Shown: piece by piece, positions 1 through 64,000 of the stretch
Layout of the letters: each line of letters begins with the position of its first letter
How positions within the stretch are numbered: the first letter of the stretch is position 1
DNA from: Allomuricauda sp. M10
Lineage (GTDB): Bacteria; Bacteroidota; Bacteroidia; Flavobacteriales; Flavobacteriaceae
Direction of reading: 5' to 3'
NCBI RefSeq assembly: GCF_020782875.1
Contig: NZ_JAJGBN010000001.1
Location: 62,001-126,000 of the forward strand
Length of the DNA stretch: 64,000 nt
Made by a program: the position numbers and the translations under genes
The notes under the pieces: generated by a model
What the model was told of the DNA's origin: nothing
The model's database searches: none
The model's input: the letters and a program-made list of their open reading frames with translations, nothing else

Positions 1-1450
1 TCGGATAGGTTGTATTGGCCAACATGCCATGAAGTCCATGTCCAAATTCATGGAACAAGGTCGTCACCTCATTAAAAGTAAGTAGTGAAGGTTTGGTACT
101 GGTAGAACGGGTGAAATTGCACACGTTTGAAATATGTGGTCTACTGTTCTTTCCGTTCAAGGTGTATTGTGATTTGAAGGAAGTCATCCATGCCCCATCA
201 CGCTTACCGGTTCTAGGATGAAAATCGGCATAGAAAAGGGAAATGAAGTTGTTGGCGTCATCATAAACCTCGTAGGTCTTGACTTCTGGATGGTATTTTT
301 CAATCGTTGAAACTTCCTTGAACTGAAGACCGAACAATTTTTCGGCCACCAAAAACACGCCCTTGATCACATTTTCCAATTTGAAATAGGGTTTTAGTTT
401 CTCATCATCCAGATTGAACAATTTCTGTTTCAACTTTTCAGAATAAAAGGCACTGTCCCATTTCTCCAAACGATCAATGCCGTCCAATTCCTTGGCGTAG
501 TCTTCCAGCTCGGTGTATTCCCTTTCAGCGGCAGGTTTGGCCTTTGTCAAGAGTTCATTAAGGAACTCCAATACTTTTGCAGGGGTTTCTGCCATGCGTT
601 CCTCCAAAACAAAATCGGCATGGGTGGCATATCCCAACAAATTGGCACGTTCAAACCTGAGGTTCGCAATTCTCAATACATTTTGTTGGTTGTCCAATTC
701 GTCATTATGGAATCCCTTGCTGCCAAAAGCGATGGCCAATTTTTTGCGCAGTTCCCGGTTTTCGGCATATTTCATAAACGGAATGTAGCTGGGATACTCC
801 AAGGTAATGAGCCACCCTTTTTTTCCTTTGGACTCTGCCAAATTTGCGGCGGCTTCCACAGTGCCTTCGGGTAGGCCTTTCAGGGCATCCTCATTGGCGA
901 TAAGGAGTTCATATTTGTTGGTTTCAGCTAGAACGTTCTCCCCGAATTTCAATTTTAGTTTGGAAAGTTCTGCATCAATTTCACGAAGCCGTTTCTTGTC
1001 CGTTTCGTTCAGGTTGGCTCCATTTCTACTGAAACTTTTGTATTTCTTGTCCAAAAGCGTGTATTGTTCGGGTGTCAAGTCCAAGCTATCCCGTTGCTCA
1101 TAAACAGCTTTGATGCGCTCAAAAAGACCTTGATTCAGTGTAATGTCATTGCTGAATTCGGATAATAAAGGAGAAACTTCCTGGGCTATTTTTTGAATTT
1201 CCTCATTAGTTTCCGCAGAATTCAGATTGAAAAAAATACTGGAAATACGATCCAATTGTTGCCCTGCAAAATCAAGGGCTTCCAGCGTATTGCTGAAAGT
1301 TGGAGGTTCTGGATTGGCCACAATTTCGTCGATTTCTTTTCTGGCATCGTCCATGGCCCGAAGAAAGGCAGGTTTAAAATGATCGTTCTTTATTTTAGAA
1401 AAAGGAGCTTGCTCGAAAGACTCCAATAAGGGATTATTATTGTTGGACAT
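1..1450 (-). CDS. M3 family metallopeptidase, C-terminus cut by the window edge
   Basis: Zinc oligopeptidase of the M3 (oligopeptidase A / peptidyl-dipeptidase Dcp) family, cleaving short peptides. Reading back from the ATG at 1450 gives 483 continuous codons without a stop, beginning MSNNNNPLLESFEQ and ending in the catalytic helix LFHEFGHGLHGM, with the zinc ligands H467 and H471 and general base E468. Family members run to about 680-700 residues, so roughly 200 residues, including the third zinc ligand, lie outside the window. No signal peptide is visible, so it is probably cytoplasmic. I cannot tell the endopeptidase from the dipeptidase subtype from this part. The stretch 1451-1495 separates it from the next gene on the same strand. 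Confidence 0.95.
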   Translation of the reverse strand, partial: MSNNNNPLLESFEQAPFSKIKNDHFKPAFLRAMDDARKEIDEIVANPEPPTFSNTLEALDFAGQQLDRISSIFFNLNSAETNEEIQKIAQEVSPLLSEFSNDITLNQGLFERIKAVYEQRDSLDLTPEQYTLLDKKYKSFSRNGANLNETDKKRLREIDAELSKLKLKFGENVLAETNKYELLIANEDALKGLPEGTVEAAANLAESKGKKGWLITLEYPSYIPFMKYAENRELRKKLAIAFGSKGFHNDELDNQQNVLRIANLRFERANLLGYATHADFVLEERMAETPAKVLEFLNELLTKAKPAAEREYTELEDYAKELDGIDRLEKWDSAFYSEKLKQKLFNLDDEKLKPYFKLENVIKGVFLVAEKLFGLQFKEVSTIEKYHPEVKTYEVYDDANNFISLFYADFHPRTGKRDGAWMTSFKSQYTLNGKNSRPHISNVCNFTRSTSTKPSLLTFNEVTTLFHEFGHGLHGMLANTTYP

Positions 1451-1495
1451 GTTAGATACTTAGATTTTTTGAATTTGAATAAAATTTCAATCTCA

Positions 1496-1888
1496 TTATT
1501 TTTTTTCCTGACTCTTCAATCGAATCACAAATAGGTCGGATACCAAATAGGCAAAGCCGACAATGGATGACAAAACGGCCATGGTGGCAGGGGCTAGTAT
1601 CCTGATGTTTTTGCCATTGGTTTTTTTATTCATGGCCGCAATGGCTCCTTCGGAATACTCGTTTAGATCTACAAATCCGTTGCCGTTCAGGTCATATTTG
1701 TCGGCATATTCCTCAATGAATTGCCAATGGATTTCAATATAAATCAATAGTGCGGCATAGAGGGTGAATACCAAAAGTGCGGTTTGCCATAAACTTTTCA
1801 GATAGGGATTGCTCACTTTTTTATATGTGATCCCAACAAAGGCGATGACACATATCGCCATTAATATGCCAATTTGATTGTAGCTCAT
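1496..1888 (-). CDS. small three-helix membrane protein with one EF-hand loop
   Basis: A 130-residue protein I cannot name. Three hydrophobic segments are visible at about residues 6-22, 33-53 and 97-121. Between the second and third lies a complete EF-hand calcium loop, D66-L-N68-G-N70-G-F-V-D74-L-N-E77, with every expected oxygen ligand and the central glycine in place. It begins 13 bases after the end of purE and is probably co-transcribed with purK-purE. Calcium binding is inferred from the motif alone; a role in purine synthesis is not implied. Confidence 0.75.
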   Translation of the reverse strand: MSYNQIGILMAICVIAFVGITYKKVSNPYLKSLWQTALLVFTLYAALLIYIEIHWQFIEEYADKYDLNGNGFVDLNEYSEGAIAAMNKKTNGKNIRILAPATMAVLSSIVGFAYLVSDLFVIRLKSQEKK

Positions 1889-1901
1889 GCCGCCCTGAAC
1901 A

Positions 1902-2393
1902 TTAGGATTTTTTCCTGACCTCTTCCGCTCCTTGAATAACCTTTTCTTTCAAGGATTCCTTGTAGGCCTCAATTTTGGCCAATACGTGGGCATCAGCACT
2001 ACCGATGATTTGGGCGGCCAATATCCCTGCATTTTTGGCCCCGTTCAATGCTACGGTGGCCACGGGCACTCCGCCAGGCATTTGCAAAATGGATAATACT
2101 GAATCCCACCCATCAATGGAGTTGCTGCTTTTTACTGGTACTCCGATTACAGGTAAAGGCGACAAGGATGCCACCATTCCAGGTAGGTGAGCTGCACCAC
2201 CAGCTCCCGCAATGATTACGGAGAAACCTTTTTTATGGGCATTTTTACTGAAATCGAACAATTTCTCGGGGGTACGGTGGGCAGAAACGATGTCTACCTC
2301 CACGGTGATCCCAAATTCCTTCAATATATCTACGGCGTCCTGCATAACGGGAAGGTCACTGGTGCTTCCCATGATCACGGCTACTTTGCTCAT
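1902..2393 (-). CDS. purE: N5-carboxyaminoimidazole ribonucleotide mutase (class I PurE)
   Basis: Converts N5-CAIR to CAIR in de novo purine synthesis, acting on the product of PurK encoded just upstream. The 163 residues match the class I bacterial length. The phosphate-binding block MGSTSDLPVM is at residues 8-17, the SAHRTP block with the catalytic histidine at 38-42, and the glycine-rich AGAGGAAHLPGM block follows. The ATG lies one base after the purK stop codon, implying translational coupling. A class I enzyme fits the presence of PurK, which class II organisms lack. Confidence 0.97.
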   Translation of the reverse strand: MSKVAVIMGSTSDLPVMQDAVDILKEFGITVEVDIVSAHRTPEKLFDFSKNAHKKGFSVIIAGAGGAAHLPGMVASLSPLPVIGVPVKSSNSIDGWDSVLSILQMPGGVPVATVALNGAKNAGILAAQIIGSADAHVLAKIEAYKESLKEKVIQGAEEVRKKS

Positions 2394-2394
2394 A

Positions 2395-3549
2395 TTATTC
2401 GCTTATCACTTTAATCGTTTCCTTTACTTTTTGTGCCACTTCACGGGCACGTGCCATATCCTCATCTACAATGGTCACGTGGCCCATCTTACGGAAAGGC
2501 CTGGTCTGTCTTTTTCCATAAATGTGCGGGGTAACACCATCCAGTTTCAATATCTGATCCATGTTCTGGTAGACCACATCACCGGTATGGCCTTCGGCCC
2601 CCACCAAGTTAACCATTACGCCGGCCACCTTGCTGTCGGTTTTGCCTAAAGGCAAGCCCAAAATGGCACGTATATGTTGTTCAAACTGGTTGGTGTAACT
2701 GGCTTCTATGCTATAATGGCCACTGTTGTGCGGCCTTGGGGCCACTTCGTTCACTAAGATTTGATCGTCCTTGGTCTGGAACATTTCTACGGCCAAAAGA
2801 CCGATTTGGTTCATGTGTTCCGAAACTTTCAAGGCAATTTCCCTTGCCTTATCAGCTATTTTTTCATCAATACGGGCAGGACAGATTACATATTCCACTT
2901 GGTTGGCCTCAGGGTGGAATTCCATCTCCACCACAGGATAGGTAACTACTTCACCTTTGGTGTTGCGGGCCACGATAACTGCCAATTCGTTTTTAAAGTC
3001 GATCATGCGTTCCGCAATACATTCCACATTGGGCAGTCCTTGCAGGTCTTCCATTTGGCGAACCACTTTTACACCTTGGCCATCGTAGCCGAATTGTGCA
3101 CTTTTCCAAACAAAGGGCAGTTGCAGACCGCCATTGTGAATGCTATCCTCAATTTCGGAAGTATAGGCAAATCGGGTAAAAGGGGCTGTAGGGATTTCGT
3201 GATCCGTATAGAACAATTTTTGGGTAGCCTTGTTCTGTATGGTACTAAGCGTTTTAGTAGGCGGATACACTTTTTTGCCTTCGTGTTCCAATTTCTCCAA
3301 GGCATCAAGGTTCACATTTTCGATTTCGATGGTGAGCACATCAACATCCTGTCCAAATTGGTACACTGCATCGTAATCCATCAAACTGCCCTGAACAAAT
3401 TCGTTACAGGCAATTTTACAGGGGGCGTCTGCCGCTCCATCCATTACTTTGGTGTAAATGTCCCATTTCCGGGTTTCGTAGAGCATCATTTTGCCCAGTT
3501 GCCCACCTCCTAAGATTCCCAGTTTAAAGTCGGATGAAAAAAATTGCAT
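2395..3549 (-). CDS. purK: N5-carboxyaminoimidazole ribonucleotide synthase
   Basis: ATP-grasp ligase that carboxylates AIR with bicarbonate to form N5-CAIR, the substrate of PurE. The 384 residues start with the Rossmann-like LGILGGGQLGKMM block and contain the ATP-grasp elements ending in the metal-binding stretch VNEVAPRPHNSGHYS. First gene of a purK-purE-membrane protein operon; its promoter region is shared, divergently, with the hpt-adk fusion. Length and motifs are ordinary for the family. Confidence 0.97.
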   Translation of the reverse strand: MQFFSSDFKLGILGGGQLGKMMLYETRKWDIYTKVMDGAADAPCKIACNEFVQGSLMDYDAVYQFGQDVDVLTIEIENVNLDALEKLEHEGKKVYPPTKTLSTIQNKATQKLFYTDHEIPTAPFTRFAYTSEIEDSIHNGGLQLPFVWKSAQFGYDGQGVKVVRQMEDLQGLPNVECIAERMIDFKNELAVIVARNTKGEVVTYPVVEMEFHPEANQVEYVICPARIDEKIADKAREIALKVSEHMNQIGLLAVEMFQTKDDQILVNEVAPRPHNSGHYSIEASYTNQFEQHIRAILGLPLGKTDSKVAGVMVNLVGAEGHTGDVVYQNMDQILKLDGVTPHIYGKRQTRPFRKMGHVTIVDEDMARAREVAQKVKETIKVISE

Positions 3550-3571
3550 TGATCAGCGAATTGTATGAATG

Positions 3572-3579
3572 CAAAAATA
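3572..3579 (-). promoter_or_regulatory. -7 promoter element for purK operon
   Basis: On the minus strand the octamer TATTTTTG fits the Bacteroidota -7 consensus TAnnTTTG exactly and lies 22 bases before the purK start. No clear -33 TTTG is seen at the usual spacing, so this is a single-element match. Confidence 0.5.
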
Positions 3580-3633
3580 CATGAAATCCATGAAGGTATA
3601 AAAGAACTAGGGTTATACCACTTGTAAAAGTGC

Positions 3634-3641
3634 TATCTTTG
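3634..3641 (+). promoter_or_regulatory. -7 promoter element for hpt-adk fusion gene
   Basis: The octamer TATCTTTG matches TAnnTTTG exactly, 25 bases before the GTG start of the fusion gene. The -33 region is weak. With the opposite element at 3572-3579 it makes a divergent promoter for two purine-metabolism units. Confidence 0.55.
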
Positions 3642-3666
3642 CCAACCTGACCATAACGAGAATACT

Positions 3667-4776
3667 GTGATCAAGCTTCACGATAAGTTTTTTAAACCCT
3701 ATTTAAAGGAGGAGCAGATCCTTAATGCCATTGCTAAAATGGCAAAGGACATCGCCAAGGATTACAAGGATGAAGTGCCTTTGTTCGTGGGGGTGCTCAA
3801 TGGTGCCTTTATGTTCGTTTCCGATTTTTTAAAGGCTTACCAACATCCATGCGAAGTTTCCTTTGTTCGATTGAGTTCCTACCAAGGGTTGACCTCCACG
3901 GGAATTGTAGAGACCTTGTTGGATGTTCCAGAGGAAATGGAGGGGAAAAGCGTGATCATTTTGGAGGATGTTGTGGATACCGGCCGTACATTGAAGCAGT
4001 TGGTACACCTGTTCTCCAATACCAATGTGAAGGAATTCAAGATAGCGGCCCTGTTCTATAAATCGGAAGTGTATAATGGCGAGTATCCGATAGATTATAT
4101 CGGATTGGACATCCCTGATAATTTTATTGTGGGATATGGACTGGATTACAACGAGTTAGGCAGGAACCTGAGGGAAGTTTACCAATTAAATCAAGCTAAT
4201 ATGATCAACCTAGTGCTGTTCGGCAAACCAGGTGCCGGAAAAGGTACCCAGGCGGGGTTTTTAAAAGAAAAGTATAATCTTAAGCACATTTCCACTGGGG
4301 ATGTTTTTCGCTATAACATTCAAAACGGCACAGATTTGGGCATGTTGGCCAAATCGTACATTGATAGAGGGGATTTGGTTCCCGATGCGGTGACCATTGA
4401 TATGTTGAAGGATGAAGTGGAGAAAAATCCCGATGCCGCTGGTTTTATTTTTGACGGATTTCCACGTACCGCAGCCCAAGCCGAAGCATTGGACAATTTT
4501 TTGGAATCCAAGAACATGAGGGTAGATGCCACCATTGCCTTGGAAGCTGATGATGATATTTTGGTGGCCCGTTTGTTGGAACGCGGTAAGGTAAGCGGTC
4601 GTTCCGATGATCAGGACGAAAGCAAGATCCGCAACCGTTTTGATGAATACAACGAAAAAACGGCACCGCTCAAGGCCTACTACCAAAAACAGGGCAAGTT
4701 CCATTCTGTGAACGGAATTGGGGATATTGATGAGATCACCACGCGTTTGAGCCAGGTGATCGAATCTTTAGATTGA
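3667..4776 (+). CDS. fused hypoxanthine phosphoribosyltransferase - adenylate kinase
   Basis: One 369-residue reading frame joins two purine enzymes. Residues 1-178 are a hypoxanthine phosphoribosyltransferase, with the PRPP-binding loop ILEDVVDTGRTL (E100, D101, D104, T108). Residues 179-369 are a short-type adenylate kinase, with the P-loop GKPGAGKGT (186-194), the HISTGD block, the DGFPRT block and the arginine-rich VARLLERGKVSGRSDD segment in place of a zinc-binding LID. Translation starts at GTG (3667); no stop or frameshift separates the halves. An in-frame ATG at 4201 is where a free-standing adk would begin, so separate internal initiation is possible. The first half would make IMP/GMP from base and PRPP, the second interconverts AMP, ADP and ATP. 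Followed by obgE on the same strand. Confidence 0.93.
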   Translation: MIKLHDKFFKPYLKEEQILNAIAKMAKDIAKDYKDEVPLFVGVLNGAFMFVSDFLKAYQHPCEVSFVRLSSYQGLTSTGIVETLLDVPEEMEGKSVIILEDVVDTGRTLKQLVHLFSNTNVKEFKIAALFYKSEVYNGEYPIDYIGLDIPDNFIVGYGLDYNELGRNLREVYQLNQANMINLVLFGKPGAGKGTQAGFLKEKYNLKHISTGDVFRYNIQNGTDLGMLAKSYIDRGDLVPDAVTIDMLKDEVEKNPDAAGFIFDGFPRTAAQAEALDNFLESKNMRVDATIALEADDDILVARLLERGKVSGRSDDQDESKIRNRFDEYNEKTAPLKAYYQKQGKFHSVNGIGDIDEITTRLSQVIESLD

Positions 4777-4828
4777 TATACTTCTAATGGCCAGTTAGGC
4801 CTTTCGCTTAAAAACTAAAACCGACAAG

Positions 4829-5830
4829 ATGACCGAGGGCAATTTTGTGGATTATGTGAAGGTACACGTCTCTTCCGGTAACGGGGGTAAGGGCTCTGCA
4901 CACTTGCACCGTGAAAAATATGTGGCCAAGGGTGGCCCTGATGGTGGTGATGGAGGCCGTGGCGGTCACGTGATCGTTCGGGGCAACAAAAACCTTTGGA
5001 CACTCTATCACTTTAAATTTCAAAGGCATTTTAAGGCGGGCCATGGGGAACATGGGGGTAAAAGCCGAAGTACTGGGGCCGATGGTACCGATGTGTACAT
5101 GGAAGTGCCCTTGGGAACCGTAGTGCGGGATACCGAAACCAATAACATCCTTTTTGAGATTACGGAGGACCAAGAGGAAAGAATCCTTTTGGAAGGCGGA
5201 ATGGGCGGTCGTGGTAACTGGCATTTTCGGACCGCTACCAACCAAACCCCTCGTTACGCACAACCTGGTATTCCTGGACAGGACACCCAAGTAACTTTGG
5301 AATTGAAGGTTTTGGCCGATGTGGGACTGGTAGGATTCCCAAATGCTGGAAAATCTACCTTGCTTTCCGCCATGACCTCTGCTAAACCAAAGATTGCCGA
5401 TTACGAGTTTACCACCCTGAAACCCAATTTAGGCATTGTGGAGTATCGCGATTTTCAAAGTTTTGTGATGGCCGATATTCCTGGGATTATTGAAGGTGCA
5501 GCCGAAGGTAAAGGGTTGGGTCACTATTTCCTTCGCCATATTGAACGGAATGCAACACTACTGTTCTTGATTCCTGCCGATAGTAAGGACATCAGTCAGG
5601 AATACAACATCCTTTTAGGGGAATTGGAACGGTACAATCCGGAGTTGTTGGATAAAAACCGGTTCGTTGTGATCTCCAAATGCGATATGTTGGATGCCGA
5701 ACTCATTGAGGAAATGAACGAGGACATGAAGGAAGATTTTAAGGATGTTCCCTATATGTTCATCTCTTCGGTAAGTGGGTTGGGTATTCAAACGTTGAAA
5801 GATAAACTGTGGTTACTGTTGAACGAATAA
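4829..5830 (+). CDS. obgE: Obg-family GTPase (ObgE/CgtA)
   Basis: Ribosome-associated GTPase linked to large-subunit assembly and stress control. Residues 1-158 form the glycine-rich Obg fold, visible as runs such as [10 protein letters not shown]. The G domain follows with the P-loop GFPNAGKST at about 169-177 and the switch/G3 block [16 protein letters not shown]. At 333 residues it ends with the G domain and lacks the extra C-terminal domain of the longer Obg proteins. It lies 52 bases after the hpt-adk gene and is probably transcribed with it. Confidence 0.95.
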
Positions 5831-5894
5831 AGGGCATTCTTTCCTGATCCAATCGTTTAATTGTCTAATTTTAAGGAAATCAGATCTACCACTT

Positions 5895-6419
5895 ATGCGC
5901 CTAGTATATTCCTTGTTAATGATTTTTCTGGTACTTTCCTGCAGTACTGTAAGGGTGAATTATGACTATGACAAGGCAATCGACTTTTCCAGCTACACTA
6001 CCTACAACTATTATTCGGATATGCGGACCGGCCTTAGCCAATTGGATGAAAAACGCCTTATTCGCATTTTGGATTCTACTATGACCATCCGGGGCTACAG
6101 ATTGGCAGAGGAGCCTGACTTTTTTGTAAATATCCTAAGCAATGAATTCCAAGGAGCTCCCAGCAGTTCAGTGGGTGTTGGCATTGGTGGAGGGGGGCGT
6201 AATGTTGGCGGTGGTATATCCCTTGGATTACCTGTAGGCAGTCCAAGTGTGCAAAGGAACATTCAATTCGATTTTGTGGATGCCCAAAGGGATGCCTTGT
6301 TCTGGCAAGCCACAGCCCAGAGCGGTTATAGGGAAAATGCATCTCCCAGTGTTCGCGAAAGCAATCTTAGGGCCTTGGTGAAAAAGGTCTTTTCCAAGTT
6401 TCCTCCCAAGGCTAAGTAG
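5895..6419 (+). CDS. DUF4136 lipoprotein
   Basis: A 174-residue exported lipoprotein. The N-terminus is a short hydrophobic signal ending in a lipobox LVLSC with the acylated cysteine at residue 16. The remainder (VNYDYDKAIDFSSYTTYNYY and the glycine-rich centre, then the FDFVDAQRDALFWQA segment) has the layout of DUF4136, a periplasmic domain of unknown function frequent in Bacteroidota. It follows obgE by 64 bases. Function unknown. Confidence 0.8.
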   Translation: MRLVYSLLMIFLVLSCSTVRVNYDYDKAIDFSSYTTYNYYSDMRTGLSQLDEKRLIRILDSTMTIRGYRLAEEPDFFVNILSNEFQGAPSSSVGVGIGGGGRNVGGGISLGLPVGSPSVQRNIQFDFVDAQRDALFWQATAQSGYRENASPSVRESNLRALVKKVFSKFPPKAK

Positions 6420-6491
6420 TCTCCTTACAGCCACATACCTTATTAAAAGGCTTTACCGTTCAGATAATCCAATTTACCACTGGTCATAATT

Positions 6492-6512
6492 TGTTCATCA
6501 GGGGAATGAACA
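6492..6512. promoter_or_regulatory. inverted repeat in the promoter region of the LytTR operon
   Basis: TGTTCAT and ATGAACA arms (7 bases each) flank a 7-base spacer. The left arm overlaps a possible -33 TTTG (6490-6493), and a TActTTAG -7-like octamer follows at 6518-6525. The position suits an operator for the downstream membrane-peptide and sensor/regulator genes. Binding by the LytTR protein itself is a guess. Confidence 0.4.
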
Positions 6513-6550
6513 TGTTTTACTTTAGCCAAACAATCACAAATCAAAAAGCC

Positions 6551-6604
6551 ATGATCGTATTAGCAAAATTCATTATCGCCGTATTAGTAAGCATTCTGCT
6601 GTGA
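6551..6604 (+). CDS. possible 17-residue hydrophobic micropeptide
   Basis: ATG to TGA gives MIVLAKFIIAVLVSILL, almost entirely membrane-type residues. It sits 25 bases after a promoter-like element and 29 bases before another small membrane protein gene, on the strand of the sensor kinase. A frame this short arises by chance, so it rests on hydrophobicity and placement only. Confidence 0.35.
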   Translation: MIVLAKFIIAVLVSILL

Positions 6605-6633
6605 TCAAGTACAATCAGTAAAACAGATTAGTC

Positions 6634-6843
6634 ATGAAAAAATTTAGAACTTCTCAAATTGTAATCATTGCCATCGGTATCATTGGTGGACTTATAGGTA
6701 TTTTCGGAAAATTTGATGGATGGGATTACAATACCTATTTTCCGATTTTTTATTCCGGAACCACCATGGTCTGGATTTCTTTTTTACCGAACAAAGGATG
6801 TTGTTGTAATCTTTTTAAAAGAAAGGCCACACAAAATTCTTAA
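6634..6843 (+). CDS. small membrane protein upstream of LytS/LytTR genes
   Basis: A 69-residue protein not recognised from any family. Two hydrophobic segments are visible (about residues 9-25 and 36-51), followed by a run of three cysteines at 56-58 and a basic tail. The gene starts from ATG with an A-rich leader and ends 70 bases before the sensor kinase gene. The size and place suggest an accessory or target of the two-component system; this is inference from context. Confidence 0.6.
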   Translation: MKKFRTSQIVIIAIGIIGGLIGIFGKFDGWDYNTYFPIFYSGTTMVWISFLPNKGCCCNLFKRKATQNS

Positions 6844-6913
6844 TCATCAATAGTATGGGCAAGGGTTGGCCATTTGTGGTATTCCGTAAATTTGGTCATA
6901 TTGCCAACCTTAT

Positions 6914-7972
6914 ATGGAACTAAGCGGAAAACGAAGAACATATGCCTTTTGGATTCTCCAACTTATCGGTTGGGGGTTTATCAATTCCATTGTGTTGCTC
7001 GTTCCAAAGGAAATCAGTGTGGAGCTTTCCGTGTTTTCCTTCATTTTTGGAATGGTCATTGGGATAACCGCCACCTCTATGTTGAGATGGTATTTAAAAA
7101 GGTTTGTATCCTTTGATGACTTCAAATGGATGGACCTGGGCAAAATTTTAATAGGACTTTGTTTAACATCCATCATATTTGCCGGATTGAATATTGTTTT
7201 TGGCTATCTCTATATCAAAATAGGTTTTGAACTGACTGATTCAGAGAAAATTATGTTCAAAGGATATAATAATCTTTTGATGCAGATTTTCAACGCTTTC
7301 TTTTTAGTAGGGGCTTGGATGGTTACCTATTTGGGAATCAAGTTGTTATTGAAACTTAATCAAGAACGCATTGAAAGATTGGAACTGAATACCAGTTTGA
7401 AACAGGCCCAATTGAATACGTTGAAAGGGCAGATCAATCCCCATTTCATGTTCAATAGTCTCAACAACATCCGTGGGTTAATGCTGGAAGACGTGAACCG
7501 ATCCAGGGAGATGCTCACCAAACTGTCCGAAATTTTAAGGTATTCCCTGACCAAGAGTACCGTTAACGATATTTCAGTTCGTGAAGAATTGGAGGTGGTG
7601 GATAATTATATCGACCTGTCAAAAATCCAGTTTGAAGACCGATTGGAATTCATCAAAAAAATTGACCCAGCTAGTTTGGACCTGAAGATTCCGCCCATGG
7701 TCATTCAATTGTTGATTGAAAATGCCGCCAAACATGGTATTGCCAATTTAAAGAACGGGGGAAGGATAGTGTTGACCATTCAACCCGAAAATGAAGAGTT
7801 GTTGATCGAAGTCAGGAATACGGGAAAGTTGAATATTTCCAAAGATTCCACCCAATTGGGTTTGAAAAACATCAAGCAACGGCTAAAATTATTGTATGCC
7901 GATAAGGCATCCTTTACCTTGGAAGAAGATTCAGATGAGGTGGTGGCCAAAATCATAATTCCGATGTCATGA
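6914..7972 (+). CDS. LytS/YehU-type sensor histidine kinase
   Basis: Membrane sensor kinase with a His_kinase-type (PF06580) transmitter. Four hydrophobic segments occupy roughly residues 10-30, 37-60, 76-101 and 121-145. A coiled linker leads to the phosphorylation block INPHFMFNSLNNIRG, with the acceptor H177. The ATPase part carries the N box LLIENAAKHG and a G-box region LGLKNIKQRL. The 352-residue gene overlaps the next by ATGA (4 bases), so kinase and regulator are translationally coupled. The signal is unknown; there is no large periplasmic domain, so it may sense the membrane or the small proteins encoded upstream. Confidence 0.93.
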   Translation: MELSGKRRTYAFWILQLIGWGFINSIVLLVPKEISVELSVFSFIFGMVIGITATSMLRWYLKRFVSFDDFKWMDLGKILIGLCLTSIIFAGLNIVFGYLYIKIGFELTDSEKIMFKGYNNLLMQIFNAFFLVGAWMVTYLGIKLLLKLNQERIERLELNTSLKQAQLNTLKGQINPHFMFNSLNNIRGLMLEDVNRSREMLTKLSEILRYSLTKSTVNDISVREELEVVDNYIDLSKIQFEDRLEFIKKIDPASLDLKIPPMVIQLLIENAAKHGIANLKNGGRIVLTIQPENEELLIEVRNTGKLNISKDSTQLGLKNIKQRLKLLYADKASFTLEEDSDEVVAKIIIPMS

Positions 7973-8691
7973 AGATCAGAGCGGTCATAGTGGAAGATTC
8001 CCGTTTGGCGCGGAATGAGTTGAAGGAACTGATAAAACTGCATGACGACCTGGAACTTGTCGGGGAAGCCGAGAACGTGGATGAAGGGGTGGAATTGATC
8101 CAATCCGAAAAGCCCGATCTTTTGTTTTTGGATATCAACATGCCCGAAAAGGATGGTTTTGAGCTCCTTGAAATGCTGGATGAAGTGCCCATTACGGTTT
8201 TTACCACAGCCTATGACGAATACGCCATAAAGTCGTTTGAATACAACGCCCTTGATTATCTTTTAAAGCCGGTCAGTGAAAAGCGTTTTGATATTGCCAT
8301 GGAAAAGGTTAGGGCCCAAATGGAAGCCAAGAACAACCAATCCAAAGCCAAAAAACTGACCGATGGCAGCCAAATATTCATCAAGGATGGGGAATCGTGC
8401 TGGTTGGTAAAGATTGGTGACATTGAACTTTTCGAGATTGTGGGCAACTATACCCGTGTCTATTTTGCCAATGAAAAACCATTGTTGTACAAATCGCTAA
8501 ATCAAATTGAAGAGAAACTACCCGAAGAATTTTTCTTTCGTGCCAATCGGCAACAGATTGTCAACACCAACTTTGTGGAAGGAGTGGTTCCTTGGTTCAA
8601 TGGCAAGCTGAAACTGACCTTGACCAATGGGGAAGAGGTAGAAGTTTCCAGAAGACAATCCTATATTTTTAAAGACCGGATGAGCCTGTAA
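7969..8691 (+). CDS. LytTR-family response regulator
   Basis: Receiver domain at residues 1-120 with acidic E9/D10, phospho-acceptor D55 in LLFLDINMP, T79/T80 and the conserved K100 in LLKP. A LytTR DNA-binding domain follows (about 140-240), including the FFRANRQQIVN block typical of the fold. Partner of the kinase overlapping its start. LytTR regulators usually bind short direct repeats upstream of a few membrane or secreted targets; an inverted repeat at 6492-6512 is the only nearby candidate site. The gene ends 11 bases before the convergent SDR gene. Confidence 0.94.
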   Translation: MKIRAVIVEDSRLARNELKELIKLHDDLELVGEAENVDEGVELIQSEKPDLLFLDINMPEKDGFELLEMLDEVPITVFTTAYDEYAIKSFEYNALDYLLKPVSEKRFDIAMEKVRAQMEAKNNQSKAKKLTDGSQIFIKDGESCWLVKIGDIELFEIVGNYTRVYFANEKPLLYKSLNQIEEKLPEEFFFRANRQQIVNTNFVEGVVPWFNGKLKLTLTNGEEVEVSRRQSYIFKDRMSL

Positions 8692-8702
8692 AAATGAAGA
8701 TT

Positions 8703-9488
8703 TTAGAGCGATTTCAACAGTCCGCCATCAATCGGAATATTGGTTCCTGTGATAAAAGCGGCTTGATCAGAAGCTAAAAAAGCAACCAAATATCCGTACT
8801 CTTCCGGCTTTCCGATCCGTTTCATCGGCACTTGCTCCTCCATATTGGAACGGACTTCATCAGAGGTGATTCCGAGTTTTTCCGCTTTTTTGGAATTGAG
8901 TTGTGCAATACGGTCCGTGTCAAAATAACCGGTAAGTGTGCTGTTCATGGTGATGCCATCCTTTGCAACATCATAAGCCAAACTTTTGGCCCAAGTGACC
9001 ACGGCCGCCCGAATGGAATTGGACAATGCCAAATAATTTAAGGGCTCTTTGACCGAAATGGAAGCCACATTAATGATGCGCCCCCAACCTTGCTTTTGCA
9101 TATGGGGTAGAGCCAATTCGGTTGTCAACACCACAGATTTGAACAAAAGGTCAAAAGCTTCTTGGTAATCGTCCACTTTTTTTTCAAGGGCGCCACCAGC
9201 TTGCGGACCTTGGGTGTTGTTCACCAAAATGTCTACGTAATTGTTTTCGAAATAGTGGGTAATTGTGGTCTTGTAGGTTTCAAATCGGGAAAAATCAACC
9301 ACAAGATATTGATGTGCTTGCCCTTGTTTGGTGTCCAATTCCGCAAGTATGGTTTTCATACGTTCCTCGTTCCTTGCCATAAGGGTCACGCTGGCGCCAC
9401 TGGCCGCCAATTGTCGGGCAACAGCCTCCCCGATTCCCTTACTACTGCCACCTACAAGTGCCTTTTTGCCTTTTAATGAAATGTTCAT
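8703..9488 (-). CDS. SDR-family protein with degenerate catalytic site
   Basis: A 261-residue short-chain dehydrogenase/reductase by fold. The nucleotide loop reads VGGSSKGIG (residues 12-20), with valine in place of the usual threonine; the NN-G motif is VNNTQG. Serine 143 of the triad is kept, but at the YxxxK positions the sequence is S156-N-S-I-R160, so both Tyr and Lys are missing. This is the pattern of the FabG-like SDR subgroup with an imperfect tetrad (cd05344-like in my recollection), not a sequencing error. The substrate is unknown. It starts one base after the cupin gene, with which it forms an operon. Confidence 0.88.
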   Translation of the reverse strand: MNISLKGKKALVGGSSKGIGEAVARQLAASGASVTLMARNEERMKTILAELDTKQGQAHQYLVVDFSRFETYKTTITHYFENNYVDILVNNTQGPQAGGALEKKVDDYQEAFDLLFKSVVLTTELALPHMQKQGWGRIINVASISVKEPLNYLALSNSIRAAVVTWAKSLAYDVAKDGITMNSTLTGYFDTDRIAQLNSKKAEKLGITSDEVRSNMEEQVPMKRIGKPEEYGYLVAFLASDQAAFITGTNIPIDGGLLKSL

Positions 9489-9489
9489 G

Positions 9490-9801
9490 TTATTTGTATT
9501 CTGATCGTACTGGGCTGAAAATATCCATCAATTTGCAAACGGTGATCGCTTTTCCGCTGTGTGGTGTGTTGGATGGAATGATCACCACATCACCGGGGCC
9601 ATATAATTTGGTTTCGCCGGCCAAAGTGAATTCAAAAGTACCTTCAACCACATGCATGATCTGTTCGTGTATATGATGGTGTTCGGGTACCACTGCACCA
9701 AGTTCCACATCCCAAAATACCCAGCTCATTTGTTCGGCATGGACCAATTTTCCATGATAACCGGGCATAATTTCCTTTGATTCGATTTCCGATAGGTTCA
9801 T
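9490..9801 (-). CDS. small cupin-domain protein
   Basis: Single-domain cupin of 103 residues. The metal-binding cupin motif is visible as PEHHHIHEQIMHVVEG and the second as PSNTPHSG, with histidines and glutamate able to hold a metal. I take the ATG at 9801 (MNLSEIESKE) rather than upstream starts, because the preceding residues are not cupin-like. It shares an operon with the SDR gene. Such small cupins are enzymes or binding proteins of many kinds; no substrate can be assigned. Confidence 0.85.
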   Translation of the reverse strand: MNLSEIESKEIMPGYHGKLVHAEQMSWVFWDVELGAVVPEHHHIHEQIMHVVEGTFEFTLAGETKLYGPGDVVIIPSNTPHSGKAITVCKLMDIFSPVRSEYK

Positions 9802-9896
9802 AGTTCTCAAATTTGTCACCAAGATAAAAATTAATAAGGGTTTCATTGTTTGGTTTGGACCAGGCAATGGCTATTTTTGAATCATATTAGAATTTG

Positions 9897-11249
9897 ATGC
9901 ACATACATTTTATCGCCATAGGGGGCAGTGCCATGCACAATTTGGCCCTTTCACTTCAAAAAAAAGGGTATACGATCACAGGTAGTGACGATGTGATTTT
10001 TGAACCATCCAAAAGCAGGTTGGATGCCAAAGGATTGTTGCCTAAGGAGTTCGGTTGGTTTCCTGAAAAAATTAGCGAAGGTTTGGATGCTATCGTATTG
10101 GGAATGCATGCAAAGGCCGATAATCCCGAGTTACTGAGAGCTCAACAGTTGGGACTTAAAATCTATTCCTACCCTGAATTTTTGTATGAGCAATCTAAAT
10201 TCAAGACCCGTGTGGTAATAGCTGGTAGTCATGGGAAAACGACCATAACTTCCATGATCCTGCATGTGCTCAAATACCATGATATTGATGTGGATTATAT
10301 GGTGGGCGCCCAGTTGGACGGATATACCGATATGGTACACCTGACCAACGAAAATGATTTTATCGTTTTGGAAGGGGATGAATATTTGTCTTCACCAATT
10401 GACCGAAGGCCCAAGTTTCATTTGTATCGACCTAATATTGCGTTGTTAAGCGGAATCGCCTGGGATCACATCAACGTATTTCCAACTTTTGACGACTATG
10501 TGGAGCAATTCCGCATTTTTGTGGATAGTATAGTGAAAGGCGGAAGCATCACCTATTGTGAGACGGATCCAGAAGTTAAAAAAGTGGTGGAGGAAACTGA
10601 AAATCCTATCCGAAAGTTCCCATATGCTGTACCTGCGTATCGAGTGGAAAATGGCCAGACCCTGCTTGAAACCGAAGAAGGTGAAATGCCCTTGGAAATC
10701 TTTGGGGAACACAATTTGACCAATCTGGCCGGAGCTAAATGGATATGCCAACAAATGGGTGTGGATGAAGAGGATTTTTACGAGGCGATCGCTACGTTCA
10801 AGGGAGCATCCAAACGATTGCAGAAAATTGCCGAAGGCAGCAATAGTATTGCATTTAAAGATTTTGCCCATGCGCCCAGCAAGGTAAAGGCAACGGTAAA
10901 CGCCGTGAAGGAGCAATTCCCAAACCGAAAGTTGTTGGCTTGTTTGGAATTGCACACCTACAGTAGTCTAAACCCGGAATTTTTGGTGCAATACCGCGGT
11001 GCAATGGATCAAGCCGATCAGGCAGTTGTGTTTTATTCGTTGGATGCATTAAAGATCAAAGGAATGCCCGAAGTTGCCCCTCAGCAAATTTTAGATGCTT
11101 TTGGTAAGCAGGATATTACTGTTTTTACGGATGCCAAGGATTTTCAAGCGTTTGTATATGGCCAACATTTTGAAAATGCGACCTTGCTCTTGATGAGCTC
11201 TGGCAATTACGGTGGCCTTGATTTTGATAAATTGGCAGGGATGTTTTAA
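9897..11249 (+). CDS. mpl: Mpl-type UDP-N-acetylmuramate-peptide ligase
   Basis: Mur-ligase family enzyme that rejoins the recycled tripeptide L-Ala-gamma-D-Glu-meso-DAP to UDP-MurNAc in peptidoglycan recycling. The N-terminal domain has the IAIGGSAMHNLA motif, the central domain the ATP loop AGSHGKTTITSM, and later LEGDEY and GEHNLTNLAGA blocks. At 450 residues it fits Mpl and MurC; the HFIAIGGSAMHNLA start and the FKDFAHAPSKVKATV segment favour Mpl. The ATG at 9897 is chosen over a TTG directly before it. Its TAA overlaps the stop of the convergent DUF1569 gene inside TTTAAA. Confidence 0.85.
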   Translation: MHIHFIAIGGSAMHNLALSLQKKGYTITGSDDVIFEPSKSRLDAKGLLPKEFGWFPEKISEGLDAIVLGMHAKADNPELLRAQQLGLKIYSYPEFLYEQSKFKTRVVIAGSHGKTTITSMILHVLKYHDIDVDYMVGAQLDGYTDMVHLTNENDFIVLEGDEYLSSPIDRRPKFHLYRPNIALLSGIAWDHINVFPTFDDYVEQFRIFVDSIVKGGSITYCETDPEVKKVVEETENPIRKFPYAVPAYRVENGQTLLETEEGEMPLEIFGEHNLTNLAGAKWICQQMGVDEEDFYEAIATFKGASKRLQKIAEGSNSIAFKDFAHAPSKVKATVNAVKEQFPNRKLLACLELHTYSSLNPEFLVQYRGAMDQADQAVVFYSLDALKIKGMPEVAPQQILDAFGKQDITVFTDAKDFQAFVYGQHFENATLLLMSSGNYGGLDFDKLAGMF

Positions 11250-11698
11250 ACCCCGAATTGCCTTAAATGGTGGTCTAAATGTTTGTACTGCATTTGGCCC
11301 CATTGTTCAGGGGTAAAATGTCCAAAGACGGGATGCGGGTCCCATTCGGTTTTGTGCTTTTCTTGATGAAAATCATTGATCAAAACAACCAATTTGTCCT
11401 TTTCAGTTTCAAAATCCTTGTCCGTTGTCACTTTTAATCCTTTGGCAGTGGGAAGATTGTGTCGCCAAGGTTTGTCATCATACAGACTTTTCCTGAAAAA
11501 TTTGCCCATAAGCTTCAACATGGGATTTGGTTTGTTGTAGGTATTGGTCCTTCCTAATCCTATCTTAAGCGGAAATTGGCAGTGGTTCAGCATTTGACCA
11601 ACCTTCATTTTGCCCCATAATCCTTCAGATTCTGAGGTCAAATCCCCTATCCTGGATAGAATTTCGGTATGGGCCGCTTCTTCAAAAAGTGATTTCAT
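11246..11698 (-). CDS. DUF1569 / DinB-like protein
   Basis: A 150-residue soluble protein with the DUF1569 arrangement, a DinB-like four-helix bundle: W-G-KM--GQMLNHCQ near residue 30-40 and the closing HFGHFTPEQWGQMQYKHLDHH. The spaced histidines (H39 region, H129, the final HLDHH) could hold a metal as in DinB relatives. Function unknown. Convergent with mpl, stop codons overlapping; divergent from radC. Confidence 0.8.
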   Translation of the reverse strand: MKSLFEEAAHTEILSRIGDLTSESEGLWGKMKVGQMLNHCQFPLKIGLGRTNTYNKPNPMLKLMGKFFRKSLYDDKPWRHNLPTAKGLKVTTDKDFETEKDKLVVLINDFHQEKHKTEWDPHPVFGHFTPEQWGQMQYKHLDHHLRQFGV

Positions 11699-11751
11699 AT
11701 GGAAGGGTTTATCCTGAAAATTACATAAAATTATTCTCCTATCTTTAGGCC

Positions 11752-12450
11752 ATGCAAGAAAAACTAGCTTCCTTTTCTATAAAAAATTGGGCAGACGATG
11801 ACCGACCAAGGGAAAAATTGGTACAAAAGGGCAGTTCCGTTTTGTCGGATGCGGAATTGATTGCCATTTTGATCGGTTCGGGAAGTAGGAATGAGAGTGC
11901 AGTGGAGCTTGCCAAGCGTATTCTGGCATCGGTGGACCACAACCTGAACGAGTTGGGAAAACTTTCCGTGAACCAATTGATGCGATTTAAAGGTATTGGT
12001 GAGGCCAAAGCGGTGACCATTGCCGCGGCACTGGAAGTTGGCAGAAGGAGAAGGGCGGAGGATACCAAAAAAATCACTAAGATAACCGGTAGCAACGATG
12101 TTTTTGAATTGTTGTACCCCATGATCGGGGAACTACAGCATGAAGAGTTTTGGATCATTTACCTGAACAATTCCAACAAAGTGGTGCACAAGGCGCAATT
12201 GAGCAAAGGTGGCATCACCGGAACTTTGGTGGATGTAAGATTGGTATTGAAACAGGCCCTTGAACTGGGGGCCGTGGGTATCATTTTGGCGCACAACCAT
12301 CCGTCAGGAACCCTAAAGCCAAGTACGGCGGACAAACAGATTACACAAAAATTGAAATCGGCCTCCGAGGCGTTGGATATAAAAGTGCTGGACCATTTGA
12401 TCATAGCACAACACGATTATTATAGTTTTGCAGACAAAGGAATATTATAG
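11752..12450 (+). CDS. radC: RadC/JAB-domain DNA repair-related protein
   Basis: 232-residue RadC-family protein. An N-terminal helix-hairpin-helix region (LMRFKGIGEAKAVTIAAALE, in two parts) precedes the JAB/MPN domain, whose JAMM metal motif is H181-N-H183-P-S-G followed by a distal aspartate (PSTADKQ). RadC is named for repair but its biochemical role remains unsettled. A TATCTTTA octamer four bases before the ATG region resembles the -7 element, which would make the message nearly leaderless. Leads an operon with the next two genes. Confidence 0.93.
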   Translation: MQEKLASFSIKNWADDDRPREKLVQKGSSVLSDAELIAILIGSGSRNESAVELAKRILASVDHNLNELGKLSVNQLMRFKGIGEAKAVTIAAALEVGRRRRAEDTKKITKITGSNDVFELLYPMIGELQHEEFWIIYLNNSNKVVHKAQLSKGGITGTLVDVRLVLKQALELGAVGIILAHNHPSGTLKPSTADKQITQKLKSASEALDIKVLDHLIIAQHDYYSFADKGIL

Positions 12451-12453
12451 CCC

Positions 12454-13749
12454 ATGCTGCTGATATTTACCCATAAGGTCACAAATAGACTTACCTATAC
12501 TGCCAAACAGATTTTTGAAAGAATTCTGGGTGTGGAGGTGACCTTTGCCACAAAGGTGGAGGATTTCATCAAGCACAATGGCCCCAAAATGACCTATTCC
12601 AAACAACCTTTGCAGAATGAATTCTTTATCCGTAGCAATGATCTTTTATTTGAACAGGGCATCAACGACCTTGAAATAAAAGTATCGGATTGGGACGGGA
12701 TTCCCTGCTTTTTTTCGGCAGGGGAAAAAAGCACCATTCCCTATGATATTTTTTCGGCCAGTTTTTTTCTATTGAGCCGCTACGAGGAATATTTGCCCCA
12801 TGTTAAGGATAGTGTAGGACGATTTCCGGTAAAGGAAAGTTTGGCCTATCAGCATAAGTTTTTAGAGTTGCCCGTGGTAGATCTTTGGGCCTACAAATTG
12901 TTGGATGCGCTAAAAGCACGTTTTCCCAAACTGAAACATCTGGAGCGATCGTACAATTTCACTTCCATCATCAATGTGACCACTTCACATGCTTTTAAAA
13001 TGAGGGGGTTGGCTCGTTCCTTGGGCGGATTATTTTTAGACCTTGGCAATTTGAAGTTTGGATATGTTTGGGACCGTGTTTCGGTATTGATGGGCCTAAA
13101 AAAAGACCCTTACGATAACTTTTATGAGTTGGTGGAAATCCATAAAAAGTTTCCGATCAAGACCATGTTCTTTTTTCAGTTTGCCAAACATTCGGCCCAT
13201 GATAAGAACGTTTCCCCTAACAACAATAGGTTCCGATATCTCATCAAATCCATAGCGGATTACAGCATCGTTTCCCTCAGTACCTCATTTCTATCATCAA
13301 CCGATAAAAATGTTTTGAAAGAGGAAAAGAAGCAATTGGCCAATTTGGTGCATCGGCCTATTACCTACTCTAGACTTAGGTATAACCGCGTTAATGTACC
13401 TGCCGCTTATCGTAATTTGGTGGAAACCGAATTTACCGACGATTTTTCCATGGGGTATACCCACGAGATCGGTTTCAGGGCCGGTACCTGCACGCCATTT
13501 CATTTTTATGACATCAATATGGAAGTAAGGCAACCTTTAAAGGTGCACCCCTTTGCCTTGCACGATTATGCTTTGGTAAACTTCAAAAACCCCTCGGAAG
13601 TGTTTGAAAAAATGGATAGGGTCTATCGTATGGTGAAACAGGTGAACGGAAATTTCATCATGGTGTTTTCCAACGAGCTTTTGGGAGGTAAACATCATAT
13701 GGACTGGATGGAACTGTATCAATCCTTTTTAAAGCGCTATTATGTTTGA
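12454..13749 (+). CDS. polysaccharide deacetylase-like protein
   Basis: 431-residue cytoplasmic protein resembling the Bacteroidota group annotated as polysaccharide deacetylase family with an N-terminal DUF7033-type domain. The first 150 residues contain the conserved PYDIFSASFFLLSRYEEY stretch; the C-terminal half has ETEFTDDFSMGYTHEIGFRAGTC, recalling the (beta/alpha) deacetylase barrel with its arginine block. The usual metal triad D-H-H is not obvious, so activity is uncertain. It starts 3 bases after radC and overlaps yjjG by 8 bases. Confidence 0.65.
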   Translation: MLLIFTHKVTNRLTYTAKQIFERILGVEVTFATKVEDFIKHNGPKMTYSKQPLQNEFFIRSNDLLFEQGINDLEIKVSDWDGIPCFFSAGEKSTIPYDIFSASFFLLSRYEEYLPHVKDSVGRFPVKESLAYQHKFLELPVVDLWAYKLLDALKARFPKLKHLERSYNFTSIINVTTSHAFKMRGLARSLGGLFLDLGNLKFGYVWDRVSVLMGLKKDPYDNFYELVEIHKKFPIKTMFFFQFAKHSAHDKNVSPNNNRFRYLIKSIADYSIVSLSTSFLSSTDKNVLKEEKKQLANLVHRPITYSRLRYNRVNVPAAYRNLVETEFTDDFSMGYTHEIGFRAGTCTPFHFYDINMEVRQPLKVHPFALHDYALVNFKNPSEVFEKMDRVYRMVKQVNGNFIMVFSNELLGGKHHMDWMELYQSFLKRYYV

Positions 13750-14431
13750 AAACAAGGTAACGGACATCTTTTTCGATCTTGACCATACCCTGTGGGATTT
13801 TGAGAAAAACTCTGCCCTTACCTTCGCCAAAATATTGGCGGAAAATAAGGTGGAAGTTGATCTTTCGGCTTTCCAGGAAATCTATTCGCCCATCAATTTT
13901 CAGATGTGGGCCCTTTACCGTGAAAACAGGATCAGTAAATCAGAGCTACGTTATCAGCGTTTGAGGCAAACTTTTGATGCCCTTAATACCCCAGTTTCCG
14001 ATGAAATTATAGATGTGCTGGCACACGAATACATCGAACAATTGTCCACTTTTACCCATTTATTACCCAATGCGGTAGAGATTTTGGAATATTTATCTCC
14101 CAAGTATAAACTTCACATCATAACCAACGGATTTCAAGAAGTACAGGAACGAAAACTGAAGGGGAGTAGCATCCATCACTATTTTAACCAGGTGGTCAAT
14201 TCGGAAATGGCGGGGGTGAAAAAGCCACATCCTGCCATTTTTGAACTGGCTTTGGACAGGGCCAAGGTACATCCAAAAAACACCTTGATGATCGGGGATG
14301 ATCTGGAGGCCGATATACAGGGGGCAAAGGCCATGGGTATGCAGGTGATCCATTACAATTCCAACAATGCCATAACCCATGAAATCTGCCTCATGATTAA
14401 CGATCTGATCGAAATAAAAAGCATTTTATAG
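13742..14431 (+). CDS. yjjG: YjjG-family noncanonical pyrimidine nucleotidase (HAD)
   Basis: HAD-superfamily 5'-nucleotidase of 229 residues. Motif I is FFDLDHTLWDFEKNS, including the WDF signature of YjjG; motif II is the TNG of IITNGFQ; motif III lysine is in GVKKPHP; motif IV is MIGDDLEADIQGA. Relatives remove phosphate from modified pyrimidine nucleotides, a housecleaning role. Third gene of the radC operon, overlapping the previous frame by 8 bases. Confidence 0.88.
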   Translation: MFENKVTDIFFDLDHTLWDFEKNSALTFAKILAENKVEVDLSAFQEIYSPINFQMWALYRENRISKSELRYQRLRQTFDALNTPVSDEIIDVLAHEYIEQLSTFTHLLPNAVEILEYLSPKYKLHIITNGFQEVQERKLKGSSIHHYFNQVVNSEMAGVKKPHPAIFELALDRAKVHPKNTLMIGDDLEADIQGAKAMGMQVIHYNSNNAITHEICLMINDLIEIKSIL

Positions 14432-14484
14432 AGTTATAGTAACAGCGGTATACCCCGTTACGGACACTGGAAATGTTTTTGGCT

Positions 14485-15036
14485 ATGAAAAGATCATTTT
14501 ACCTGCTCCTCTGCATCACTGCAGTGTTGCTCCTTTCCCAATCCTGTACCGAACCTCAGGATTTCAGTCAGTTTGATGACTTGCGCATTACCCCAACCTT
14601 GGCCACGGGCCTGTTTTATATGGAATCCGATGAAGCGACCATCAATGATTCAGGATCTCTGTCAACTTTTTATATCCAAACGGTCAATTTTGATGCCTTT
14701 AATGAACAATATGTTGCCGAACATTTGATCGAAGGGACCATTACCTACGAAATTGTGAACACTACAAGCAAACAGTTACGAATCACTCTTGAGTTTTTGG
14801 ATGAAGGAGGTAACACTTTGGATGCAGAACAATTTGATGTACAGGCCGATCCATCCGGCACCAATATTTGGGAAGTGGCCTATGGCCCGGGAGGCAAAAG
14901 TTTGGATATTTTGGCCAATACCTCTAGCCTTCGAATAACGGTCACCAATTTGGGTGATACCACAAGTGTTTCTGCCCAATCGGAACCCAAAATAAAGTTC
15001 AGATCTGCTGCCGAGTTTTTATTTAGGTTGAAATGA
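14485..15036 (+). CDS. hypothetical lipoprotein
   Basis: 183-residue lipoprotein without recognised relatives. The start MKRSFYLLLC at 14485 gives a compact signal peptide with the lipobox LSQSC; an upstream in-frame ATG adds four residues and is less likely. The rest is rich in beta-type sequence. Its final ATGA overlaps the start of the outer-membrane protein gene, so the two are co-translated and may form one envelope complex. Confidence 0.7.
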   Translation: MKRSFYLLLCITAVLLLSQSCTEPQDFSQFDDLRITPTLATGLFYMESDEATINDSGSLSTFYIQTVNFDAFNEQYVAEHLIEGTITYEIVNTTSKQLRITLEFLDEGGNTLDAEQFDVQADPSGTNIWEVAYGPGGKSLDILANTSSLRITVTNLGDTTSVSAQSEPKIKFRSAAEFLFRLK

Positions 15037-16493
15037 GGATAAGGTTCTATTTTCTTTTTTTTACCCTCTTGGGAGGCTCCGTTCTTTTTGCCCAGAACAA
15101 GGAACTGCTCTACGATTTTTATGAGATCCCTCAATCGCTGATGGTCAATCCAGGGGTAAAAACCTCGGAGAAATGGCATGTTGGCATTCCGGTTATTTCT
15201 GGATTGTCCTTTCAGGGAGCTACCAGTGGCGTTACGGTGAACGACCTGTTTGCCAACGACGGCATTGATTTCACAACCAAGGTCCAGGAACGTGTATTGG
15301 ATGCCATGACCCGGAAGGACGATTTCAGTACCACCAACCAAATTGAGGGTATTACAGTAGGCTTTAGGGGAAAAAACCGTCCTGATGATTACTACTCTTT
15401 CGGAATGTACGGTGAAACCGATGTTATTGTGTACTGGCCAAGGGATTTGGCCCTTTTGGCTTTTGAAGGCAATGGCGGTGACAATATTGGTAGAAGTTTT
15501 GATCTCGGCGATCTGAACCTTCGCGGTGAAATGATCAATGTGTTCCATTTTGGTGTCAACAGAAAAATGAGTGAATCCCTCACAGTGGGGGCAAGGGCCA
15601 AATTATATTCCAGCATATTTCAATTTCAGTCGATAAAAAACTCGGGAAGTTTTGTGACCACGGAAGGTCAGGACAATATTTATATGACCTCCATAGCTGC
15701 CGATATGCAATTTCAAACGGCTGGCGTAAGAGGATTTTACGATATTTTGGAAGAGGATACCGGTACCACAAAAAAAGACATTAAGAGTTTATTTGCCGAG
15801 CGGGTATTGTTTGGAGGTAATTTGGGTCTGGGGTTCGATGCAGGTTTTAGCTATCAGTTAACGCCGCAAACTACCGTTACAGGTAGTGTTTTGGATGTTG
15901 GTTTTATCTACAATAACAAGGATGTTTGGAACTATACCCTCAATGGTAGCACCAGTACCGAAGGTATTTTAGTTTACTTACCGGAAGATATAGATGATTT
16001 GGACAACGATCTTTGGCAAGAACTGGTTGACGATATTGATGCGGCACTTCCACATGGTGAAAACCAAAAATCCTATATTTCTTTCAGGCCGGTCAAGGCA
16101 TATGGATCTATTCGATATGACTTTGGCGAAGCGGGAGGTAATCCCTTCGATAATTGCGGATGCGGCGTGAACGATCAGGGAGGGGGTAGTAATAGGGACT
16201 ACTATCCGAATAGTGTAGGGGGGCAGTTGTTCATGATGAAAAGACCACGGGGAGTACAAGCAGCGCTGACCGGGTTTTATCAAAGAAGATTTGGTAGGGT
16301 TTTGGCGTTGAAAACCACCTATACTATAGATAAATATTCATTCTCCAATATAGGCTTAGGCCTTAATCTTCAGGCAGGTCCGGTAAATTTTTACATCCTT
16401 GGAGACAACCTTTTGGGCTATTCCAATATAGCGGACAGCCATTATGCTTCTTTACAGTTCGGAATTAATATCATATCTTGGAACGATAATTGA
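15033..16493 (+). CDS. DUF5723-type outer-membrane beta-barrel protein
   Basis: 486 residues with a cleavable signal (ends SVLFAQ). The alternating aromatic and glycine pattern, the early MVNPGV stretch and the closing string of amphipathic strands (GPVNFYILGDNLLGY) fit DUF5723, a flavobacterial outer-membrane barrel family distantly like PorP/SprF. An unusual loop near residue 375 has DNCGCGVND, with three cysteines within a short span. Middle gene of a three-gene envelope operon (lipoprotein, barrel, 279-residue secreted protein). Confidence 0.7.
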   Translation: MRIRFYFLFFTLLGGSVLFAQNKELLYDFYEIPQSLMVNPGVKTSEKWHVGIPVISGLSFQGATSGVTVNDLFANDGIDFTTKVQERVLDAMTRKDDFSTTNQIEGITVGFRGKNRPDDYYSFGMYGETDVIVYWPRDLALLAFEGNGGDNIGRSFDLGDLNLRGEMINVFHFGVNRKMSESLTVGARAKLYSSIFQFQSIKNSGSFVTTEGQDNIYMTSIAADMQFQTAGVRGFYDILEEDTGTTKKDIKSLFAERVLFGGNLGLGFDAGFSYQLTPQTTVTGSVLDVGFIYNNKDVWNYTLNGSTSTEGILVYLPEDIDDLDNDLWQELVDDIDAALPHGENQKSYISFRPVKAYGSIRYDFGEAGGNPFDNCGCGVNDQGGGSNRDYYPNSVGGQLFMMKRPRGVQAALTGFYQRRFGRVLALKTTYTIDKYSFSNIGLGLNLQAGPVNFYILGDNLLGYSNIADSHYASLQFGINIISWNDN

Positions 16494-16505
16494 TTTATCT
16501 TCCTC

Positions 16506-17345
16506 ATGAAATCTAGAATTACATATTTTTTGTTGTTGGTATTGGGATTTACCTATGCAGGACAGGCACAGTTGAATGATTATAAATACATCATTGTTCC
16601 CAAGAAATTTGCTGCCTTTAAAGGTGAAAACAGATACCAGACCAGTACATTGGTCAAATATTATTTCACAAAGAATGGTTTCAATGCCATTTATGATGAT
16701 GAAATGCCTTTGGACCTAGCAACCAATAGATGTTTGGGGCTTGTGGCCGATCTTTTGGATAATTCCTCCATGTTTTCAACCAATATAATAATCACACTGA
16801 AGAATTGTGAAAATTCTGAGGTATACAGAACCTTTGAGGGAAAAAGTAAGACAAAGGACTATGTGGATGCATATAAGGAAGCCATTCAAGATGCCTTTGT
16901 TTCTTTTGCGGGAATGGATTACAAATACCAACCCAAGCAAACAGAGACTCCGAAAAATCCAGTGGTCATCAGTTTTAAAGACGATGTAAAAACAGTCGTA
17001 GAGAAGGAAAAAGAGTACGTTGTGGAACAAAAGGCCACAACCGAAGAGCAAGTATATAAAAGTGTGGAACCCAAACCATCAAACATTTCCAAAGCTGTTG
17101 CGGTAGAGGCATCAGAAACGATCACTACCGACCTTTTGTATGCCCAACCCATTGCAAATGGATATCAATTGGTGGACAGTACACCCAAGGTGGTCCTAAA
17201 ATTGGAGTCCACCTCCATGGACAATGTTTTCTTGACCCAGGTTGAAGGGAACAATGCCGTGGTATTCAGCAAGGATGGCAAATGGATATTAGAGTATTTG
17301 GAAAACGGGAACAAACAACAAAAGGAACTGAACATTAAGTTCTAA
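16506..17345 (+). CDS. hypothetical secreted protein
   Basis: 279 residues beginning with a signal peptide that ends YAGQAQ. The mature part has an N-terminal segment DYKYIIVPKKFAAFKGENRYQTSTLVKY that looks like a folded domain, a charged linker rich in K/E/T (about 140-190) and a beta-rich end. Not recognised. Twelve bases after the DUF5723 gene, same operon. Its TAA overlaps the stop of the convergent rarA gene. Confidence 0.7.
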   Translation: MKSRITYFLLLVLGFTYAGQAQLNDYKYIIVPKKFAAFKGENRYQTSTLVKYYFTKNGFNAIYDDEMPLDLATNRCLGLVADLLDNSSMFSTNIIITLKNCENSEVYRTFEGKSKTKDYVDAYKEAIQDAFVSFAGMDYKYQPKQTETPKNPVVISFKDDVKTVVEKEKEYVVEQKATTEEQVYKSVEPKPSNISKAVAVEASETITTDLLYAQPIANGYQLVDSTPKVVLKLESTSMDNVFLTQVEGNNAVVFSKDGKWILEYLENGNKQQKELNIKF

Positions 17346-18619
17346 TAATCGTATTTATCTTTCCAACGGATTTTTAAAAAATCTTTCATGGCCTTTTCCC
17401 TTGCATTATTACCAGGATGGTAAAAGGTAGTGCCGGATATTTCCTTAGGTAAAAATTCCTGATCGGCAAAATTGTTTTCATGGTCGTGGGCGTAAGCGTA
17501 ACCTTCCCCATATCCCAAATCCTTCATGAGTTTGGTTGGGGCATTTCTGATGGCCATGGGAACAGAAAGATCTCCGGTCTGTTTCACGATTTGTTGGGCC
17601 ATATTAATGGCCATGTAGCTGGAATTGCTTTTTGGGGAACCTGCCAAGTAAGTGGCACATTGGCTAAGAATGATTCGAGCTTCAGGATATCCAATGGTGT
17701 TCACGGCTTGAAAAGTGGTGTTGGCCATTACAAGGGCAGTGGGATTAGCATTTCCAATGTCCTCAGAAGCAAGAATAACCATCCTTCGAGCTATGAATTT
17801 AACATCCTCACCTCCTTCGATCATGCGGGCCAACCAATACACTGCGGCATTGGGATCACTACCTCTAATGGATTTAATGAAAGCCGAAATAATATCGTAA
17901 TGCTGTTCCCCGGTCTTATCATACAACACCGTGTTCTTTTGCACCTTGCCCATGACCAGATCATTGGTGATGGTGATGGTATTTCCGGGTTCGGAATTTA
18001 CTATCAGCTCGAAGATGTTCAGCAACTTTCGGCCATCGCCGCCAGATAGTCTTAATAAGGCTTCGGTTTCTTGTAGATCAATTTGTTTGGATTTTAGAAC
18101 ACTGTCCGTTTTAATGGCCCGTTCCAAAAGGGCAATAAGGTCTTCTTTTCCAAAGGGGTTAAGAATGTAAACCTGACAACGGGACAGCAGTGCGGGAATT
18201 ACCTCGAAACTTGGATTTTCGGTTGTGGCACCGATTAAGGTCACCCAACCTTTTTCCACGGCACCCAACAAGGAATCTTGTTGCGATTTGCTGAACCGAT
18301 GGATCTCATCAATAAAAAGGATGGGGTTTTTGGATGTGAAGAGTCCACCACTTTGTTTGGCCTTGTCAATCACTTCCCGAACGTCCTTAACCCCACTACT
18401 TATGGCACTCAAGGTATAAAACGGGCGTTGGCTTTCCGTTGCAATGATATTGGCCAAGGTGGTTTTTCCAGTCCCCGGTGGTCCCCATAAAATCAGGGAA
18501 GGGATTACACCGTTCTTGATCTGGTTGGTCAATGCGCCTTTTTCGCCCACCAAGTGTTGTTGACTGATGTAATCCGCCAATGTTTTGGGCCGTATCCGTT
18601 CTGCCAAAGGTTCGTTCAT
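17342..18619 (-). CDS. rarA: replication-associated recombination ATPase RarA (MgsA)
   Basis: AAA+ clamp-loader-like ATPase acting at stalled replication forks. Walker [11 protein letters not shown] and Walker [11 protein letters not shown] are intact, followed by sensor residues (TTENPSFEV) and the C-terminal MgsA tetramerisation region with [15 protein letters not shown]. About 425 residues when started at [11 protein letters not shown] (18619), preferred over an ATG six codons upstream because the family begins there. Convergent with the preceding secreted-protein gene, sharing stop-codon bases. Confidence 0.95.
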
Positions 18620-18740
18620 GAGATAAAAATAAGACAAATTTAGGGGTGATGGATGCTGTTACAGGGACGAGATCTTAACCAAAACTGACAATTTGTGTAA
18701 ATTGGATACTGTGGTAAGTATTTTGATTCCCGATTGAAGT

Positions 18741-19466
18741 ATGAAGTCATCTGAACCTTTCAAAATTCCCTTAAGTGTGGTATTGGCGCCTTTGGTTGCC
18801 GTGCTTTGCATTTGGTCGGTTTATTGGTATGAAGTGGGGGCAGGGGTCAATTTGAACGATTATGGCGTCTATCCAAGGAAACTGTGGGGATTGAGAGGTG
18901 TGGTGCTGAGTCCCTTCATTCACGGGTCCGTGGAGCATTTATATAACAATACCATTCCATTGGCCATTTTGTTGGCCTTCCTCTTTTATTTTTATCAGAA
19001 GGTGGCCCTAAAAGTTTTGGTCTATGGGGTGTTGCTATCCGGGTTTTTGACATGGTCCATCGGAAGGCCATCCTACCATATCGGGGCAAGCGGGGTCATC
19101 TATGTGTTGGCCAGTTTTATCTTTTTTAAAGGGATTTTGGCTAAGTATTACAGGTTGGTGGCCTTATCCTTAGTGGTGGTTTTCATTTATGGAAGTATGA
19201 TTTGGTACATTTTTCCGGTGAGGGAAGAAATTTCATGGGAAGGACATCTGGCAGGCTTTATTACCGGATTGGTATTGGCTTTTTTAATGAAGGCGGAAAT
19301 CCCGAGTCTTATAAAATATGATTGGGAAAAGGATGATTTCAAAGAAGAGGACGACCCATTTTTAAAACATTTTGATGAGAACGGCAATTTTATTGAAAAC
19401 ATGGAAATTCAGGATGAGCCTCCCATCCAAATCAGATATCATTACAAGAAATCCGAGGAAGACTGA
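18741..19466 (+). CDS. rhomboid-family intramembrane serine protease
   Basis: 241 residues, six hydrophobic segments. The rhomboid signatures are all present: H66-x3-N70 in the second helix, the catalytic serine S117 in G115-A-S-G118, and the partner H169 in EGHLAGFITG. The C-terminal 60 residues are acidic and cytosolic. It cleaves membrane-anchored substrates, none of which can be named here. Divergent from rarA; its stop is 2 bases from the end of convergent rlmB. Confidence 0.92.
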   Translation: MKSSEPFKIPLSVVLAPLVAVLCIWSVYWYEVGAGVNLNDYGVYPRKLWGLRGVVLSPFIHGSVEHLYNNTIPLAILLAFLFYFYQKVALKVLVYGVLLSGFLTWSIGRPSYHIGASGVIYVLASFIFFKGILAKYYRLVALSLVVVFIYGSMIWYIFPVREEISWEGHLAGFITGLVLAFLMKAEIPSLIKYDWEKDDFKEEDDPFLKHFDENGNFIENMEIQDEPPIQIRYHYKKSEED

Positions 19467-19468
19467 TG

Positions 19469-20206
19469 TTATTTCAGACGTTGCCTGACAACTTCATACA
19501 GAAACACGCCGCAAGCAACAGAAACGTTCAAGGAGCCAATGTTGCCCAATAAGGGAAGTTTGGCCCGATGGTCTACCATGCCCAGAACGGAAGGGGAGAC
19601 GCCTTTTTCCTCAGAACCCATGATGATGGCAGTTGGTTGATCAAAACCAATGGAGTAGATATCATCATCCGCCTTTTCGGTGGCAGCGGTAATGGCAATG
19701 CCAGAAGATTGTAGATAGAACAGGGCATCCTTTAGGTGATCCACCTTTGCAATGGGCACATTGAAGACGGCTCCTGCTGAGGTTTTGACCGTATCATCGG
19801 TAATGGGGGCGGAACCGTTTTTGGGTACGATGATCCCATGTACACCACAGCATTCCGCGGTACGGATGATTGCGCCAAAATTACGCACATCGGAAACCTG
19901 ATCCAATAGCAGAAAGAAGGGCATTTTTTCTTCAGAAAGGACCTTTTCCACCATTGCTTCAAAATCTTGAAACTGTACCGGTGATATTTGTGCAACGATG
20001 CCTTGATGGTTGTTGCGGGTCATCCTGTTCAGTTTTTCAATGGGGACGTAGGAAGAACTAAGTCCGGATTTACGAATGGTAGTCTCCAGCTCTTTGAAAA
20101 GATCGCCTTTCAACCCTTTTTGGATGAATATCTTATTAATGGGTTGGTCGGCGTGTATTGCCTCTAAAACGGCACGTATGCCATAAATGAGCTGGTTGTC
20201 TTTCAT
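19469..20206 (-). CDS. rlmB: 23S rRNA (guanosine-2'-O)-methyltransferase RlmB
   Basis: SpoU/TrmH-family methyltransferase expected to methylate G2251 in the 23S P loop. The knotted SPOUT motifs are visible: NFGAIIRTAECCGVHGIIVP (in two parts, with the catalytic arginine and asparagine), IMGSEEKGVSP and GSLNVSVACG. The N-terminal L30e-like substrate-binding domain covers about residues 1-75. 245 residues, standard length. Monocistronic by layout. Confidence 0.93.
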   Translation of the reverse strand: MKDNQLIYGIRAVLEAIHADQPINKIFIQKGLKGDLFKELETTIRKSGLSSSYVPIEKLNRMTRNNHQGIVAQISPVQFQDFEAMVEKVLSEEKMPFFLLLDQVSDVRNFGAIIRTAECCGVHGIIVPKNGSAPITDDTVKTSAGAVFNVPIAKVDHLKDALFYLQSSGIAITAATEKADDDIYSIGFDQPTAIIMGSEEKGVSPSVLGMVDHRAKLPLLGNIGSLNVSVACGVFLYEVVRQRLK

Positions 20207-20221
20207 GGCGCAAAAATAAAT

Positions 20222-20253
20222 AAAAAACGGCCATCTAATAGTGGCCGTTTTTT
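20222..20253 (-). terminator. intrinsic terminator after the secreted-protein gene
   Basis: A perfect 12-base-pair stem (20222-20233 with 20242-20253) around an 8-base loop. On the minus strand it ends in a run of T, 20 bases after the stop of the 20274-21017 gene. The A/T-flanked stem is symmetric, so it could stop transcription both ways. Confidence 0.85.
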
Positions 20254-20273
20254 AATAGTTATCTTTTTGAAGA

Positions 20274-21017
20274 TCATGAATTTTTATTAGTGTTCAGATA
20301 GTTGAACACTTTGATCAAATCGTCTTCATCCTTAAGATTAATATTTTGCTCTTTTAAATAATCCTTTAGGTCTTCTTCATTTGCATTTCCAAATGTTTTA
20401 ACGAAGCGGCCTTTGTTGGTAGGTATCAACTGTGCAAATTTGGCCCCGTCCTTCATATAGTAAAACTCCACAAACTGGGAGAATTTGTTCGGGGTTGGCC
20501 TAACCATTGAATTTACTGGTTTGGTCCCTTCCGTGAACTTTACATTTTTCTTGAACAATAGGTTATAGTCCTTTCCTTCGTCAATAACATAGAAATAACC
20601 ATTCTTTACAAGCTCATCTTTGTTTTCATAGGTCATCATACTAATTTCCTGACCGGTATTTTGATCGATGACCCTCAATTGTTTCATGGTAGCCAAAGAG
20701 GTTGGGGTTTCTTCCGGAAGTGATGAATCCTTGATTTCTATTTCATCATTGTATGCATTGTGCCTGTAATAAAGATTTCCTACCAGTTCATCTTTATAGT
20801 ACACCTTGCAAGGTACAAAGTCATCATTTAAGTATGGTGAGCCTACGGTATTTAAGCTAGTGGCGCCTGTGTTAAGATTTTTTCTAAGTGCCGAAAAGAA
20901 GGCTCCACCTTGTCCTGATCCATTAAAGGTTTCAAGATTTGATCCTCCCATCCCAACCTGTCCATAGGATAATGTTGTAAAGGCAGAAAGAAGCAATAAA
21001 GTCGCGATGTGTTTCAT
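20274..21017 (-). CDS. hypothetical secreted protein
   Basis: 247 residues with a signal peptide ending LSYGQ. The mature protein includes the phrase FVPCKVYYKDELVGNLYYRHN and a lysine/asparagine-rich acidic tail ending in repeated ED-LK units. The composition suggests a periplasmic or surface protein of beta structure. I do not recognise a family. It stands alone between a terminator and a 155-base gap. Confidence 0.7.
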   Translation of the reverse strand: MKHIATLLLLSAFTTLSYGQVGMGGSNLETFNGSGQGGAFFSALRKNLNTGATSLNTVGSPYLNDDFVPCKVYYKDELVGNLYYRHNAYNDEIEIKDSSLPEETPTSLATMKQLRVIDQNTGQEISMMTYENKDELVKNGYFYVIDEGKDYNLLFKKNVKFTEGTKPVNSMVRPTPNKFSQFVEFYYMKDGAKFAQLIPTNKGRFVKTFGNANEEDLKDYLKEQNINLKDEDDLIKVFNYLNTNKNS

Positions 21018-21124
21018 AAAAGAATTTTTTGCAAAATATGAAAAATATTACGGTTTTGAAGTCTAGGTATGTTAATTTATAAATCCTTAATTATTAAAGG
21101 GTTCCTATACAATAGTGACAAAAA

Positions 21125-21150
21125 AAATACCACCCGATCGGGTGGTATTT
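21125..21150. terminator. intrinsic terminator of the SusCD operon
   Basis: A perfect 26-base palindrome centred on CCCGATCGGG. On the minus strand it is followed by eight T residues (complement of 21120-21127), the right polarity to end the operon whose last gene stops at 21173. Confidence 0.85.
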
Positions 21151-21172
21151 AATTTTAATGTAAACCTATAGA

Positions 21173-22105
21173 TTAATTGGCAGGCTCTATTTGGAAATTA
21201 TAGGTTCCGAAGCCAACGAATGTCAAATCGATATTAACATAACCGGTGCAGGTGTTTATACTTCCAGATCCAACTACATCTACCATATATACGGTGCCGC
21301 CACCTGAAATGTAATGCCATGGTTCATTGGAGGCAACCTCTACAGTACCATCTTCATCAACAACTGTCACTCCAAAGTAGAAAGTGTCAGGATTTTCAAT
21401 ATATGGGTTGTTTGTTCCAAGGATTCTGAAGCTCAATGGATCGTTTGGATCTGGGATAACAGGTACCAAATCGCCTTCACCATAATCTTCCCATCCATCA
21501 ACATTCACAACAAAGTCACCATCAAATAATGTTGAAGTGTCGGTAAGACCACATTTGAATGCAATGGAATAGAAGAAAGGTGATGAATAGTAACCACCTA
21601 CGGCAGCAACGTCACCACTTACATCTCCTTTGGTATAAGACCTGCCATCCGTAGTGAACACTTCCCAAGATACTTCAAAGCTATCGGTACCTTCTATATC
21701 CGCTTGGTCAAGCCCTAATGCTGTAAGGGCTTCTCCATAGGTAAATGTAAAGGTGGTTTGTGGTTCACCAAATTGATTGTTGGTAAAGCTAGAGGCTGCA
21801 GCAGATCCAACAACTGCCGATCCAGATAGATCAGTCCCGCTTACAGTGTTGTCGGTTAGCGTAACGCTGTAATCAATGTGATCCAAAAGGGTGTTGTCTT
21901 CACCATCTTGATAAGCCAAGGTTAGAGAAACAGCAGAAGAAGTATCGTTCAAATCAATAACGGTTCCCTCAATGCTGATTATTCTGGTAAATGCGCCTTG
22001 CTCTACTTCGTCAAAGACCTTGTCAATGACTTTTTCTTCACTATCACATGCAGCTAAAGCTAAAATTAAGCTACATGCAATGGATTTTATTAATGTATTT
22101 TTCAT
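21173..22105 (-). CDS. SusCD-operon lipoprotein of unknown function
   Basis: 310-residue lipoprotein, starting at ATG 22105 (MKNTLIKSIA) with lipobox LALAAC. Longer reading upstream would overlap susD and shows no signal, so it is discarded. The mature part is rich in T, D, S and G with beta-strand alternation, like the SusE/SusF-type surface proteins that accompany SusCD pairs. Third and last gene of the operon, 10 bases after susD. A role in surface binding of the transported molecule is inferred from position. Confidence 0.75.
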   Translation of the reverse strand: MKNTLIKSIACSLILALAACDSEEKVIDKVFDEVEQGAFTRIISIEGTVIDLNDTSSAVSLTLAYQDGEDNTLLDHIDYSVTLTDNTVSGTDLSGSAVVGSAAASSFTNNQFGEPQTTFTFTYGEALTALGLDQADIEGTDSFEVSWEVFTTDGRSYTKGDVSGDVAAVGGYYSSPFFYSIAFKCGLTDTSTLFDGDFVVNVDGWEDYGEGDLVPVIPDPNDPLSFRILGTNNPYIENPDTFYFGVTVVDEDGTVEVASNEPWHYISGGGTVYMVDVVGSGSINTCTGYVNIDLTFVGFGTYNFQIEPAN

Positions 22106-22115
22106 AGTTCTCTTT

Positions 22116-23765
22116 TTAGTTTGAATAAGGGAATGATGGACCTGCTGGATTGGTATCCCAGAAAACCTGAACAGTCTGCGTAGCCTTCTGTGTAATGTTC
22201 GAATTGTTGTTCGCTGCATTTGAAGGATAGAAGAAAGATCTGATAAAGCTTCCTGGATCAGGCTCCAAGTTAGGTTGTAGGTTGCTTGGGTAGCCAGTTC
22301 TTCTGTAGAAGTTGTAGGCATCGATTCCGTTTCCGTAAAGGGCTACGAACATCTCTTGTCCCAAAACATTCCATCCACCGGTTGCATCTGCGTCAAAAGC
22401 GGCATCAATAGTATCGCTATGATCGGCAATTTCAGTAGTGGTTGGCTCATAGGTTTCTACGTCAGCACCAGAATCAAGAGCACCGAAAGGCAATACTTTA
22501 GATACTGATTTGCTCAAACCAGCCAATACAAAACTTTTGGCAGTACCTGGATTGTTGGCCAGCATAGCTACTTCTGCTCTCCAGAAGTCCACTGTTGAAG
22601 CCAGCAATACTGGAGTGATACCGGCACCACCACCACCTTCACCAAGTACGCGACCTTCGAAAGTGTTATCGTCAAAAGCTCCGCCAGCAGGGTAAACACC
22701 TACCAAAGATCTTAGGAATCCATCTGGTGGAATACCCTCGTCATTTCCATGGTCACGTCCCCAATATCCATTGGTCAAAGTACAGAAAGGGAAACCTGCA
22801 TAATGGGCTGGAGCGGTTTGCAAAGAACATTCCAAAGTTTCCAAACTTGGCTCTGCACCATCAGAACCTGGTGTAAATTCATTCTGGCGATAGAAATAAT
22901 AACGCATCCTTGGATCCGCTGTATCCATCATGTATTGCATCAAGCTATTGGAACGGTAACGTCCACCACCTGAAGTGGTATAGTCGGCACCGTAAGCGGG
23001 GTGACGTGTGTCAGGAGATACCTCGTTTGTACCCCAAGTAAACTGCATATCGTCAGCAACAGATTGAATGTAGTTGCCTCCACTGATGATGGCGTTAAAC
23101 TTACTAACAGCATCGCTGGATGCCAATCTTTCGGTAATATAGATCTTAAGCTTTAAGGTGTTACAAGCTTTGATCCATTTGCTGGCATTTCCGTTGTAGA
23201 AGAAATCATTATCCGGAGCAACCCCACCGCTATTGAAAGCCGCAATCGCTTCATTCAATAAAACCTCTATATTGGCATAGATGTCTGCACCTGCATCAGG
23301 GCTAGGGTTAAAATTATCGGCACCATTGTTGGCCTCACTATAAGGTACATCACCCAAAAAGTCTACCAACATGGACATGGTATAAGCTTCCATGAACTTA
23401 CCCATTCCAATATGGTAATTCAATTCGGCATCTTCAGCAAGTGCGTACATTGCATAGGTATCGGTCAAAATTTCGGTATAGGCATCTTCCCATCTGCCAT
23501 CGAAACTTGATGGGCTGTAGGCCGTACGATACTGCCTAGATCCCATGTAATCTATACGGGTTACTTGGGAGCCAGTATAACCAAAACTTTCTACAATACG
23601 AATAAAGGTCTCTTGAATCCCATTCAACAGGAAGTTGGGATCAGCATTGTCTGTTGACAATGCGTTTGGATCCGTTCTCAAATCCAATTCTGTAGTTTCG
23701 CACGATTGGAACAAAACCATTCCGAATGCAAGTGCCAAACTCAATATTTTTACTATTTTTTTCAT
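22116..23765 (-). CDS. SusD/RagB-family nutrient-binding lipoprotein
   Basis: 549-residue surface lipoprotein that lids the SusC channel. Signal with lipobox VLFQSC, then the helical TPR-like core typical of the family (WEDAYTEILTDTYAMYALAEDAE, DFLGDVPYSEA). The LLNGIQETFIRIVESFGYTG opening suggests the SusD-like subgroup (SusD_2) rather than the classic starch type. Encoded 29 bases after susC. The ligand cannot be read from sequence. Confidence 0.93.
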   Translation of the reverse strand: MKKIVKILSLALAFGMVLFQSCETTELDLRTDPNALSTDNADPNFLLNGIQETFIRIVESFGYTGSQVTRIDYMGSRQYRTAYSPSSFDGRWEDAYTEILTDTYAMYALAEDAELNYHIGMGKFMEAYTMSMLVDFLGDVPYSEANNGADNFNPSPDAGADIYANIEVLLNEAIAAFNSGGVAPDNDFFYNGNASKWIKACNTLKLKIYITERLASSDAVSKFNAIISGGNYIQSVADDMQFTWGTNEVSPDTRHPAYGADYTTSGGGRYRSNSLMQYMMDTADPRMRYYFYRQNEFTPGSDGAEPSLETLECSLQTAPAHYAGFPFCTLTNGYWGRDHGNDEGIPPDGFLRSLVGVYPAGGAFDDNTFEGRVLGEGGGGAGITPVLLASTVDFWRAEVAMLANNPGTAKSFVLAGLSKSVSKVLPFGALDSGADVETYEPTTTEIADHSDTIDAAFDADATGGWNVLGQEMFVALYGNGIDAYNFYRRTGYPSNLQPNLEPDPGSFIRSFFYPSNAANNNSNITQKATQTVQVFWDTNPAGPSFPYSN

Positions 23766-23794
23766 AACGAAGTTATATTATTTTATGTCCTTGA

Positions 23795-26700
23795 TTAGAA
23801 AGTGGCTTTAACGCTTACACCATATCTCTTGGAGCTAGGTCCGTTCAACCAGTCAAAACCACGTCCGTTACCAACACCAAGACCAGCTACGTTAGGGTCA
23901 AAGTTTGCGCTCTTTGGTGTATTGAAGGCCTCATACCAAAGGTTGAAACCTGATACAGTGAAAGAAAGCGAACCAAATGGTGTCTTGTCCAAGAATTTCT
24001 TAGGTACAGAATAACCCAAGGAAACTTCTTGTAGTCTCAAAGCAGTAGCATCATATATATTCATTTCAGCTGGACCAAAAAGTACATTGCTGAAATAATA
24101 TGCAGAGTTGTTGATCTGAACATTGTTAGGCTCCCCGCTGGTGTTTACACCTGGCAATACAAAAGAAGTCTCACGATCATCTGTGTCTGCAATAAGACCC
24201 CTACCTAACAAGGTAGCAACAGTTTGAGAGTAAATGTCGCCTCCGTGTACATAGTTGAACAAGAAGTTGAAGTTGAAACCTTTGTAGCTGAACGTATTGT
24301 TCACGTTCATAATGAAATCTGGGTTTGGATCACCAATAACAGGCAACCTGTCATTTTCATCCACTTCTTCAGAAATGTAGTTACCACTACTATCTGTCAA
24401 GAAGTTTCCATTCTCATCCCTGGCAACCCTACTACCTACGATCACACCCAATCTTTCGCCTTCGATAGCTGCGTTACCCAAGTTGGAATAACCAGAGTAA
24501 ACGATCAAATCGGTATCTGCTCCCAAATCGGTAACCTCAGAGTAACCGGTGTTAAAGTTGGTATTCACGGACCAGTTAAGGCTTTCTCCTCTAAGAATGT
24601 CAAGGCCAAGGTCAATTTCAAGACCTTTACCTTTGATCTCCCCAACGTTGGTCTGAATAGAGGTACCACCTGTACTTGGATCCAAAGGTCTATTGATGAT
24701 CAAATCTTTGGTAACCCTTTGGTAAGCGGATACATCTAGATTCACAAAGTTGAAAAAGCGTCCTTCCAAACCAACTTCAATTTCAGAATATTTTTCTGGT
24801 TTGATGTTAGGGTTGGCCACAGTGTTGGATACGGAGTTTGTTACTACATAACCACCATCATCGCTGATGAAATCTTGAGTATTGATACTTAAGTTAACAG
24901 ATGTTGGGAATCCTTCGGCAAATCCAGCAGATTCTCCGTAACCACCTCTAAGTTTCAAGAAGTTTATACCACTTTGGCTTTGTAGACCGTCAATTGCAGA
25001 AGTTGGAACAAAAGAGAAACTTGCTCCTTTGTAGAACAATGATCTGTTGTCAACTGATTGGTTGGATACCCAATCGTTCCTACCGTTCAAGGTCAAATAA
25101 AGGAAGTTGTTATATCCAAAATCTACCTGGCCATAAAGACCTACGATGTTTTTGTAAGAAGTGTACTGGATTTCGTTCTGAAGGTCGAAGTTGAAGTGTC
25201 TCAACACGCCAAAAACGTTTTGTCCACTACTGAAAACACCTTGTCTGTCATAGTTGGTAGACCTTGTGGTTCCACCTACGTTGAATGTCATGTCCAATTT
25301 TTCAGTAAGGTCATAGTTACCGGTCAAAATCAAACTGTGATCCCAGATGGTATTGTTGTTATCCCAAGTAGCATAAATACCTGAAATGTATTGGGTAGAT
25401 ACCCCAACACCACCTTTGTCTTGTGCTTCTGTATTACGCTCGTTATATACGTCATAACCAAAGCGATACAAGATGTTCAAGTTTTCGGTAATGTCATATT
25501 GTAGAGACATGCTACCAAAAGCCCTGTTGGTCAACTGACGGGTTTTGGCGTGTTCCACGGTCCAAAGAGGGTGCTGAATGGAGTTGTTTTGTCTATAGTA
25601 AACACTTCCACCAGTAATTGGGTTTTCATAGGGAAGCCCCATCAAATCCACTGATCGTGGAGTAAAGAAGATGTTACTGAAAACGGAAGAACCATTACCC
25701 ACAACTTGGTTACCATCTCCCAATGCAACAGGAGGTGATTTGAAATCGGTACGGGAGTAGTTCATGGTACCGGAAACGGTGAACTTGTTGCTAAGCATGG
25801 CACGACCACCAAGGCCTATTGTGTTTCTGTTCAAAGAGTTTCCTCTGGTAAATCCTTCATCTTCCAAATGTCCAAAAGTAGCGTTATAAGAAACTTTTCC
25901 ATCATCTGAAGAACCACCTGCATTGATGGATATGTTAGCCACTGTACCTGTTTTGAAAAACTCCCCTACGGAATCGTATGGCTTCCATGCATATCTTCTT
26001 CCTTGATACTCAGGGAATGCGGCAGGAATTCCTGTTGCGTTACCTGCAGTTGAATAGGGGTGAAGAATGGTGCCATCTGACTGTAGGTCATATGTACTTG
26101 GGAAGTTGGCTGAATTTCCCCAACCTGCTCTACCTTCTTTTTCAAAGCTTGGTCCCCAGTTACTGAAGAACCATCCGAATGCTTGGTCAAAACCGTTACC
26201 ATATTTCATGGTATATTCTGGCATTGAAGCAATTTCGTTGAAGAATATCGAAGAAGTAACGGTAATCTCTGATTTTTTTGGTTTTCCTCCGGCCGCACCG
26301 TTTTTAGTGGTAATCAAGATTACACCATTTTTACCGGCTTCACCGTAAAGAGTAGCTGCTGAAAGACCTTTAAGTACGTTAACTTCTGCAATACTGTTAG
26401 GGTCAAGGTCCAAGAACCTGGAAGAACCATTGTTACCGTCCTCAAAGCTACCTTGCGCGTTGGTATCACTACTAAAAGGCACACCGTCCACAATAAATAG
26501 CGGCTGGTTGTTTTGGCTGAACGATTGGTAACCGCGTATTACGATGTTCGTTGCTGAACCGGAAAGACCACTCTGTTGCGTAATGTTAACCCCAGAAGCC
26601 TTACCACTAAGAATCCTACCTACGTCACCTTCGGTCTTTTGCTCAAGCTGATCGGCGCCTACAGAAGACACTGCATAACCCAAAGCCTTTTTTTCACGCT

Positions 26701-27037
26701 TGATACCTTGTGCGGTTACAACAACCTCTTCAAGGGCTTGGGTATCTTCCACCATTTGCACATTGATGACAGTTGCTGCTCCAACAACGCGTGTGGATGG
26801 CTTTTGTCCTATGTAAGTGAAGAGAAGGGTCTGGCCTGCACTTGCACTGATCGCATAGTTACCATCAAAATCTGTTTGGGTACCGGTACTGGTCCCTTCA
26901 ACGACAATATTGACTCCAGGTAGAGGGAGGCCATCGGCATCCGTAACAGTACCTGTAATCGTCTTGTCTTGTGCAAAGGATATATGCACAACAAACGCCA
27001 ATAATAGCGTTAACAATCCATTAAGTTTTGTTCTCAT
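23795..27037 (-). CDS. SusC/RagA-family TonB-linked outer-membrane transporter
   Basis: 1080 residues. Signal peptide (ends ISFAQ), a carboxypeptidase-regulatory-like domain at about 25-100 (GTVTDADGLPLPGVNIVVEG), a plug domain with the TonB-box-like region EEVVVTAQG and the plug motif VIRGYQSFSQNNQPLFIVDG, then a 22-strand barrel closing in an aromatic end (VSVKATF). Energy-coupled importer working with the SusD protein encoded next. No glycosidase, lyase, peptidase or sulfatase gene lies near, so the substrate class is open. The 5' region to 27619 is long and gene-free. Confidence 0.95.
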   Translation of the reverse strand: MRTKLNGLLTLLLAFVVHISFAQDKTITGTVTDADGLPLPGVNIVVEGTSTGTQTDFDGNYAISASAGQTLLFTYIGQKPSTRVVGAATVINVQMVEDTQALEEVVVTAQGIKREKKALGYAVSSVGADQLEQKTEGDVGRILSGKASGVNITQQSGLSGSATNIVIRGYQSFSQNNQPLFIVDGVPFSSDTNAQGSFEDGNNGSSRFLDLDPNSIAEVNVLKGLSAATLYGEAGKNGVILITTKNGAAGGKPKKSEITVTSSIFFNEIASMPEYTMKYGNGFDQAFGWFFSNWGPSFEKEGRAGWGNSANFPSTYDLQSDGTILHPYSTAGNATGIPAAFPEYQGRRYAWKPYDSVGEFFKTGTVANISINAGGSSDDGKVSYNATFGHLEDEGFTRGNSLNRNTIGLGGRAMLSNKFTVSGTMNYSRTDFKSPPVALGDGNQVVGNGSSVFSNIFFTPRSVDLMGLPYENPITGGSVYYRQNNSIQHPLWTVEHAKTRQLTNRAFGSMSLQYDITENLNILYRFGYDVYNERNTEAQDKGGVGVSTQYISGIYATWDNNNTIWDHSLILTGNYDLTEKLDMTFNVGGTTRSTNYDRQGVFSSGQNVFGVLRHFNFDLQNEIQYTSYKNIVGLYGQVDFGYNNFLYLTLNGRNDWVSNQSVDNRSLFYKGASFSFVPTSAIDGLQSQSGINFLKLRGGYGESAGFAEGFPTSVNLSINTQDFISDDGGYVVTNSVSNTVANPNIKPEKYSEIEVGLEGRFFNFVNLDVSAYQRVTKDLIINRPLDPSTGGTSIQTNVGEIKGKGLEIDLGLDILRGESLNWSVNTNFNTGYSEVTDLGADTDLIVYSGYSNLGNAAIEGERLGVIVGSRVARDENGNFLTDSSGNYISEEVDENDRLPVIGDPNPDFIMNVNNTFSYKGFNFNFLFNYVHGGDIYSQTVATLLGRGLIADTDDRETSFVLPGVNTSGEPNNVQINNSAYYFSNVLFGPAEMNIYDATALRLQEVSLGYSVPKKFLDKTPFGSLSFTVSGFNLWYEAFNTPKSANFDPNVAGLGVGNGRGFDWLNGPSSKRYGVSVKATF

Positions 27038-27545
27038 TGTTAAATTATTTGAATTAGCTAGGGGCTAAAATCATAATTTCGTGTTAATAATCCAAACTAA
27101 TTTTATAAAATCTTTAAGAGTCCCTCTCTAAATGCAATAAGTGCAAAATGTTTATGAATGATTGAAAACTCTTCAATTTGAAGGGGGGTGAATTGATCTT
27201 AATGCAAATAATCTTATGAATGCCCTGTAATTGCTGGGGGTGTAATTTTTAAGGTCTAAAAAACGCAGGCTTCATTCATAATTAATGGCTGTGGTTAAGT
27301 TAAAAAGTCCTTAAGCAAAAATTAACATAACAAAGAATCGGTGATGCGTACCTTAATATATTATACCAATGCGGTCGGTCTTTTTTATTTTCGGCTGTGG
27401 GATGGGGTGGTGAGATTGCAATTGGAGAGGATTTTTTGTTCGGTTTGTTGTTGGGATTTTGAGGTTGATGATGACCTTGTCTTTTGGTTTCCTCCTGTCA
27501 TTAGGAACTTTTTTTCCGGTCAAGGGCAAAATTAATTCCCTTCCA
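27038..27545. other. gene-free divergent region between susC and rpsL
   Basis: About 500 bases with no supportable gene. The half near susC is A/T-rich; the part at about 27370-27500 is strikingly G/T-rich on the plus strand. Short open frames exist on both strands (64 and 77 codons) but show no family resemblance and low complexity. It presumably holds the susC promoter, for which I find no clean consensus match. Confidence 0.5.
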
Positions 27546-27576
27546 TTTGAATTATTCCGAAATATCACTACATTTG
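27546..27576 (+). promoter_or_regulatory. promoter of the ribosomal str operon
   Basis: TTTG at 27546-27549, 19 bases, then TACATTTG at 27569-27576: both elements match the Bacteroidota -33/-7 consensus at ideal spacing. Transcription would start near 27582, about 38 bases before rpsL. Confidence 0.85.
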
Positions 27577-27579
27577 CAG

Positions 27580-27594
27580 CCCTCAAAATGAGGG
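27580..27594 (+). other. hairpin at the expected 5' end of the rpsL transcript
   Basis: CCCTCA and TGAGGG arms close a 3-base AAA loop, starting 3 bases after the -7 element. It would form at the very 5' end of the message. A comparable hairpin follows the argS promoter. Confidence 0.5.
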
Positions 27595-27619
27595 TTATTC
27601 AGTTTTTAAAAGAAATTTA

Positions 27620-27994
27620 ATGCCAACAATTTCACAATTAGTACGAAAAGGAAGGGCCACGATTACCAAGAAGAGTAAATCGGCTGCTTTGGATTCGTGT
27701 CCTCAAAGAAGAGGGGTTTGTACGCGTGTGTACACCACTACACCGAAGAAACCAAACTCTGCAATGCGTAAAGTTGCCAGGGTAAGGTTGACCAACGGTA
27801 AAGAGGTGAACGCTTACATCCCTGGTGAAGGACACAACCTTCAAGAGCACTCGATAGTATTGGTAAGGGGCGGAAGAGTAAAGGATTTGCCTGGTGTTCG
27901 ATACCATATCGTTCGCGGTGCGTTGGATACTGCCGGTGTTGCCGGAAGAACACAGCGTCGTTCAAAATATGGTGCTAAGCGTCCTAAAAAGTAA
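27620..27994 (+). CDS. rpsL: 30S ribosomal protein S12 (uS12)
   Basis: Decoding-centre protein, 124 residues, first gene of the str operon. The conserved block [11 protein letters not shown] (41-51) has both lysines intact, so the classic streptomycin-resistance substitutions are absent, and the later KDLPGVRYH loop is wild-type-like. Driven by the consensus promoter at 27546-27576. Followed 19 bases later by rpsG. Confidence 0.99.
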
Positions 27995-28013
27995 TCAACT
28001 TTAAGAAGAAGCG

Positions 28014-28490
28014 ATGAGAAAAAAGCAGGCAAAGAAAAGACCATTATTACCAGACCCAAGATTTAACGATCAACTTGTTACACGTTTCGTGAACATGATG
28101 ATGTGGGATGGTAAAAAGTCAATTGCATTCAAGATTTTCTACGATGCAATCGATATTGTTGACCAGAAAAAGACAGACGAGGAAAAAACAGCCTTGGAAT
28201 TGTGGAAAGATGCCCTTTCCAATGTAATGCCACACGTAGAAGTAAGAAGTAGAAGGGTTGGTGGTGCTACATTCCAGATTCCAATGCAGATCCGTCCGGA
28301 CAGAAAGATATCCACTGCCATGAAATGGTTGATCAGTTACTCCAGAAAACGTAACGAGAAATCCATGGCCCAAAAGTTGGCTTCCGAAATCTTGGCTGCT
28401 GCCAAAGAAGAAGGTGCTGCCGTGAAGAAGAGGGTAGATACCCACAAAATGGCTGAGGCCAACAAAGCATTCTCACACTTTAGATTCTAA
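28014..28490 (+). CDS. rpsG: 30S ribosomal protein S7 (uS7)
   Basis: Head-assembly protein that binds the 3' major domain of 16S rRNA. 158 residues; typical RKKQAKKR N-terminus, the beta hairpin [16 protein letters not shown] and the helix that contacts the E site. Second gene of the str operon, 6 bases before fusA. In enterobacteria S7 represses this operon; whether that holds here is unknown. Confidence 0.99.
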
Positions 28491-28496
28491 TCAGAA

Positions 28497-30623
28497 ATGT
28501 CAAGAGATTTAAAATACACAAGGAATATAGGTATTGCAGCACACATCGATGCTGGAAAAACAACTACTACTGAGCGTATTCTTTTCTATACAGGTGTGAG
28601 CCACAAAATTGGTGAGGTGCACGATGGTGCTGCCACTATGGACTGGATGGAGCAAGAGCAGGAGCGTGGTATTACCATTACTTCAGCGGCTACTACATGT
28701 TCTTGGCAGTTTCCAACAGAGCAAGGGAAACCAACTGAAGATGCAAAATCATACCACTTTAATATTATCGATACTCCCGGACACGTGGACTTTACCGTTG
28801 AGGTAAACCGTTCTTTGCGTGTATTGGACGGTTTGGTGTTCTTGTTCAGTGCCGTTGACGGTGTTGAGCCACAATCTGAAACCAACTGGAGGTTGGCCGA
28901 TAACTATAAAGTGCCACGTATCGGTTTCGTGAACAAAATGGACCGTCAAGGATCTAACTTCTTGAACGTGTGTAAGCAAGTTCGCGAAATGTTGGGATCT
29001 AACTCTGTGCCAATTGTATTGCCAATTGGTGACGAAGCTGATTTCAAAGGTATCGTTGACCTAGTGAAGAACAGAGCTATTGTATGGCATGATGACAACT
29101 TCGGATCTACTTTTGATGTTGTTGAGATTCCTGCCGATATGGAAGCTGAAGTAAGGGAATATAGAGCTGCTTTGATCGAAGCAGTGGCAGAATATGATGA
29201 GGCTTTGATGGAAAAATTCTTCGAAGATGAAGATTCCATCTCTGAGAATGAAATCCACGCCGCACTTCGTGCAGCTGTGATGGATAGGGCCATTATCCCA
29301 ATGATCTGTGGTTCTTCCTTCAAAAACAAAGGGGTTCAATTCCTATTGGATGCTGTTTGCCGTTACTTGCCTTCTCCAATGGATAAAGAGGCTATTATCG
29401 GTATTAACCCTGATACTGAAAAAGAAGAAAGAAGAAAACCAGATCCAAAAGAGCCTTTTGCTGCATTGGCATTTAAGATCGCTACCGATCCTTTCGTAGG
29501 TCGTTTGGCATTCTTCAGGGCTTATTCTGGTCACTTGGATGCAGGTTCATATATCTTGAACAACCGTTCCGGTAACAAAGAGCGTATCTCCCGTATCTAC
29601 CAAATGCACGCCAACAAACAAAATGCCATCGAGTTCATCGAGGCTGGTGATATTGGTGCTGCTGTTGGATTCAAGGATATCAAAACTGGTGATACCCTTT
29701 CCGATGAAAAACACCCAATTGTTTTGGAGTCCATGCAATTCCCTGATCCTGTGATCGGTATTGCTGTTGAGCCTAAAACCAAGGCGGATGTTGATAAAAT
29801 GGGTATGGCTTTGGCTAAATTGGCCGAAGAAGATCCAACCTTCCAGGTTAAAACCGATGAAGCTTCTGGTCAGACCATTATTTCTGGCATGGGTGAGCTT
29901 CACTTGGACATCATCGTAGATCGTTTGAGACGTGAGTTCAAGGTTGAGGTAAACCAAGGTAAACCTCAGGTTGAGTACAAAGAGGCTCTTACTGCCAAGG
30001 CAAACCACAGAGAGGTCTACAAGAAACAAACCGGTGGTCGTGGTAAATTTGCGGATATCGTATTCGCTATGGAACCAGCTGCTGAAGGTAAAGTTGGATT
30101 GGAGTTTGCTAACGAGATCAAAGGAGGTAACATTCCTAAAGAATATGTTCCATCAGTAGAAAAAGGATTCAGGGAAGCCATGAAAAATGGACCTTTGGCC
30201 GGATTTGAGATGGATAGTATGAAAATTACCCTTATCGATGGATCTTTCCACCCTGTGGATTCTGATTCCTTGTCCTTCGAATTGGCCGCTAAATTGGGTT
30301 ACAAGTCTGCTGCCAAAGCTGCTAAAGCGGTGTTGATGGAACCGATCATGAAATTGGAGGTTCTTACACCAGAGGAGAACATGGGTGATATCGTAGGTGA
30401 CTTGAACCGTAGAAGGGGACAAGTGAACAACATGGACGATAGGGCCGGTGCAAAAGTTATCAAAGCTGAAGTACCACTTTCTGAAATGTTCGGATATGTA
30501 ACTTCCTTGAGGACCTTGTCTTCAGGTAGGGCTACATCCACTATGGAATTTTCACACTATGCCGAGACCCCTTCCAACATTGCAGAGGAAGTGATCAAGG
30601 CAGCTAAAGGAGTAACAGCATAA
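28497..30623 (+). CDS. fusA: translation elongation factor G
   Basis: Translocase GTPase of 708 residues. G1 AHIDAGKT at 15-22, effector block [11 protein letters not shown]3 DTPGHVDF and G4 NKMD are all present, followed by domains II-V including the domain IV loop region. Encoded between rpsG and rpsJ; in this operon no tuf follows, as is usual in Bacteroidota. Normal length and no fusidic-acid-type change can be judged by eye. Confidence 0.99.
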
Positions 30624-30634
30624 TTATCAGCAAG

Positions 30635-30940
30635 ATGAGTCAAAAAATTAGAATTAAATTGAAGTCTTACGATCACAATTTGGTGGACAAATCTGCTGAG
30701 AAGATCGTGAAAACAGTGAAAACCACTGGTGCGGTGGTAACGGGACCTATTCCATTGCCAACAAACAAAAAGATATTTACGGTTTTGCGTTCACCCCACG
30801 TGAACAAAAAATCTAGGGAGCAGTTCGAATTGAGCTCTTACAAGAGACTTTTGGACATTTACAGCTCTTCATCAAAAACCATTGACGCCCTTATGAAGCT
30901 TGAGCTTCCTAGTGGAGTTGAGGTTGAGATCAAGGTCTGA
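30635..30940 (+). CDS. rpsJ: 30S ribosomal protein S10 (uS10)
   Basis: 101-residue head protein and, in other bacteria, NusE partner in antitermination. The tRNA-binding-type loop with [13 protein letters not shown] is conserved. It is the last gene of the fusA unit, 11 bases after it, and is cut off from the rest of the S10 genes by a 210-base gap holding a heptamer palindrome and a terminator-like stem. Confidence 0.99.
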
Positions 30941-31007
30941 TAAATTTTAAGTGTTGAGTTTTAGGTCGTGAAATCCTTGTAGCTTTCAACTTAACACTTA
31001 AAACTTA
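30941..31007. repeat. heptamer-phased imperfect palindrome, rpsJ-rplC gap
   Basis: Arms of 25 bases (30941-30965 and 30983-31007) pair with about five mismatches around a 17-base loop. The left arm begins at the base after the rpsJ stop. Units of seven such as TTTTAAG, TGTTGAG and, opposite, CTTAACA, CTTAAAA can be read in each arm. Same class as the arrays at 39300, 42121, 53269, 54074, 56182 and 57853. Confidence 0.7.
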
Positions 31008-31019
31008 CAAAGAACATGT

Positions 31020-31037
31020 CCCTGACGATGGTCTGGG
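31020..31037 (+). other. small hairpin in the rplC leader
   Basis: CCC-T-GAC pairs with GTC-T-GGG around a GATG loop, with one T/T mismatch. It stands between the palindrome and the terminator-like stem, so may belong to an RNA leader for rplC. Weak evidence on its own. Confidence 0.35.
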
Positions 31038-31051
31038 AAAAACGGAGAAAG

Positions 31052-31099
31052 AAAAAAATCTGGGTCAGAGCAGAATTCTTTTCTTGACCCAATTTTTTT
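31052..31099 (+). terminator. terminator or attenuator before rplC
   Basis: TGGGTCA (31061-31067) pairs with TGACCCA (31085-31091); the stem is extended by seven A (31052-31058) facing seven T (31093-31099). The T run is correctly placed for intrinsic termination of rpsJ transcripts. Being only about 50 bases before rplC it may act as a read-through-controlled attenuator. Confidence 0.65.
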
Positions 31100-31150
31100 G
31101 CCACGTAGTTGGCGCAACTAAAAAGAGTAATCAATTAATAATTAATAAAT

Positions 31151-31774
31151 ATGTCTGGGTTAATAGGAAGAAAAATCGGCATGACCAGCATTTTTGACGA
31201 GAATGGAAAAAACGTTCCATGTACCGTTATTGAAGCTGGACCATGTGTGGTTACCCAAGTCAGAACCGAAGAGGTTGACGGGTACAAAGCCCTTCAACTT
31301 GGTTTCGATGACAAGGCAGAAAGACATGCTAACAAGGCCGAAGTAGGTCACTTTAAGAAAGCAGGTACTTCTACTAAAAAACAAGTCATTGAATTCCAAG
31401 GATTTGAAGGAGAATACAAATTGGGAGACACTGTAGGTGTTGACATTTTTCTTGAAGGAGAATTTGTTGACGTGGTAGGAACATCAAAAGGAAAAGGTTT
31501 CCAAGGTGTTGTTAAACGTCACGGTTTTGGTGGTGTTGGTCAATCTACCCACGGTCAGCACAACAGGTTAAGAGCTCCAGGTTCCATTGGTGCCGCTTCT
31601 TACCCTGCCAAAGTTTTTAAAGGAATGAAAATGGCCGGTAGAATGGGTGGTGACAGAGTGACCGTGCAAAACTTAAGAGTATTGAAAGTGGTTCCAGAAA
31701 AGAACATCTTGGTTGTTAAAGGATGTGTGCCTGGTCACAAAAATGCATACGTAACTATTCAAAGGTGGCAATAA
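31151..31774 (+). CDS. rplC: 50S ribosomal protein L3 (uL3)
   Basis: 207 residues, early-binding 23S protein reaching the peptidyl-transferase centre by its central loop ([20 protein letters not shown], in parts). It opens [19 protein letters not shown] as usual. First gene after the terminator-like stem, so the S10-spc-alpha genes may start a separate transcript here. Its TAA overlaps the rplD ATG by one base. Confidence 0.99.
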
Positions 31775-32403
31775 TGAAGGTAGCAGTATTAGATATCACA
31801 GGAAAAGAGACCGGAAGAAAGGTAGAGCTTTCTGATGAGGTTTTCGCCATTGAGCCTAACAACCATGCCATTTATTTGGATGTTAAGCAATATTTGGCCC
31901 ACCAAAGACAAGGAACCCACAAAGCAAAGGAAAGAGGAGAGATCTCCGGAAGTACCAGAAAGCTTAAAAAGCAAAAAGGTACAGGTACCGCTAGGGCTGG
32001 TAGCATCAAGTCTCCAGTGTTTAGAGGTGGTGGTCGCGTGTTCGGTCCAAGGCCAAAGGATTATTCCCAAAAATTGAACAAGAACCTTAAGCGTTTGGCC
32101 AGAAAATCTGCGTTGAGCCTTAAGTCTAAAGAGAACGCTTTGGTAGTGGTTGAGGATTTCAATTTTGAAGCTCCAAAGACCAAGCAATTCGTTAGTTTCT
32201 TGACTTCATTGGGATTAGAAAATAAAAAGTCTCTTATTGTGTTGGGCGATACAAATAATAACGTATATTTGTCGTCGCGTAATTTGGAGCGTTCCGAAGT
32301 TGTAACTGGTTCAGAATTAAACACTTACAAAATTGTTCACGCGAACAGTGTAGTGCTTACTGAAAGTGCTTTGGAAGGAATTGAATCGAATCTAAAGAAA
32401 TAA
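31774..32403 (+). CDS. rplD: 50S ribosomal protein L4 (uL4)
   Basis: 209 residues starting [14 protein letters not shown] at the ATG that shares its A with the rplC stop (TAATG). The exit-tunnel loop [19 protein letters not shown] is conserved. In E. coli L4 controls the S10 operon through its leader; the RNA structures before rplC are candidates for something similar, by inference only. Confidence 0.99.
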
Positions 32404-32410
32404 GAAAATC

Positions 32411-32701
32411 ATGAGTGTGTTGATAAAACCGATCATTACGGAAAAAATGACCGCTGACAGCGAGCTGCACAATCGCTATGGTTTCTTTGTTGACCCAAAG
32501 GCCAACAAGTTGGAAATCAAGGCTGCGGTAGAGGCTACTTATGGTGTTTCTGTGGAAAAAGTTCGAACCATGAACTATGGTCCAACGCGTAAGAGTCGCT
32601 ATACAAAAACCGGAATCCAACATGGAAAAACGAATGCTTTGAAAAAAGCGATCGTTGATGTTGCCGAAGGTGATATTATTGATTTTTACAATAATCTATA
32701 A
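32411..32701 (+). CDS. rplW: 50S ribosomal protein L23 (uL23)
   Basis: 96-residue protein at the tunnel exit, docking site for trigger factor and SRP. Starts MSVLIKPIITEKMT, the family's typical opening, and keeps the NRYGFFVDPKANKLEIK core. Seven bases after rplD, ten before rplB. Confidence 0.98.
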   Translation: MSVLIKPIITEKMTADSELHNRYGFFVDPKANKLEIKAAVEATYGVSVEKVRTMNYGPTRKSRYTKTGIQHGKTNALKKAIVDVAEGDIIDFYNNL

Positions 32702-32710
32702 AGACGAGAG

Positions 32711-33535
32711 ATGTCAGTTAGAAAATTAAAACCGATAACCCCTGGTCAGCGTTTTAGAGTAGTAAACGGATTTGACGCGATTACTACTGATAAGCCGGAG
32801 AAAAGCTTGCTTGCTCCGTTAAAAAGAACAGGTGGTAGGAACAGTCAAGGTAAAATGACCATGCGCCATATTGGTGGTGGGCATAAAAGAAGATATCGTA
32901 TTATCGATTTCAAAAGGGATAAACAAGGAGTGGATGCCACCGTGCAGTCTATCCAGTACGATCCCAACAGAACTGCATTTATTGCCTTGGTAGAGTACGC
33001 AGATGGCGAAAAAAGATATGTGATCGCCCAAAACGGATTGCAAGTGGGTCAAGCCATTCAATCCGGAACAGGATCAGCCCCTGAAATTGGAAATGCACTT
33101 CCATTGGGCGAGATTCCATTGGGTACCATTATTTCATGTATCGAATTGAGACCTGGTCAAGGTGCCGTTATGGCCCGTAGTGCCGGTACATTTGCCCAGT
33201 TGATGGCAAAGGACGGTAAGTTCGTTACCATTAAATTGCCTTCTGGTGAAACCCGTATGGTATTGGCCACTTGTTTGGCTACCGTAGGAGCCGTTTCCAA
33301 CTCCGACCACCAATTGTTGGTATCTGGTAAAGCAGGTAGAAGCAGATGGTTGGGCAGAAGACCAAGAACTAGGCCAGTGGCCATGAACCCTGTGGATCAC
33401 CCAATGGGTGGTGGTGAAGGTAGGGCTTCAGGAGGTCACCCAAGATCTAGAAAAGGTATTCCGGCTAAAGGTTACAGGACCCGTTCCAAGACCAAGGACA
33501 CCAACAGGTACATCGTAGAACGTAGAAAGAAATAA
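32711..33535 (+). CDS. rplB: 50S ribosomal protein L2 (uL2)
   Basis: 274-residue core protein needed for peptidyl transfer. The C-terminal catalytic-site region [19 protein letters not shown] contains the conserved histidine. The N-terminus [12 protein letters not shown] is standard. Lies between rplW and rpsS with 9- and 12-base gaps. Confidence 0.99.
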
Positions 33536-33547
33536 AAGAAAAAGTAA

Positions 33548-33826
33548 ATGGCACGTTCGTTAAAAAAAGGACCATTCGTTCATAATAGTCTGGAGAAAAA
33601 AGTCCAGACCAATATAGAGACAGGAAAGAAGACAGTTATCAAAACGTGGTCAAGAGCCTCTATGATAACCCCAGACTTTGTGGGACAGACCATCGCAGTG
33701 CACAACGGAAAACAATTTGTTCCCGTTTATGTAACTGAAAACATGGTAGGACACAAACTTGGAGAATTTTCACCAACACGATCTTTTAGAGGTCATGCTG
33801 GAGCTAAAAACAAAGGTAAAAAGTAA
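33548..33826 (+). CDS. rpsS: 30S ribosomal protein S19 (uS19)
   Basis: 92-residue head protein interacting with S13. Opens [12 protein letters not shown] and carries the [18 protein letters not shown] core and the [14 protein letters not shown] end. Ordinary in length and place, 7 bases before rplV. Confidence 0.99.
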
Positions 33827-33833
33827 GTAAGCA

Positions 33834-34241
33834 ATGGGAGTTCGTAAAAGACAAATGGCCGAAAGGTTAAAGGAAGAGAAAAAGCAACTTGCTATCGCAA
33901 AGCTTAACAATTGCCCAACATCTCCAAGAAAGATGCGTTTGGTGGCAGATTTGGTAAGAGGAAAACAAATAGAGATGGCCTTGGCCATCCTAAGGTTCAA
34001 CCCTAAGGAAGCCTCTAGAAAGTTGGAAAAACTTTTGCTATCCGCCATCGCCAACTGGGAAGCTAAAAATGAGGACGCCAGTATCGAGGATGCTGATCTT
34101 TACATCAAGGAAATCCGTGTAGACGGTGGAACGATGTTGAAGAGATTGAGACCAGCTCCACAAGGTAGGGCCCACAGAATCAGAAAACGTTCCAATCATG
34201 TTACCATGATCTTGGAGTCCAATAACAACGTTCAAAGCTAG
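33834..34241 (+). CDS. rplV: 50S ribosomal protein L22 (uL22)
   Basis: 135 residues; its long hairpin, here [24 protein letters not shown], lines the exit tunnel near the macrolide site. The N-terminus is extended by about 15 basic residues ([18 protein letters not shown]) before the usual core [19 protein letters not shown]. No deletion is seen in the hairpin. Confidence 0.98.
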
Positions 34242-34250
34242 AAGAAGAAT

Positions 34251-34970
34251 ATGGGACAAAAGACCAATCCAATAGGAAATCGCTTAGGAATTATCAGAGG
34301 ATGGGAATCCAACTGGTACGGAGGAAACGATTACGGCGATAAGCTGGCTGAAGACGATAAGATCAGAAAATATGTCCATGCCCGTTTGGCCAAGGCCAGC
34401 GTGTCAAGGGTAATTATCGAGAGAACCTTGAAATTGATCACCATCACCATTACCACGGCCCGTCCAGGTATCATTATCGGTAAAGGTGGACAAGAGGTTG
34501 ATAAACTTAAGGAAGAGCTTAAGAAGATCACCAACAAAGAGGTTCAGATCAATATTCACGAAATCAAGAGACCTGAATTGGATGCCAATTTGGTAGCTGC
34601 CAGTATCGCAAGACAGATCGAGAGCAGGATTTCATACAGAAGAGCCATCAAAATGGCCATTGCAGCTGCAATGCGTATGAATGCCGAAGGGATCAAAGTT
34701 CAGATTTCAGGACGTTTGAACGGTGCTGAGATGGCTCGTTCAGAATCTTACAAAGAAGGAAGGATTCCATTGTCTACTTTCCGTGCCGATGTAGATTATT
34801 CTTTGCAAGAAGCTCACACTACCTATGGTAGGTTGGGTGTAAAGGTTTGGATCATGAAGGGCGAAGTTTATGGAAAAAGAGAACTTTCCCCATTGGTAGG
34901 ATTGAGCAAGAGTCAACCAGGAAAAGGCGGTAAACCAGATGGTGGTAAAAAACCACGCCGTAGAAAGTAA
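34251..34970 (+). CDS. rpsC: 30S ribosomal protein S3 (uS3)
   Basis: 239 residues at the mRNA entry tunnel. The KH-type domain contains [16 protein letters not shown]; the C-terminal domain has the conserved [11 protein letters not shown] block. Ends in a basic tail [12 protein letters not shown]. Ten bases after rplV, 19 before rplP. Confidence 0.99.
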
Positions 34971-34989
34971 TAAGATAAAGTAAGGTAAG

Positions 34990-35409
34990 ATGTTACAGCC
35001 AAAAAGAACAAAATTTCGTAAGGCCCAGAAAGGGCGTATGAAGGGAATCTCTCAAAGAGGGCACCAGCTTTCCAACGGAATGTTCGGTATCAAGTCCTTG
35101 GATTCAGAATTCATCACCGCCCGTCAGATTGAGGCTGCACGTATCGCTGCGACAAGGTACATGAAGAGACAAGGTCAATTGTGGATCAAGATATTCCCGG
35201 ACAAGCCCATCACCAAAAAACCTCTTGAGGTTCGTATGGGTAAAGGTAAGGGAGCACCAGAATATTGGGTAGCCATTGTAAAACCTGGAAGGATCATGTT
35301 CGAGGTGGCCGGGGTTCCCCTAGATGTTGCCAAGGAAGCCTTGAGGCTTGCTGCACAAAAGTTGCCTGTTAAGACCAAGTTTGTTGTAGCTAGGGATTAT
35401 TCCGCCTAA
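34990..35409 (+). CDS. rplP: 50S ribosomal protein L16 (uL16)
   Basis: 139-residue protein near the A-site tRNA elbow. Starts [19 protein letters not shown] and has the conserved [13 protein letters not shown] loop, whose arginine in other bacteria is hydroxylated by YcfD. Standard length. Confidence 0.99.
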
Positions 35410-35431
35410 TTTTTAATTGAGAAGAAGAAAG

Positions 35432-35623
35432 ATGAGACAATCAGAAATAAAAGAACTTTCAATTGAAGAGCTAAAGGAGAAATTGGCCGAGTTCAAAAAA
35501 CAACACGCCGATCTTAAAATGGCTCACGCCGTTACTCCTTTGGAAAATCCTTTACAGATCAGAAAGACCAGAAGGACGGTGGCAAGACTTGCAACTGAAT
35601 TAACTAAAAGGGAATTACAATAA
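35432..35623 (+). CDS. rpmC: 50S ribosomal protein L29 (uL29)
   Basis: 63-residue two-helix protein at the tunnel exit, starting at ATG 35432 ([10 protein letters not shown]). An upstream TTG in frame would add five basic residues and is unlikely. The closing [18 protein letters not shown] is typical. 22 bases after rplP. Confidence 0.97.
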
Positions 35624-35636
35624 TTGGTTCTGCCTT

Positions 35637-35894
35637 ATGGAAAACAGAAATTTAAGAAAAGAAAGAATAGGCGTTGTTACCAGCAACAAAATGGAGAAAT
35701 CAATTGTGGTTTCTGAGGTAAAACGAGTTAAACACCCTATGTACGGTAAATTCGTTTTGAAGACCAAGAAGTATGTAGCCCACGATGAGAAGAACGATTG
35801 CAACGAAGGTGACACCGTTAAAATAATGGAAACCAGACCTATGAGCAAAACAAAATGCTGGAGGTTGGTAGAAATCCTAGAAAGAGCTAAATAA
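35637..35894 (+). CDS. rpsQ: 30S ribosomal protein S17 (uS17)
   Basis: 85-residue OB-fold protein. The start [23 protein letters not shown] and the [14 protein letters not shown] segment are characteristic. It ends 2 bases before rplN, so the two are likely coupled in translation. Confidence 0.98.
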
Positions 35895-35896
35895 TT

Positions 35897-36265
35897 ATGG
35901 TACAGCAAGAATCAAGATTAAAGGTTGCGGACAATACCGGTGCAAAAGAAGTTTTGACCATCCGCGTACTGGGAGGTACAAAGAGAAGATATGCTTCCCT
36001 AGGTGACAAGATTGTTGTATCCGTTAAGGAGGCAACTCCAAACGGTACCGTGAAGAAAGGTTCTGTTTCCACAGCTGTTGTGGTTAGGACGAAAAAGGAA
36101 GTAAGAAGACCTGATGGATCTTACATCCGTTTCGACGACAACGCCTGTGTATTGTTGAACGCTGCTGGTGAGATGAGAGGTACCCGTGTATTCGGACCTG
36201 TTGCAAGGGAGTTGAGGGACAGACAGTTCATGAAGATTGTTTCATTGGCGCCAGAAGTGCTATAA
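35897..36265 (+). CDS. rplN: 50S ribosomal protein L14 (uL14)
   Basis: 122 residues, exact family length. [18 protein letters not shown] and the later [13 protein letters not shown] block identify it. Located at the subunit interface beside L19 and L3. Confidence 0.99.
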
Positions 36266-36281
36266 AAGAATTATCAGAGAG

Positions 36282-36593
36282 ATGAAGTTGAAAATCAAAA
36301 CAGGGGATACGGTCAAGGTCATTGCGGGAGACCACAAGGGCAGTGAAGGCAAAGTACTTCAGGTAGACCGTGAAAAGAACAAAGCTATCGTGGAAGGCAT
36401 CAACGTGGTGTCCAAACACGAAAAGCCAAGTGCTAAGAATCCTCAAGGAGGCATAATCAAAAAGGAGGCACCTATCCAAATCTCCAACCTAGCATTGATC
36501 GATCCAAAATCTGGAGAGGCAACCCGCGTTGGGTACGAAGTAAGGGATGGTAAGAAAGTTAGGGTTTCCAAAAAATCCAATGAAGTAATTTAG
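36282..36593 (+). CDS. rplX: 50S ribosomal protein L24 (uL24)
   Basis: 103 residues from ATG 36282 ([20 protein letters not shown]). The in-frame extension upstream overlaps rplN and lacks family residues, so it is rejected. KOW motif at the N-terminus. An assembly initiator of the 50S. Two bases precede rplE. Confidence 0.98.
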
Positions 36594-36595
36594 TC

Positions 36596-37147
36596 ATGAG
36601 CTACATTCCAAGATTAAAACAAGAATATAAGGAGCGTGTGATCAAGGCTCTTACCGATGAGTTTGGGTACAAGAACGTAATGCAGGTACCTAAGTTGCAA
36701 AAGATCGTAGTAAGCCGTGGTGTTGGTGCAGCTGTATCAGACAAAAAGCTTATCGATCACGCTGTTGACGAGTTGACATTGATCACTGGTCAGAAAGCAG
36801 TGGCCACCCTTTCCAAAAAGGACGTTGCTACCTTTAAATTGAGAAAAGGTATGCCCATCGGTGCCAAAGTAACCTTGAGAGGTGAGCGTATGTACGAATT
36901 TTTGGATAGATTGATTACCTCTGCCCTTCCAAGGGTACGTGATTTCCAAGGAGTAAAAGCTACCGGTTTTGACGGTAGGGGTAACTACAACTTGGGTATC
37001 ACCGAGCAGATCATCTTTCCTGAGATCAATATTGACAGGATCAACAGGATCAACGGTATGGACATTACCTTTGTTACCTCCGCTGAGACTGATAAAGAAG
37101 CAAAATCATTGTTAACCGAATTGGGAGTACCCTTTAAAAAGAACTAG
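36596..37147 (+). CDS. rplE: 50S ribosomal protein L5 (uL5)
   Basis: 183-residue 5S rRNA-binding protein of the central protuberance. The [16 protein letters not shown] segment and the [19 protein letters not shown] region are conserved. Overlap with neighbours is nil; rpsN starts one base after its stop. Confidence 0.99.
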
Positions 37148-37148
37148 T

Positions 37149-37418
37149 ATGGCCAAGGAATCAATGAAAGCCCGTGAGAGAAAAAGGGCGAAAATGGTTG
37201 CAAAATATGCCGAGAAAAGAAAGGCCCTAAAAGAGGCCGGTGATTACGAGGCACTTCAAAAGCTTCCAAAAAACGCATCTCCGGTACGTCAGCGCAACCG
37301 TTGCAAATTGACCGGAAGACCAAGAGGTTACATGAGGACCTTCGGTATATCAAGGGTTACTTTTAGGGAAATGGCCAACCAAGGTCTAATCCCAGGAGTT
37401 AAAAAGGCAAGTTGGTAA
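37149..37418 (+). CDS. rpsN: 30S ribosomal protein S14 (uS14), zinc-free form
   Basis: 89-residue long form of S14. The 61-residue zinc form has two CxxC pairs; here the core reads [12 protein letters not shown] with a single cysteine, so no zinc can be held. This matches the C-minus paralogue type. Located one base after rplE. Confidence 0.98.
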
Positions 37419-37436
37419 TTTAGATAAAGAAAAGAA

Positions 37437-37835
37437 ATGCTTACAGATCCAATTTCAGATTATTTGACCAGGATTAGGAATGCCAGCAAGGCAGGTCATA
37501 GGGTAGTGGATATCCCCGCTTCCAATCTAAAGAAACAGATTACCAAAATATTGTTCGACCAAGGATATATTTTGAGCTACAAATTTGAGGAAGACGAAGT
37601 ACAAGGGAACATCAAGATCGCCCTTAAGTACGATAAGTTTACCAAAGAGCCCATCATCAAAAAATTGCAAAGGGTAAGTAAGCCCGGTTTGCGTAAGTAT
37701 GCAGGTTCTGATGAGCTACCAAGGGTATTGAACGGTTTGGGTATCGCTATTGTGTCTACTTCACATGGAGTAATGACCAGCAAGCAGGCCAAACAAGAGA
37801 ATGTGGGTGGCGAAGTATTGTGCTACGTATATTAA
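37437..37835 (+). CDS. rpsH: 30S ribosomal protein S8 (uS8)
   Basis: 132 residues, primary 16S-binding protein. Starts [16 protein letters not shown] and ends [18 protein letters not shown], with the conserved serine-rich RNA-binding stretch. In E. coli S8 regulates the spc operon at the rplE start; no such hairpin is apparent here. Confidence 0.99.
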
Positions 37836-37854
37836 TTGAGAAAAGAGTAGAAAA

Positions 37855-38397
37855 ATGTCAAGAATAGGTAACAATCCAATTACACTTCCTGCTGGAGTGA
37901 CTGTTGAGGTAAAAGACTCAATAGTAACTGTAAAAGGTAAACTTGGGGAACTTTCACAAGAGTTTTCAGAAGTAGAGGTGAACGTAGAGGATGGCAGTGT
38001 TTCAGTAGTAAGACCTTCCGATTCCAAGGAGCATAGGGCAAAACATGGTTTGTACCGTGCTTTGATTGCCAATATGGTAAAAGGAGTTTCACAAGGATGG
38101 AACAAGGATTTGGAATTGGTGGGTGTTGGATACAGAGCCAGCAACCAAGGACAGAAATTGGATTTGGCCCTGGGCTTCTCCCACAACATCATCTTGGACA
38201 TCGCTCCGGAGGTGAAAGTTGAGACCATTTCCGAAAAAGGGAAGAACCCGATTATAAAACTAACATCGCACGACAAGCAATTGGTAGGTCAAGTAGCTGC
38301 CAAGATCAGATCCTTCCGTAAGCCAGAGCCTTACAAAGGAAAAGGTATCAAGTTCGTAGGTGAGCAATTAAGAAGAAAAGCCGGTAAATCAGCTTAA
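37855..38397 (+). CDS. rplF: 50S ribosomal protein L6 (uL6)
   Basis: 180 residues built from two similar halves. [15 protein letters not shown] is the family start; the C-terminal [24 protein letters not shown], in parts, is the conserved rRNA-binding tail. 11 bases before rplR. Confidence 0.99.
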
Positions 38398-38408
38398 TAA
38401 TTAAGACT

Positions 38409-38762
38409 ATGGGATTATCTAAGACTGAAAGAAAATTACGCATCCGAAGAAGAATCAGAAAAGTATCCTTCGGAACTGAAACAAGACCAAGATTGTCTGT
38501 GTTCAGGAGCAATAAAGAAATATATGCCCAGTTGATCGACGACAACAAAGGGGTAACCTTGGCATCTGCCTCATCTAGGGATAAGGAATTCGATGCGAAC
38601 GGTACCAAAAGTGATGTCGCCACAAGCGTGGGTAAGGCCATAGCGGAAAAGGCCCTTAAGCTAGGAATCGAGGCCGTGGCTTTTGATAGGGGAGGAAACC
38701 TATATCACGGAAGAGTAAAATCATTGGCTGAAGGAGCTAGGGAAGCAGGACTAAAATTCTAA
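38409..38762 (+). CDS. rplR: 50S ribosomal protein L18 (uL18)
   Basis: 117-residue 5S rRNA partner. The basic start [14 protein letters not shown] and the [23 protein letters not shown] end (in parts) are diagnostic. Ordinary length, 7 bases before rpsE. Confidence 0.99.
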
Positions 38763-38769
38763 GAAAACT

Positions 38770-39294
38770 ATGTACCAGAATTACAAGAACGTAGAGATAG
38801 TTAAGCCAGGTGGACTGGAGTTGAAAGACCGTTTGGTTGGAGTACAAAGGGTTACCAAGGTAACCAAGGGTGGTAGAGCCTTTGGTTTTTCAGCGATTGT
38901 CGTTGTAGGTGATGAGAATGGAGTTGTTGGACATGGTTTGGGAAAATCCAAAGAAGTTGCCACAGCTATTGCAAAAGCAATTGAGGATGCCAAGAAAAAC
39001 TTGGTTCGCATTCCTTTGAACAAAGGAACCCTTCCTCACGAGCAAAAAGGTAAGTTCGGTGGTGCCAGGGTATATATCCAGCCAGCATCACACGGTACCG
39101 GAGTAATTGCAGGTGGAGCTGTAAGGGCGGTATTGGAAGCCGTTGGTGTACATGACGTATTGTCAAAATCACAAGGTTCCTCTAACCCTCACAACGTGGT
39201 AAAAGCTACTTTTGATGCCTTGTTGCAATTGAGAAGTGCCGATACCGTTGCCAAACAAAGAGGAGTTTCTTTGGAAAAAGTCTTTAAAGGATAA
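38770..39294 (+). CDS. rpsE: 30S ribosomal protein S5 (uS5)
   Basis: 174 residues at the mRNA entry and decoding-fidelity region. The double-stranded RNA-binding N-terminal part shows [19 protein letters not shown]; the [10 protein letters not shown] and [16 protein letters not shown] segments are conserved. Its stop is followed, 6 bases later, by a heptamer array that fills the gap to rpmD, where other spc operons have almost no spacer. Confidence 0.99.
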
Positions 39295-39299
39295 CAATA

Positions 39300-39390
39300 A
39301 GTTGATAGTTCATAGTTGATGGTGTAAAAAGGATTTTGATAGAACCAAATCCAATAACTGACAACTGATAACTGAACACTGAAAACTGAT
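39300..39390. repeat. heptamer array pair, rpsE-rpmD gap
   Basis: Three consecutive units of AGTT(G/C)AT at 39300-39320 are answered by five consecutive units of (A/C)ACTGAN at 39356-39390. The two sets are inverted relative to each other, giving an imperfect palindrome with about 35 bases between. The array ends 3 bases before the rpmD start codon. Confidence 0.8.
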
Positions 39391-39393
39391 AAA

Positions 39394-39573
39394 ATGTCAA
39401 AGATTAAGGTAAAACAAGAAAAAAGCGCCATCAAAAGGCCAGAGAACCAAAAAAGAACTTTGGAGGCTCTTGGTCTGCGCAAGATAGGACATGTTGTGGA
39501 ACACGAAGCAACGCCTAGTATCCTTGGAATGATTAATAAGGTAAAACACTTGGTTTCCACTGAGGAAGCTTAA
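39394..39573 (+). CDS. rpmD: 50S ribosomal protein L30 (uL30)
   Basis: 59-residue protein: starts MSKIKVKQEKSAIKRPENQK and contains the conserved LEALGLRKIGHVVEHEATPS block in two parts. Family length is 58-62. It is placed between rpsE and rplO as in other bacteria. Too short for many gene finders, but clear. Confidence 0.96.
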   Translation: MSKIKVKQEKSAIKRPENQKRTLEALGLRKIGHVVEHEATPSILGMINKVKHLVSTEEA

Positions 39574-39584
39574 ATATAAGGCAC

Positions 39585-40037
39585 ATGGATCTAAATAATC
39601 TTAAGCCAGCCGAAGGCGCTGTGCACAAAGAAGGAAAACGTTTAGGTAGGGGTGAAGGTTCCGGTAAAGGTGGTACTGCTGCACGTGGACACAAAGGAGC
39701 CAAGTCTAGATCTGGATATTCCAAGAAAATTGGTTTTGAAGGAGGTCAGATGCCTTTGCAAAGACGTGTACCTAAGTTCGGTTTCAAGAACATCAACAGA
39801 AAAGAGTACAAAGGAATCAATTTGGGCAAATTGCAAGAGTTGGTAGACAATGGTGCCATTAAAGGTGAAGTTACCTTGGATACCTTGATCGACAACGGAC
39901 TGGCCCACAAAAATGATTTGGTAAAGATTCTGGGTGATGGCGAATTGAAAGCGTCCCTAAAAGTATCTGTACATAAATTTACTGCTTCCGCTAAGGCCGC
40001 TATCGAGGCTGCTGGAGGTGAGGCAATAAGTTTATAA
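39585..40037 (+). CDS. rplO: 50S ribosomal protein L15 (uL15)
   Basis: 150 residues. The glycine/arginine-rich N-terminal extension GRGEGSGKGGTAARGHKGAKSR (in parts) penetrates the 23S rRNA; the GGQMPLQRRVPKFGF block is diagnostic. Late assembly protein. 13 bases before secY. Confidence 0.99.
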   Translation: MDLNNLKPAEGAVHKEGKRLGRGEGSGKGGTAARGHKGAKSRSGYSKKIGFEGGQMPLQRRVPKFGFKNINRKEYKGINLGKLQELVDNGAIKGEVTLDTLIDNGLAHKNDLVKILGDGELKASLKVSVHKFTASAKAAIEAAGGEAISL

Positions 40038-40050
40038 GGAATAGAGCAGC

Positions 40051-41394
40051 ATGAAGAAATTTGTTGAGACCATATCTAATATCTGGAAGATTGAGGAGCT
40101 GAGACAGCGTATCATCTTAACCCTTGGGCTATTGTTGGTTTACCGATTTGGTGCCCAGGTAGTTCTTCCTGGTATTGATACAACCCAATTGGCCCAGTTG
40201 ACCTCTCAAACGGAAAGCGGGATTTTGGGTATATTGAATGCTTTTACGGGTGGGGCGTTTGCCAATGCATCCGTTTTTGCCTTGGGTATCATGCCATATA
40301 TCTCTGCATCCATTGTGGTACAGTTGATGGGAATCGCGATTCCTTATCTTCAAAAACTACAAAAGGAAGGAGAAAGTGGTAGAAAGACCATCAACCAGAT
40401 TACTCGTTGGTTGACCATCGGTATCTGTATTGTTCAGGCCCCAGCCTATTTATATGGATTGGGAGCTTTGGGTGTGCCGGATAGCGCATTCGTTTTGGGC
40501 AAAGGATTGGATTTCATCGTGCCTGCAGTGATCATTTTGGTTACCGGGTGTGTGTTCGCCATGTGGTTGGGTGAGAAAATCACCGACAAGGGTATCGGTA
40601 ACGGTATCTCCCTTTTGATCATGGTGGGTATCATCGCTAGAATGCCACAAGTATTCGCCCAGGAATTCGTATCAAGGACCACTAACAACACTGGTGGTAT
40701 CATGTTCATTTTGATCGAAGTTATTGTTTGGTTCTTGGTAATCTTGGCCAGTGTTTATTTGACCATGGCCGTTAGGCAGATTCCAGTGCAATATGCCCGT
40801 AGAACAGCTTCTGGAGGATACGAAAAGAACATCATGGGTGCAAGACAGTACATTCCTTTGAAGTTGAATGCTTCCGGGGTAATGCCTATCATCTTTGCCC
40901 AAGCCATCATGTTCGCGCCAAGTTTGTTGGGTAGAACGTTCAACAATACCGCTGTAGGTCAGTGGATGGAAGTTCAGTTCGCCGATATTTTTGGTTTGGC
41001 CTACAACATTTTGTTTGCCGTTTTGATTATCATTTTTACCTACTTCTATACTGCGATCACCGTGCCTACCAATAAAATGGCAGATGATTTGAAGAGAAGT
41101 GGTGGTTTTATCCCAGGTATCCGTCCAGGTAAAGAAACTGGGGATTTCTTGGATCATATCATGTCTTTGATCACCTTGCCAGGTTCCATTTTCTTGGCCC
41201 TTTTGGCTGTTTTGCCGGCCATTGTGGTAAAGTTGATGGATGTTCAAGCAGGTTGGGCCTTGTTTTATGGAGGTACTTCCCTATTGATCATGGTCGGTGT
41301 TGCGATAGATACTGTACAGCAAGTGAATTCTTATTTGTTGAACAGGCATTATGACGGCTTGATGAAAACCGGCAAAAATAGAAAAGTAGCATAA
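40051..41394 (+). CDS. secY: preprotein translocase subunit SecY
   Basis: Channel-forming subunit of the Sec translocon, 447 residues with ten hydrophobic segments. Early cytosolic KIEELRQRIILTLGLLLVYR region, the plug-helix region with VVLPGIDTTQL and the large C5 loop with SGGFIPGIRPGK are present. Standard location in the spc operon, 6 bases before infA. Confidence 0.99.
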   Translation: MKKFVETISNIWKIEELRQRIILTLGLLLVYRFGAQVVLPGIDTTQLAQLTSQTESGILGILNAFTGGAFANASVFALGIMPYISASIVVQLMGIAIPYLQKLQKEGESGRKTINQITRWLTIGICIVQAPAYLYGLGALGVPDSAFVLGKGLDFIVPAVIILVTGCVFAMWLGEKITDKGIGNGISLLIMVGIIARMPQVFAQEFVSRTTNNTGGIMFILIEVIVWFLVILASVYLTMAVRQIPVQYARRTASGGYEKNIMGARQYIPLKLNASGVMPIIFAQAIMFAPSLLGRTFNNTAVGQWMEVQFADIFGLAYNILFAVLIIIFTYFYTAITVPTNKMADDLKRSGGFIPGIRPGKETGDFLDHIMSLITLPGSIFLALLAVLPAIVVKLMDVQAGWALFYGGTSLLIMVGVAIDTVQQVNSYLLNRHYDGLMKTGKNRKVA

Positions 41395-41397
41395 TTT

Positions 41398-41613
41398 ATG
41401 GCAAAGCAGTCGGCAATAGAACAAGACGGGACTATTATTGAAGCATTGTCTAATGCAATGTTCAGGGTAGAATTGGAAAATGGGCATGTTGTTACGGCGC
41501 ACATCTCGGGGAAAATGAGGATGCACTACATCAAATTGCTCCCTGGAGACAAAGTAAAGTTGGAAATGAGCCCATACGATTTAACAAAAGCAAGAATTAC
41601 TTATAGATACTAG
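41398..41613 (+). CDS. infA: translation initiation factor IF-1
   Basis: 71-residue OB-fold factor that blocks the A site during initiation. [30 protein letters not shown] (in parts) and the final [12 protein letters not shown] are typical. Three bases after secY, five before rpmJ. Confidence 0.98.
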
Positions 41614-41618
41614 TTACA

Positions 41619-41735
41619 ATGAAGGTAAGAGCATCAATAAAGAAGAGAAGTGCCGACTGCAAGATTGTTCGCAGAAAAGGCAGATTGTACGTAATCAACA
41701 AAAAGAATCCTAGATTTAAACAAAGACAAGGGTAA
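41619..41735 (+). CDS. rpmJ: 50S ribosomal protein L36 (bL36), zinc-free form
   Basis: 38 residues: starts [20 protein letters not shown] and ends PRFKQRQG. The zinc form has three cysteines and a histidine; here only one cysteine (C14) remains and the others are S, N and R/F, so it is the zinc-independent type. Sits between infA and rpsM as expected. Confidence 0.95.
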
Positions 41736-41737
41736 TT

Positions 41738-42112
41738 ATGGCAAGAATTGCAGGTGTAGATATACCTAAACAAAAGCGTGGCGTTATTTCGCTTACCTAC
41801 ATTTTTGGTGTGGGCAAGAGCAGGGCGCAAGAGATTTTGAAGACAGCCCAGGTAAGCGAGGATACCAAGGTTTCAGATTGGACCGATGACGAGATCGGTA
41901 GAATTAGGGATGCAGTTTCCGCTTTCACTATTGAGGGTGAGCTTCGCTCCGAGACCCAAATGAACATCAAGCGTTTGATGGATATCGGTTGTTACCGTGG
42001 AATCCGTCACAGAGCTGGTTTGCCACTAAGGGGTCAACGTACAAAGAACAACTCTAGGACCAGAAAAGGAAAGAGAAAAACTGTTGCTAACAAGAAAAAA
42101 GCAACTAAATAA
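41738..42112 (+). CDS. rpsM: 30S ribosomal protein S13 (uS13)
   Basis: 124-residue head protein, B1 bridges to the 50[27 protein letters not shown] (in parts) and [18 protein letters not shown] are diagnostic. Two bases after rpmJ. Followed by a 99-base gap with a heptamer palindrome. Confidence 0.99.
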
Positions 42113-42120
42113 TAAAACAT

Positions 42121-42207
42121 AGTCATTAGTCTTTAGAGTTAGAAGAATCTGTTTGAAATGTAAAAGTCTAGGATTCCAATAACTAAGAACTAACACTAGA
42201 AACTAAA
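42121..42207. repeat. heptamer array pair, rpsM-rpsK gap
   Basis: The left part has units AGTCATT, AGTCTTT and a hexamer AGAGTT (42121-42140); the right part AACTAAG, AACTAAC, a hexamer ACTAGA and AACTAAA (42181-42207). The two sides are roughly complementary in inverted order. Begins 9 bases after the rpsM stop and ends 4 bases before the rpsK ATG. Confidence 0.7.
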
Positions 42208-42211
42208 AAGT

Positions 42212-42604
42212 ATGGCAAAGTCAAATACCAAAGTCGTTAAAAAACGCAAAGTAATCGTAGAATCTACGGGAGAAGCTCACGTAGTGGCTTCTTTCAACAA
42301 CATCATCATTTCCCTTACCAACAAAAAGGGTGATGTGATCTCTTGGTCATCTGCAGGTAAGATGGGATTCCGTGGATCTAAAAAGAATACCCCATATGCT
42401 GCCCAGGTAGCCGCCGAGGATTGTTCCAAAGTAGCTCACGAAGCAGGATTGAGAAAAGTGAAGGTTTATGTAAAAGGACCAGGTAACGGTAGGGAATCTG
42501 CTATCCGTTCCATCCACAACGCTGGGATCGAGGTTACCGAGATCGTAGACGTTACTCCACTACCACACAATGGTTGTAGACCTCCAAAAAGAAGAAGAGT
42601 TTAA
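42212..42604 (+). CDS. rpsK: 30S ribosomal protein S11 (uS11)
   Basis: 130 residues of the platform. The end [16 protein letters not shown] and the central [23 protein letters not shown] (in parts) identify it. Preceded by the heptamer gap; rpsD follows after 104 bases that hold only weak dyads. Confidence 0.99.
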
Positions 42605-42708
42605 TCAATTTTAATAATGGCCCGATAAGGGTCTTCACCCAGAAGGCGCAGTTTAGATTATCGAAGGATTAGCCTTAATTCATAATCGCGCTTTCCAATT
42701 TTAAGAAG

Positions 42709-43314
42709 ATGGCAAGATACACAGGACCAAAAACTAAAGTCGCCAGAAAGTTCGGCGAAGCAATTTTCGGGGACGATAAGTCTTTTGAAAAGAAAAATTA
42801 CCCTCCAGGGCAACACGGAGCTAGCAAGCGTCGTGGTAAAAAATCGGAATATGCTGTCCAGTTGATGGAAAAGCAAAAAGCAAAATACACCTATGGTATT
42901 TTGGAAAGACAGTTCCGTAACCTGTTCGAAGAGGCCAAAAGAAAAGAAGGTGTAACCGGTGAGATCCTACTTCAACTGTGCGAATCCCGTTTGGACAACG
43001 TGGTGTACAGAATGGGAATTTCCCCATCAAGAAGAGGTGCGCGCCAATTGGTTTCACACCGTCATATCACTGTTAATGGTGAAGTAGTGAACATTCCTTC
43101 CTACAAATTGAGAGCTGGCGATGTAGTTGGTGTTAGGGAGAAATCTAAATCCGTTCAGGCCATTGAAGATTCATTGTCGGCCAACAGCTCCGTTTATGAA
43201 TGGATCACTTGGAACCCTGCGAAAAAAGAAGGTACTTATGTATCCGTTCCAGAAAGATTGCAGATTCCAGAGAACATCAAGGAGCAGCTGATCGTCGAAT
43301 TATACTCTAAATAA
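42709..43314 (+). CDS. rpsD: 30S ribosomal protein S4 (uS4)
   Basis: 201-residue primary assembly protein. [17 protein letters not shown] start, then the S4 domain with [30 protein letters not shown] (in parts). The N-terminal region has no zinc cysteines. In E. coli S4 represses the alpha operon; the 104-base leader here might be a target, without clear evidence. Confidence 0.99.
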
Positions 43315-43335
43315 GAATTCAACATTAATCCAATT

Positions 43336-44328
43336 ATGGCATTACTTAATTTTCAGAAGCCCGATAAAGTTATAATGATAGATTCAACAGATTTCGAAGG
43401 GAAATTTGAATTTCGCCCTTTGGAACCTGGCTATGGATTAACAGTTGGGAATGCGCTGAGAAGGGTATTGCTTTCCTCTTTGGAAGGTTTCGCCATCACT
43501 TCTGTGCGCATAGATGGAGTTGAACATGAGTTTTCTGTTATCCCAGGCGTTGTTGAAGACGTAACTGAGATCATATTGAACCTAAAACAAGTTAGGTTTA
43601 AAAGACAAATTGATGATGTTGAGAGCGAGACCGTTTCCATCTCCGTTAGTGGAAAGGAACAATTGACCGCTGGAGATTTCCAAAAGTTCATTTCAGGATA
43701 TCAAGTACTTAACCCTGATTTGGTGATCTGTAACATGGATCCTAAAGTGAGCATCAACTTGGAGATCGTGATCGAAAAAGGACGTGGATATGTTCCTGCT
43801 GAGGAAAACAAAAAATCCAACGCACCGCTTGGTAGCATTGCTGTGGATTCAGTTTACACCCCGGTAAAGAACGTAAAATACAGCATCGAGAACTACAGGG
43901 TTGAGCAAAAAACCGATTACGAAAAATTGGTTTTTGAAATCATCACCGATGGTTCCATCCATCCTAAAGATGCGTTGACCGAAGCTGCAAAAGTTTTGAT
44001 CCACCACTTTATGTTGTTCTCTGACGAGCGCATCACTTTGGAAGCTGACGAAATTGCACAGACCGAAACCTATGATGAGGAATCTTTGCACATGCGTCAG
44101 TTGTTGAAGACCAAATTGGTAGACATGGATTTGTCCGTAAGGGCATTGAACTGTTTGAAAGCCGCCGAGGTGGATACCTTGGGAGATTTGGTTTCCTTCA
44201 ACAAGAACGATTTGATGAAGTTCAGAAACTTCGGTAAAAAATCCTTGACAGAATTGGAGGAGTTGGTTATCAACAAAGGCCTTCAGTTTGGAATGGATTT
44301 GAGCAAATACAAATTAGATAAAGATTAA
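43336..44328 (+). CDS. rpoA: RNA polymerase alpha subunit
   Basis: 330 residues. The N-terminal domain has [20 protein letters not shown], which dimerises and nucleates core assembly; the C-terminal domain, after a linker near 240, has the helix-hairpin-helix region [18 protein letters not shown] and [13 protein letters not shown] [14 protein letters not shown]. 21 bases after rpsD. Confidence 0.99.
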
Positions 44329-44385
44329 TTAATCATATTTTGCTCTCCCTTTTGGGATTTGGAAGCAAGATGATAAACTGTAAAA

Positions 44386-44892
44386 ATGAGACACGGTAAA
44401 AAAATCAACCACCTAGGAAGAACATCGGCCCACAGAAAGGCCATGTTGGCCAATATGGCTTGTTCCTTGATCGAGCACAAAAGAATCAACACCACTGTGG
44501 CCAAGGCCAAAGCTTTGAAACAGTATGTTGAGCCTTTGATTACCAAAGCTAAGACAGAGAACAACCAGACTGCCGAAAAAGGTATGCATAACAGAAGGGT
44601 TGTTTTCAGCAGCTTGAGAAACAAATATGCCATCACCGAATTGTTCAGCACCGTTGCTGAAAAAGTTGGGGACAGACCAGGTGGGTATACAAGGATTATC
44701 AAATTGGGTAACCGTTTAGGTGACAACGCTGATATGGCCATGATCGAATTGGTCGATTTCAACGAGTTGTACAACGCAGGTGACACCAAGAAAAAATCTA
44801 CTCGAAGAAGCAGAAGAGGCGGTGGTGCTAAAAAAGCGGAAGCTCCGGCACCTGCAGCAGCCGAAACCAAAACTGATGATTCTGAAGAATAA
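44386..44892 (+). CDS. rplQ: 50S ribosomal protein L17 (bL17) with extended tail
   Basis: 168 residues. The first 120 are a normal L17 ([20 protein letters not shown]). The rest is a low-complexity tail with a basic patch ([13 protein letters not shown]) followed by an A/P/E-rich acidic end, usual in Bacteroidota. Last gene of the ribosomal supercluster, followed by a terminator. Confidence 0.98.
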
Positions 44893-44922
44893 GAACAATG
44901 TTATTAACTATTGCATTAGTGG

Positions 44923-44952
44923 AAAAAGGATAAGTGAGAACTTATCCTTTTT
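44923..44952 (+). terminator. terminator of the ribosomal operon
   Basis: A perfect 13-base-pair stem (44923-44935 with 44940-44952) with a GAGA tetraloop, followed by further T residues. Thirty bases after the rplQ stop, it closes the 17-kb cluster. Confidence 0.92.
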
Positions 44953-44992
44953 TTATGTTTTTTTGCCATAACTGAAATTTTTAGAACACGAC

Positions 44993-46105
44993 ATGAAGTA
45001 TCACACAAAGAAAAAAGCATTGATTTTGTTGGCCGATGGAACCATTTTCTATGGTAAAGCCGTTGGTGGTAAAGAAGGTACCGCTGTTGGGGAAGTATGT
45101 TTCAACACGGGGATGACAGGGTATCAAGAAATTTTTACCGATCCCTCCTATTACGGTCAACTTATGGTGACCACCAATGCCCATATCGGTAATTACGGTA
45201 CCAATGAAGATGAAGTGGAATCCGATTCTGTGAAAATAGCAGGGCTTATTTGCAAAAATTTCAGTTATGAATATTCAAGGCCCAGTGCGGATTCAAGCTT
45301 GTTGGATTTCTTGAACAAAAGCAACCTGTTTGCCATTTCCGATGTGGATACCAGGGCTCTGGTAAGCTATATTCGCGACAATGGTGCCATGAATGCCTTG
45401 ATTTCTACACGAGTGGACGAGATCGATGCCCTAAAAGAAGAATTGAAACAAGTTCCTAGCATGGAAGGCTTGGAACTTTCCTCAAAGGTATCCACTAAAG
45501 AACCTTATTATTATGGTGAGGAAAATGCGGAGTACAAAATCTCAGCTTTGGATATCGGTATCAAAAGGAACATTTTACGCAACCTTGCCAAAAGGGGAGC
45601 CTACATAAAAGTATACCCGTACAATACTCCATTTTCAGAAATGAAATCATGGAACCCTGACGGATATTTTATTTCCAACGGACCTGGGGATCCAGAACCA
45701 TTGACAGATGCAATCGCCGCCACCAAGGAAATGATAGGTTCGGACAAACCCGTATTAGGAATTTGTTTGGGCCACCAAGTATTGGCTTTGGCCAATGGCG
45801 TATCTACCTATAAAATGCACAACGGTCACAGGGGAATCAACCATCCTATCCTCAATTTGGTGACGGGCAAGGGAGAGATTACTTCCCAAAACCATGGATT
45901 TGCCGTGAACAGGGAAGAAACCGAAGCTCATCCGGAGCTGGAGATTACCCACGTGCACTTGAACGACCAGACCGTTGCTGGTATCCGAATGAAGAACAAA
46001 GAGGTGTTTTCGGTACAATATCACCCAGAGGCTAGCCCTGGACCACATGATGCCGATTACCTTTTCGACCAGTTCTTCGATGCTATCAAAACAGCGAAAA
46101 ACTAA
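44993..46105 (+). CDS. carA: carbamoyl-phosphate synthase small subunit
   Basis: Glutamine amidotransferase subunit giving ammonia to CarB for arginine and pyrimidine synthesis. 370 residues; N-terminal domain with GTAVGEVCFNTGMTGYQE, class I glutaminase domain with the nucleophile in VLGICLGHQ and the histidine/glutamate pair in FSVQYHPEASPG. carB is not within the window. Starts 40 bases after the ribosomal terminator. Confidence 0.98.
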   Translation: MKYHTKKKALILLADGTIFYGKAVGGKEGTAVGEVCFNTGMTGYQEIFTDPSYYGQLMVTTNAHIGNYGTNEDEVESDSVKIAGLICKNFSYEYSRPSADSSLLDFLNKSNLFAISDVDTRALVSYIRDNGAMNALISTRVDEIDALKEELKQVPSMEGLELSSKVSTKEPYYYGEENAEYKISALDIGIKRNILRNLAKRGAYIKVYPYNTPFSEMKSWNPDGYFISNGPGDPEPLTDAIAATKEMIGSDKPVLGICLGHQVLALANGVSTYKMHNGHRGINHPILNLVTGKGEITSQNHGFAVNREETEAHPELEITHVHLNDQTVAGIRMKNKEVFSVQYHPEASPGPHDADYLFDQFFDAIKTAKN

Positions 46106-46217
46106 AACGTTATAGTTTTATTTTTAAGCATTTATGTACGTTTTGTGTGCAATATGTTAAAGTTAAAAGGCGCTGCTTTTGTATCTTTACCTAAATAATC
46201 ACAACTATAAATATTGA

Positions 46218-47516
<1,299 letters not shown>

Positions 47517-47538
47517 TCATAATGATTTGTTAGTGTAC

Positions 47539-47570
47539 AAAAAACCTTTCCCATTTGGGAAAGGTTTTTT
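47539..47570 (+). terminator. terminator after eno
   Basis: Perfect 14-base-pair stem (47539-47552 with 47557-47570) around ATTT, followed by more T. 22 bases after the eno stop. Confidence 0.93.
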
Positions 47571-47636
47571 TTTGCTACAGTAATAAACTTTGTCTAAATT
47601 GAATATTCAACAGAATAAACCTTCAAAATTTCCCAT

Positions 47637-49175
47637 ATGAACAATTTCCTTTTTGTTTCCGCAGAAAATGATGCCCTTGCCAGTTGCAAAGCCGGTGGTA
47701 TGGGTGATGTGGTTCGTGATGTGCCCAGACAGATTTCTGAGCGAGGGGATAAGGTACATGTTATTGTACCTGCGTACTCGAGATTGCATCATGGGGGACT
47801 GCCGAAGGCCACGTTGAATTTTTCATTGAGGGGATTGAATTATACCGCGGAATTGTTCGAGGTAAAACCCAAAAAAGAATTCCCGAACATCTTCCATTAT
47901 GTTTTGCACCATCCTGAGATAGAAGCTGGGGATATCGCCCATATTTATCACAACGACCCTGAAGAACCATTCTACACCGATGCCATCAAATACTTTATTT
48001 TTTGCACCGGGGTTGCGGAAGCTATCAAAAAGGGAGCTTTTGGAGATTTGGATGTGGTTCACCTGCACGATTGGCACACGAGTTTGTTGTTGTTTTTAAG
48101 ACAATACCATCCTGATTATACCAATTTAAAGGATATAAGATTTGTATATAGCATCCACAATTTGGCCATTCAGGGTATCCGTCCCTTTGATGGCAACTAT
48201 TCTTCCGTAAAGAACTGGTTCCCCAATGTGCCGTTGGATTATCAGCGGTTGATGGATTACAGGTACCAGGATTGTATCAACCTAATGGCCGTGGGTATAC
48301 GATTTGCAGATGCCGTGCATACGGTTTCTCCTTCCTACAAGGACGATGTATTGTTACCGAGTTCACCGCCGGAATTCATTGGTGGCGAAGGATTGGAAAA
48401 AGATCTGCAACAAGCCGATTCGGAAGGAAGGCTTTTTGGAATTTTGAACGGGTGCAACTATAAGAACATCAACAAGGAGGAAAAAGGAAATATCTACCGG
48501 AATACTGTTAAGGCATTATTCGGATGGCTTCAACAGGAAGACAAAAAATATAAGGCCGACTTTTTGGCCCACACCGGAGAAAAGATCATGGATTATGTGG
48601 TGGATAGGCCCAAGTTCATAGCCTCCAGTGTGGCCCGGCTAACGGAACAGAAATTCTATTTCATCATGCGTTCGCCCGATGCTTTTGTGGAAATTCTTAA
48701 AAAGTTGGAAAAGGTGGACGGTATTTTTATGCTGTTAGGTACCGGTGCCCCGGAATACGAGAGTATGTTCCGAAAGCTAAGTTATGAGCACAAAAACTTC
48801 ATCTTTACAAACGGTCAATCCGAAAAACTCATCGACTCCATGTATTTGGAATCCGATCTGTATTTCATGCCGAGTCTTTTTGAACCCTGTGGCATAAGCC
48901 AGATGTTGGCCATGCGCAACGGAAATCCGTGTTTGGTTCACCATACCGGGGGGTTAAAGGATACAGTGGAACATATGAAGACTGGCTTTAGCTTTGATGG
49001 CAACACCTATGACGAAAAAATTGAGGACATGCTCAAAGTGTTCGATCAAGCACTGGATGTATTTGCCAATGACAAGCCCACTTGGAAAAAAATACAGGCT
49101 GCAGCCAAGAAAATGCGCTTCACTTGGCAGAAGTCAGTGGACGAATATTATACGCTTTTGTATAAATTGGACTAG
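47637..49175 (+). CDS. glgA: glycogen/starch synthase (GT5)
   Basis: 512-residue glycosyltransferase of the GT5/GT-B type, adding glucosyl units from an NDP-glucose to alpha-glucan. The donor-binding KAGGMGDV motif is at residues 18-25, HLHDWHTSLL lies mid N-domain, and the C-terminal catalytic EX7E-like region is FEPCGISQMLAMRNG. No glgB, glgC or glgP neighbours are present, so pathway membership rests on family. The insert between the domains is longer than in E. coli GlgA. Confidence 0.82.
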   Translation: MNNFLFVSAENDALASCKAGGMGDVVRDVPRQISERGDKVHVIVPAYSRLHHGGLPKATLNFSLRGLNYTAELFEVKPKKEFPNIFHYVLHHPEIEAGDIAHIYHNDPEEPFYTDAIKYFIFCTGVAEAIKKGAFGDLDVVHLHDWHTSLLLFLRQYHPDYTNLKDIRFVYSIHNLAIQGIRPFDGNYSSVKNWFPNVPLDYQRLMDYRYQDCINLMAVGIRFADAVHTVSPSYKDDVLLPSSPPEFIGGEGLEKDLQQADSEGRLFGILNGCNYKNINKEEKGNIYRNTVKALFGWLQQEDKKYKADFLAHTGEKIMDYVVDRPKFIASSVARLTEQKFYFIMRSPDAFVEILKKLEKVDGIFMLLGTGAPEYESMFRKLSYEHKNFIFTNGQSEKLIDSMYLESDLYFMPSLFEPCGISQMLAMRNGNPCLVHHTGGLKDTVEHMKTGFSFDGNTYDEKIEDMLKVFDQALDVFANDKPTWKKIQAAAKKMRFTWQKSVDEYYTLLYKLD

Positions 49176-49296
49176 CTGGGTTTTAACCTTTAAATTTTAT
49201 TGTTAACAACAGCACAAATAGGTGTTGGAAATTGTTAATGGTCGCGCTTTTTCGTAATTTCCGCATTCCATTTTTACTAATCTATTAAAATATAAA

Positions 49297-50580
49297 ATGT
49301 CGGATACAGCTATACTCGAATATGAGGGAAAACGGTATGAATTCCCTGTAATTAAAGGTACGGAAGATGAATTGGCTATAGATATCAACACCCTTAGGGC
49401 CACAACAGGAATGGTGACCATAGACCCGGGATATAAAAACACCGGATCTTGCGAAAGTGCCATTACCTTTTTGGATGGTGAAAAAGGAATTTTGAGGTAT
49501 CGTGGATATTCAATTGAAGAGCTAGCTGAAAAAGCCGATTTTTTGGAGGTTGCCTATCTTTTGATTTTTGGCGAGCTACCAAACAAGGAGCAACTTGCCA
49601 AATTTCACCGTGATATCAAAGAAGAATCCCAAGTAGATGAGGAAATGAAGAAGATTTTGGATGGTTTTCCAAAAGCAGCTCATCCGATGGGTGTTCTATC
49701 TTCACTTACCAGTGCTTTGGTTGCTTTCAACCCAAGTTCTGTGGATGTTTCCTCCGAGAAGGCCATGTACAATTCCATTGTACGCATTTTGGCCAAGTTC
49801 CCGGTTTTGGTTGCGTGGACCATGCGCAAAAAGAAAGGCCTTCCCTTGGATTATGGGGATGATTCTTTGGGTTATGTGGAGAACATCCATAAGATGATGT
49901 TTAAAAGACCCAACCAAGAATACAAAAAAGATCCAATTGCCATTGATGCTTTGGACAAATTGTTGATTCTTCATGCCGATCACGAACAAAACTGTTCTAC
50001 GTCCACCGTTAGAATCGTAGGCTCTTCCCATGCAGGCCTATTTGCCTCATTATCAGCAGGTATTTCTGCATTGTGGGGACCATTGCACGGTGGTGCCAAC
50101 CAAGCTGTATTGGAAATGTTGGAAGCTATTGAAGCGGACGGAGGGGATACCAAAAAATATATGGCCAAGGCCAAGGATAAAGATGATCCATTCCGATTGA
50201 TGGGCTTTGGTCACCGCGTGTACAAAAACTTTGACCCGCGTGCCAAGATTATTAAAAAAGCTGCGGATGACGTGTTGGGCAACTTGGGTATCGATGATCC
50301 TATTTTGGATATTGCCAAAGGATTGGAAAAAGAAGCCTTGGAAGACCCATACTTCGTGGATAGAAAATTATATCCCAACGTGGACTTCTACTCTGGGATC
50401 ATCTATAGGGCGTTGGGCATTCCAACTGAAATGTTCACGGTAATGTTTGCCTTGGGCCGTTTACCCGGATGGATTGCTCAGTGGAGGGAAATGCGTTTGA
50501 GAAAGGAACCTATCGGAAGACCTCGTCAAATTTATATTGGGGAAAACCTAAGACCATTTGTTCCTTTGGAAAAAAGGTAA
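49297..50580 (+). CDS. gltA: citrate synthase
   Basis: TCA-cycle entry enzyme, 427 residues, matching the longer type II (hexameric, NADH-regulated) form. The catalytic histidine and acetyl-CoA site are in HADHEQNCSTSTVR; the second histidine in MGFGHRVYKNFDPRA; the arginine near the end in EPIGRPRQIY. Separate unit closed by a symmetric terminator. Confidence 0.98.
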   Translation: MSDTAILEYEGKRYEFPVIKGTEDELAIDINTLRATTGMVTIDPGYKNTGSCESAITFLDGEKGILRYRGYSIEELAEKADFLEVAYLLIFGELPNKEQLAKFHRDIKEESQVDEEMKKILDGFPKAAHPMGVLSSLTSALVAFNPSSVDVSSEKAMYNSIVRILAKFPVLVAWTMRKKKGLPLDYGDDSLGYVENIHKMMFKRPNQEYKKDPIAIDALDKLLILHADHEQNCSTSTVRIVGSSHAGLFASLSAGISALWGPLHGGANQAVLEMLEAIEADGGDTKKYMAKAKDKDDPFRLMGFGHRVYKNFDPRAKIIKKAADDVLGNLGIDDPILDIAKGLEKEALEDPYFVDRKLYPNVDFYSGIIYRALGIPTEMFTVMFALGRLPGWIAQWREMRLRKEPIGRPRQIYIGENLRPFVPLEKR

Positions 50581-50597
50581 GATTTGGGAGATGAAAT

Positions 50598-50628
50598 AAA
50601 AAAAGGGCGGATACACCGCCCTTTTTTT
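50598..50628. terminator. bidirectional terminator between gltA and a convergent gene
   Basis: GGGCGG and CCGCCC arms extended by seven A facing seven T (50598-50610 with 50616-50628), loop ATACA. Runs of T occur on both strands, fitting termination of gltA and of the gene stopping at 50631. Confidence 0.92.
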
Positions 50629-50630
50629 TG

Positions 50631-51089
50631 TCATAACTGTCCGGCCGAACCAAGGTTCAGTGATCGGTCACTATCATGGCACATTCGCATAATTTCACAA
50701 TGGTAATATTTTCTGATTTCAGAGAGGTTCTCATTGCCTAACATGCTTTTGGATCTCTCGAATTCCTGATGGATAAAATTATGGGCATCAATGGAATTAA
50801 GGCTCCTTACGGTAGAATCCAAGGAATTATGATATCTTTTGAGGGAAGCATCGACCTTTAAGGTACTCCAATCCCAGCTATTGTTGGGATGATTCGCAAT
50901 GGATTTGAAATCCTGTGGAAAATCATCATGGGAAATGCAGTCCTGGTATTTTGCGGAATAATTTGTTGAGATTGTTTTGTTGATGCTTTTTGAGTCATCA
51001 ACCTTGCCAATGGCACGAAAAGCATTCATGCTTCCCAAAACGGCGAAAGCACTTGCAAGCAGCATGGATGAAAATAACAACTTTTTCAT
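50631..51089 (-). CDS. hypothetical exported protein
   Basis: 152 residues with a signal peptide (MKKLLFSSMLLASAFAVLGS). The mature chain is helical in character, rich in S, N, H and D, with cysteines at about 50, 130 and 137. No family recognised. The gene ends 3 bases into the shared terminator region and stands alone. Confidence 0.65.
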   Translation of the reverse strand: MKKLLFSSMLLASAFAVLGSMNAFRAIGKVDDSKSINKTISTNYSAKYQDCISHDDFPQDFKSIANHPNNSWDWSTLKVDASLKRYHNSLDSTVRSLNSIDAHNFIHQEFERSKSMLGNENLSEIRKYYHCEIMRMCHDSDRSLNLGSAGQL

Positions 51090-51265
51090 ATGTAGGAAAA
51101 ATCTTAATACAAATGTAATTAATATTTTTTTTCTTTCATCGATTTATGTGCTTAAAATGTTCGAAATACACAATTTTTAAACATTTGATAAACAAAGGGT
51201 TGTAAAATTTTGTTTTTTGATAATCCTAAATAGGAAGGACCAAATCCACCTGTGTGTAGTCCTTT

Positions 51266-51303
51266 TTTGTAAGTGGAAAATACGGACTAAAACACTAGAT
51301 TTG
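51266..51303 (+). promoter_or_regulatory. promoter of the arginine-deiminase-like gene
   Basis: TAGATTTG (51296-51303) is an exact TAnnTTTG match. A TTTG lies at 51266-51269, 26 bases upstream, longer than the usual 17-23. Leaves a leader of about 65 bases. Confidence 0.55.
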
Positions 51304-51314
51304 CCATAGAATTT

Positions 51315-51341
51315 ATGCGGGAAAACCCCAATGTGTTTTAA
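51315..51341 (+). CDS. possible 8-codon leader peptide
   Basis: ATG to TAA gives MRENPNVF inside the leader of the following gene, 33 bases before its start. Chance occurrence is quite possible; it is listed because of its place between a good promoter and an arginine-family gene. Confidence 0.2.
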   Translation: MRENPNVF

Positions 51342-51373
51342 AAAAGTGCAATGGGACATAAAATTCGCAGACT

Positions 51374-52288
51374 ATGATAAGATTGAATATCGTTGATGAG
51401 ACCAGTCCGTTGAGATCGGTTATTTTGGGCACTGCACAAAGTAGTGGTCCTATCCCATCTTTAGAGGAAGCCTATGATCCAAAATCCATGGAGCATATAT
51501 TGGCAGGTACCTATCCCAAAGAGGAAGATATGATCAAGGAAATGGATGCTTTTGCCCAGGTTTTCCACAAATATGGTGTTCAAGTTTTCAGACCAGAGGT
51601 ATTAACGGATTGCAACCAGATTTTCGCTCGCGATATTGCATTTGTTATTGAGGATAAATTGTTTCATTCCAATATCTTACCGGATAGGGAAAGAGAATTT
51701 GAAGCCATTCATGAGGTATTGGAAATGATCGACCCCAATAATGTTATCAGGCCACCACAAGAAGTACATATAGAAGGTGGGGACGTGATGCCATGGAACG
51801 ACCATATCTTCATAGGGACATATACCGCTCCGGACTACAAGAATTACATTACAGCACGCACCAATAGGGAAGCTGTGGAGTTTATCCGTGATATGTTTCC
51901 CCATAAAACCGTAAAATCATTTGAGCTAAGAAAATCCAATACCAATCCTAGAGAGAATGCCCTTCATTTGGATTGTTGTTTTCAACCTGTAGGAAAGGAT
52001 AAGGCCATTTTGTACAAAAACGGATTTTTGGTAGCGGAGGAGTACGAATATTTGGTGGATTATTTCGGTCCGGATAATATCTTTGAAATCGATAAGGAAG
52101 AAATGTACCAAATGTTCAGCAATGTATTTTCCATTTCTCCCGAAGTGGTGGTTTCCGAAAGGAATTTTACCCGTTTGAACCATTGGTTGCGCGATCAGGG
52201 TTTTACCGTTGAGGAAATTCCCTATGCCGAGATAGCTAAACAAGAAGGTCTGTTGCGTTGTAGCACCATGCCCTTGATCAGAGAATAA
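51374..52288 (+). CDS. arginine-deiminase / dimethylarginine-hydrolase family protein
   Basis: 304-residue amidinohydrolase-fold (GME superfamily) enzyme. Substrate-binding acidic motif EGGDVMPWNDH, central histidine in ALHLDCCF and the nucleophilic cysteine in GLLRCSTMPL near the C-terminus are present. Expected to hydrolyse the guanidino group of arginine or a methylated arginine to citrulline. The adjacent ctlX gene, which acts on citrulline, supports an arginine to citrulline to ornithine route. The choice between arginine and dimethylarginine cannot be made by eye. Confidence 0.82.
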   Translation: MIRLNIVDETSPLRSVILGTAQSSGPIPSLEEAYDPKSMEHILAGTYPKEEDMIKEMDAFAQVFHKYGVQVFRPEVLTDCNQIFARDIAFVIEDKLFHSNILPDREREFEAIHEVLEMIDPNNVIRPPQEVHIEGGDVMPWNDHIFIGTYTAPDYKNYITARTNREAVEFIRDMFPHKTVKSFELRKSNTNPRENALHLDCCFQPVGKDKAILYKNGFLVAEEYEYLVDYFGPDNIFEIDKEEMYQMFSNVFSISPEVVVSERNFTRLNHWLRDQGFTVEEIPYAEIAKQEGLLRCSTMPLIRE

Positions 52289-52336
52289 ATGAATACTACT
52301 TCCTGCTGCCACAGGTAAGCCAAATACATACAACAG

Positions 52337-53281
52337 TTGAGAGCACAGATTACCAACACCATTCTTATGGTTCGTCCCGTGAATTTTCGGATGAACGAAC
52401 AAACGGCGGTCAATAATTATTTTCAGGAAGACCCGCATTTAAAAAATACCGTAATCAACCAACGGGCGCAGGAAGAGTTCGACCAGTTTGTAAAAGTACT
52501 GCGGGAGCATGGCGTTAATGTCATTGTGGTAGAGGATACTTTGGAGCGAGACACCCCGGATTCCATTTTTCCGAACAATTGGGTTTCCTTTCATGAAAGC
52601 GGAACCGTTTGTATTTACCCCATGTTTGCCTTAAACCGCAGAAAGGAACGTCGCGAGGACATACTAGATCTTTTGGAGGAAGAAGGATTTGTGATCAATG
52701 AGGTTATGGATTATACGGTTGCTGAAGAGGATGATATCTTTTTGGAGGGAACAGGGAGCATTCTCATGGACAGGGTCAACCAAAAGGCCTATTGTGCCCT
52801 TTCGGAACGGGCCCATGAGGAACTGTTTATTGAGTTCTGTGAGGATTTTGATTGTTTTCCGGTCATTTTCCATGCCAACCAGTCTGTTGATGGCAAACGC
52901 CTTCCCATTTATCACACCAATGTGATGATGGCCTTGGCAGAGACTTTTGCGGTGATTTGTTTGGATTCCATTGACGACAAAAAGGAACGCAAGAACGTGG
53001 TGGACCACCTTAAAATGGATGGAAGGGAGATCATTTCCATTACGGAGGAACAAATGAACCATTTTGCGGGTAACATGTTACAAGTTATCGGCGCGAATGA
53101 CCAACGTTATATGGTCATGAGTACCCAAGCATACAAAAGCCTTAGCGATGCACAGATCAAGGCCATTGAAAAACACGGTCCCATCATCCACAGTTCTTTG
53201 GATACCATAGAGCTTTGCGGTGGTGGTAGTGCCCGTTGCATGATGGCAGAAGTGTTTTTACCCAAAACCAATTTACAATAA
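52337..53281 (+). CDS. ctlX: citrulline hydrolase CtlX-type protein
   Basis: 314 residues, starting at TTG 52337 (reads RAQITNTILMVRPVNF after Met), since no ATG precedes the conserved N-terminus. GME-superfamily motifs: TPDSIFPNNWVSFH, LEGTGSILMDR, the histidine in YHTNVMMALA and the cysteine in GGGSARCMMAE. CtlX of Francisella turns citrulline into ornithine, CO2 and ammonia. The last codons and the stop lie inside a heptamer array. Confidence 0.85.
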   Translation: MRAQITNTILMVRPVNFRMNEQTAVNNYFQEDPHLKNTVINQRAQEEFDQFVKVLREHGVNVIVVEDTLERDTPDSIFPNNWVSFHESGTVCIYPMFALNRRKERREDILDLLEEEGFVINEVMDYTVAEEDDIFLEGTGSILMDRVNQKAYCALSERAHEELFIEFCEDFDCFPVIFHANQSVDGKRLPIYHTNVMMALAETFAVICLDSIDDKKERKNVVDHLKMDGREIISITEEQMNHFAGNMLQVIGANDQRYMVMSTQAYKSLSDAQIKAIEKHGPIIHSSLDTIELCGGGSARCMMAEVFLPKTNLQ

Positions 53282-53445
53282 TCAATTATCAGTGTTCAAT
53301 GGAGTGGATTCATTTGAGCAGTCATATAGGCCAAGTTCATAAATTCTGAAGACATTCAAGTCATATTAAACGACCCTATAATACTTTCTCATTGCTTATT
53401 GAAAATTGTTTATTGCTCATTGTTCATTGATAATTGAACATTGAA
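53269..53445. repeat. heptamer arrays in the ctlX-Pr6Pr gap
   Basis: Five units in strict phase (CAATTTA, CAATAAT and so on, form CAATNNN with one CAGTGTT) cover 53269-53303 and include the last ctlX codons and stop. After an 86-base spacer, eight units in strict phase (form NATTGNN, for example CATTGCT and TATTGAA) cover 53390-53445. The two sets are inverted copies of one another. Confidence 0.85.
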
Positions 53446-53461
53446 TTCATTATCTTCGATC

Positions 53462-54079
53462 ATGCGCAGAAATTTTGAAATATTGGGTTTTACCATGTCG
53501 TGTTTTGCCGTGGTCACCCAATTGATTTTGATGCTTCATAACCGTGAAGCGAGCCTAGGCGAGACTTTGTTGCGCTTTGTTGGTTATTTTACCATCCTCA
53601 CCAATACTTTGGTTGCTTTATACTTTGCCGTTCGGGTGTTTGGTCTTAAACGGCGTATGTGGGTTTTATTCCATAGAAGGGCGACGCCCATGGCACTTAC
53701 CGCGTTTATTTTGGTGGTTTGTTTGGTGTACCAAGTGGCTTTGCGGAAGATTTGGAACCCTACCGGTTTGCAAATGATCGTGGATGAACTTTTGCATACC
53801 ATCGTCCCCATTTTCATGTATGTATATTGGTTAATGTTCCAGGCTCGAAACCTTGTTACTTGGCAAGACCTTCGTGCTTGGTTAATGTATCCTGTTCTCT
53901 ATTTATTGTGGATATTGTTTAGGGGATATTATTCCGGTTTTTATCCATACCCGTTTTTAAACATGGACCAGTTGGGCACAGGAACTTTGGTATTGAATAT
54001 TTCCATGGTGTTAGCCTTGATGCTTTTGGTCATGGCAGCCCTTTATTTCCTCGGAAGACTCCTCCGACCGAAACAATGA
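53462..54079 (+). CDS. Pr6Pr-type integral membrane protein
   Basis: 205 residues with six hydrophobic helices, the arrangement of the Pr6Pr family (FAR-17a/AIG1-like) of unknown function. Conserved-looking features are FTILTNTLVALYFA, the DELLHTIVPIFMYVYW segment and YPVLYLLWILFRGYYSGFYPYPFL (in parts). The ATG at 53462 is preferred over a TTG seven codons earlier that lies in the heptamer array. A TATCTTCG octamer just before the ATG may be a -7 element, implying an almost leaderless message. Arrays flank it on both sides. Confidence 0.8.
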   Translation: MRRNFEILGFTMSCFAVVTQLILMLHNREASLGETLLRFVGYFTILTNTLVALYFAVRVFGLKRRMWVLFHRRATPMALTAFILVVCLVYQVALRKIWNPTGLQMIVDELLHTIVPIFMYVYWLMFQARNLVTWQDLRAWLMYPVLYLLWILFRGYYSGFYPYPFLNMDQLGTGTLVLNISMVLALMLLVMAALYFLGRLLRPKQ

Positions 54080-54134
54080 ACAGTTTACAATGGGCAGAAC
54101 AATGTACAATGAGCAATAAACAGAAAACAATTTC
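54074..54134. repeat. heptamer array after the Pr6Pr gene
   Basis: Units of form CAATNNN or CAGNNNN (CAATGAA, CAGTTTA, CAATGGG and others) run from 54074, taking in the stop codon, to 54134, with one 5-base unit. Orientation is opposite to the array at 53390-53445 before the gene. Confidence 0.8.
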
Positions 54135-54152
54135 AAATTGTTGTCTCTCTCT

Positions 54153-54178
54153 GTCATTTTGAGTGAAACGAAAAATCT
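54153..54178. repeat. dispersed repeat segment, copy 1
   Basis: Twenty-six bases starting GTCATTTTGAGTGAAACG and ending AAAATCT, found again exactly at 57908-57933 and with an insertion at 54415-54463. Lies directly after a heptamer array here and at 57.9 kb. Confidence 0.8.
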
Positions 54179-54188
54179 CTAGGGGTTT

Positions 54189-54320
54189 GACACGAATTGC
54201 ACCAATTTTCACGAATGTATTATTGCCATTTCGAACGTCCCGATAGTTATCGGGAGTGAGAAATCTAAACCCCTTTGGGATTTCTCAATCGCTGCGTTGC
54301 ACCTCATTTCGAAATGACAC
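54189..54320. repeat. 132-bp hairpin repeat, copy A
   Basis: Begins GACACGAATTGCACC and ends GAAATGACAC. Near-identical to 54477-54608 (same length, a handful of substitutions). It contains the palindrome CCCGATAGTTATCGGG and opposing ends GAGAAATCT / GATTTCTC and CATTTCGAA / TTCGAAATG, so the right two-thirds fold into a long hairpin. The type is familiar from flavobacterial intergenic regions. Confidence 0.85.
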
Positions 54321-54334
54321 TTTCCGCCATGCTG

Positions 54335-54352
54335 TCCCGATAGCTATCGGGA
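54335..54352. repeat. 18-bp perfect palindrome
   Basis: TCCCGATAGCTATCGGGA, enclosed by ATGCTG and CAGCAT in inverted order. Related to the palindrome inside the 132-bp repeats. Confidence 0.8.
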
Positions 54353-54382
54353 TTGTTTCAGCATCTTGTTGTTTTGGATGGG

Positions 54383-54403
54383 ATTCCGTGTCAGGCACGG
54401 AAT
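54383..54403. repeat. inverted repeat ATTCCGTG / CACGGAAT
   Basis: Eight-base arms with a 5-base loop; part of the repeat-rich gap. No gene attached to it. Confidence 0.7.
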
Positions 54404-54414
54404 GATGTTGCCTT

Positions 54415-54463
54415 GTCATTTTGAGTTATGTCCTGAGCGTAGTGAAGGAGCTACGAAAAATCT
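54415..54463. repeat. dispersed repeat segment, copy 2 with insertion
   Basis: Starts GTCATTTTGAG and ends CGAAAAATCT as in copy 1, but the middle carries TCCTGAGCGTAGTGAAGGA, a word often met in repeats of many bacteria. Stands 14 bases before the second 132-bp hairpin, just as copy 1 stands 10 bases before the first. Confidence 0.75.
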
Positions 54464-54476
54464 CTTTTAGGGGGTT

Positions 54477-54608
54477 GACACGAATTGCACCAATTTTCAC
54501 GAATACATTATTGTCATTTCGAACGTCCCGATAGTTATCGGGAGTGAGAAATCTAAACCTGTTTGGGATTTCTCAATCACTGCGTTGCACCTCATTTCGA
54601 AATGACAC
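54477..54608. repeat. 132-bp hairpin repeat, copy B
   Basis: Direct repeat of 54189-54320, 288 bases downstream. Same hairpin and palindrome. The interval 54609-54736 after it shows nothing further until the next gene. Confidence 0.85.
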
Positions 54609-54736
54609 AACTTACCTTTCCGATGCTGATGGGGTTATTACGGAAAAGCGTAAGTAATTTCCCTTGAAAAATGTATATTGAACTGATATTTAATATGTTA
54701 TTTGATTAGTTGCTGTTAACCTTAACAAGAGTTATT

Positions 54737-55432
54737 ATGATTTATAAAGTATTTGAACAAGATGCTAATACACTATTGGAAAAACCGGAGACAGGAATAG
54801 GTTATCAAATAATATCGGCATTTCAGTATGAAAGACATATAATGAGAAAGTTTGTCGTTTATAATACTAATCTGGCCGTTGAGTTGGATTCAGAATTTAT
54901 TTATCATAAAAATCAGGTTGTACAGAGGGGATACAACCTAATGCTCGGTAAATCTGATGTGATAATGCTCGAAACCAATTCCATCAAAGTTTTGAAAAAA
55001 ATTGACGTTGAAAATAAAATCGATTATACAAATAACTTAAATAATAAAGGCCGATATTCTGGAGGTAAGGGTGCAATTGATAACCCTGAAGAACGTTCCA
55101 ATGGTACAGAAAGTTTTGTTAGGATTTCTGCTTATGAAGATGACCGAAGAGTAGATATGGTAAATAAGAAATTAAAACCTGGTTCATTTGCTACAACCAA
55201 AGTAGATTATTTAAAGTGTGTAATGTTAAATGATAATCCAATAGATAGGTATGCCTTGCCAAATGATGAGGAGATTAAATGGGCATTTCATATAAATCCA
55301 AAACTAGGTGACATTTTACAAAGAGGAGTTGTTCAACCAGCTTTTGGACATATTGGTGGTGGTATTGAAGCATACTTTAAGAGTGGTACTTCAGATGGTA
55401 CTTTAATATCGAAGAGACCATATGGCAAATAG
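54737..55432 (+). CDS. possible TNT-like NAD-glycohydrolase-fold toxin
   Basis: 231 residues from ATG 54737 (MIYKVFEQDAN). The C-terminal third reads PGSFATTKVDY, then DRYALPNDEEIKWAF, PKLGDILQRG and VVQPAFGHIGGGIEAYF. This order (G-x-F-T, R-x-ALP, P-x-G, APxFGxxGGG-Q/E) resembles the TNT (PF14021) domain of mycobacterial CpnT and many polymorphic toxins. The N-terminal 90 residues share a motif with the downstream small protein. No signal peptide. Low G+C and a repeat-rich neighbourhood suggest acquired DNA. The TNT reading is by eye and uncertain. Confidence 0.5.
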   Translation: MIYKVFEQDANTLLEKPETGIGYQIISAFQYERHIMRKFVVYNTNLAVELDSEFIYHKNQVVQRGYNLMLGKSDVIMLETNSIKVLKKIDVENKIDYTNNLNNKGRYSGGKGAIDNPEERSNGTESFVRISAYEDDRRVDMVNKKLKPGSFATTKVDYLKCVMLNDNPIDRYALPNDEEIKWAFHINPKLGDILQRGVVQPAFGHIGGGIEAYFKSGTSDGTLISKRPYGK

Positions 55433-55643
55433 GAAAGTTTTAAAATTATCCGAAAAATATGCGACATATTTGGAAGAGCTTCCAGAGCAAGGAATGGGTT
55501 ATCAATTGGTAGATATTAAATTGAAGGATGGTAGAGTTTTGTTAAGCAGAGTAGTGTTGAATTGTATTTTTTTAAAACTCAAGGATGATGAGGATATAAA
55601 AAATGATGATATTATGGACCTTAAGATATGTGATGATTATTAA
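55422..55643 (+). CDS. small partner protein, possibly immunity
   Basis: 73 residues, overlapping the previous gene by 11 bases. The segment LPEQGMGYQLVDIKLKDG parallels the previous protein's KPETGIGYQIISAFQY near its N-terminus, so the two share a small domain. Acidic C-terminus. By the layout of toxin-immunity pairs it could be the antidote; equally both may be parts of one complex. Confidence 0.5.
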   Translation: MANRKVLKLSEKYATYLEELPEQGMGYQLVDIKLKDGRVLLSRVVLNCIFLKLKDDEDIKNDDIMDLKICDDY

Positions 55644-55703
55644 GTGAAATTGAAGTACCCAGTTATGTTTTGTAAAGAATTATGTCATTAATAGCTTTTA
55701 AAC

Positions 55704-55889
55704 TTATTTTCTTAACCCTTTCACCAACCCTCTAAGCGCAGCCACCACTTGTTGCACTTCTTTGCGGTCAAACGTATCTTCTTCTAAATAAAATAACATC
55801 TCTATACCATAATCCAGAACTTTTGCTAGTTCTTCAGGAGTGCCGTAGCTATCTTCAATCCAGTTTAATAAAACCTCATCATGTATCAT
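55704..55889 (-). CDS. small acidic protein beside an XRE regulator
   Basis: 61 residues starting MIHDEVLLNWIED and ending in a basic LRGLVKGLRK. Helical by composition. Family not recognised. Divergent from the regulator gene, with its start 15 bases from a perfect palindrome, so it is probably controlled by that regulator. Confidence 0.55.
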   Translation of the reverse strand: MIHDEVLLNWIEDSYGTPEELAKVLDYGIEMLFYLEEDTFDRKEVQQVVAALRGLVKGLRK

Positions 55890-55903
55890 ATCAATCCAAA
55901 ACT

Positions 55904-55917
55904 TGTCATATATGACA
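55904..55917. promoter_or_regulatory. operator-like palindrome O1
   Basis: TGTCATATATGACA, a perfect 14-base palindrome between the two divergent genes. Same half-sites as O2 at 55951-55964. Confidence 0.65.
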
Positions 55918-55950
55918 TTAACTACGGTAAATATAAACCTTTTCTTGACT

Positions 55951-55964
55951 TGTCAAATATGGCA
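55951..55964. promoter_or_regulatory. operator-like palindrome O2
   Basis: TGTCA-AATA-TGGCA, 47 bases from O1 and overlapping the proposed ATG of the regulator gene. The shared form TGTCA-N4-TGRCA suggests cooperative autoregulation. Confidence 0.55.
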
Positions 55965-56195
55965 AGTATGGAAAAATTGGAAATTCTGAGGAAAATAGGA
56001 GAGAACATTAAAGAAGCGCGTCTCAAAAAAGGCTATACCCAAGTGGATCTAGTGGGTAAAATCGAGGCTAAAATTGACACTACAAACATTTCAAGAATCG
56101 AAAAGGGAAGAACCAATGCCACGATCATAACATTATATCGCATCAGCCAAGCCCTGGATATTCCATTATCTGAAATCTGCAAGCTAGAAGCTTAA
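55959..56195 (+). CDS. XRE-family helix-turn-helix regulator
   Basis: 78 residues from ATG 55959 (or 75 from 55968). Classical HTH_3 domain: IGENIKEARLKKGYTQVDLVGK, then ISRIEKGRTNATIITLYRISQALDIPL (in parts), with the recognition helix in the second part. An upstream ATG at 55881 would extend it through the operators and is rejected. It resembles small repressors that control nuclease or toxin modules. Its last codons (KLEA and stop) are written in heptamer units. Confidence 0.85.
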   Translation: MASMEKLEILRKIGENIKEARLKKGYTQVDLVGKIEAKIDTTNISRIEKGRTNATIITLYRISQALDIPLSEICKLEA

Positions 56196-56223
56196 AGCTT
56201 ATAACTAAAAACTCACCACTAAA
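56182..56223. repeat. heptamer array through the end of the regulator gene
   Basis: Six units in exact phase: AGCTAGA, AGCTTAA and four more of form NNCTNAN. The second contains the stop codon. Ends 2 bases before the stop of the convergent gene. Confidence 0.75.
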
Positions 56224-56225
56224 AC

Positions 56226-57743
56226 CTACTGCTCCTCTTCCGAAACCGTAAAACCACGGATGGCTTGGTTGGGTTCCATGATGTTATAACCCTTCCAAAA
56301 CTCGGGGTCATAGTTGGGCATATAGGTAGCCCGTACGGTCTTGTCCTCCTTGTAATTGGTAAAAGTGCCTTCGGGAATTTCTTCTTGATTAAAGACCACT
56401 AATTCCCATTTATTGGTCATGTTCATGCGAAAATCGATGTTCAACAACAGCTCGTTCTGCTTGCGGCGACCCTTTACGTGCTTGTTCTTTTCCACCACTT
56501 TTAAAGGTCGGTCCACGGCAAAGTAGCGTCCTTCGGCAAAATCCATAAACTGAAGATCATATTTACCACTGGGCAATTTGGCAAAGCGCATGGTGCCCTT
56601 GTATACATTTTCACGGTAGGTAATGCCCAACAATCTAAAATTGCGCAAACGCTTGGTGTTCTCAAAGTCGAGGCGCATAATGGCAAAATCCTCAATATTG
56701 ATATACAGTCGGCCCCTAAAATCGGCACTACTGCGCTTGGGTTCAAAGTCGATGACGTACACCCCGGCATCGTTGATGTCCGCGTAGCCCACCAGTTTAA
56801 ACTCGTAGCGGTTGGTTTTTTCAACCAGGTCCAGTTTGGTGTTTTCCTTGTAGTAGAGTTGGCTCAACATTTCACGAAGTTCGCCCCGTTGGCTGTCCGT
56901 CAATCCAGAAATGCTATCCTTTTGCATTTGGGCCTTCACCTTTTTCATCTGCTCCACACGCTCGTCATCAAACGTATCGATGATGGAGTCCACCTCTATC
57001 TTTTCACTAAAAATCCCCGATTTTATCTTGAGGTACGAACCCTGTTTCACGTTCTTTTTAAAAATCTCCTCCATGTGTTCGGCCAATTCCTCAAAAGAGC
57101 TTACGTTTCTTTTATCGAAAAGGTCCGCCGCCTTAAAAATGTCCAGTTTATACTTGGTGTGGTGCTTGTACAAATCACCCAAACTTTCGGTATAGTGATG
57201 AGCGTTTTTGGGAATGGAGTTGGCAATACTGTCCATAAGTTCCTTGTTCAGTTCCTTGATGGACGATTTTTCAAACCCAAAATCCACTTTTTGCATATTG
57301 GCCAGTTCGGAGGTTCGAAGGAAAAAGCGTTGCTTTATAGGATCTTTGTTCACGTTCTGGGGGATACGCTCTTTCATTTTCTCGATGATGTCATCCACCT
57401 CCAGTTCCTTGTCGAACACGTATACCCCACTCAGTTCAATGGCTTTGGAATTAATCAAAATGGTGCTGTCCTGCAATTGTTCCAAGGAGAAGCCTTTTTT
57501 TTCATACCCCATGGATGTAACATAAATAGAATCGGGTAAAGTGGCACCTGCATCCAACACAAAACTGAATCGGCCTTCCTCATTGGTGATCACGCCTTGG
57601 TACTCCCCATATTGCACGGTAGCATAGGGAATGCCTTTTTGTGTCTTGGCATCTACCAACCGGGAGCTTACGGTCTGTGCCGAGAGGGGCAAGCCTATGA
57701 AAAGGATAAATAGTAAATGGATCAGTGTTTTATTGATTGACAT
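56226..57743 (-). CDS. exported protein with carboxypeptidase-regulatory-like domain
   Basis: 505 residues starting at MSINKTLIHLLF (57743), giving a signal peptide that ends LSAQ. Residues about 22-100 form a CarboxypepD_reg-like beta domain (SRLVDAKTQKGIPYATVQYGEYQG). A long helical middle and a beta-rich end (RLYINIEDFAIMRLDFENTKRL, in parts) follow, as in flavobacterial cell-surface proteins of this type. Longer upstream reading through a leader without family residues is discarded. Function unknown. Confidence 0.8.
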   Translation of the reverse strand: MSINKTLIHLLFILFIGLPLSAQTVSSRLVDAKTQKGIPYATVQYGEYQGVITNEEGRFSFVLDAGATLPDSIYVTSMGYEKKGFSLEQLQDSTILINSKAIELSGVYVFDKELEVDDIIEKMKERIPQNVNKDPIKQRFFLRTSELANMQKVDFGFEKSSIKELNKELMDSIANSIPKNAHHYTESLGDLYKHHTKYKLDIFKAADLFDKRNVSSFEELAEHMEEIFKKNVKQGSYLKIKSGIFSEKIEVDSIIDTFDDERVEQMKKVKAQMQKDSISGLTDSQRGELREMLSQLYYKENTKLDLVEKTNRYEFKLVGYADINDAGVYVIDFEPKRSSADFRGRLYINIEDFAIMRLDFENTKRLRNFRLLGITYRENVYKGTMRFAKLPSGKYDLQFMDFAEGRYFAVDRPLKVVEKNKHVKGRRKQNELLLNIDFRMNMTNKWELVVFNQEEIPEGTFTNYKEDKTVRATYMPNYDPEFWKGYNIMEPNQAIRGFTVSEEEQ

Positions 57744-57852
57744 AGCTTTTTTTAAAGGTTCTACCATAAAGACACCTTTTGGGGGCCAAAGGTTGCTTCG
57801 GTGATTAGACGAGCTTTTGGGGAATTTGTGACAAAGGTCGGTAAACATTGGT

Positions 57853-57910
57853 CAATTTTCAATGGACAGCAATCAATTAACACTGTGGTCATTGCTTATT
57901 GCCCATTGTC
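57853..57910. repeat. heptamer hairpin upstream of the exported protein gene
   Basis: CAATTTT, CAATGGA and three more units (57853-57887) are followed by CATTGCT, TATTGCC and CATTGTC (57890-57910), inverted, so the whole folds back on itself with almost no loop. The 26-base dispersed segment begins inside its last unit. Confidence 0.75.
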
Positions 57911-57933
57911 ATTTTGAGTGAAACGAAAAATCT
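57908..57933. repeat. dispersed repeat segment, copy 3
   Basis: Identical to 54153-54178. Overlaps the end of the heptamer hairpin by 3 bases. Confidence 0.8.
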
Positions 57934-57945
57934 TTTTTATGTTTT

Positions 57946-58037
57946 GACACGAATTACACGAATTACACCAATTTACTCGAATGACTTGTCTGGGTGTCAT
58001 TTCGAACGTCCCGATAGTTATCGGGAGTGAGAAATCT
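57946..58037. repeat. partial copy C of the hairpin repeat
   Basis: Begins GACACGAATTACACG, with an extra tandem ACACGAATT unit, continues through CCCGATAGTTATCGGG to GAGAAATCT, and stops there. The right arm found in copies A and B is missing; the repeat abuts the stop codon of the gene at 58037. Confidence 0.8.
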
Positions 58038-58462
58038 CATAAGTCATCGATAGAAGTGGGCAAATTATCCGCGCGGTGGTCCAATAGTTTTCGGAAGAAT
58101 TTTTGAACGGCCATACTATCCGAACGCACCTTGATGAAATGATGGTCCATAAAAATGGAATAGACCGCCATATCGCCTTTATAAAGATTCAATTTATAGT
58201 AAGGTATGATTAATCCAAATGTTTCCAACAACGATCGGAACCGTATAATGATGCCCTTGGGACGCAATTCAATATTGCAGGTGTCCAAGTTGTTGTCCAA
58301 GATCAACAGGTTATGGATTTCCACACTGGCTTCGGTTATAAAAAGTTTGGGACTGCCAATGCCGCCCATGGCAAAGCGTTCCCTTAAGGGAAAGGGTTTG
58401 CCCACAGCCTCGTCTATTTTTTTGGTGATGTTTTTATCTGAGTATGAAACGTTCAACAGCAT
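58037..58462 (-). CDS. hypothetical protein, PH-like by eye
   Basis: 141 residues, soluble. The order of short hydrophobic strands (NIELRPKGIIIRFRSLL, LIIPYYKLNLYKG, YSIFMDHHFIKVRS) followed by a C-terminal helix (AVQKFFRKLLDH) is that of small PH/YdbT-like bacterial domains; this is a weak structural guess. Starts 2 bases after the VOC gene, so the two are an operon. Confidence 0.6.
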   Translation of the reverse strand: MLLNVSYSDKNITKKIDEAVGKPFPLRERFAMGGIGSPKLFITEASVEIHNLLILDNNLDTCNIELRPKGIIIRFRSLLETFGLIIPYYKLNLYKGDMAVYSIFMDHHFIKVRSDSMAVQKFFRKLLDHRADNLPTSIDDL

Positions 58463-58464
58463 CT

Positions 58465-58818
58465 TTACAGTTTTTGTCCAAACCGCAACAGGTTTCCTTC
58501 GCCATCAAGGGCGGAAAACTCCCGAAGACCCCAAGGCTTATTGCCCAAAGGTCCGTTAGGATGTACCACGCCGGTTTTTTTCAGTTCGGCATAAAGTCCA
58601 TCCACATCGGTCACATGGATGTAGCAGCTGGTGTTTTCTGGAAAAATCTTATCGTTGCATTTGGCAATATGTAGTTCAATTTGATCCCTACCGATCACGG
58701 CATAATGGTCATCTACCCAGCCCTGCTTGTCAAAGCCGAATTTCTCTTGATAAAAAGCGACCGATTTTCGTACATCAAGGGCAAAGAGTACCGGAACGGC
58801 GCGTTGTAAATGTTCCAT
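58465..58818 (-). CDS. VOC-family (glyoxalase/bleomycin-resistance-like) protein
   Basis: 117 residues forming one VOC module pair. Start VPVLFALDVRKSVAFYQEKFGF, then the histidine of IELHIAKC and the closing glutamate-type strand SALDGEGNLLRFG. Such proteins bind metal plus small ligands or sequester bleomycin-like drugs; the actual ligand is unknown. Confidence 0.85.
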   Translation of the reverse strand: MEHLQRAVPVLFALDVRKSVAFYQEKFGFDKQGWVDDHYAVIGRDQIELHIAKCNDKIFPENTSCYIHVTDVDGLYAELKKTGVVHPNGPLGNKPWGLREFSALDGEGNLLRFGQKL

Positions 58819-58870
58819 CTGCTAGTTTTTTCTAAAATTACAGTTTCTAGGATGTCAACACTAGTCCAGA

Positions 58871-58903
58871 TTGCCAAAAAAGGGCAAAAAATATGTAGTT
58901 TTG
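58871..58903 (+). promoter_or_regulatory. argS promoter
   Basis: TTG at 58871-58873, 22 bases, then TAGTTTTG at 58896-58903, an exact -7 match. The spacer contains an inverted pair TTGCC / GGCAA. Confidence 0.7.
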
Positions 58904-58904
58904 C

Positions 58905-58918
58905 AGGCTGAAAAGCCT
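58905..58918 (+). other. hairpin at the expected 5' end of the argS transcript
   Basis: AGGCT and AGCCT arms with a GAAA tetraloop, beginning 2 bases after the -7 element and ending 5 bases before the ATG. Resembles the hairpin after the rpsL promoter. Confidence 0.5.
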
Positions 58919-58923
58919 TTTAG

Positions 58924-60702
58924 ATGAGTTTGCAGAACGATTTGACCCAAAAAGTGATCGAGGCGGTAAAACAACTGTATCAAGTTGACCTGCCTGCGGT
59001 GGAATTTCAACCTACCCGAAAGGATTTTGAAGGGGATATTACCGTGGTGGTATTCCCCATGTTACGCTTTGTTAAGGGAAATCCGGTTCAAATCGGCACA
59101 CAGATCGGGGAATATCTGCAACAACATGTGGAGGAAGTGGCCAAATGCAATGTGGTCCAAGGCTTTTTGAACATTGTGATAGCGGAAAGCTATTATCTGA
59201 ATTTCTTCAACAGCATCAAGGATGAGGTGGATTTCGGTTATGTAAAAACACCATCACCGGGGGCTACCATGGTGGAATATTCATCCCCCAATACCAACAA
59301 ACCGCTGCACTTGGGGCATATCCGAAACAACTTATTAGGGTATTCGGTTGCCGAAATTTTGAAGGCTTCTGGTAAAAAAGTATACAAAGCCCAGATCATT
59401 AATGATCGTGGTATCCACATCTGTAAAAGTATGCTGGCCTGGCAGAAATTCGGGAAAGGGGAAACCCCAGAATCCTCTGGAATGAAAGGCGATCACTTGG
59501 TAGGGAAATACTATGTGGCTTTTGATAAGGCCTATAAGGAACAGATTGCGGAATTGGTAGCTGGAGGAATGCCTAAGGAAAAAGTTGAAAAGGAAGCTCC
59601 TATCTTGTTGGAAGCCCAAGAAATGCTACGTAAATGGGAGGCTGGAGATTCAGAAGTGGTTTCCTTGTGGAAAACAATGAACGCTTGGGTATATGCAGGT
59701 TTTGATACCACATACAAAAACCTTGGGGTTGATTTTGATAAACTGTACTACGAGAGCGATACCTACTTGTTGGGTCGCGATGTAGTAAAGGATGGACTTG
59801 AAAAAGGAGTCTTTTTTAAAAAAGAAGATGGCAGTGTGTGGATCGACCTGACCGAAGATGGCTTGGACGAGAAAATCGTATTGCGTTCCGATGGTACTGC
59901 GGTATATATGACCCAGGATATTGGCACGGCTCTTCAAAGAGTAACCGATTTTCCTGACATCAAAGGAATGGTGTACACGGTAGGTAACGAGCAGGATTAT
60001 CACTTTAAGGTCCTTTTCCTCATCTTGAAAAAGTTGGGATATAGTTGGGCCGAAAAATTGTACCACCTCAGTTATGGGATGGTGGATCTACCAAGCGGTA
60101 AAATGAAGAGCAGGGAAGGTACTGTGGTAGATGCCGATGATCTGATTCAAAACATGGAAGAGACCGCCGAGACCATTTCCAAGGAACTGGGCAAATTGGA
60201 TGGTTATTCCGAAGAGGAAAAACAAAAACTGTATAAAACCATAGGTTTGGGGGCTTTGAAATATTACATCCTAAAAGTAGATCCCAAAAAACGTATCCTG
60301 TTCAACCCGGAAGAATCCGTGGATTTTCAAGGGAACACGGGTCCGTTCATCCAATATACCTATGCTAGGATCCAATCCATTCTAAGAAAGGCGGGTTTTG
60401 ACGTCTCGACTGCGCTCGACGTGACAATGGAGCTTCATGAAAAGGAAAAGGAACTTTTGAAACAGATCCAATTGTTCCCAGAAACGATTCAACTTGCGGC
60501 CGAAAATTACAGTCCAGCGCTTATTGCCAACTATACCTACGATCTGGTAAAGGAGTTCAACTCGTTTTACCAACAAGTGTCCATTCTCGGGGAAACAGAC
60601 GAGCAAAAGAAAAACTTCAGGGTGCAGTTGTCCAAGAAAGTAGGGGAGGTGATTCAATCTGCCTTTAGACTTTTGGGGATTGAAGTACCCGAACGAATGT
60701 AA
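58924..60702 (+). CDS. argS: arginyl-tRNA synthetase
   Basis: 592-residue class I synthetase. HIGH motif is H129-L-G-H132 in NTNKPLHLGHIRNN; the KMSKS equivalent is K393-M-K-S-R397 in PSGKMKSREG; the C-terminal anticodon-binding DALR domain follows. At residues 493-501 (DVSTALDVT) the DNA is a palindromic word like the dispersed repeats of this clade, in frame and without harm to the frame. Own promoter with a tight leader. Confidence 0.98.
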   Translation: MSLQNDLTQKVIEAVKQLYQVDLPAVEFQPTRKDFEGDITVVVFPMLRFVKGNPVQIGTQIGEYLQQHVEEVAKCNVVQGFLNIVIAESYYLNFFNSIKDEVDFGYVKTPSPGATMVEYSSPNTNKPLHLGHIRNNLLGYSVAEILKASGKKVYKAQIINDRGIHICKSMLAWQKFGKGETPESSGMKGDHLVGKYYVAFDKAYKEQIAELVAGGMPKEKVEKEAPILLEAQEMLRKWEAGDSEVVSLWKTMNAWVYAGFDTTYKNLGVDFDKLYYESDTYLLGRDVVKDGLEKGVFFKKEDGSVWIDLTEDGLDEKIVLRSDGTAVYMTQDIGTALQRVTDFPDIKGMVYTVGNEQDYHFKVLFLILKKLGYSWAEKLYHLSYGMVDLPSGKMKSREGTVVDADDLIQNMEETAETISKELGKLDGYSEEEKQKLYKTIGLGALKYYILKVDPKKRILFNPEESVDFQGNTGPFIQYTYARIQSILRKAGFDVSTALDVTMELHEKEKELLKQIQLFPETIQLAAENYSPALIANYTYDLVKEFNSFYQQVSILGETDEQKKNFRVQLSKKVGEVIQSAFRLLGIEVPERM

Positions 60703-60713
60703 AAACCCTCCTA

Positions 60714-60733
60714 TGTTTGACAACTGTCAAACA
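60714..60733. repeat. 20-bp inverted repeat after argS
   Basis: TGTTTGACA and TGTCAAACA with a 2-base AC centre. It follows the argS stop by 11 bases; no T run follows on the plus strand, so termination is uncertain. Confidence 0.65.
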
Positions 60734-60736
60734 TCA

Positions 60737-60754
60737 CCTCCCTTTTAAGGGAGG
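60737..60754. repeat. hairpin at the 3' end of the DUF559 gene
   Basis: CCTCCCTT and AAGGGAGG arms with a 2-base TT loop; overlaps the DUF559 stop codon at 60745-60747. Confidence 0.65.
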
Positions 60755-61125
60755 AATTGTGAATCAGGATTAAAGTGCTGGGAAATTTCCCAAAGCACAA
60801 ATTCCAGGTTTTCGAAAACCATTTTATTTTCGAATCGGATAACGGTGAAGCCTAAGTCATTTAAGACGACGGTTCGGTTATTGTCATATTCTATGGCTTG
60901 CGGGGTATTGTGCACTTGTCCATCAAGCTCAATTACAAGTTTCTCGGCAGCGCAATAAAAGTCAACAATATAGTTCTTGATGCTATGCTGTCTATTGAAG
61001 CGACGTCCTTTTAACTTTCTGGCTTTTAGATGTCGCCACAAAAATGCTTCTGCAGGGGTTAAATTCTTTCTTAACTTTTTTCGATAGGGAAGTAGTTCCT
61101 TTCTATTGTGGATTCTTCTTTTCAT
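60745..61125 (-). CDS. DUF559 endonuclease-like protein
   Basis: 126 residues of the DUF559 group, related to Vsr very-short-patch endonucleases. The PD-(D/E)XK-type core is visible: FNRQHSIKNYIVDFYCAAEKLVIELDG, in parts, with D in VDF and E-L-D as likely metal ligands. Started at MKRRIHNRKE (61125), three codons after another ATG. Hairpins bound the gene on both sides, and similar DUF559 genes are often repeated in genomes, suggesting a passenger of a small cassette. Confidence 0.88.
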   Translation of the reverse strand: MKRRIHNRKELLPYRKKLRKNLTPAEAFLWRHLKARKLKGRRFNRQHSIKNYIVDFYCAAEKLVIELDGQVHNTPQAIEYDNNRTVVLNDLGFTVIRFENKMVFENLEFVLWEISQHFNPDSQFLP

Positions 61126-61144
61126 CAATCTCAACTTTAAGATT

Positions 61145-61165
61145 CCCCTCTTACCATAAGAGGGG
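61145..61165. repeat. hairpin upstream of DUF559 gene
   Basis: CCCCTCTT and AAGAGGGG arms with a 5-base loop. A counterpart of the CCTCCCTT hairpin at the other end of the gene. Confidence 0.7.
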
Positions 61166-61167
61166 TT

Positions 61168-61186
61168 GATTCAGTGTTGCTGAATC
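61168..61186. repeat. second hairpin upstream of DUF559 gene
   Basis: GATTCAG and CTGAATC with a TGTTG loop. The word GAATCAG also occurs at the opposite end of the cassette near 60761. Confidence 0.65.
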
Positions 61187-61216
61187 GGGGAGATTGATTG
61201 GGATAAATATAAGAAA

Positions 61217-63790
61217 TCAGAAATTGATTCTGAAACTCACGTTGGGAGTAATGCCCAAGGATACATTGTCCACGGTTTCAATTTCATCCTCATCGTTTAC
61301 CCGATAATATCGATTCAATGTGTTTTTACGATTGGTCAGGTTCAAAACCGAAAGCCCGGCATTGGCATTGATTCTCGGACTCAATCTAAAACTGTAAATG
61401 GCCGAGGCATCTGCCCTGAAATACTCGGGTAACCTGCTACTGTTCGGGGATTTAAAATTGATTCTGGAGGGTGTATAATCCGTGTCCAAACCTTGGTCAC
61501 CATCCATTGGCTCCGTGTAAGGCTTGCCAGTACGGTAGTTCAGGCCGATACTTAATTTAAGGTTGTTGTAGGTATAGGTCCCGGCAAAAGTAAGGGTATG
61601 GGTAATGTCTAGGTTATTCGGAAACTTCTGGGGCACTATGGAATCAAAAGTGTAATCGTTCTTGTTGTAGGCATAGCTAAGCCATGTGCTGTAATTCTCG
61701 CCTTTTTTGTTGATAAGGAATTCAATCCCTTTTACATCATAACTGCCAATTTCACCTGAAAATTGGTACTGGTTCTGAAAACCTTGGGTGCTGGTACTAA
61801 TGCCATTCACTTGTTTGTAGAAACCTTCCAATCCAACGTAAAAATGGTTTTTCTCATAGTTCATTCCCACAGAACCTTGCTTGCTTTTGGTCACGGGTAG
61901 GGAACTATCATTGGAGAGGATCCATCGGCGTTTCTCAATCCCCAAAAAGTTTTGCTCCAAATCTACTACTTGGTTGGTGGTCTGACTTTTGAACTCACCC
62001 AAAACTTCTGCCCTTAAATAATTGGCCAATCTAAAATTGAGATTTACCCTAGGTTCGATCAACAATTCTTTGAAGGTGTTCAGGTTTTCAATAAAATTGA
62101 AACGGGTACCTACTTTGGCAATAAACGTGTTTTCTGGAGTGTGGTAGTCGATTTCGGTATAAGGTGCATGAATTCGAACAACCCCTTTTATTTTGCTGTC
62201 GAAATTGGGTTCGTTTAGCACGGTGGTATTGGTAATGCCGGTTTCAATATATTGGTAGCCGTTGTTCCAGTTGAATTGGTCGGTCAACTTATAATTGGTA
62301 TCCAGTTTTAACGCGTTTTCTATGACCTCGTTTTGTTGGAACAATTGCTGTACCTGGTTCCCAAAAACGTTCTGCGCATCCAAATTATATCGGGAATAAT
62401 AGATGTTCAAATGAGAGGAAAACCTGTTGTTCCACTGACTTTGTAACTGCCCGCCAACGGAAAGGTTGTCCTGTTTTAAAAGACTGATATTGATTTCCCG
62501 ATCGGTAATATTATCCTCAATGTACCTTAGGTTGTTCTTGATGTGGATGGCACTCAACCGCAATTGATGTTCGTCATTGAGGTTGTACAGGATCTTTCCT
62601 GAAAAATCATAAAAGAAAAAATCTTCCTTTCTTACAATTTCATCATCTACAGAATTGTTGTTCTCGTCAGTGATTTCACTATCCTGAAAAGCGCGTTCAA
62701 AAAACTGGTTGTAGGTAGGGGAGTTCAAAAAATCGGTAGCAGACCGTCTTGCCGCAAATTGAATTCCCAATTTTTCGCTGAGGGGAACTTCGGTATAAAA
62801 ATCCCCGCTGATTAGGTTAAATCCGGCCCCTCCTTTCCACTGATCGGTAATTTTGTTGCTGGTTTCCATTTGGATTACGCCGCTCACGCCATCACCATAT
62901 GCAGCCGGAGTGCCATTTTTATAAATGGTCACTTGATCAGTCAAATATGGATTGAAGGCGGATATCAACCCAAAAAAATGTCCGGACTGATACATTTTGA
63001 TGCCGTTCCACAACACTAGGTTCTGATCGTTGGTTCCACCTCTCACATTGATATCGGATACGGTCTCATCAATACTTTTAATACCGGGAAGGGCTTGAAC
63101 GGTTTGAAGAATATCAGGTTCGATCTGCCCAGGTAGAATCCCGAATTCGGCTGTGTTCAGGGTGATACTTGCATCTTTCTCCTTGATGATACCTGTGGTA
63201 AGGAATTGGTAAACGATGACTTCGTTCAGTTGTTCCATGTGTGGTGTCATCAAAATTTTAGGACATTCCCCCAATCCGAGGAACTCAGCGACACTCATGT
63301 TTTGGGTAAGAAATCCTAAATAACGAATACGTATGGAAGCATCCTTGGGAACATCTTGAATAGTGAACTTGCCATCGTCCCCAGTAATCAAGGCTCGATT
63401 GGTTCCTAATATTTCAACGGTAGCTCCGGGTATGGAGTTGTCCGCAAAATTGTCCAGTACCATTCCACACAGATCAACATGCGAATTTTTGGTCAGGGTG
63501 TAATACCGGTCGTTGAGCTTTTTGTACTGAATCTGAAACTGCGCTTGAATATAGGATAGGATACCTTCCAATGACTCCGGAGCTTGTGGGGCATCAATAG
63601 TTAATCCTTCAAGGTCTTCATTGATATAGGAGAATTTTACGCTGAAACGTTCCTCCAAGGTTTTGATATAGGAAACAAGGGCAATGGAAGGTTGTTGTTC
63701 TTCCTGGGCATGAATGGAAACCAAACAAAAAAGGAAAAACAAGAAACCCAATAAGAGGCTTATATGCTTATTACGGCGTGTTCCCAGCAT
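61217..63790 (-). CDS. TonB-dependent receptor with STN and carboxypeptidase-like domains
   Basis: 857 residues. Signal peptide ending SIHAQ; an STN (secretin/TonB N-terminal) domain about 35-100; a CarboxypepD_reg-like domain about 108-190; a plug with LNTAEFGILPGQIEPDILQTVQALPGIKS (in parts) and NVRGGTNDQNLVLWNG; then the barrel to a final FRINF. The STN domain and the overlapping FecR gene mark it as a transducer that signals ligand binding to an anti-sigma factor. Substrate unknown. Confidence 0.92.
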   Translation of the reverse strand: MLGTRRNKHISLLLGFLFFLFCLVSIHAQEEQQPSIALVSYIKTLEERFSVKFSYINEDLEGLTIDAPQAPESLEGILSYIQAQFQIQYKKLNDRYYTLTKNSHVDLCGMVLDNFADNSIPGATVEILGTNRALITGDDGKFTIQDVPKDASIRIRYLGFLTQNMSVAEFLGLGECPKILMTPHMEQLNEVIVYQFLTTGIIKEKDASITLNTAEFGILPGQIEPDILQTVQALPGIKSIDETVSDINVRGGTNDQNLVLWNGIKMYQSGHFFGLISAFNPYLTDQVTIYKNGTPAAYGDGVSGVIQMETSNKITDQWKGGAGFNLISGDFYTEVPLSEKLGIQFAARRSATDFLNSPTYNQFFERAFQDSEITDENNNSVDDEIVRKEDFFFYDFSGKILYNLNDEHQLRLSAIHIKNNLRYIEDNITDREINISLLKQDNLSVGGQLQSQWNNRFSSHLNIYYSRYNLDAQNVFGNQVQQLFQQNEVIENALKLDTNYKLTDQFNWNNGYQYIETGITNTTVLNEPNFDSKIKGVVRIHAPYTEIDYHTPENTFIAKVGTRFNFIENLNTFKELLIEPRVNLNFRLANYLRAEVLGEFKSQTTNQVVDLEQNFLGIEKRRWILSNDSSLPVTKSKQGSVGMNYEKNHFYVGLEGFYKQVNGISTSTQGFQNQYQFSGEIGSYDVKGIEFLINKKGENYSTWLSYAYNKNDYTFDSIVPQKFPNNLDITHTLTFAGTYTYNNLKLSIGLNYRTGKPYTEPMDGDQGLDTDYTPSRINFKSPNSSRLPEYFRADASAIYSFRLSPRINANAGLSVLNLTNRKNTLNRYYRVNDEDEIETVDNVSLGITPNVSFRINF

Positions 63791-64000
63791 AAAAAAGTAC
63801 GTTATCGCCTTCTACTCTGTACTTGATTTGAGAGGGGGTACTTATACTTTTTAACGCCATATCGAGGTCTGTGTTGTTAAAGGTACCGGTAAAATTGATT
63901 TCGGTGTTCACATTTTGGGTAGTGACCTTAACGTTGAACTGTCGCTCCAATTCGGCAAGAACGTATTTGAGTGGTATGCGCTCAAAGCTGCTCTCGTTGC
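63771..64000 (-). CDS. FecR-family anti-sigma regulator, C-terminal end only
   Basis: The last 76 codons of a gene running off the window. The translated end (FERIPLKYVLAELERQFNVKV, then FTGTFNNTDLDMALKSIS, ending YAGNTP) is the C-terminal DUF4974 domain of FecR proteins, which contacts the receptor's STN domain in the periplasm. It overlaps the receptor gene start by 20 bases, so the two are coupled. An ECF sigma factor gene would be expected upstream, beyond the edge. Confidence 0.9.
   Translation of the reverse strand, partial: NESSFERIPLKYVLAELERQFNVKVTTQNVNTEINFTGTFNNTDLDMALKSISTPSQIKYRVEGDNVLFYAGNTP

What the first reader, a model, noticed from the sequence alone, without database searches (positions are those of the whole stretch)
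53269..53445. Thirteen strictly phased heptamers between ctlX and a Pr6Pr gene, overlapping the ctlX stop
Seen: CAATNNN x5 including the last ctlX codons and stop, and NATTGNN x8 ending 16 bases before the next ATG. Positions 2-5 are fixed while others drift, so this is a word constraint, not simple slippage. The array invading the C-terminus of an enzyme argues that it grows or inserts at stop codons.
Basis: partly seen in the sequence, partly recalled or inferred. Interest (0 to 1): 0.8.

Follow-up and report, generated by a model that had tools for sequence, protein, structure and literature searches.

The report
Outward-facing seven-base arrays at gene edges
Gaps between genes in this marine bacterium hold rows of seven-letter DNA units that start at gene edges and run outward, sometimes swallowing a stop codon, in a layout already reported in other bacteria with a different word; they are likely the residue of a stepwise DNA-copying habit rather than a binding site.

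Summary
The repeats are real. The ctlX/Pr6Pr gap holds two facing arrays, (CAATNNN) over the ctlX stop and (NNNATTG) before Pr6Pr. The own genome has 98 three-unit matches against 2 for the reversed word. Of 116 arrays from 12 genomes none lies inside a called gene; the CAAT strand's 5' end abuts stops (48/67 against 10/59 for the 3' end) and starts (18/48 against 0/56), and 17 of 17 opposite-direction neighbours face each other. CtlX is three residues longer than in its closest relative; in RuvC 6 of 31 genomes show a CAAT unit across the stop. After three orthologous stops, 32 of 70 other genomes carry 7-periodic sequence (about 3.5 expected), often of other words: against a CAAT-specific site. 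Outside arrays of one repeated unit, neighbouring NNN are no more alike than chance: against plain slippage. PMC4692102 describes the same layout for GGGAATC arrays (Xanthomonas) and GGGGAYT (Nostoc) and discusses G-quadruplexes, which CAATNNN cannot form, so these cannot be the general reason. My preferred, untested mechanism is 4-base-primed template switching in 7-base steps. New variant of a known kind; moderate interest.

The parts
52367..53281 (+). ctlX, 304 aa; the last four codons before the stop (T-N-L-Q) and the stop lie in or at the array
   Evidence: NF046062 citrull_CtlX E 2.9e-135; C-termini of 80 orthologues
53269..53300 (+). left array, CAATNNN x5 in phase (4 exact, one CAGT), overlapping the ctlX stop
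53279..53281 (+). ctlX stop TAA formed by array sequence (CAA-TAA)
53301..53390 (.). spacer between the facing arrays
   Evidence: no Rfam match at gathering score in 51000-60000
53391..53443 (-). right array, eight exact CAATNNN units on the minus strand (ATTG on plus), 5' end towards Pr6Pr
53462..54079 (+). Pr6Pr family membrane protein, ends in CAA-TGA
   Evidence: NF038065 E 1.5e-31; sequence
54074..54131 (+). array after Pr6Pr, CAATNNN runs of 2 and 4, overlapping the Pr6Pr stop
57853..57877 (+). left arm of a second facing pair (3 exact units with one gap)
57891..57908 (-). right arm of the second facing pair (3 exact units)

Best explanation
These are facing arrays of seven-base units that begin at gene edges and run outward, and they are likely written by short-homology template switching: a growing DNA 3' end that finishes in the word CAAT would re-pair with a CAAT of some other unit and copy the next seven bases. 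Shown: the 7-base step, the fixed word with free NNN, the outward polarity at stops and starts, the facing pairs, the absence of four-unit arrays from gene bodies, the invasion of stop codons, the retention of most sites with changed units, and other words at orthologous sites. Inferred: that the word is only the pairing foothold, that each new NNN is drawn from the pool of existing units, and that the outward polarity comes from 5'-to-3' extension, with coding sequence limiting the array on its other side. Predicted: no dedicated binding protein; when another word takes over at a site, the array is rebuilt with that word.
For: Polarity and facing pairs: (116 arrays; stop edge 48/67 v 10/59, start edge 18/48 v 0/56, 17 facing pairs, 0 back-to-back, 1 same direction). 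Units are not neighbour copies in most arrays: 6 of 254 adjacent NNN identical in arrays without a triplet used three times (about 5.5% expected from the pool); within-pool shuffles show no excess similarity in any of five sets filtered in that way. Two-unit strings shared between different arrays of the own genome are in excess, 16 v 8.1 expected, P 0.014 uncorrected, one of five sets tested. Possible seeds at CAA-stop: 12/48 v 10/310. Unit turnover with the word kept: CAAT mismatch 9.3% and 11.2% against NNN 32.5% and 29.9% in the two directions. Other words but the same period at orthologous stops: 32 of 70 (words). Published arrays with another word share the layout (PMC4692102, sections 10, 13, 14 read).
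Against: With the one-unit (perfect) arrays left in, adjacent NNN are identical in 61 of 333 cases, well above the pool expectation, so neighbour copying does happen in some arrays; many congener arrays listed are perfect and look like plain slippage. The shared two-unit excess is absent in four of five sets. If seeds were random in the gap, arrays should not sit a median 2.5 bases from the stop between same-direction genes; I have no direct evidence for why they do. Which array end grows could not be settled: degenerate in-phase units occur at both ends; one length difference of seven units is next to the gene (L132) and another is at the far end (L125). The CAAT word with free NNN recurs in unrelated families in the capped list, which a specific reader would explain more easily. 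No enzyme has been identified or searched for.
Confidence: 0.35

Rival explanations
1. A multi-site platform for a protein that reads CAAT once per seven bases (double-stranded DNA, or single strands through an OB-fold such as a cold shock protein) and ignores NNN.
For: CAAT changes less than NNN between G000 and G059; exact run lengths of non-perfect arrays are mostly 4-5 (4:37, 5:46, 6:5, 7:2, 8:2, orthologous arrays counted separately); CAATNNN four-unit matches occur in 60 of 156 genera of the class. Heptamer binding by a cold shock protein is cited in PMC4679880 (passage).
Against: The same gene stop in congeners carries other words (GGATGTC, GGGTGTC, AGATGTC, CAGTTAT, ACCCTTA). In homologous clusters found without choosing on the array, CAAT and NNN seem to decay at similar rates (my reading by eye of the alignments; few changes). 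In same-direction gaps the sense strand carries CAAT 54 times and ATTG 46 times, so one RNA reader does not fit.
Confidence: 0.25
2. Ordinary replication slippage in 7-base steps (the view credited to Mrazek 2007 in PMC4679880 and PMC4692102), followed by mutation.
For: Perfect or nearly perfect arrays with a site-specific heptamer in the listed part of G034, G032, G027, G051; adjacent identical NNN in 61 of 333 cases when no array is left out; whole-unit length differences between orthologous arrays.
Against: In arrays not made of one repeated unit, neighbouring units are not more alike than random units, although conditioning on an intact CAAT should leave NNN alike too; outward polarity and facing pairs are not predicted.
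Confidence: 0.17
3. Scars of broken-end repair: an unknown polymerase adds heptads to both 3' ends in an intergenic break and the ends are joined, a telomerase-like writing inside chromosomes.
For: Predicts facing outward arrays at gene edges; arms of one gap need not share a word (G059 counterpart of L131: CAGANNT and CAGTNNN).
Against: No enzyme known or searched for; arrays persist at 17 of 22 orthologous sites held rather than appearing as one-off scars; the one spacer examined is part of a dispersed repeat with three other copies that by eye lack arrays.
Confidence: 0.12
4. RNA hairpins or terminators formed by the facing arms.
For: The ctlX/Pr6Pr gap folds at -39.8 kcal/mol, z -2.5, 3 of 200 shuffles as good. 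In Xanthomonas the quadruplex-capable arrays coincide with transcript starts or ends more often than the control arrays (PMC4692102 section 15).
Against: Only 17 facing pairs among 116 arrays; arms differ in NNN; 13 of 115 lie between convergent genes; no Rfam match.
Confidence: 0.08

Closest known systems
GGGAATC / (GGGANTN)n heptameric repeats of Xanthomonas and GGGGA(C/T)T of Nostoc (PLoS One 2015, PMC4692102; sections 10, 13-16 read, other passages by search)
   Same: Seven-base unit with fixed positions 1-4 and 6 and drifting rest; 89-93% intergenic; most often four units; convergent pairs (70 and 75 cases); close to the gene on the 5' side (28 v 160 nt); after stops on the coding strand and before starts on the non-coding strand; overlap with stops; 7-8% between divergent genes; 83% retained in the same gene context between two Xanthomonas species.
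   Different: Word is G-rich and forms G-quadruplexes in vitro; CAATNNN has no G-tract. The paper selected arrays by that word; here congeners show other words at the same site.
TAACTGA direct repeats of Beggiatoaceae, Cyanobacteria and five Bacteroidetes (MacGregor 2015, PMC4679880; abstract, sections 7 and 12, passages)
   Same: Heptamer, mostly intergenic, at start codons in the orientation that corresponds to outward TCAGTTA; seen also immediately after a stop in reverse; TCAGTTA is one letter from TCAATTA. The own window has a similar array at 39357-39388.
   Different: One fixed heptamer, anchored mainly to starts (132+15 of 170 sets); sets overlapping an upstream gene end mostly run towards the downstream start (13 of 14); proposed as a translational regulator site.
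Cyanobacterial short tandemly repeated repetitive (STRR) heptanucleotides (recalled; tandem heptanucleotides of Calothrix are mentioned in a passage of PMC4692102)
   Same: Heptanucleotide repeats.
   Different: Described as tandem repeats; polarity was not compared here.
Long simple sequence repeats with 7-base units (Mrazek 2007, known only through the two papers above)
   Same: Period of seven.
   Different: Explained there by polymerase slippage; most CAAT arrays here lack neighbour similarity.

Membership tests
Xanthomonas/Nostoc-type outward heptameric arrays | 7-base unit, part of the unit fixed, rest free | tested here: met
   CAAT fixed by choice of arrays, NNN varied
Xanthomonas/Nostoc-type outward heptameric arrays | Intergenic | tested here: met
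   0 of 116 arrays of four or more inside a called gene (my own simple gene predictor); some three-unit matches do lie inside ORFs (L120, L124, L137)
Xanthomonas/Nostoc-type outward heptameric arrays | Outward polarity from stops and starts | tested here: met
   48/67 v 10/59 and 18/48 v 0/56; ungapped runs 49/70 v 9/55 and 12/46 v 0/61; not significant in G033 alone
Xanthomonas/Nostoc-type outward heptameric arrays | Convergent pairs | tested here: met
   17 facing, 0 back-to-back, 1 same direction within 500 bases
Xanthomonas/Nostoc-type outward heptameric arrays | G-tracts able to form G-quadruplexes | tested here: not met
   no G-tract in CAATNNN; G makes up 33%, 14% and 20% of the three N positions
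Xanthomonas/Nostoc-type outward heptameric arrays | Site retained between close species | tested here: met
   17 of 22 orthologous G059 sites held carry the same word and direction with at least 4 units (18 if the second L114 array, whose region keeps only one array, is counted); 5 of 27 G000 arrays had no region held
TAACTGA repeats | exact TAACTGA heptamer | tested here: not met
   CAAT instead of CAGT in the ctlX arrays, apart from one CAGT unit; the 39357 array is close to it
Simple tandem repeats made by slippage | neighbouring units more alike than distant ones | tested here: inconclusive
   not met in arrays without a triplet used three times (6/254; five sets); met if the perfect arrays are included (61/333)
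Sequence-specific protein-binding arrays | word kept at orthologous sites | tested here: inconclusive
   kept in most G000/G059 sites, other words in many congeners
Sequence-specific protein-binding arrays | a protein that binds | not testable with these tools
   needs pull-down or ChIP
Known structured RNA | Rfam match | tested here: not met
   none at gathering score in 51000-60000

The most novel reading that the evidence does not exclude
One DNA-level writer, shared in principle by Bacteroidia, Xanthomonas, Nostoc and Beggiatoaceae, adds seven-base units to 3' ends at gene borders inside circular chromosomes, in the manner of a telomerase, with the word set by whatever foothold is in use; outward heptad arrays of all words are its trace, and it rewrites stop codons and protein tails as a by-product.
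Probability: 0.1. Interest if true: 0.9.

Novelty: new variant of a known kind. Interest (0 to 1): 0.52.

Why it matters
The layout published for G-rich heptamers recurs here with an A/T-rich word, so G-quadruplex formation cannot be the general cause. Finding that the same gene edge keeps the seven-base period while the word differs between congeners moves the question from what binds the word to what writes in steps of seven, and makes it testable by resequencing. It also shows a route by which non-coding arrays add residues to conserved enzymes.

Tried and rejected
1) A first word-versus-NNN comparison (CAAT 52/720, NNN 134/481, two rows dropped as misaligned) was set aside because both genomes had been chosen for having arrays; it was redone with one-sided choice. 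In one search the one-sided choice still halves the expected CAAT change, so the neutral expectation is roughly half the NNN rate (about 15%); 9-11% observed over all arrays is only moderately below it. I therefore do not claim strong purifying selection on CAAT. One search also prints a subset called kept (CAAT 7.2% and 5.1%); the rows set aside there had more than 35% CAAT mismatch or mostly gaps, 4 of 22 and 3 of 23.

2) Cargo or mobile-element idea: the four-helix-bundle (IVP) gene between ruvC and the next gene (hemW, name recalled) lies between two arrays, and the L219 spacer is repeated elsewhere in G005. My script did not place the query in the three other copies and printed the whole loci; read by eye, they belong to an inverted-repeat element without arrays, so I take the spacer for an unrelated insertion.

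3) Selection for stop codons in all frames: the fraction of units with a forward stop (0.58) is about that of units drawn from the base frequencies (0.60).

4) General 7-base periodicity of all gaps: weak (lag 7 z 2.0; lags 6, 9 and 21 have z 3.0, 2.8 and 3.5; word-free scan 34 against 29 in shuffles), so arrays are a minority of gaps.

5) Polarity of other words: only small samples, GTTA 10 of 13, CAGT 6 of 8, AGTT 8 of 8, CCCT 8 of 12, CAAG 5 of 8, AACC 7 of 14; suggestive only. Words with fewer than 8 arrays were not ranked.

6) Literature: searches over the held open-access library; I saw no paper on CAATNNN arrays in the listed top results, which is not proof that none exists.

Full report
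What is there. Between ctlX (52367-53281) and a Pr6Pr membrane-protein gene (53462-54079; names) lie two arrays of the same word in opposite orientation: CAATNNN after ctlX (53269-53300, four exact units and one CAGT) and its reverse complement before Pr6Pr (53391-53443, eight exact units), with a 90-base spacer. A third array follows Pr6Pr (54074-54131) and a second facing pair lies at 57853-57908. The window is G000:C1:62001-126000 of a 3.93 Mb genome; the nearest named relative by CtlX is Allomuricauda sediminis (97%), whose genome is G059, which I take to be G011 of the relatives because places coincide.

More than chance. Own genome: 61 four-unit matches against 0 for the reversed word, 98 three-unit matches against 2; A. 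sediminis 65 against 2. With gaps of 1-9 allowed on both sides the own genome gave 423 matches against 29 reversed. Among relatives 34 of 59 genomes searched (the own one counted) have a four-unit match, in 3 of 20 genera; in the class 95 of 295 genomes and 60 of 156 genera. The reversed word (TAACNNN) also forms runs in a number of these genomes, as part of other heptamers, so CAAT is not the only word.

Anatomy. I collected 116 arrays with at least four exact units (one gap allowed) from 12 genomes; gene ends come from a simple codon-usage predictor of my own, so starts are approximate. None lies inside a called gene; some three-unit matches do lie inside ORFs (L120, L124, L137). Reading each array on its CAAT strand, the 5' end is the nearer one to a gene in 82 of 115 arrays with both flanks called; it lies within 15 bases of a stop in 48 of 67 cases and the 3' end in 10 of 59 (p 5e-10); for starts 18 of 48 and 0 of 56 (p 1e-7). 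Orthologous arrays are counted more than once there. The own genome alone gives 13/17 v 1/11 at stops (p 0.001) and 2/9 v 0/15 at starts (p 0.1); the genomes other than G000 and G059 together give 24/36 v 6/33 and 10/27 v 0/30. G033 (3/7 v 2/9) and G031 (5/6 v 1/4) are not significant by themselves. Within 500 bases, 17 neighbouring arrays face each other, none is back to back and one pair has the same direction. Arrays are rare between divergent genes, 2 of 115 against 40 of 192 background gaps. In same-direction gaps the CAAT strand is the sense strand in 54 and the antisense strand in 46, which suggests a DNA-level rather than a messenger-level feature.

Units. NNN is T, G or A at the first place (C 5%), mostly A at the second (66%; C 1%) and mixed at the third. 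Over all arrays adjacent NNN are identical in 61 of 333 cases, because some arrays repeat one unit; in arrays without a triplet used three times it is 6 of 254, against about 5.5% expected from the pool. In five genome sets filtered in that way there is no excess similarity between neighbours against shuffles. Exact run lengths of non-perfect arrays fall off sharply above five: 4:37, 5:46, 6:5, 7:2, 8:2 (orthologues counted separately).

Stop capture. The ctlX of the window ends FLPKTNLQ*; A. sediminis, which lacks the left array but has the right one, ends FLPKA*, three residues shorter; none of 80 orthologues has the TNLQ tail, though other tails of varied length occur without arrays. Two relatives (L035, L036) have ctlX beside Pr6Pr, judged by the shared start sequence, with no array. 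In 31 RuvC orthologues shown (G000 included) six end in Gln-stop, and in all six a CAAT spans that stop. Among array-abutted stops the last sense codon is CAA in 12 of 48, against 10 of 310 in background genes.

Evolution. Of 27 G000 arrays, 22 had an orthologous region held in G059; 17 of these carry the same word in the same direction with at least four units (an 18th, the second L114 array, shares a region in which only one array is kept). Choosing arrays in one genome only, CAAT mismatched at 38/407 and 49/439 positions and NNN at 88/271 and 89/298, with the flanks at 26% and 20%. Because exactness in the first genome removes about half of the expected CAAT changes, this is weaker evidence for constraint than it looks; in small homologous clusters found without choosing on arrays I see CAAT and NNN change at similar rates (read by eye, few events).

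The word differs between congeners. I looked at the 100 bases after the stop of three genes whose G000 copy carries an array: ruvC, a 2TM-domain histidine kinase gene, and rlmN (names). With G000 and G059 left out, one unmatched locus (L307) dropped and G003 not held for ruvC, 32 of 70 genome-sites exceed the 95% level of 270 control stops at period 7 (11/29, 12/20, 9/21), and 5 in all at periods 5, 6, 8 and 9 together. A rank test also finds period 8 slightly raised at two of the three sites (p 0.008 and 0.007), far less than period 7. The words differ: after the kinase gene they include GGATGTC, GGGTGTC, AGATGTC, CAGTTAT and ACCCATC/ACCCTTA; after rlmN CAAT units, AGGAGAC and CAAGTAC. Sister species are not independent, and in some rows the periodic stretch lies tens of bases from the stop. 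So the gene edge and the period recur while the word is exchanged.

Known relatives. PMC4692102 (PLoS One 2015; sections 10, 13, 14, 15, 16 read) describes for GGGAATC arrays of two Xanthomonas species, with a similar distribution around genes in Nostoc, the same features: positions 1-4 and 6 fixed, most often four units, convergent pairs, nearness to the gene on the 5' side, position after stops on the coding strand and before starts on the non-coding strand, overlap with stops, rarity between divergent genes, 83% retention. The authors show quadruplexes in vitro, saw transcripts start or stop more often at quadruplex-capable arrays than at control arrays, and could not identify a role in gene regulation. 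MacGregor 2015 (PMC4679880; abstract, sections 7 and 12, passages) describes TAACTGA repeats, mostly running up to start codons, which is the same outward polarity for TCAGTTA; however 13 of 14 sets that overlap an upstream gene end run towards the downstream start, unlike the rule here. CAATNNN has no G-tract, so quadruplexes cannot be the shared cause. I file the arrays as a variant of this kind, not as members of a quadruplex class.

Mechanism. Plain slippage does not give unlike neighbours or polarity; a CAAT-binding protein does not survive exchange of the word at the same site unless the protein changes too. Short-homology template switching needs a fixed foothold, leaves the three following bases to whichever unit is copied, runs only 5' to 3', and lets a new foothold replace the old. 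Everything in that sentence is inference. The main gaps are the tight abutment to stops, the undecided growing end, the perfect arrays of other congeners and the missing enzyme. I put it at 0.35, with a binding platform at 0.25.

Noticed in passing
window 39295-39391: Another facing heptad pair: AGTT(G/C)AT units right after one gene's stop and five ACTG units at 7-base spacing (39357-39388) ending five bases before the next ATG, close to the published TAACTGA repeat; the genes look like ribosomal proteins S5 and L30 (names recalled from the sequence, not tested).
   Followed up: partly
L127:2593-2949 and orthologues: A 23S_rRNA_IVP four-helix-bundle gene (PF05635) lies between ruvC and the next gene in several congeners, between the two arrays.
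   Followed up: partly
L132:2485-2630; L245: CAAT units run into a (CCCTAAA)n stretch, the heptamer known as the plant telomere repeat (name recalled), present in both species.
   Followed up: no
L331, L332, L333 (G005): Dispersed element with inverted ends (GTACCAGTGG...CCACTGGTAC, read by eye) and an inner TTGAGCGCAGTCGAAAGG stretch; a truncated copy sits in the ruvC gap of L219/L330.
   Followed up: partly
window 54140-54500: Intergenic repeats of the TGTCATTTCGA...GAGAAATCT and CCCGATAGCTATCGGG types downstream of the third array; similar stretches adjoin the far end of several CAAT arrays.
   Followed up: no
G034, G032, G027, G051: In the listed part, mostly perfect heptamer arrays, with different heptamers at different sites that share GTTA.
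   Followed up: no
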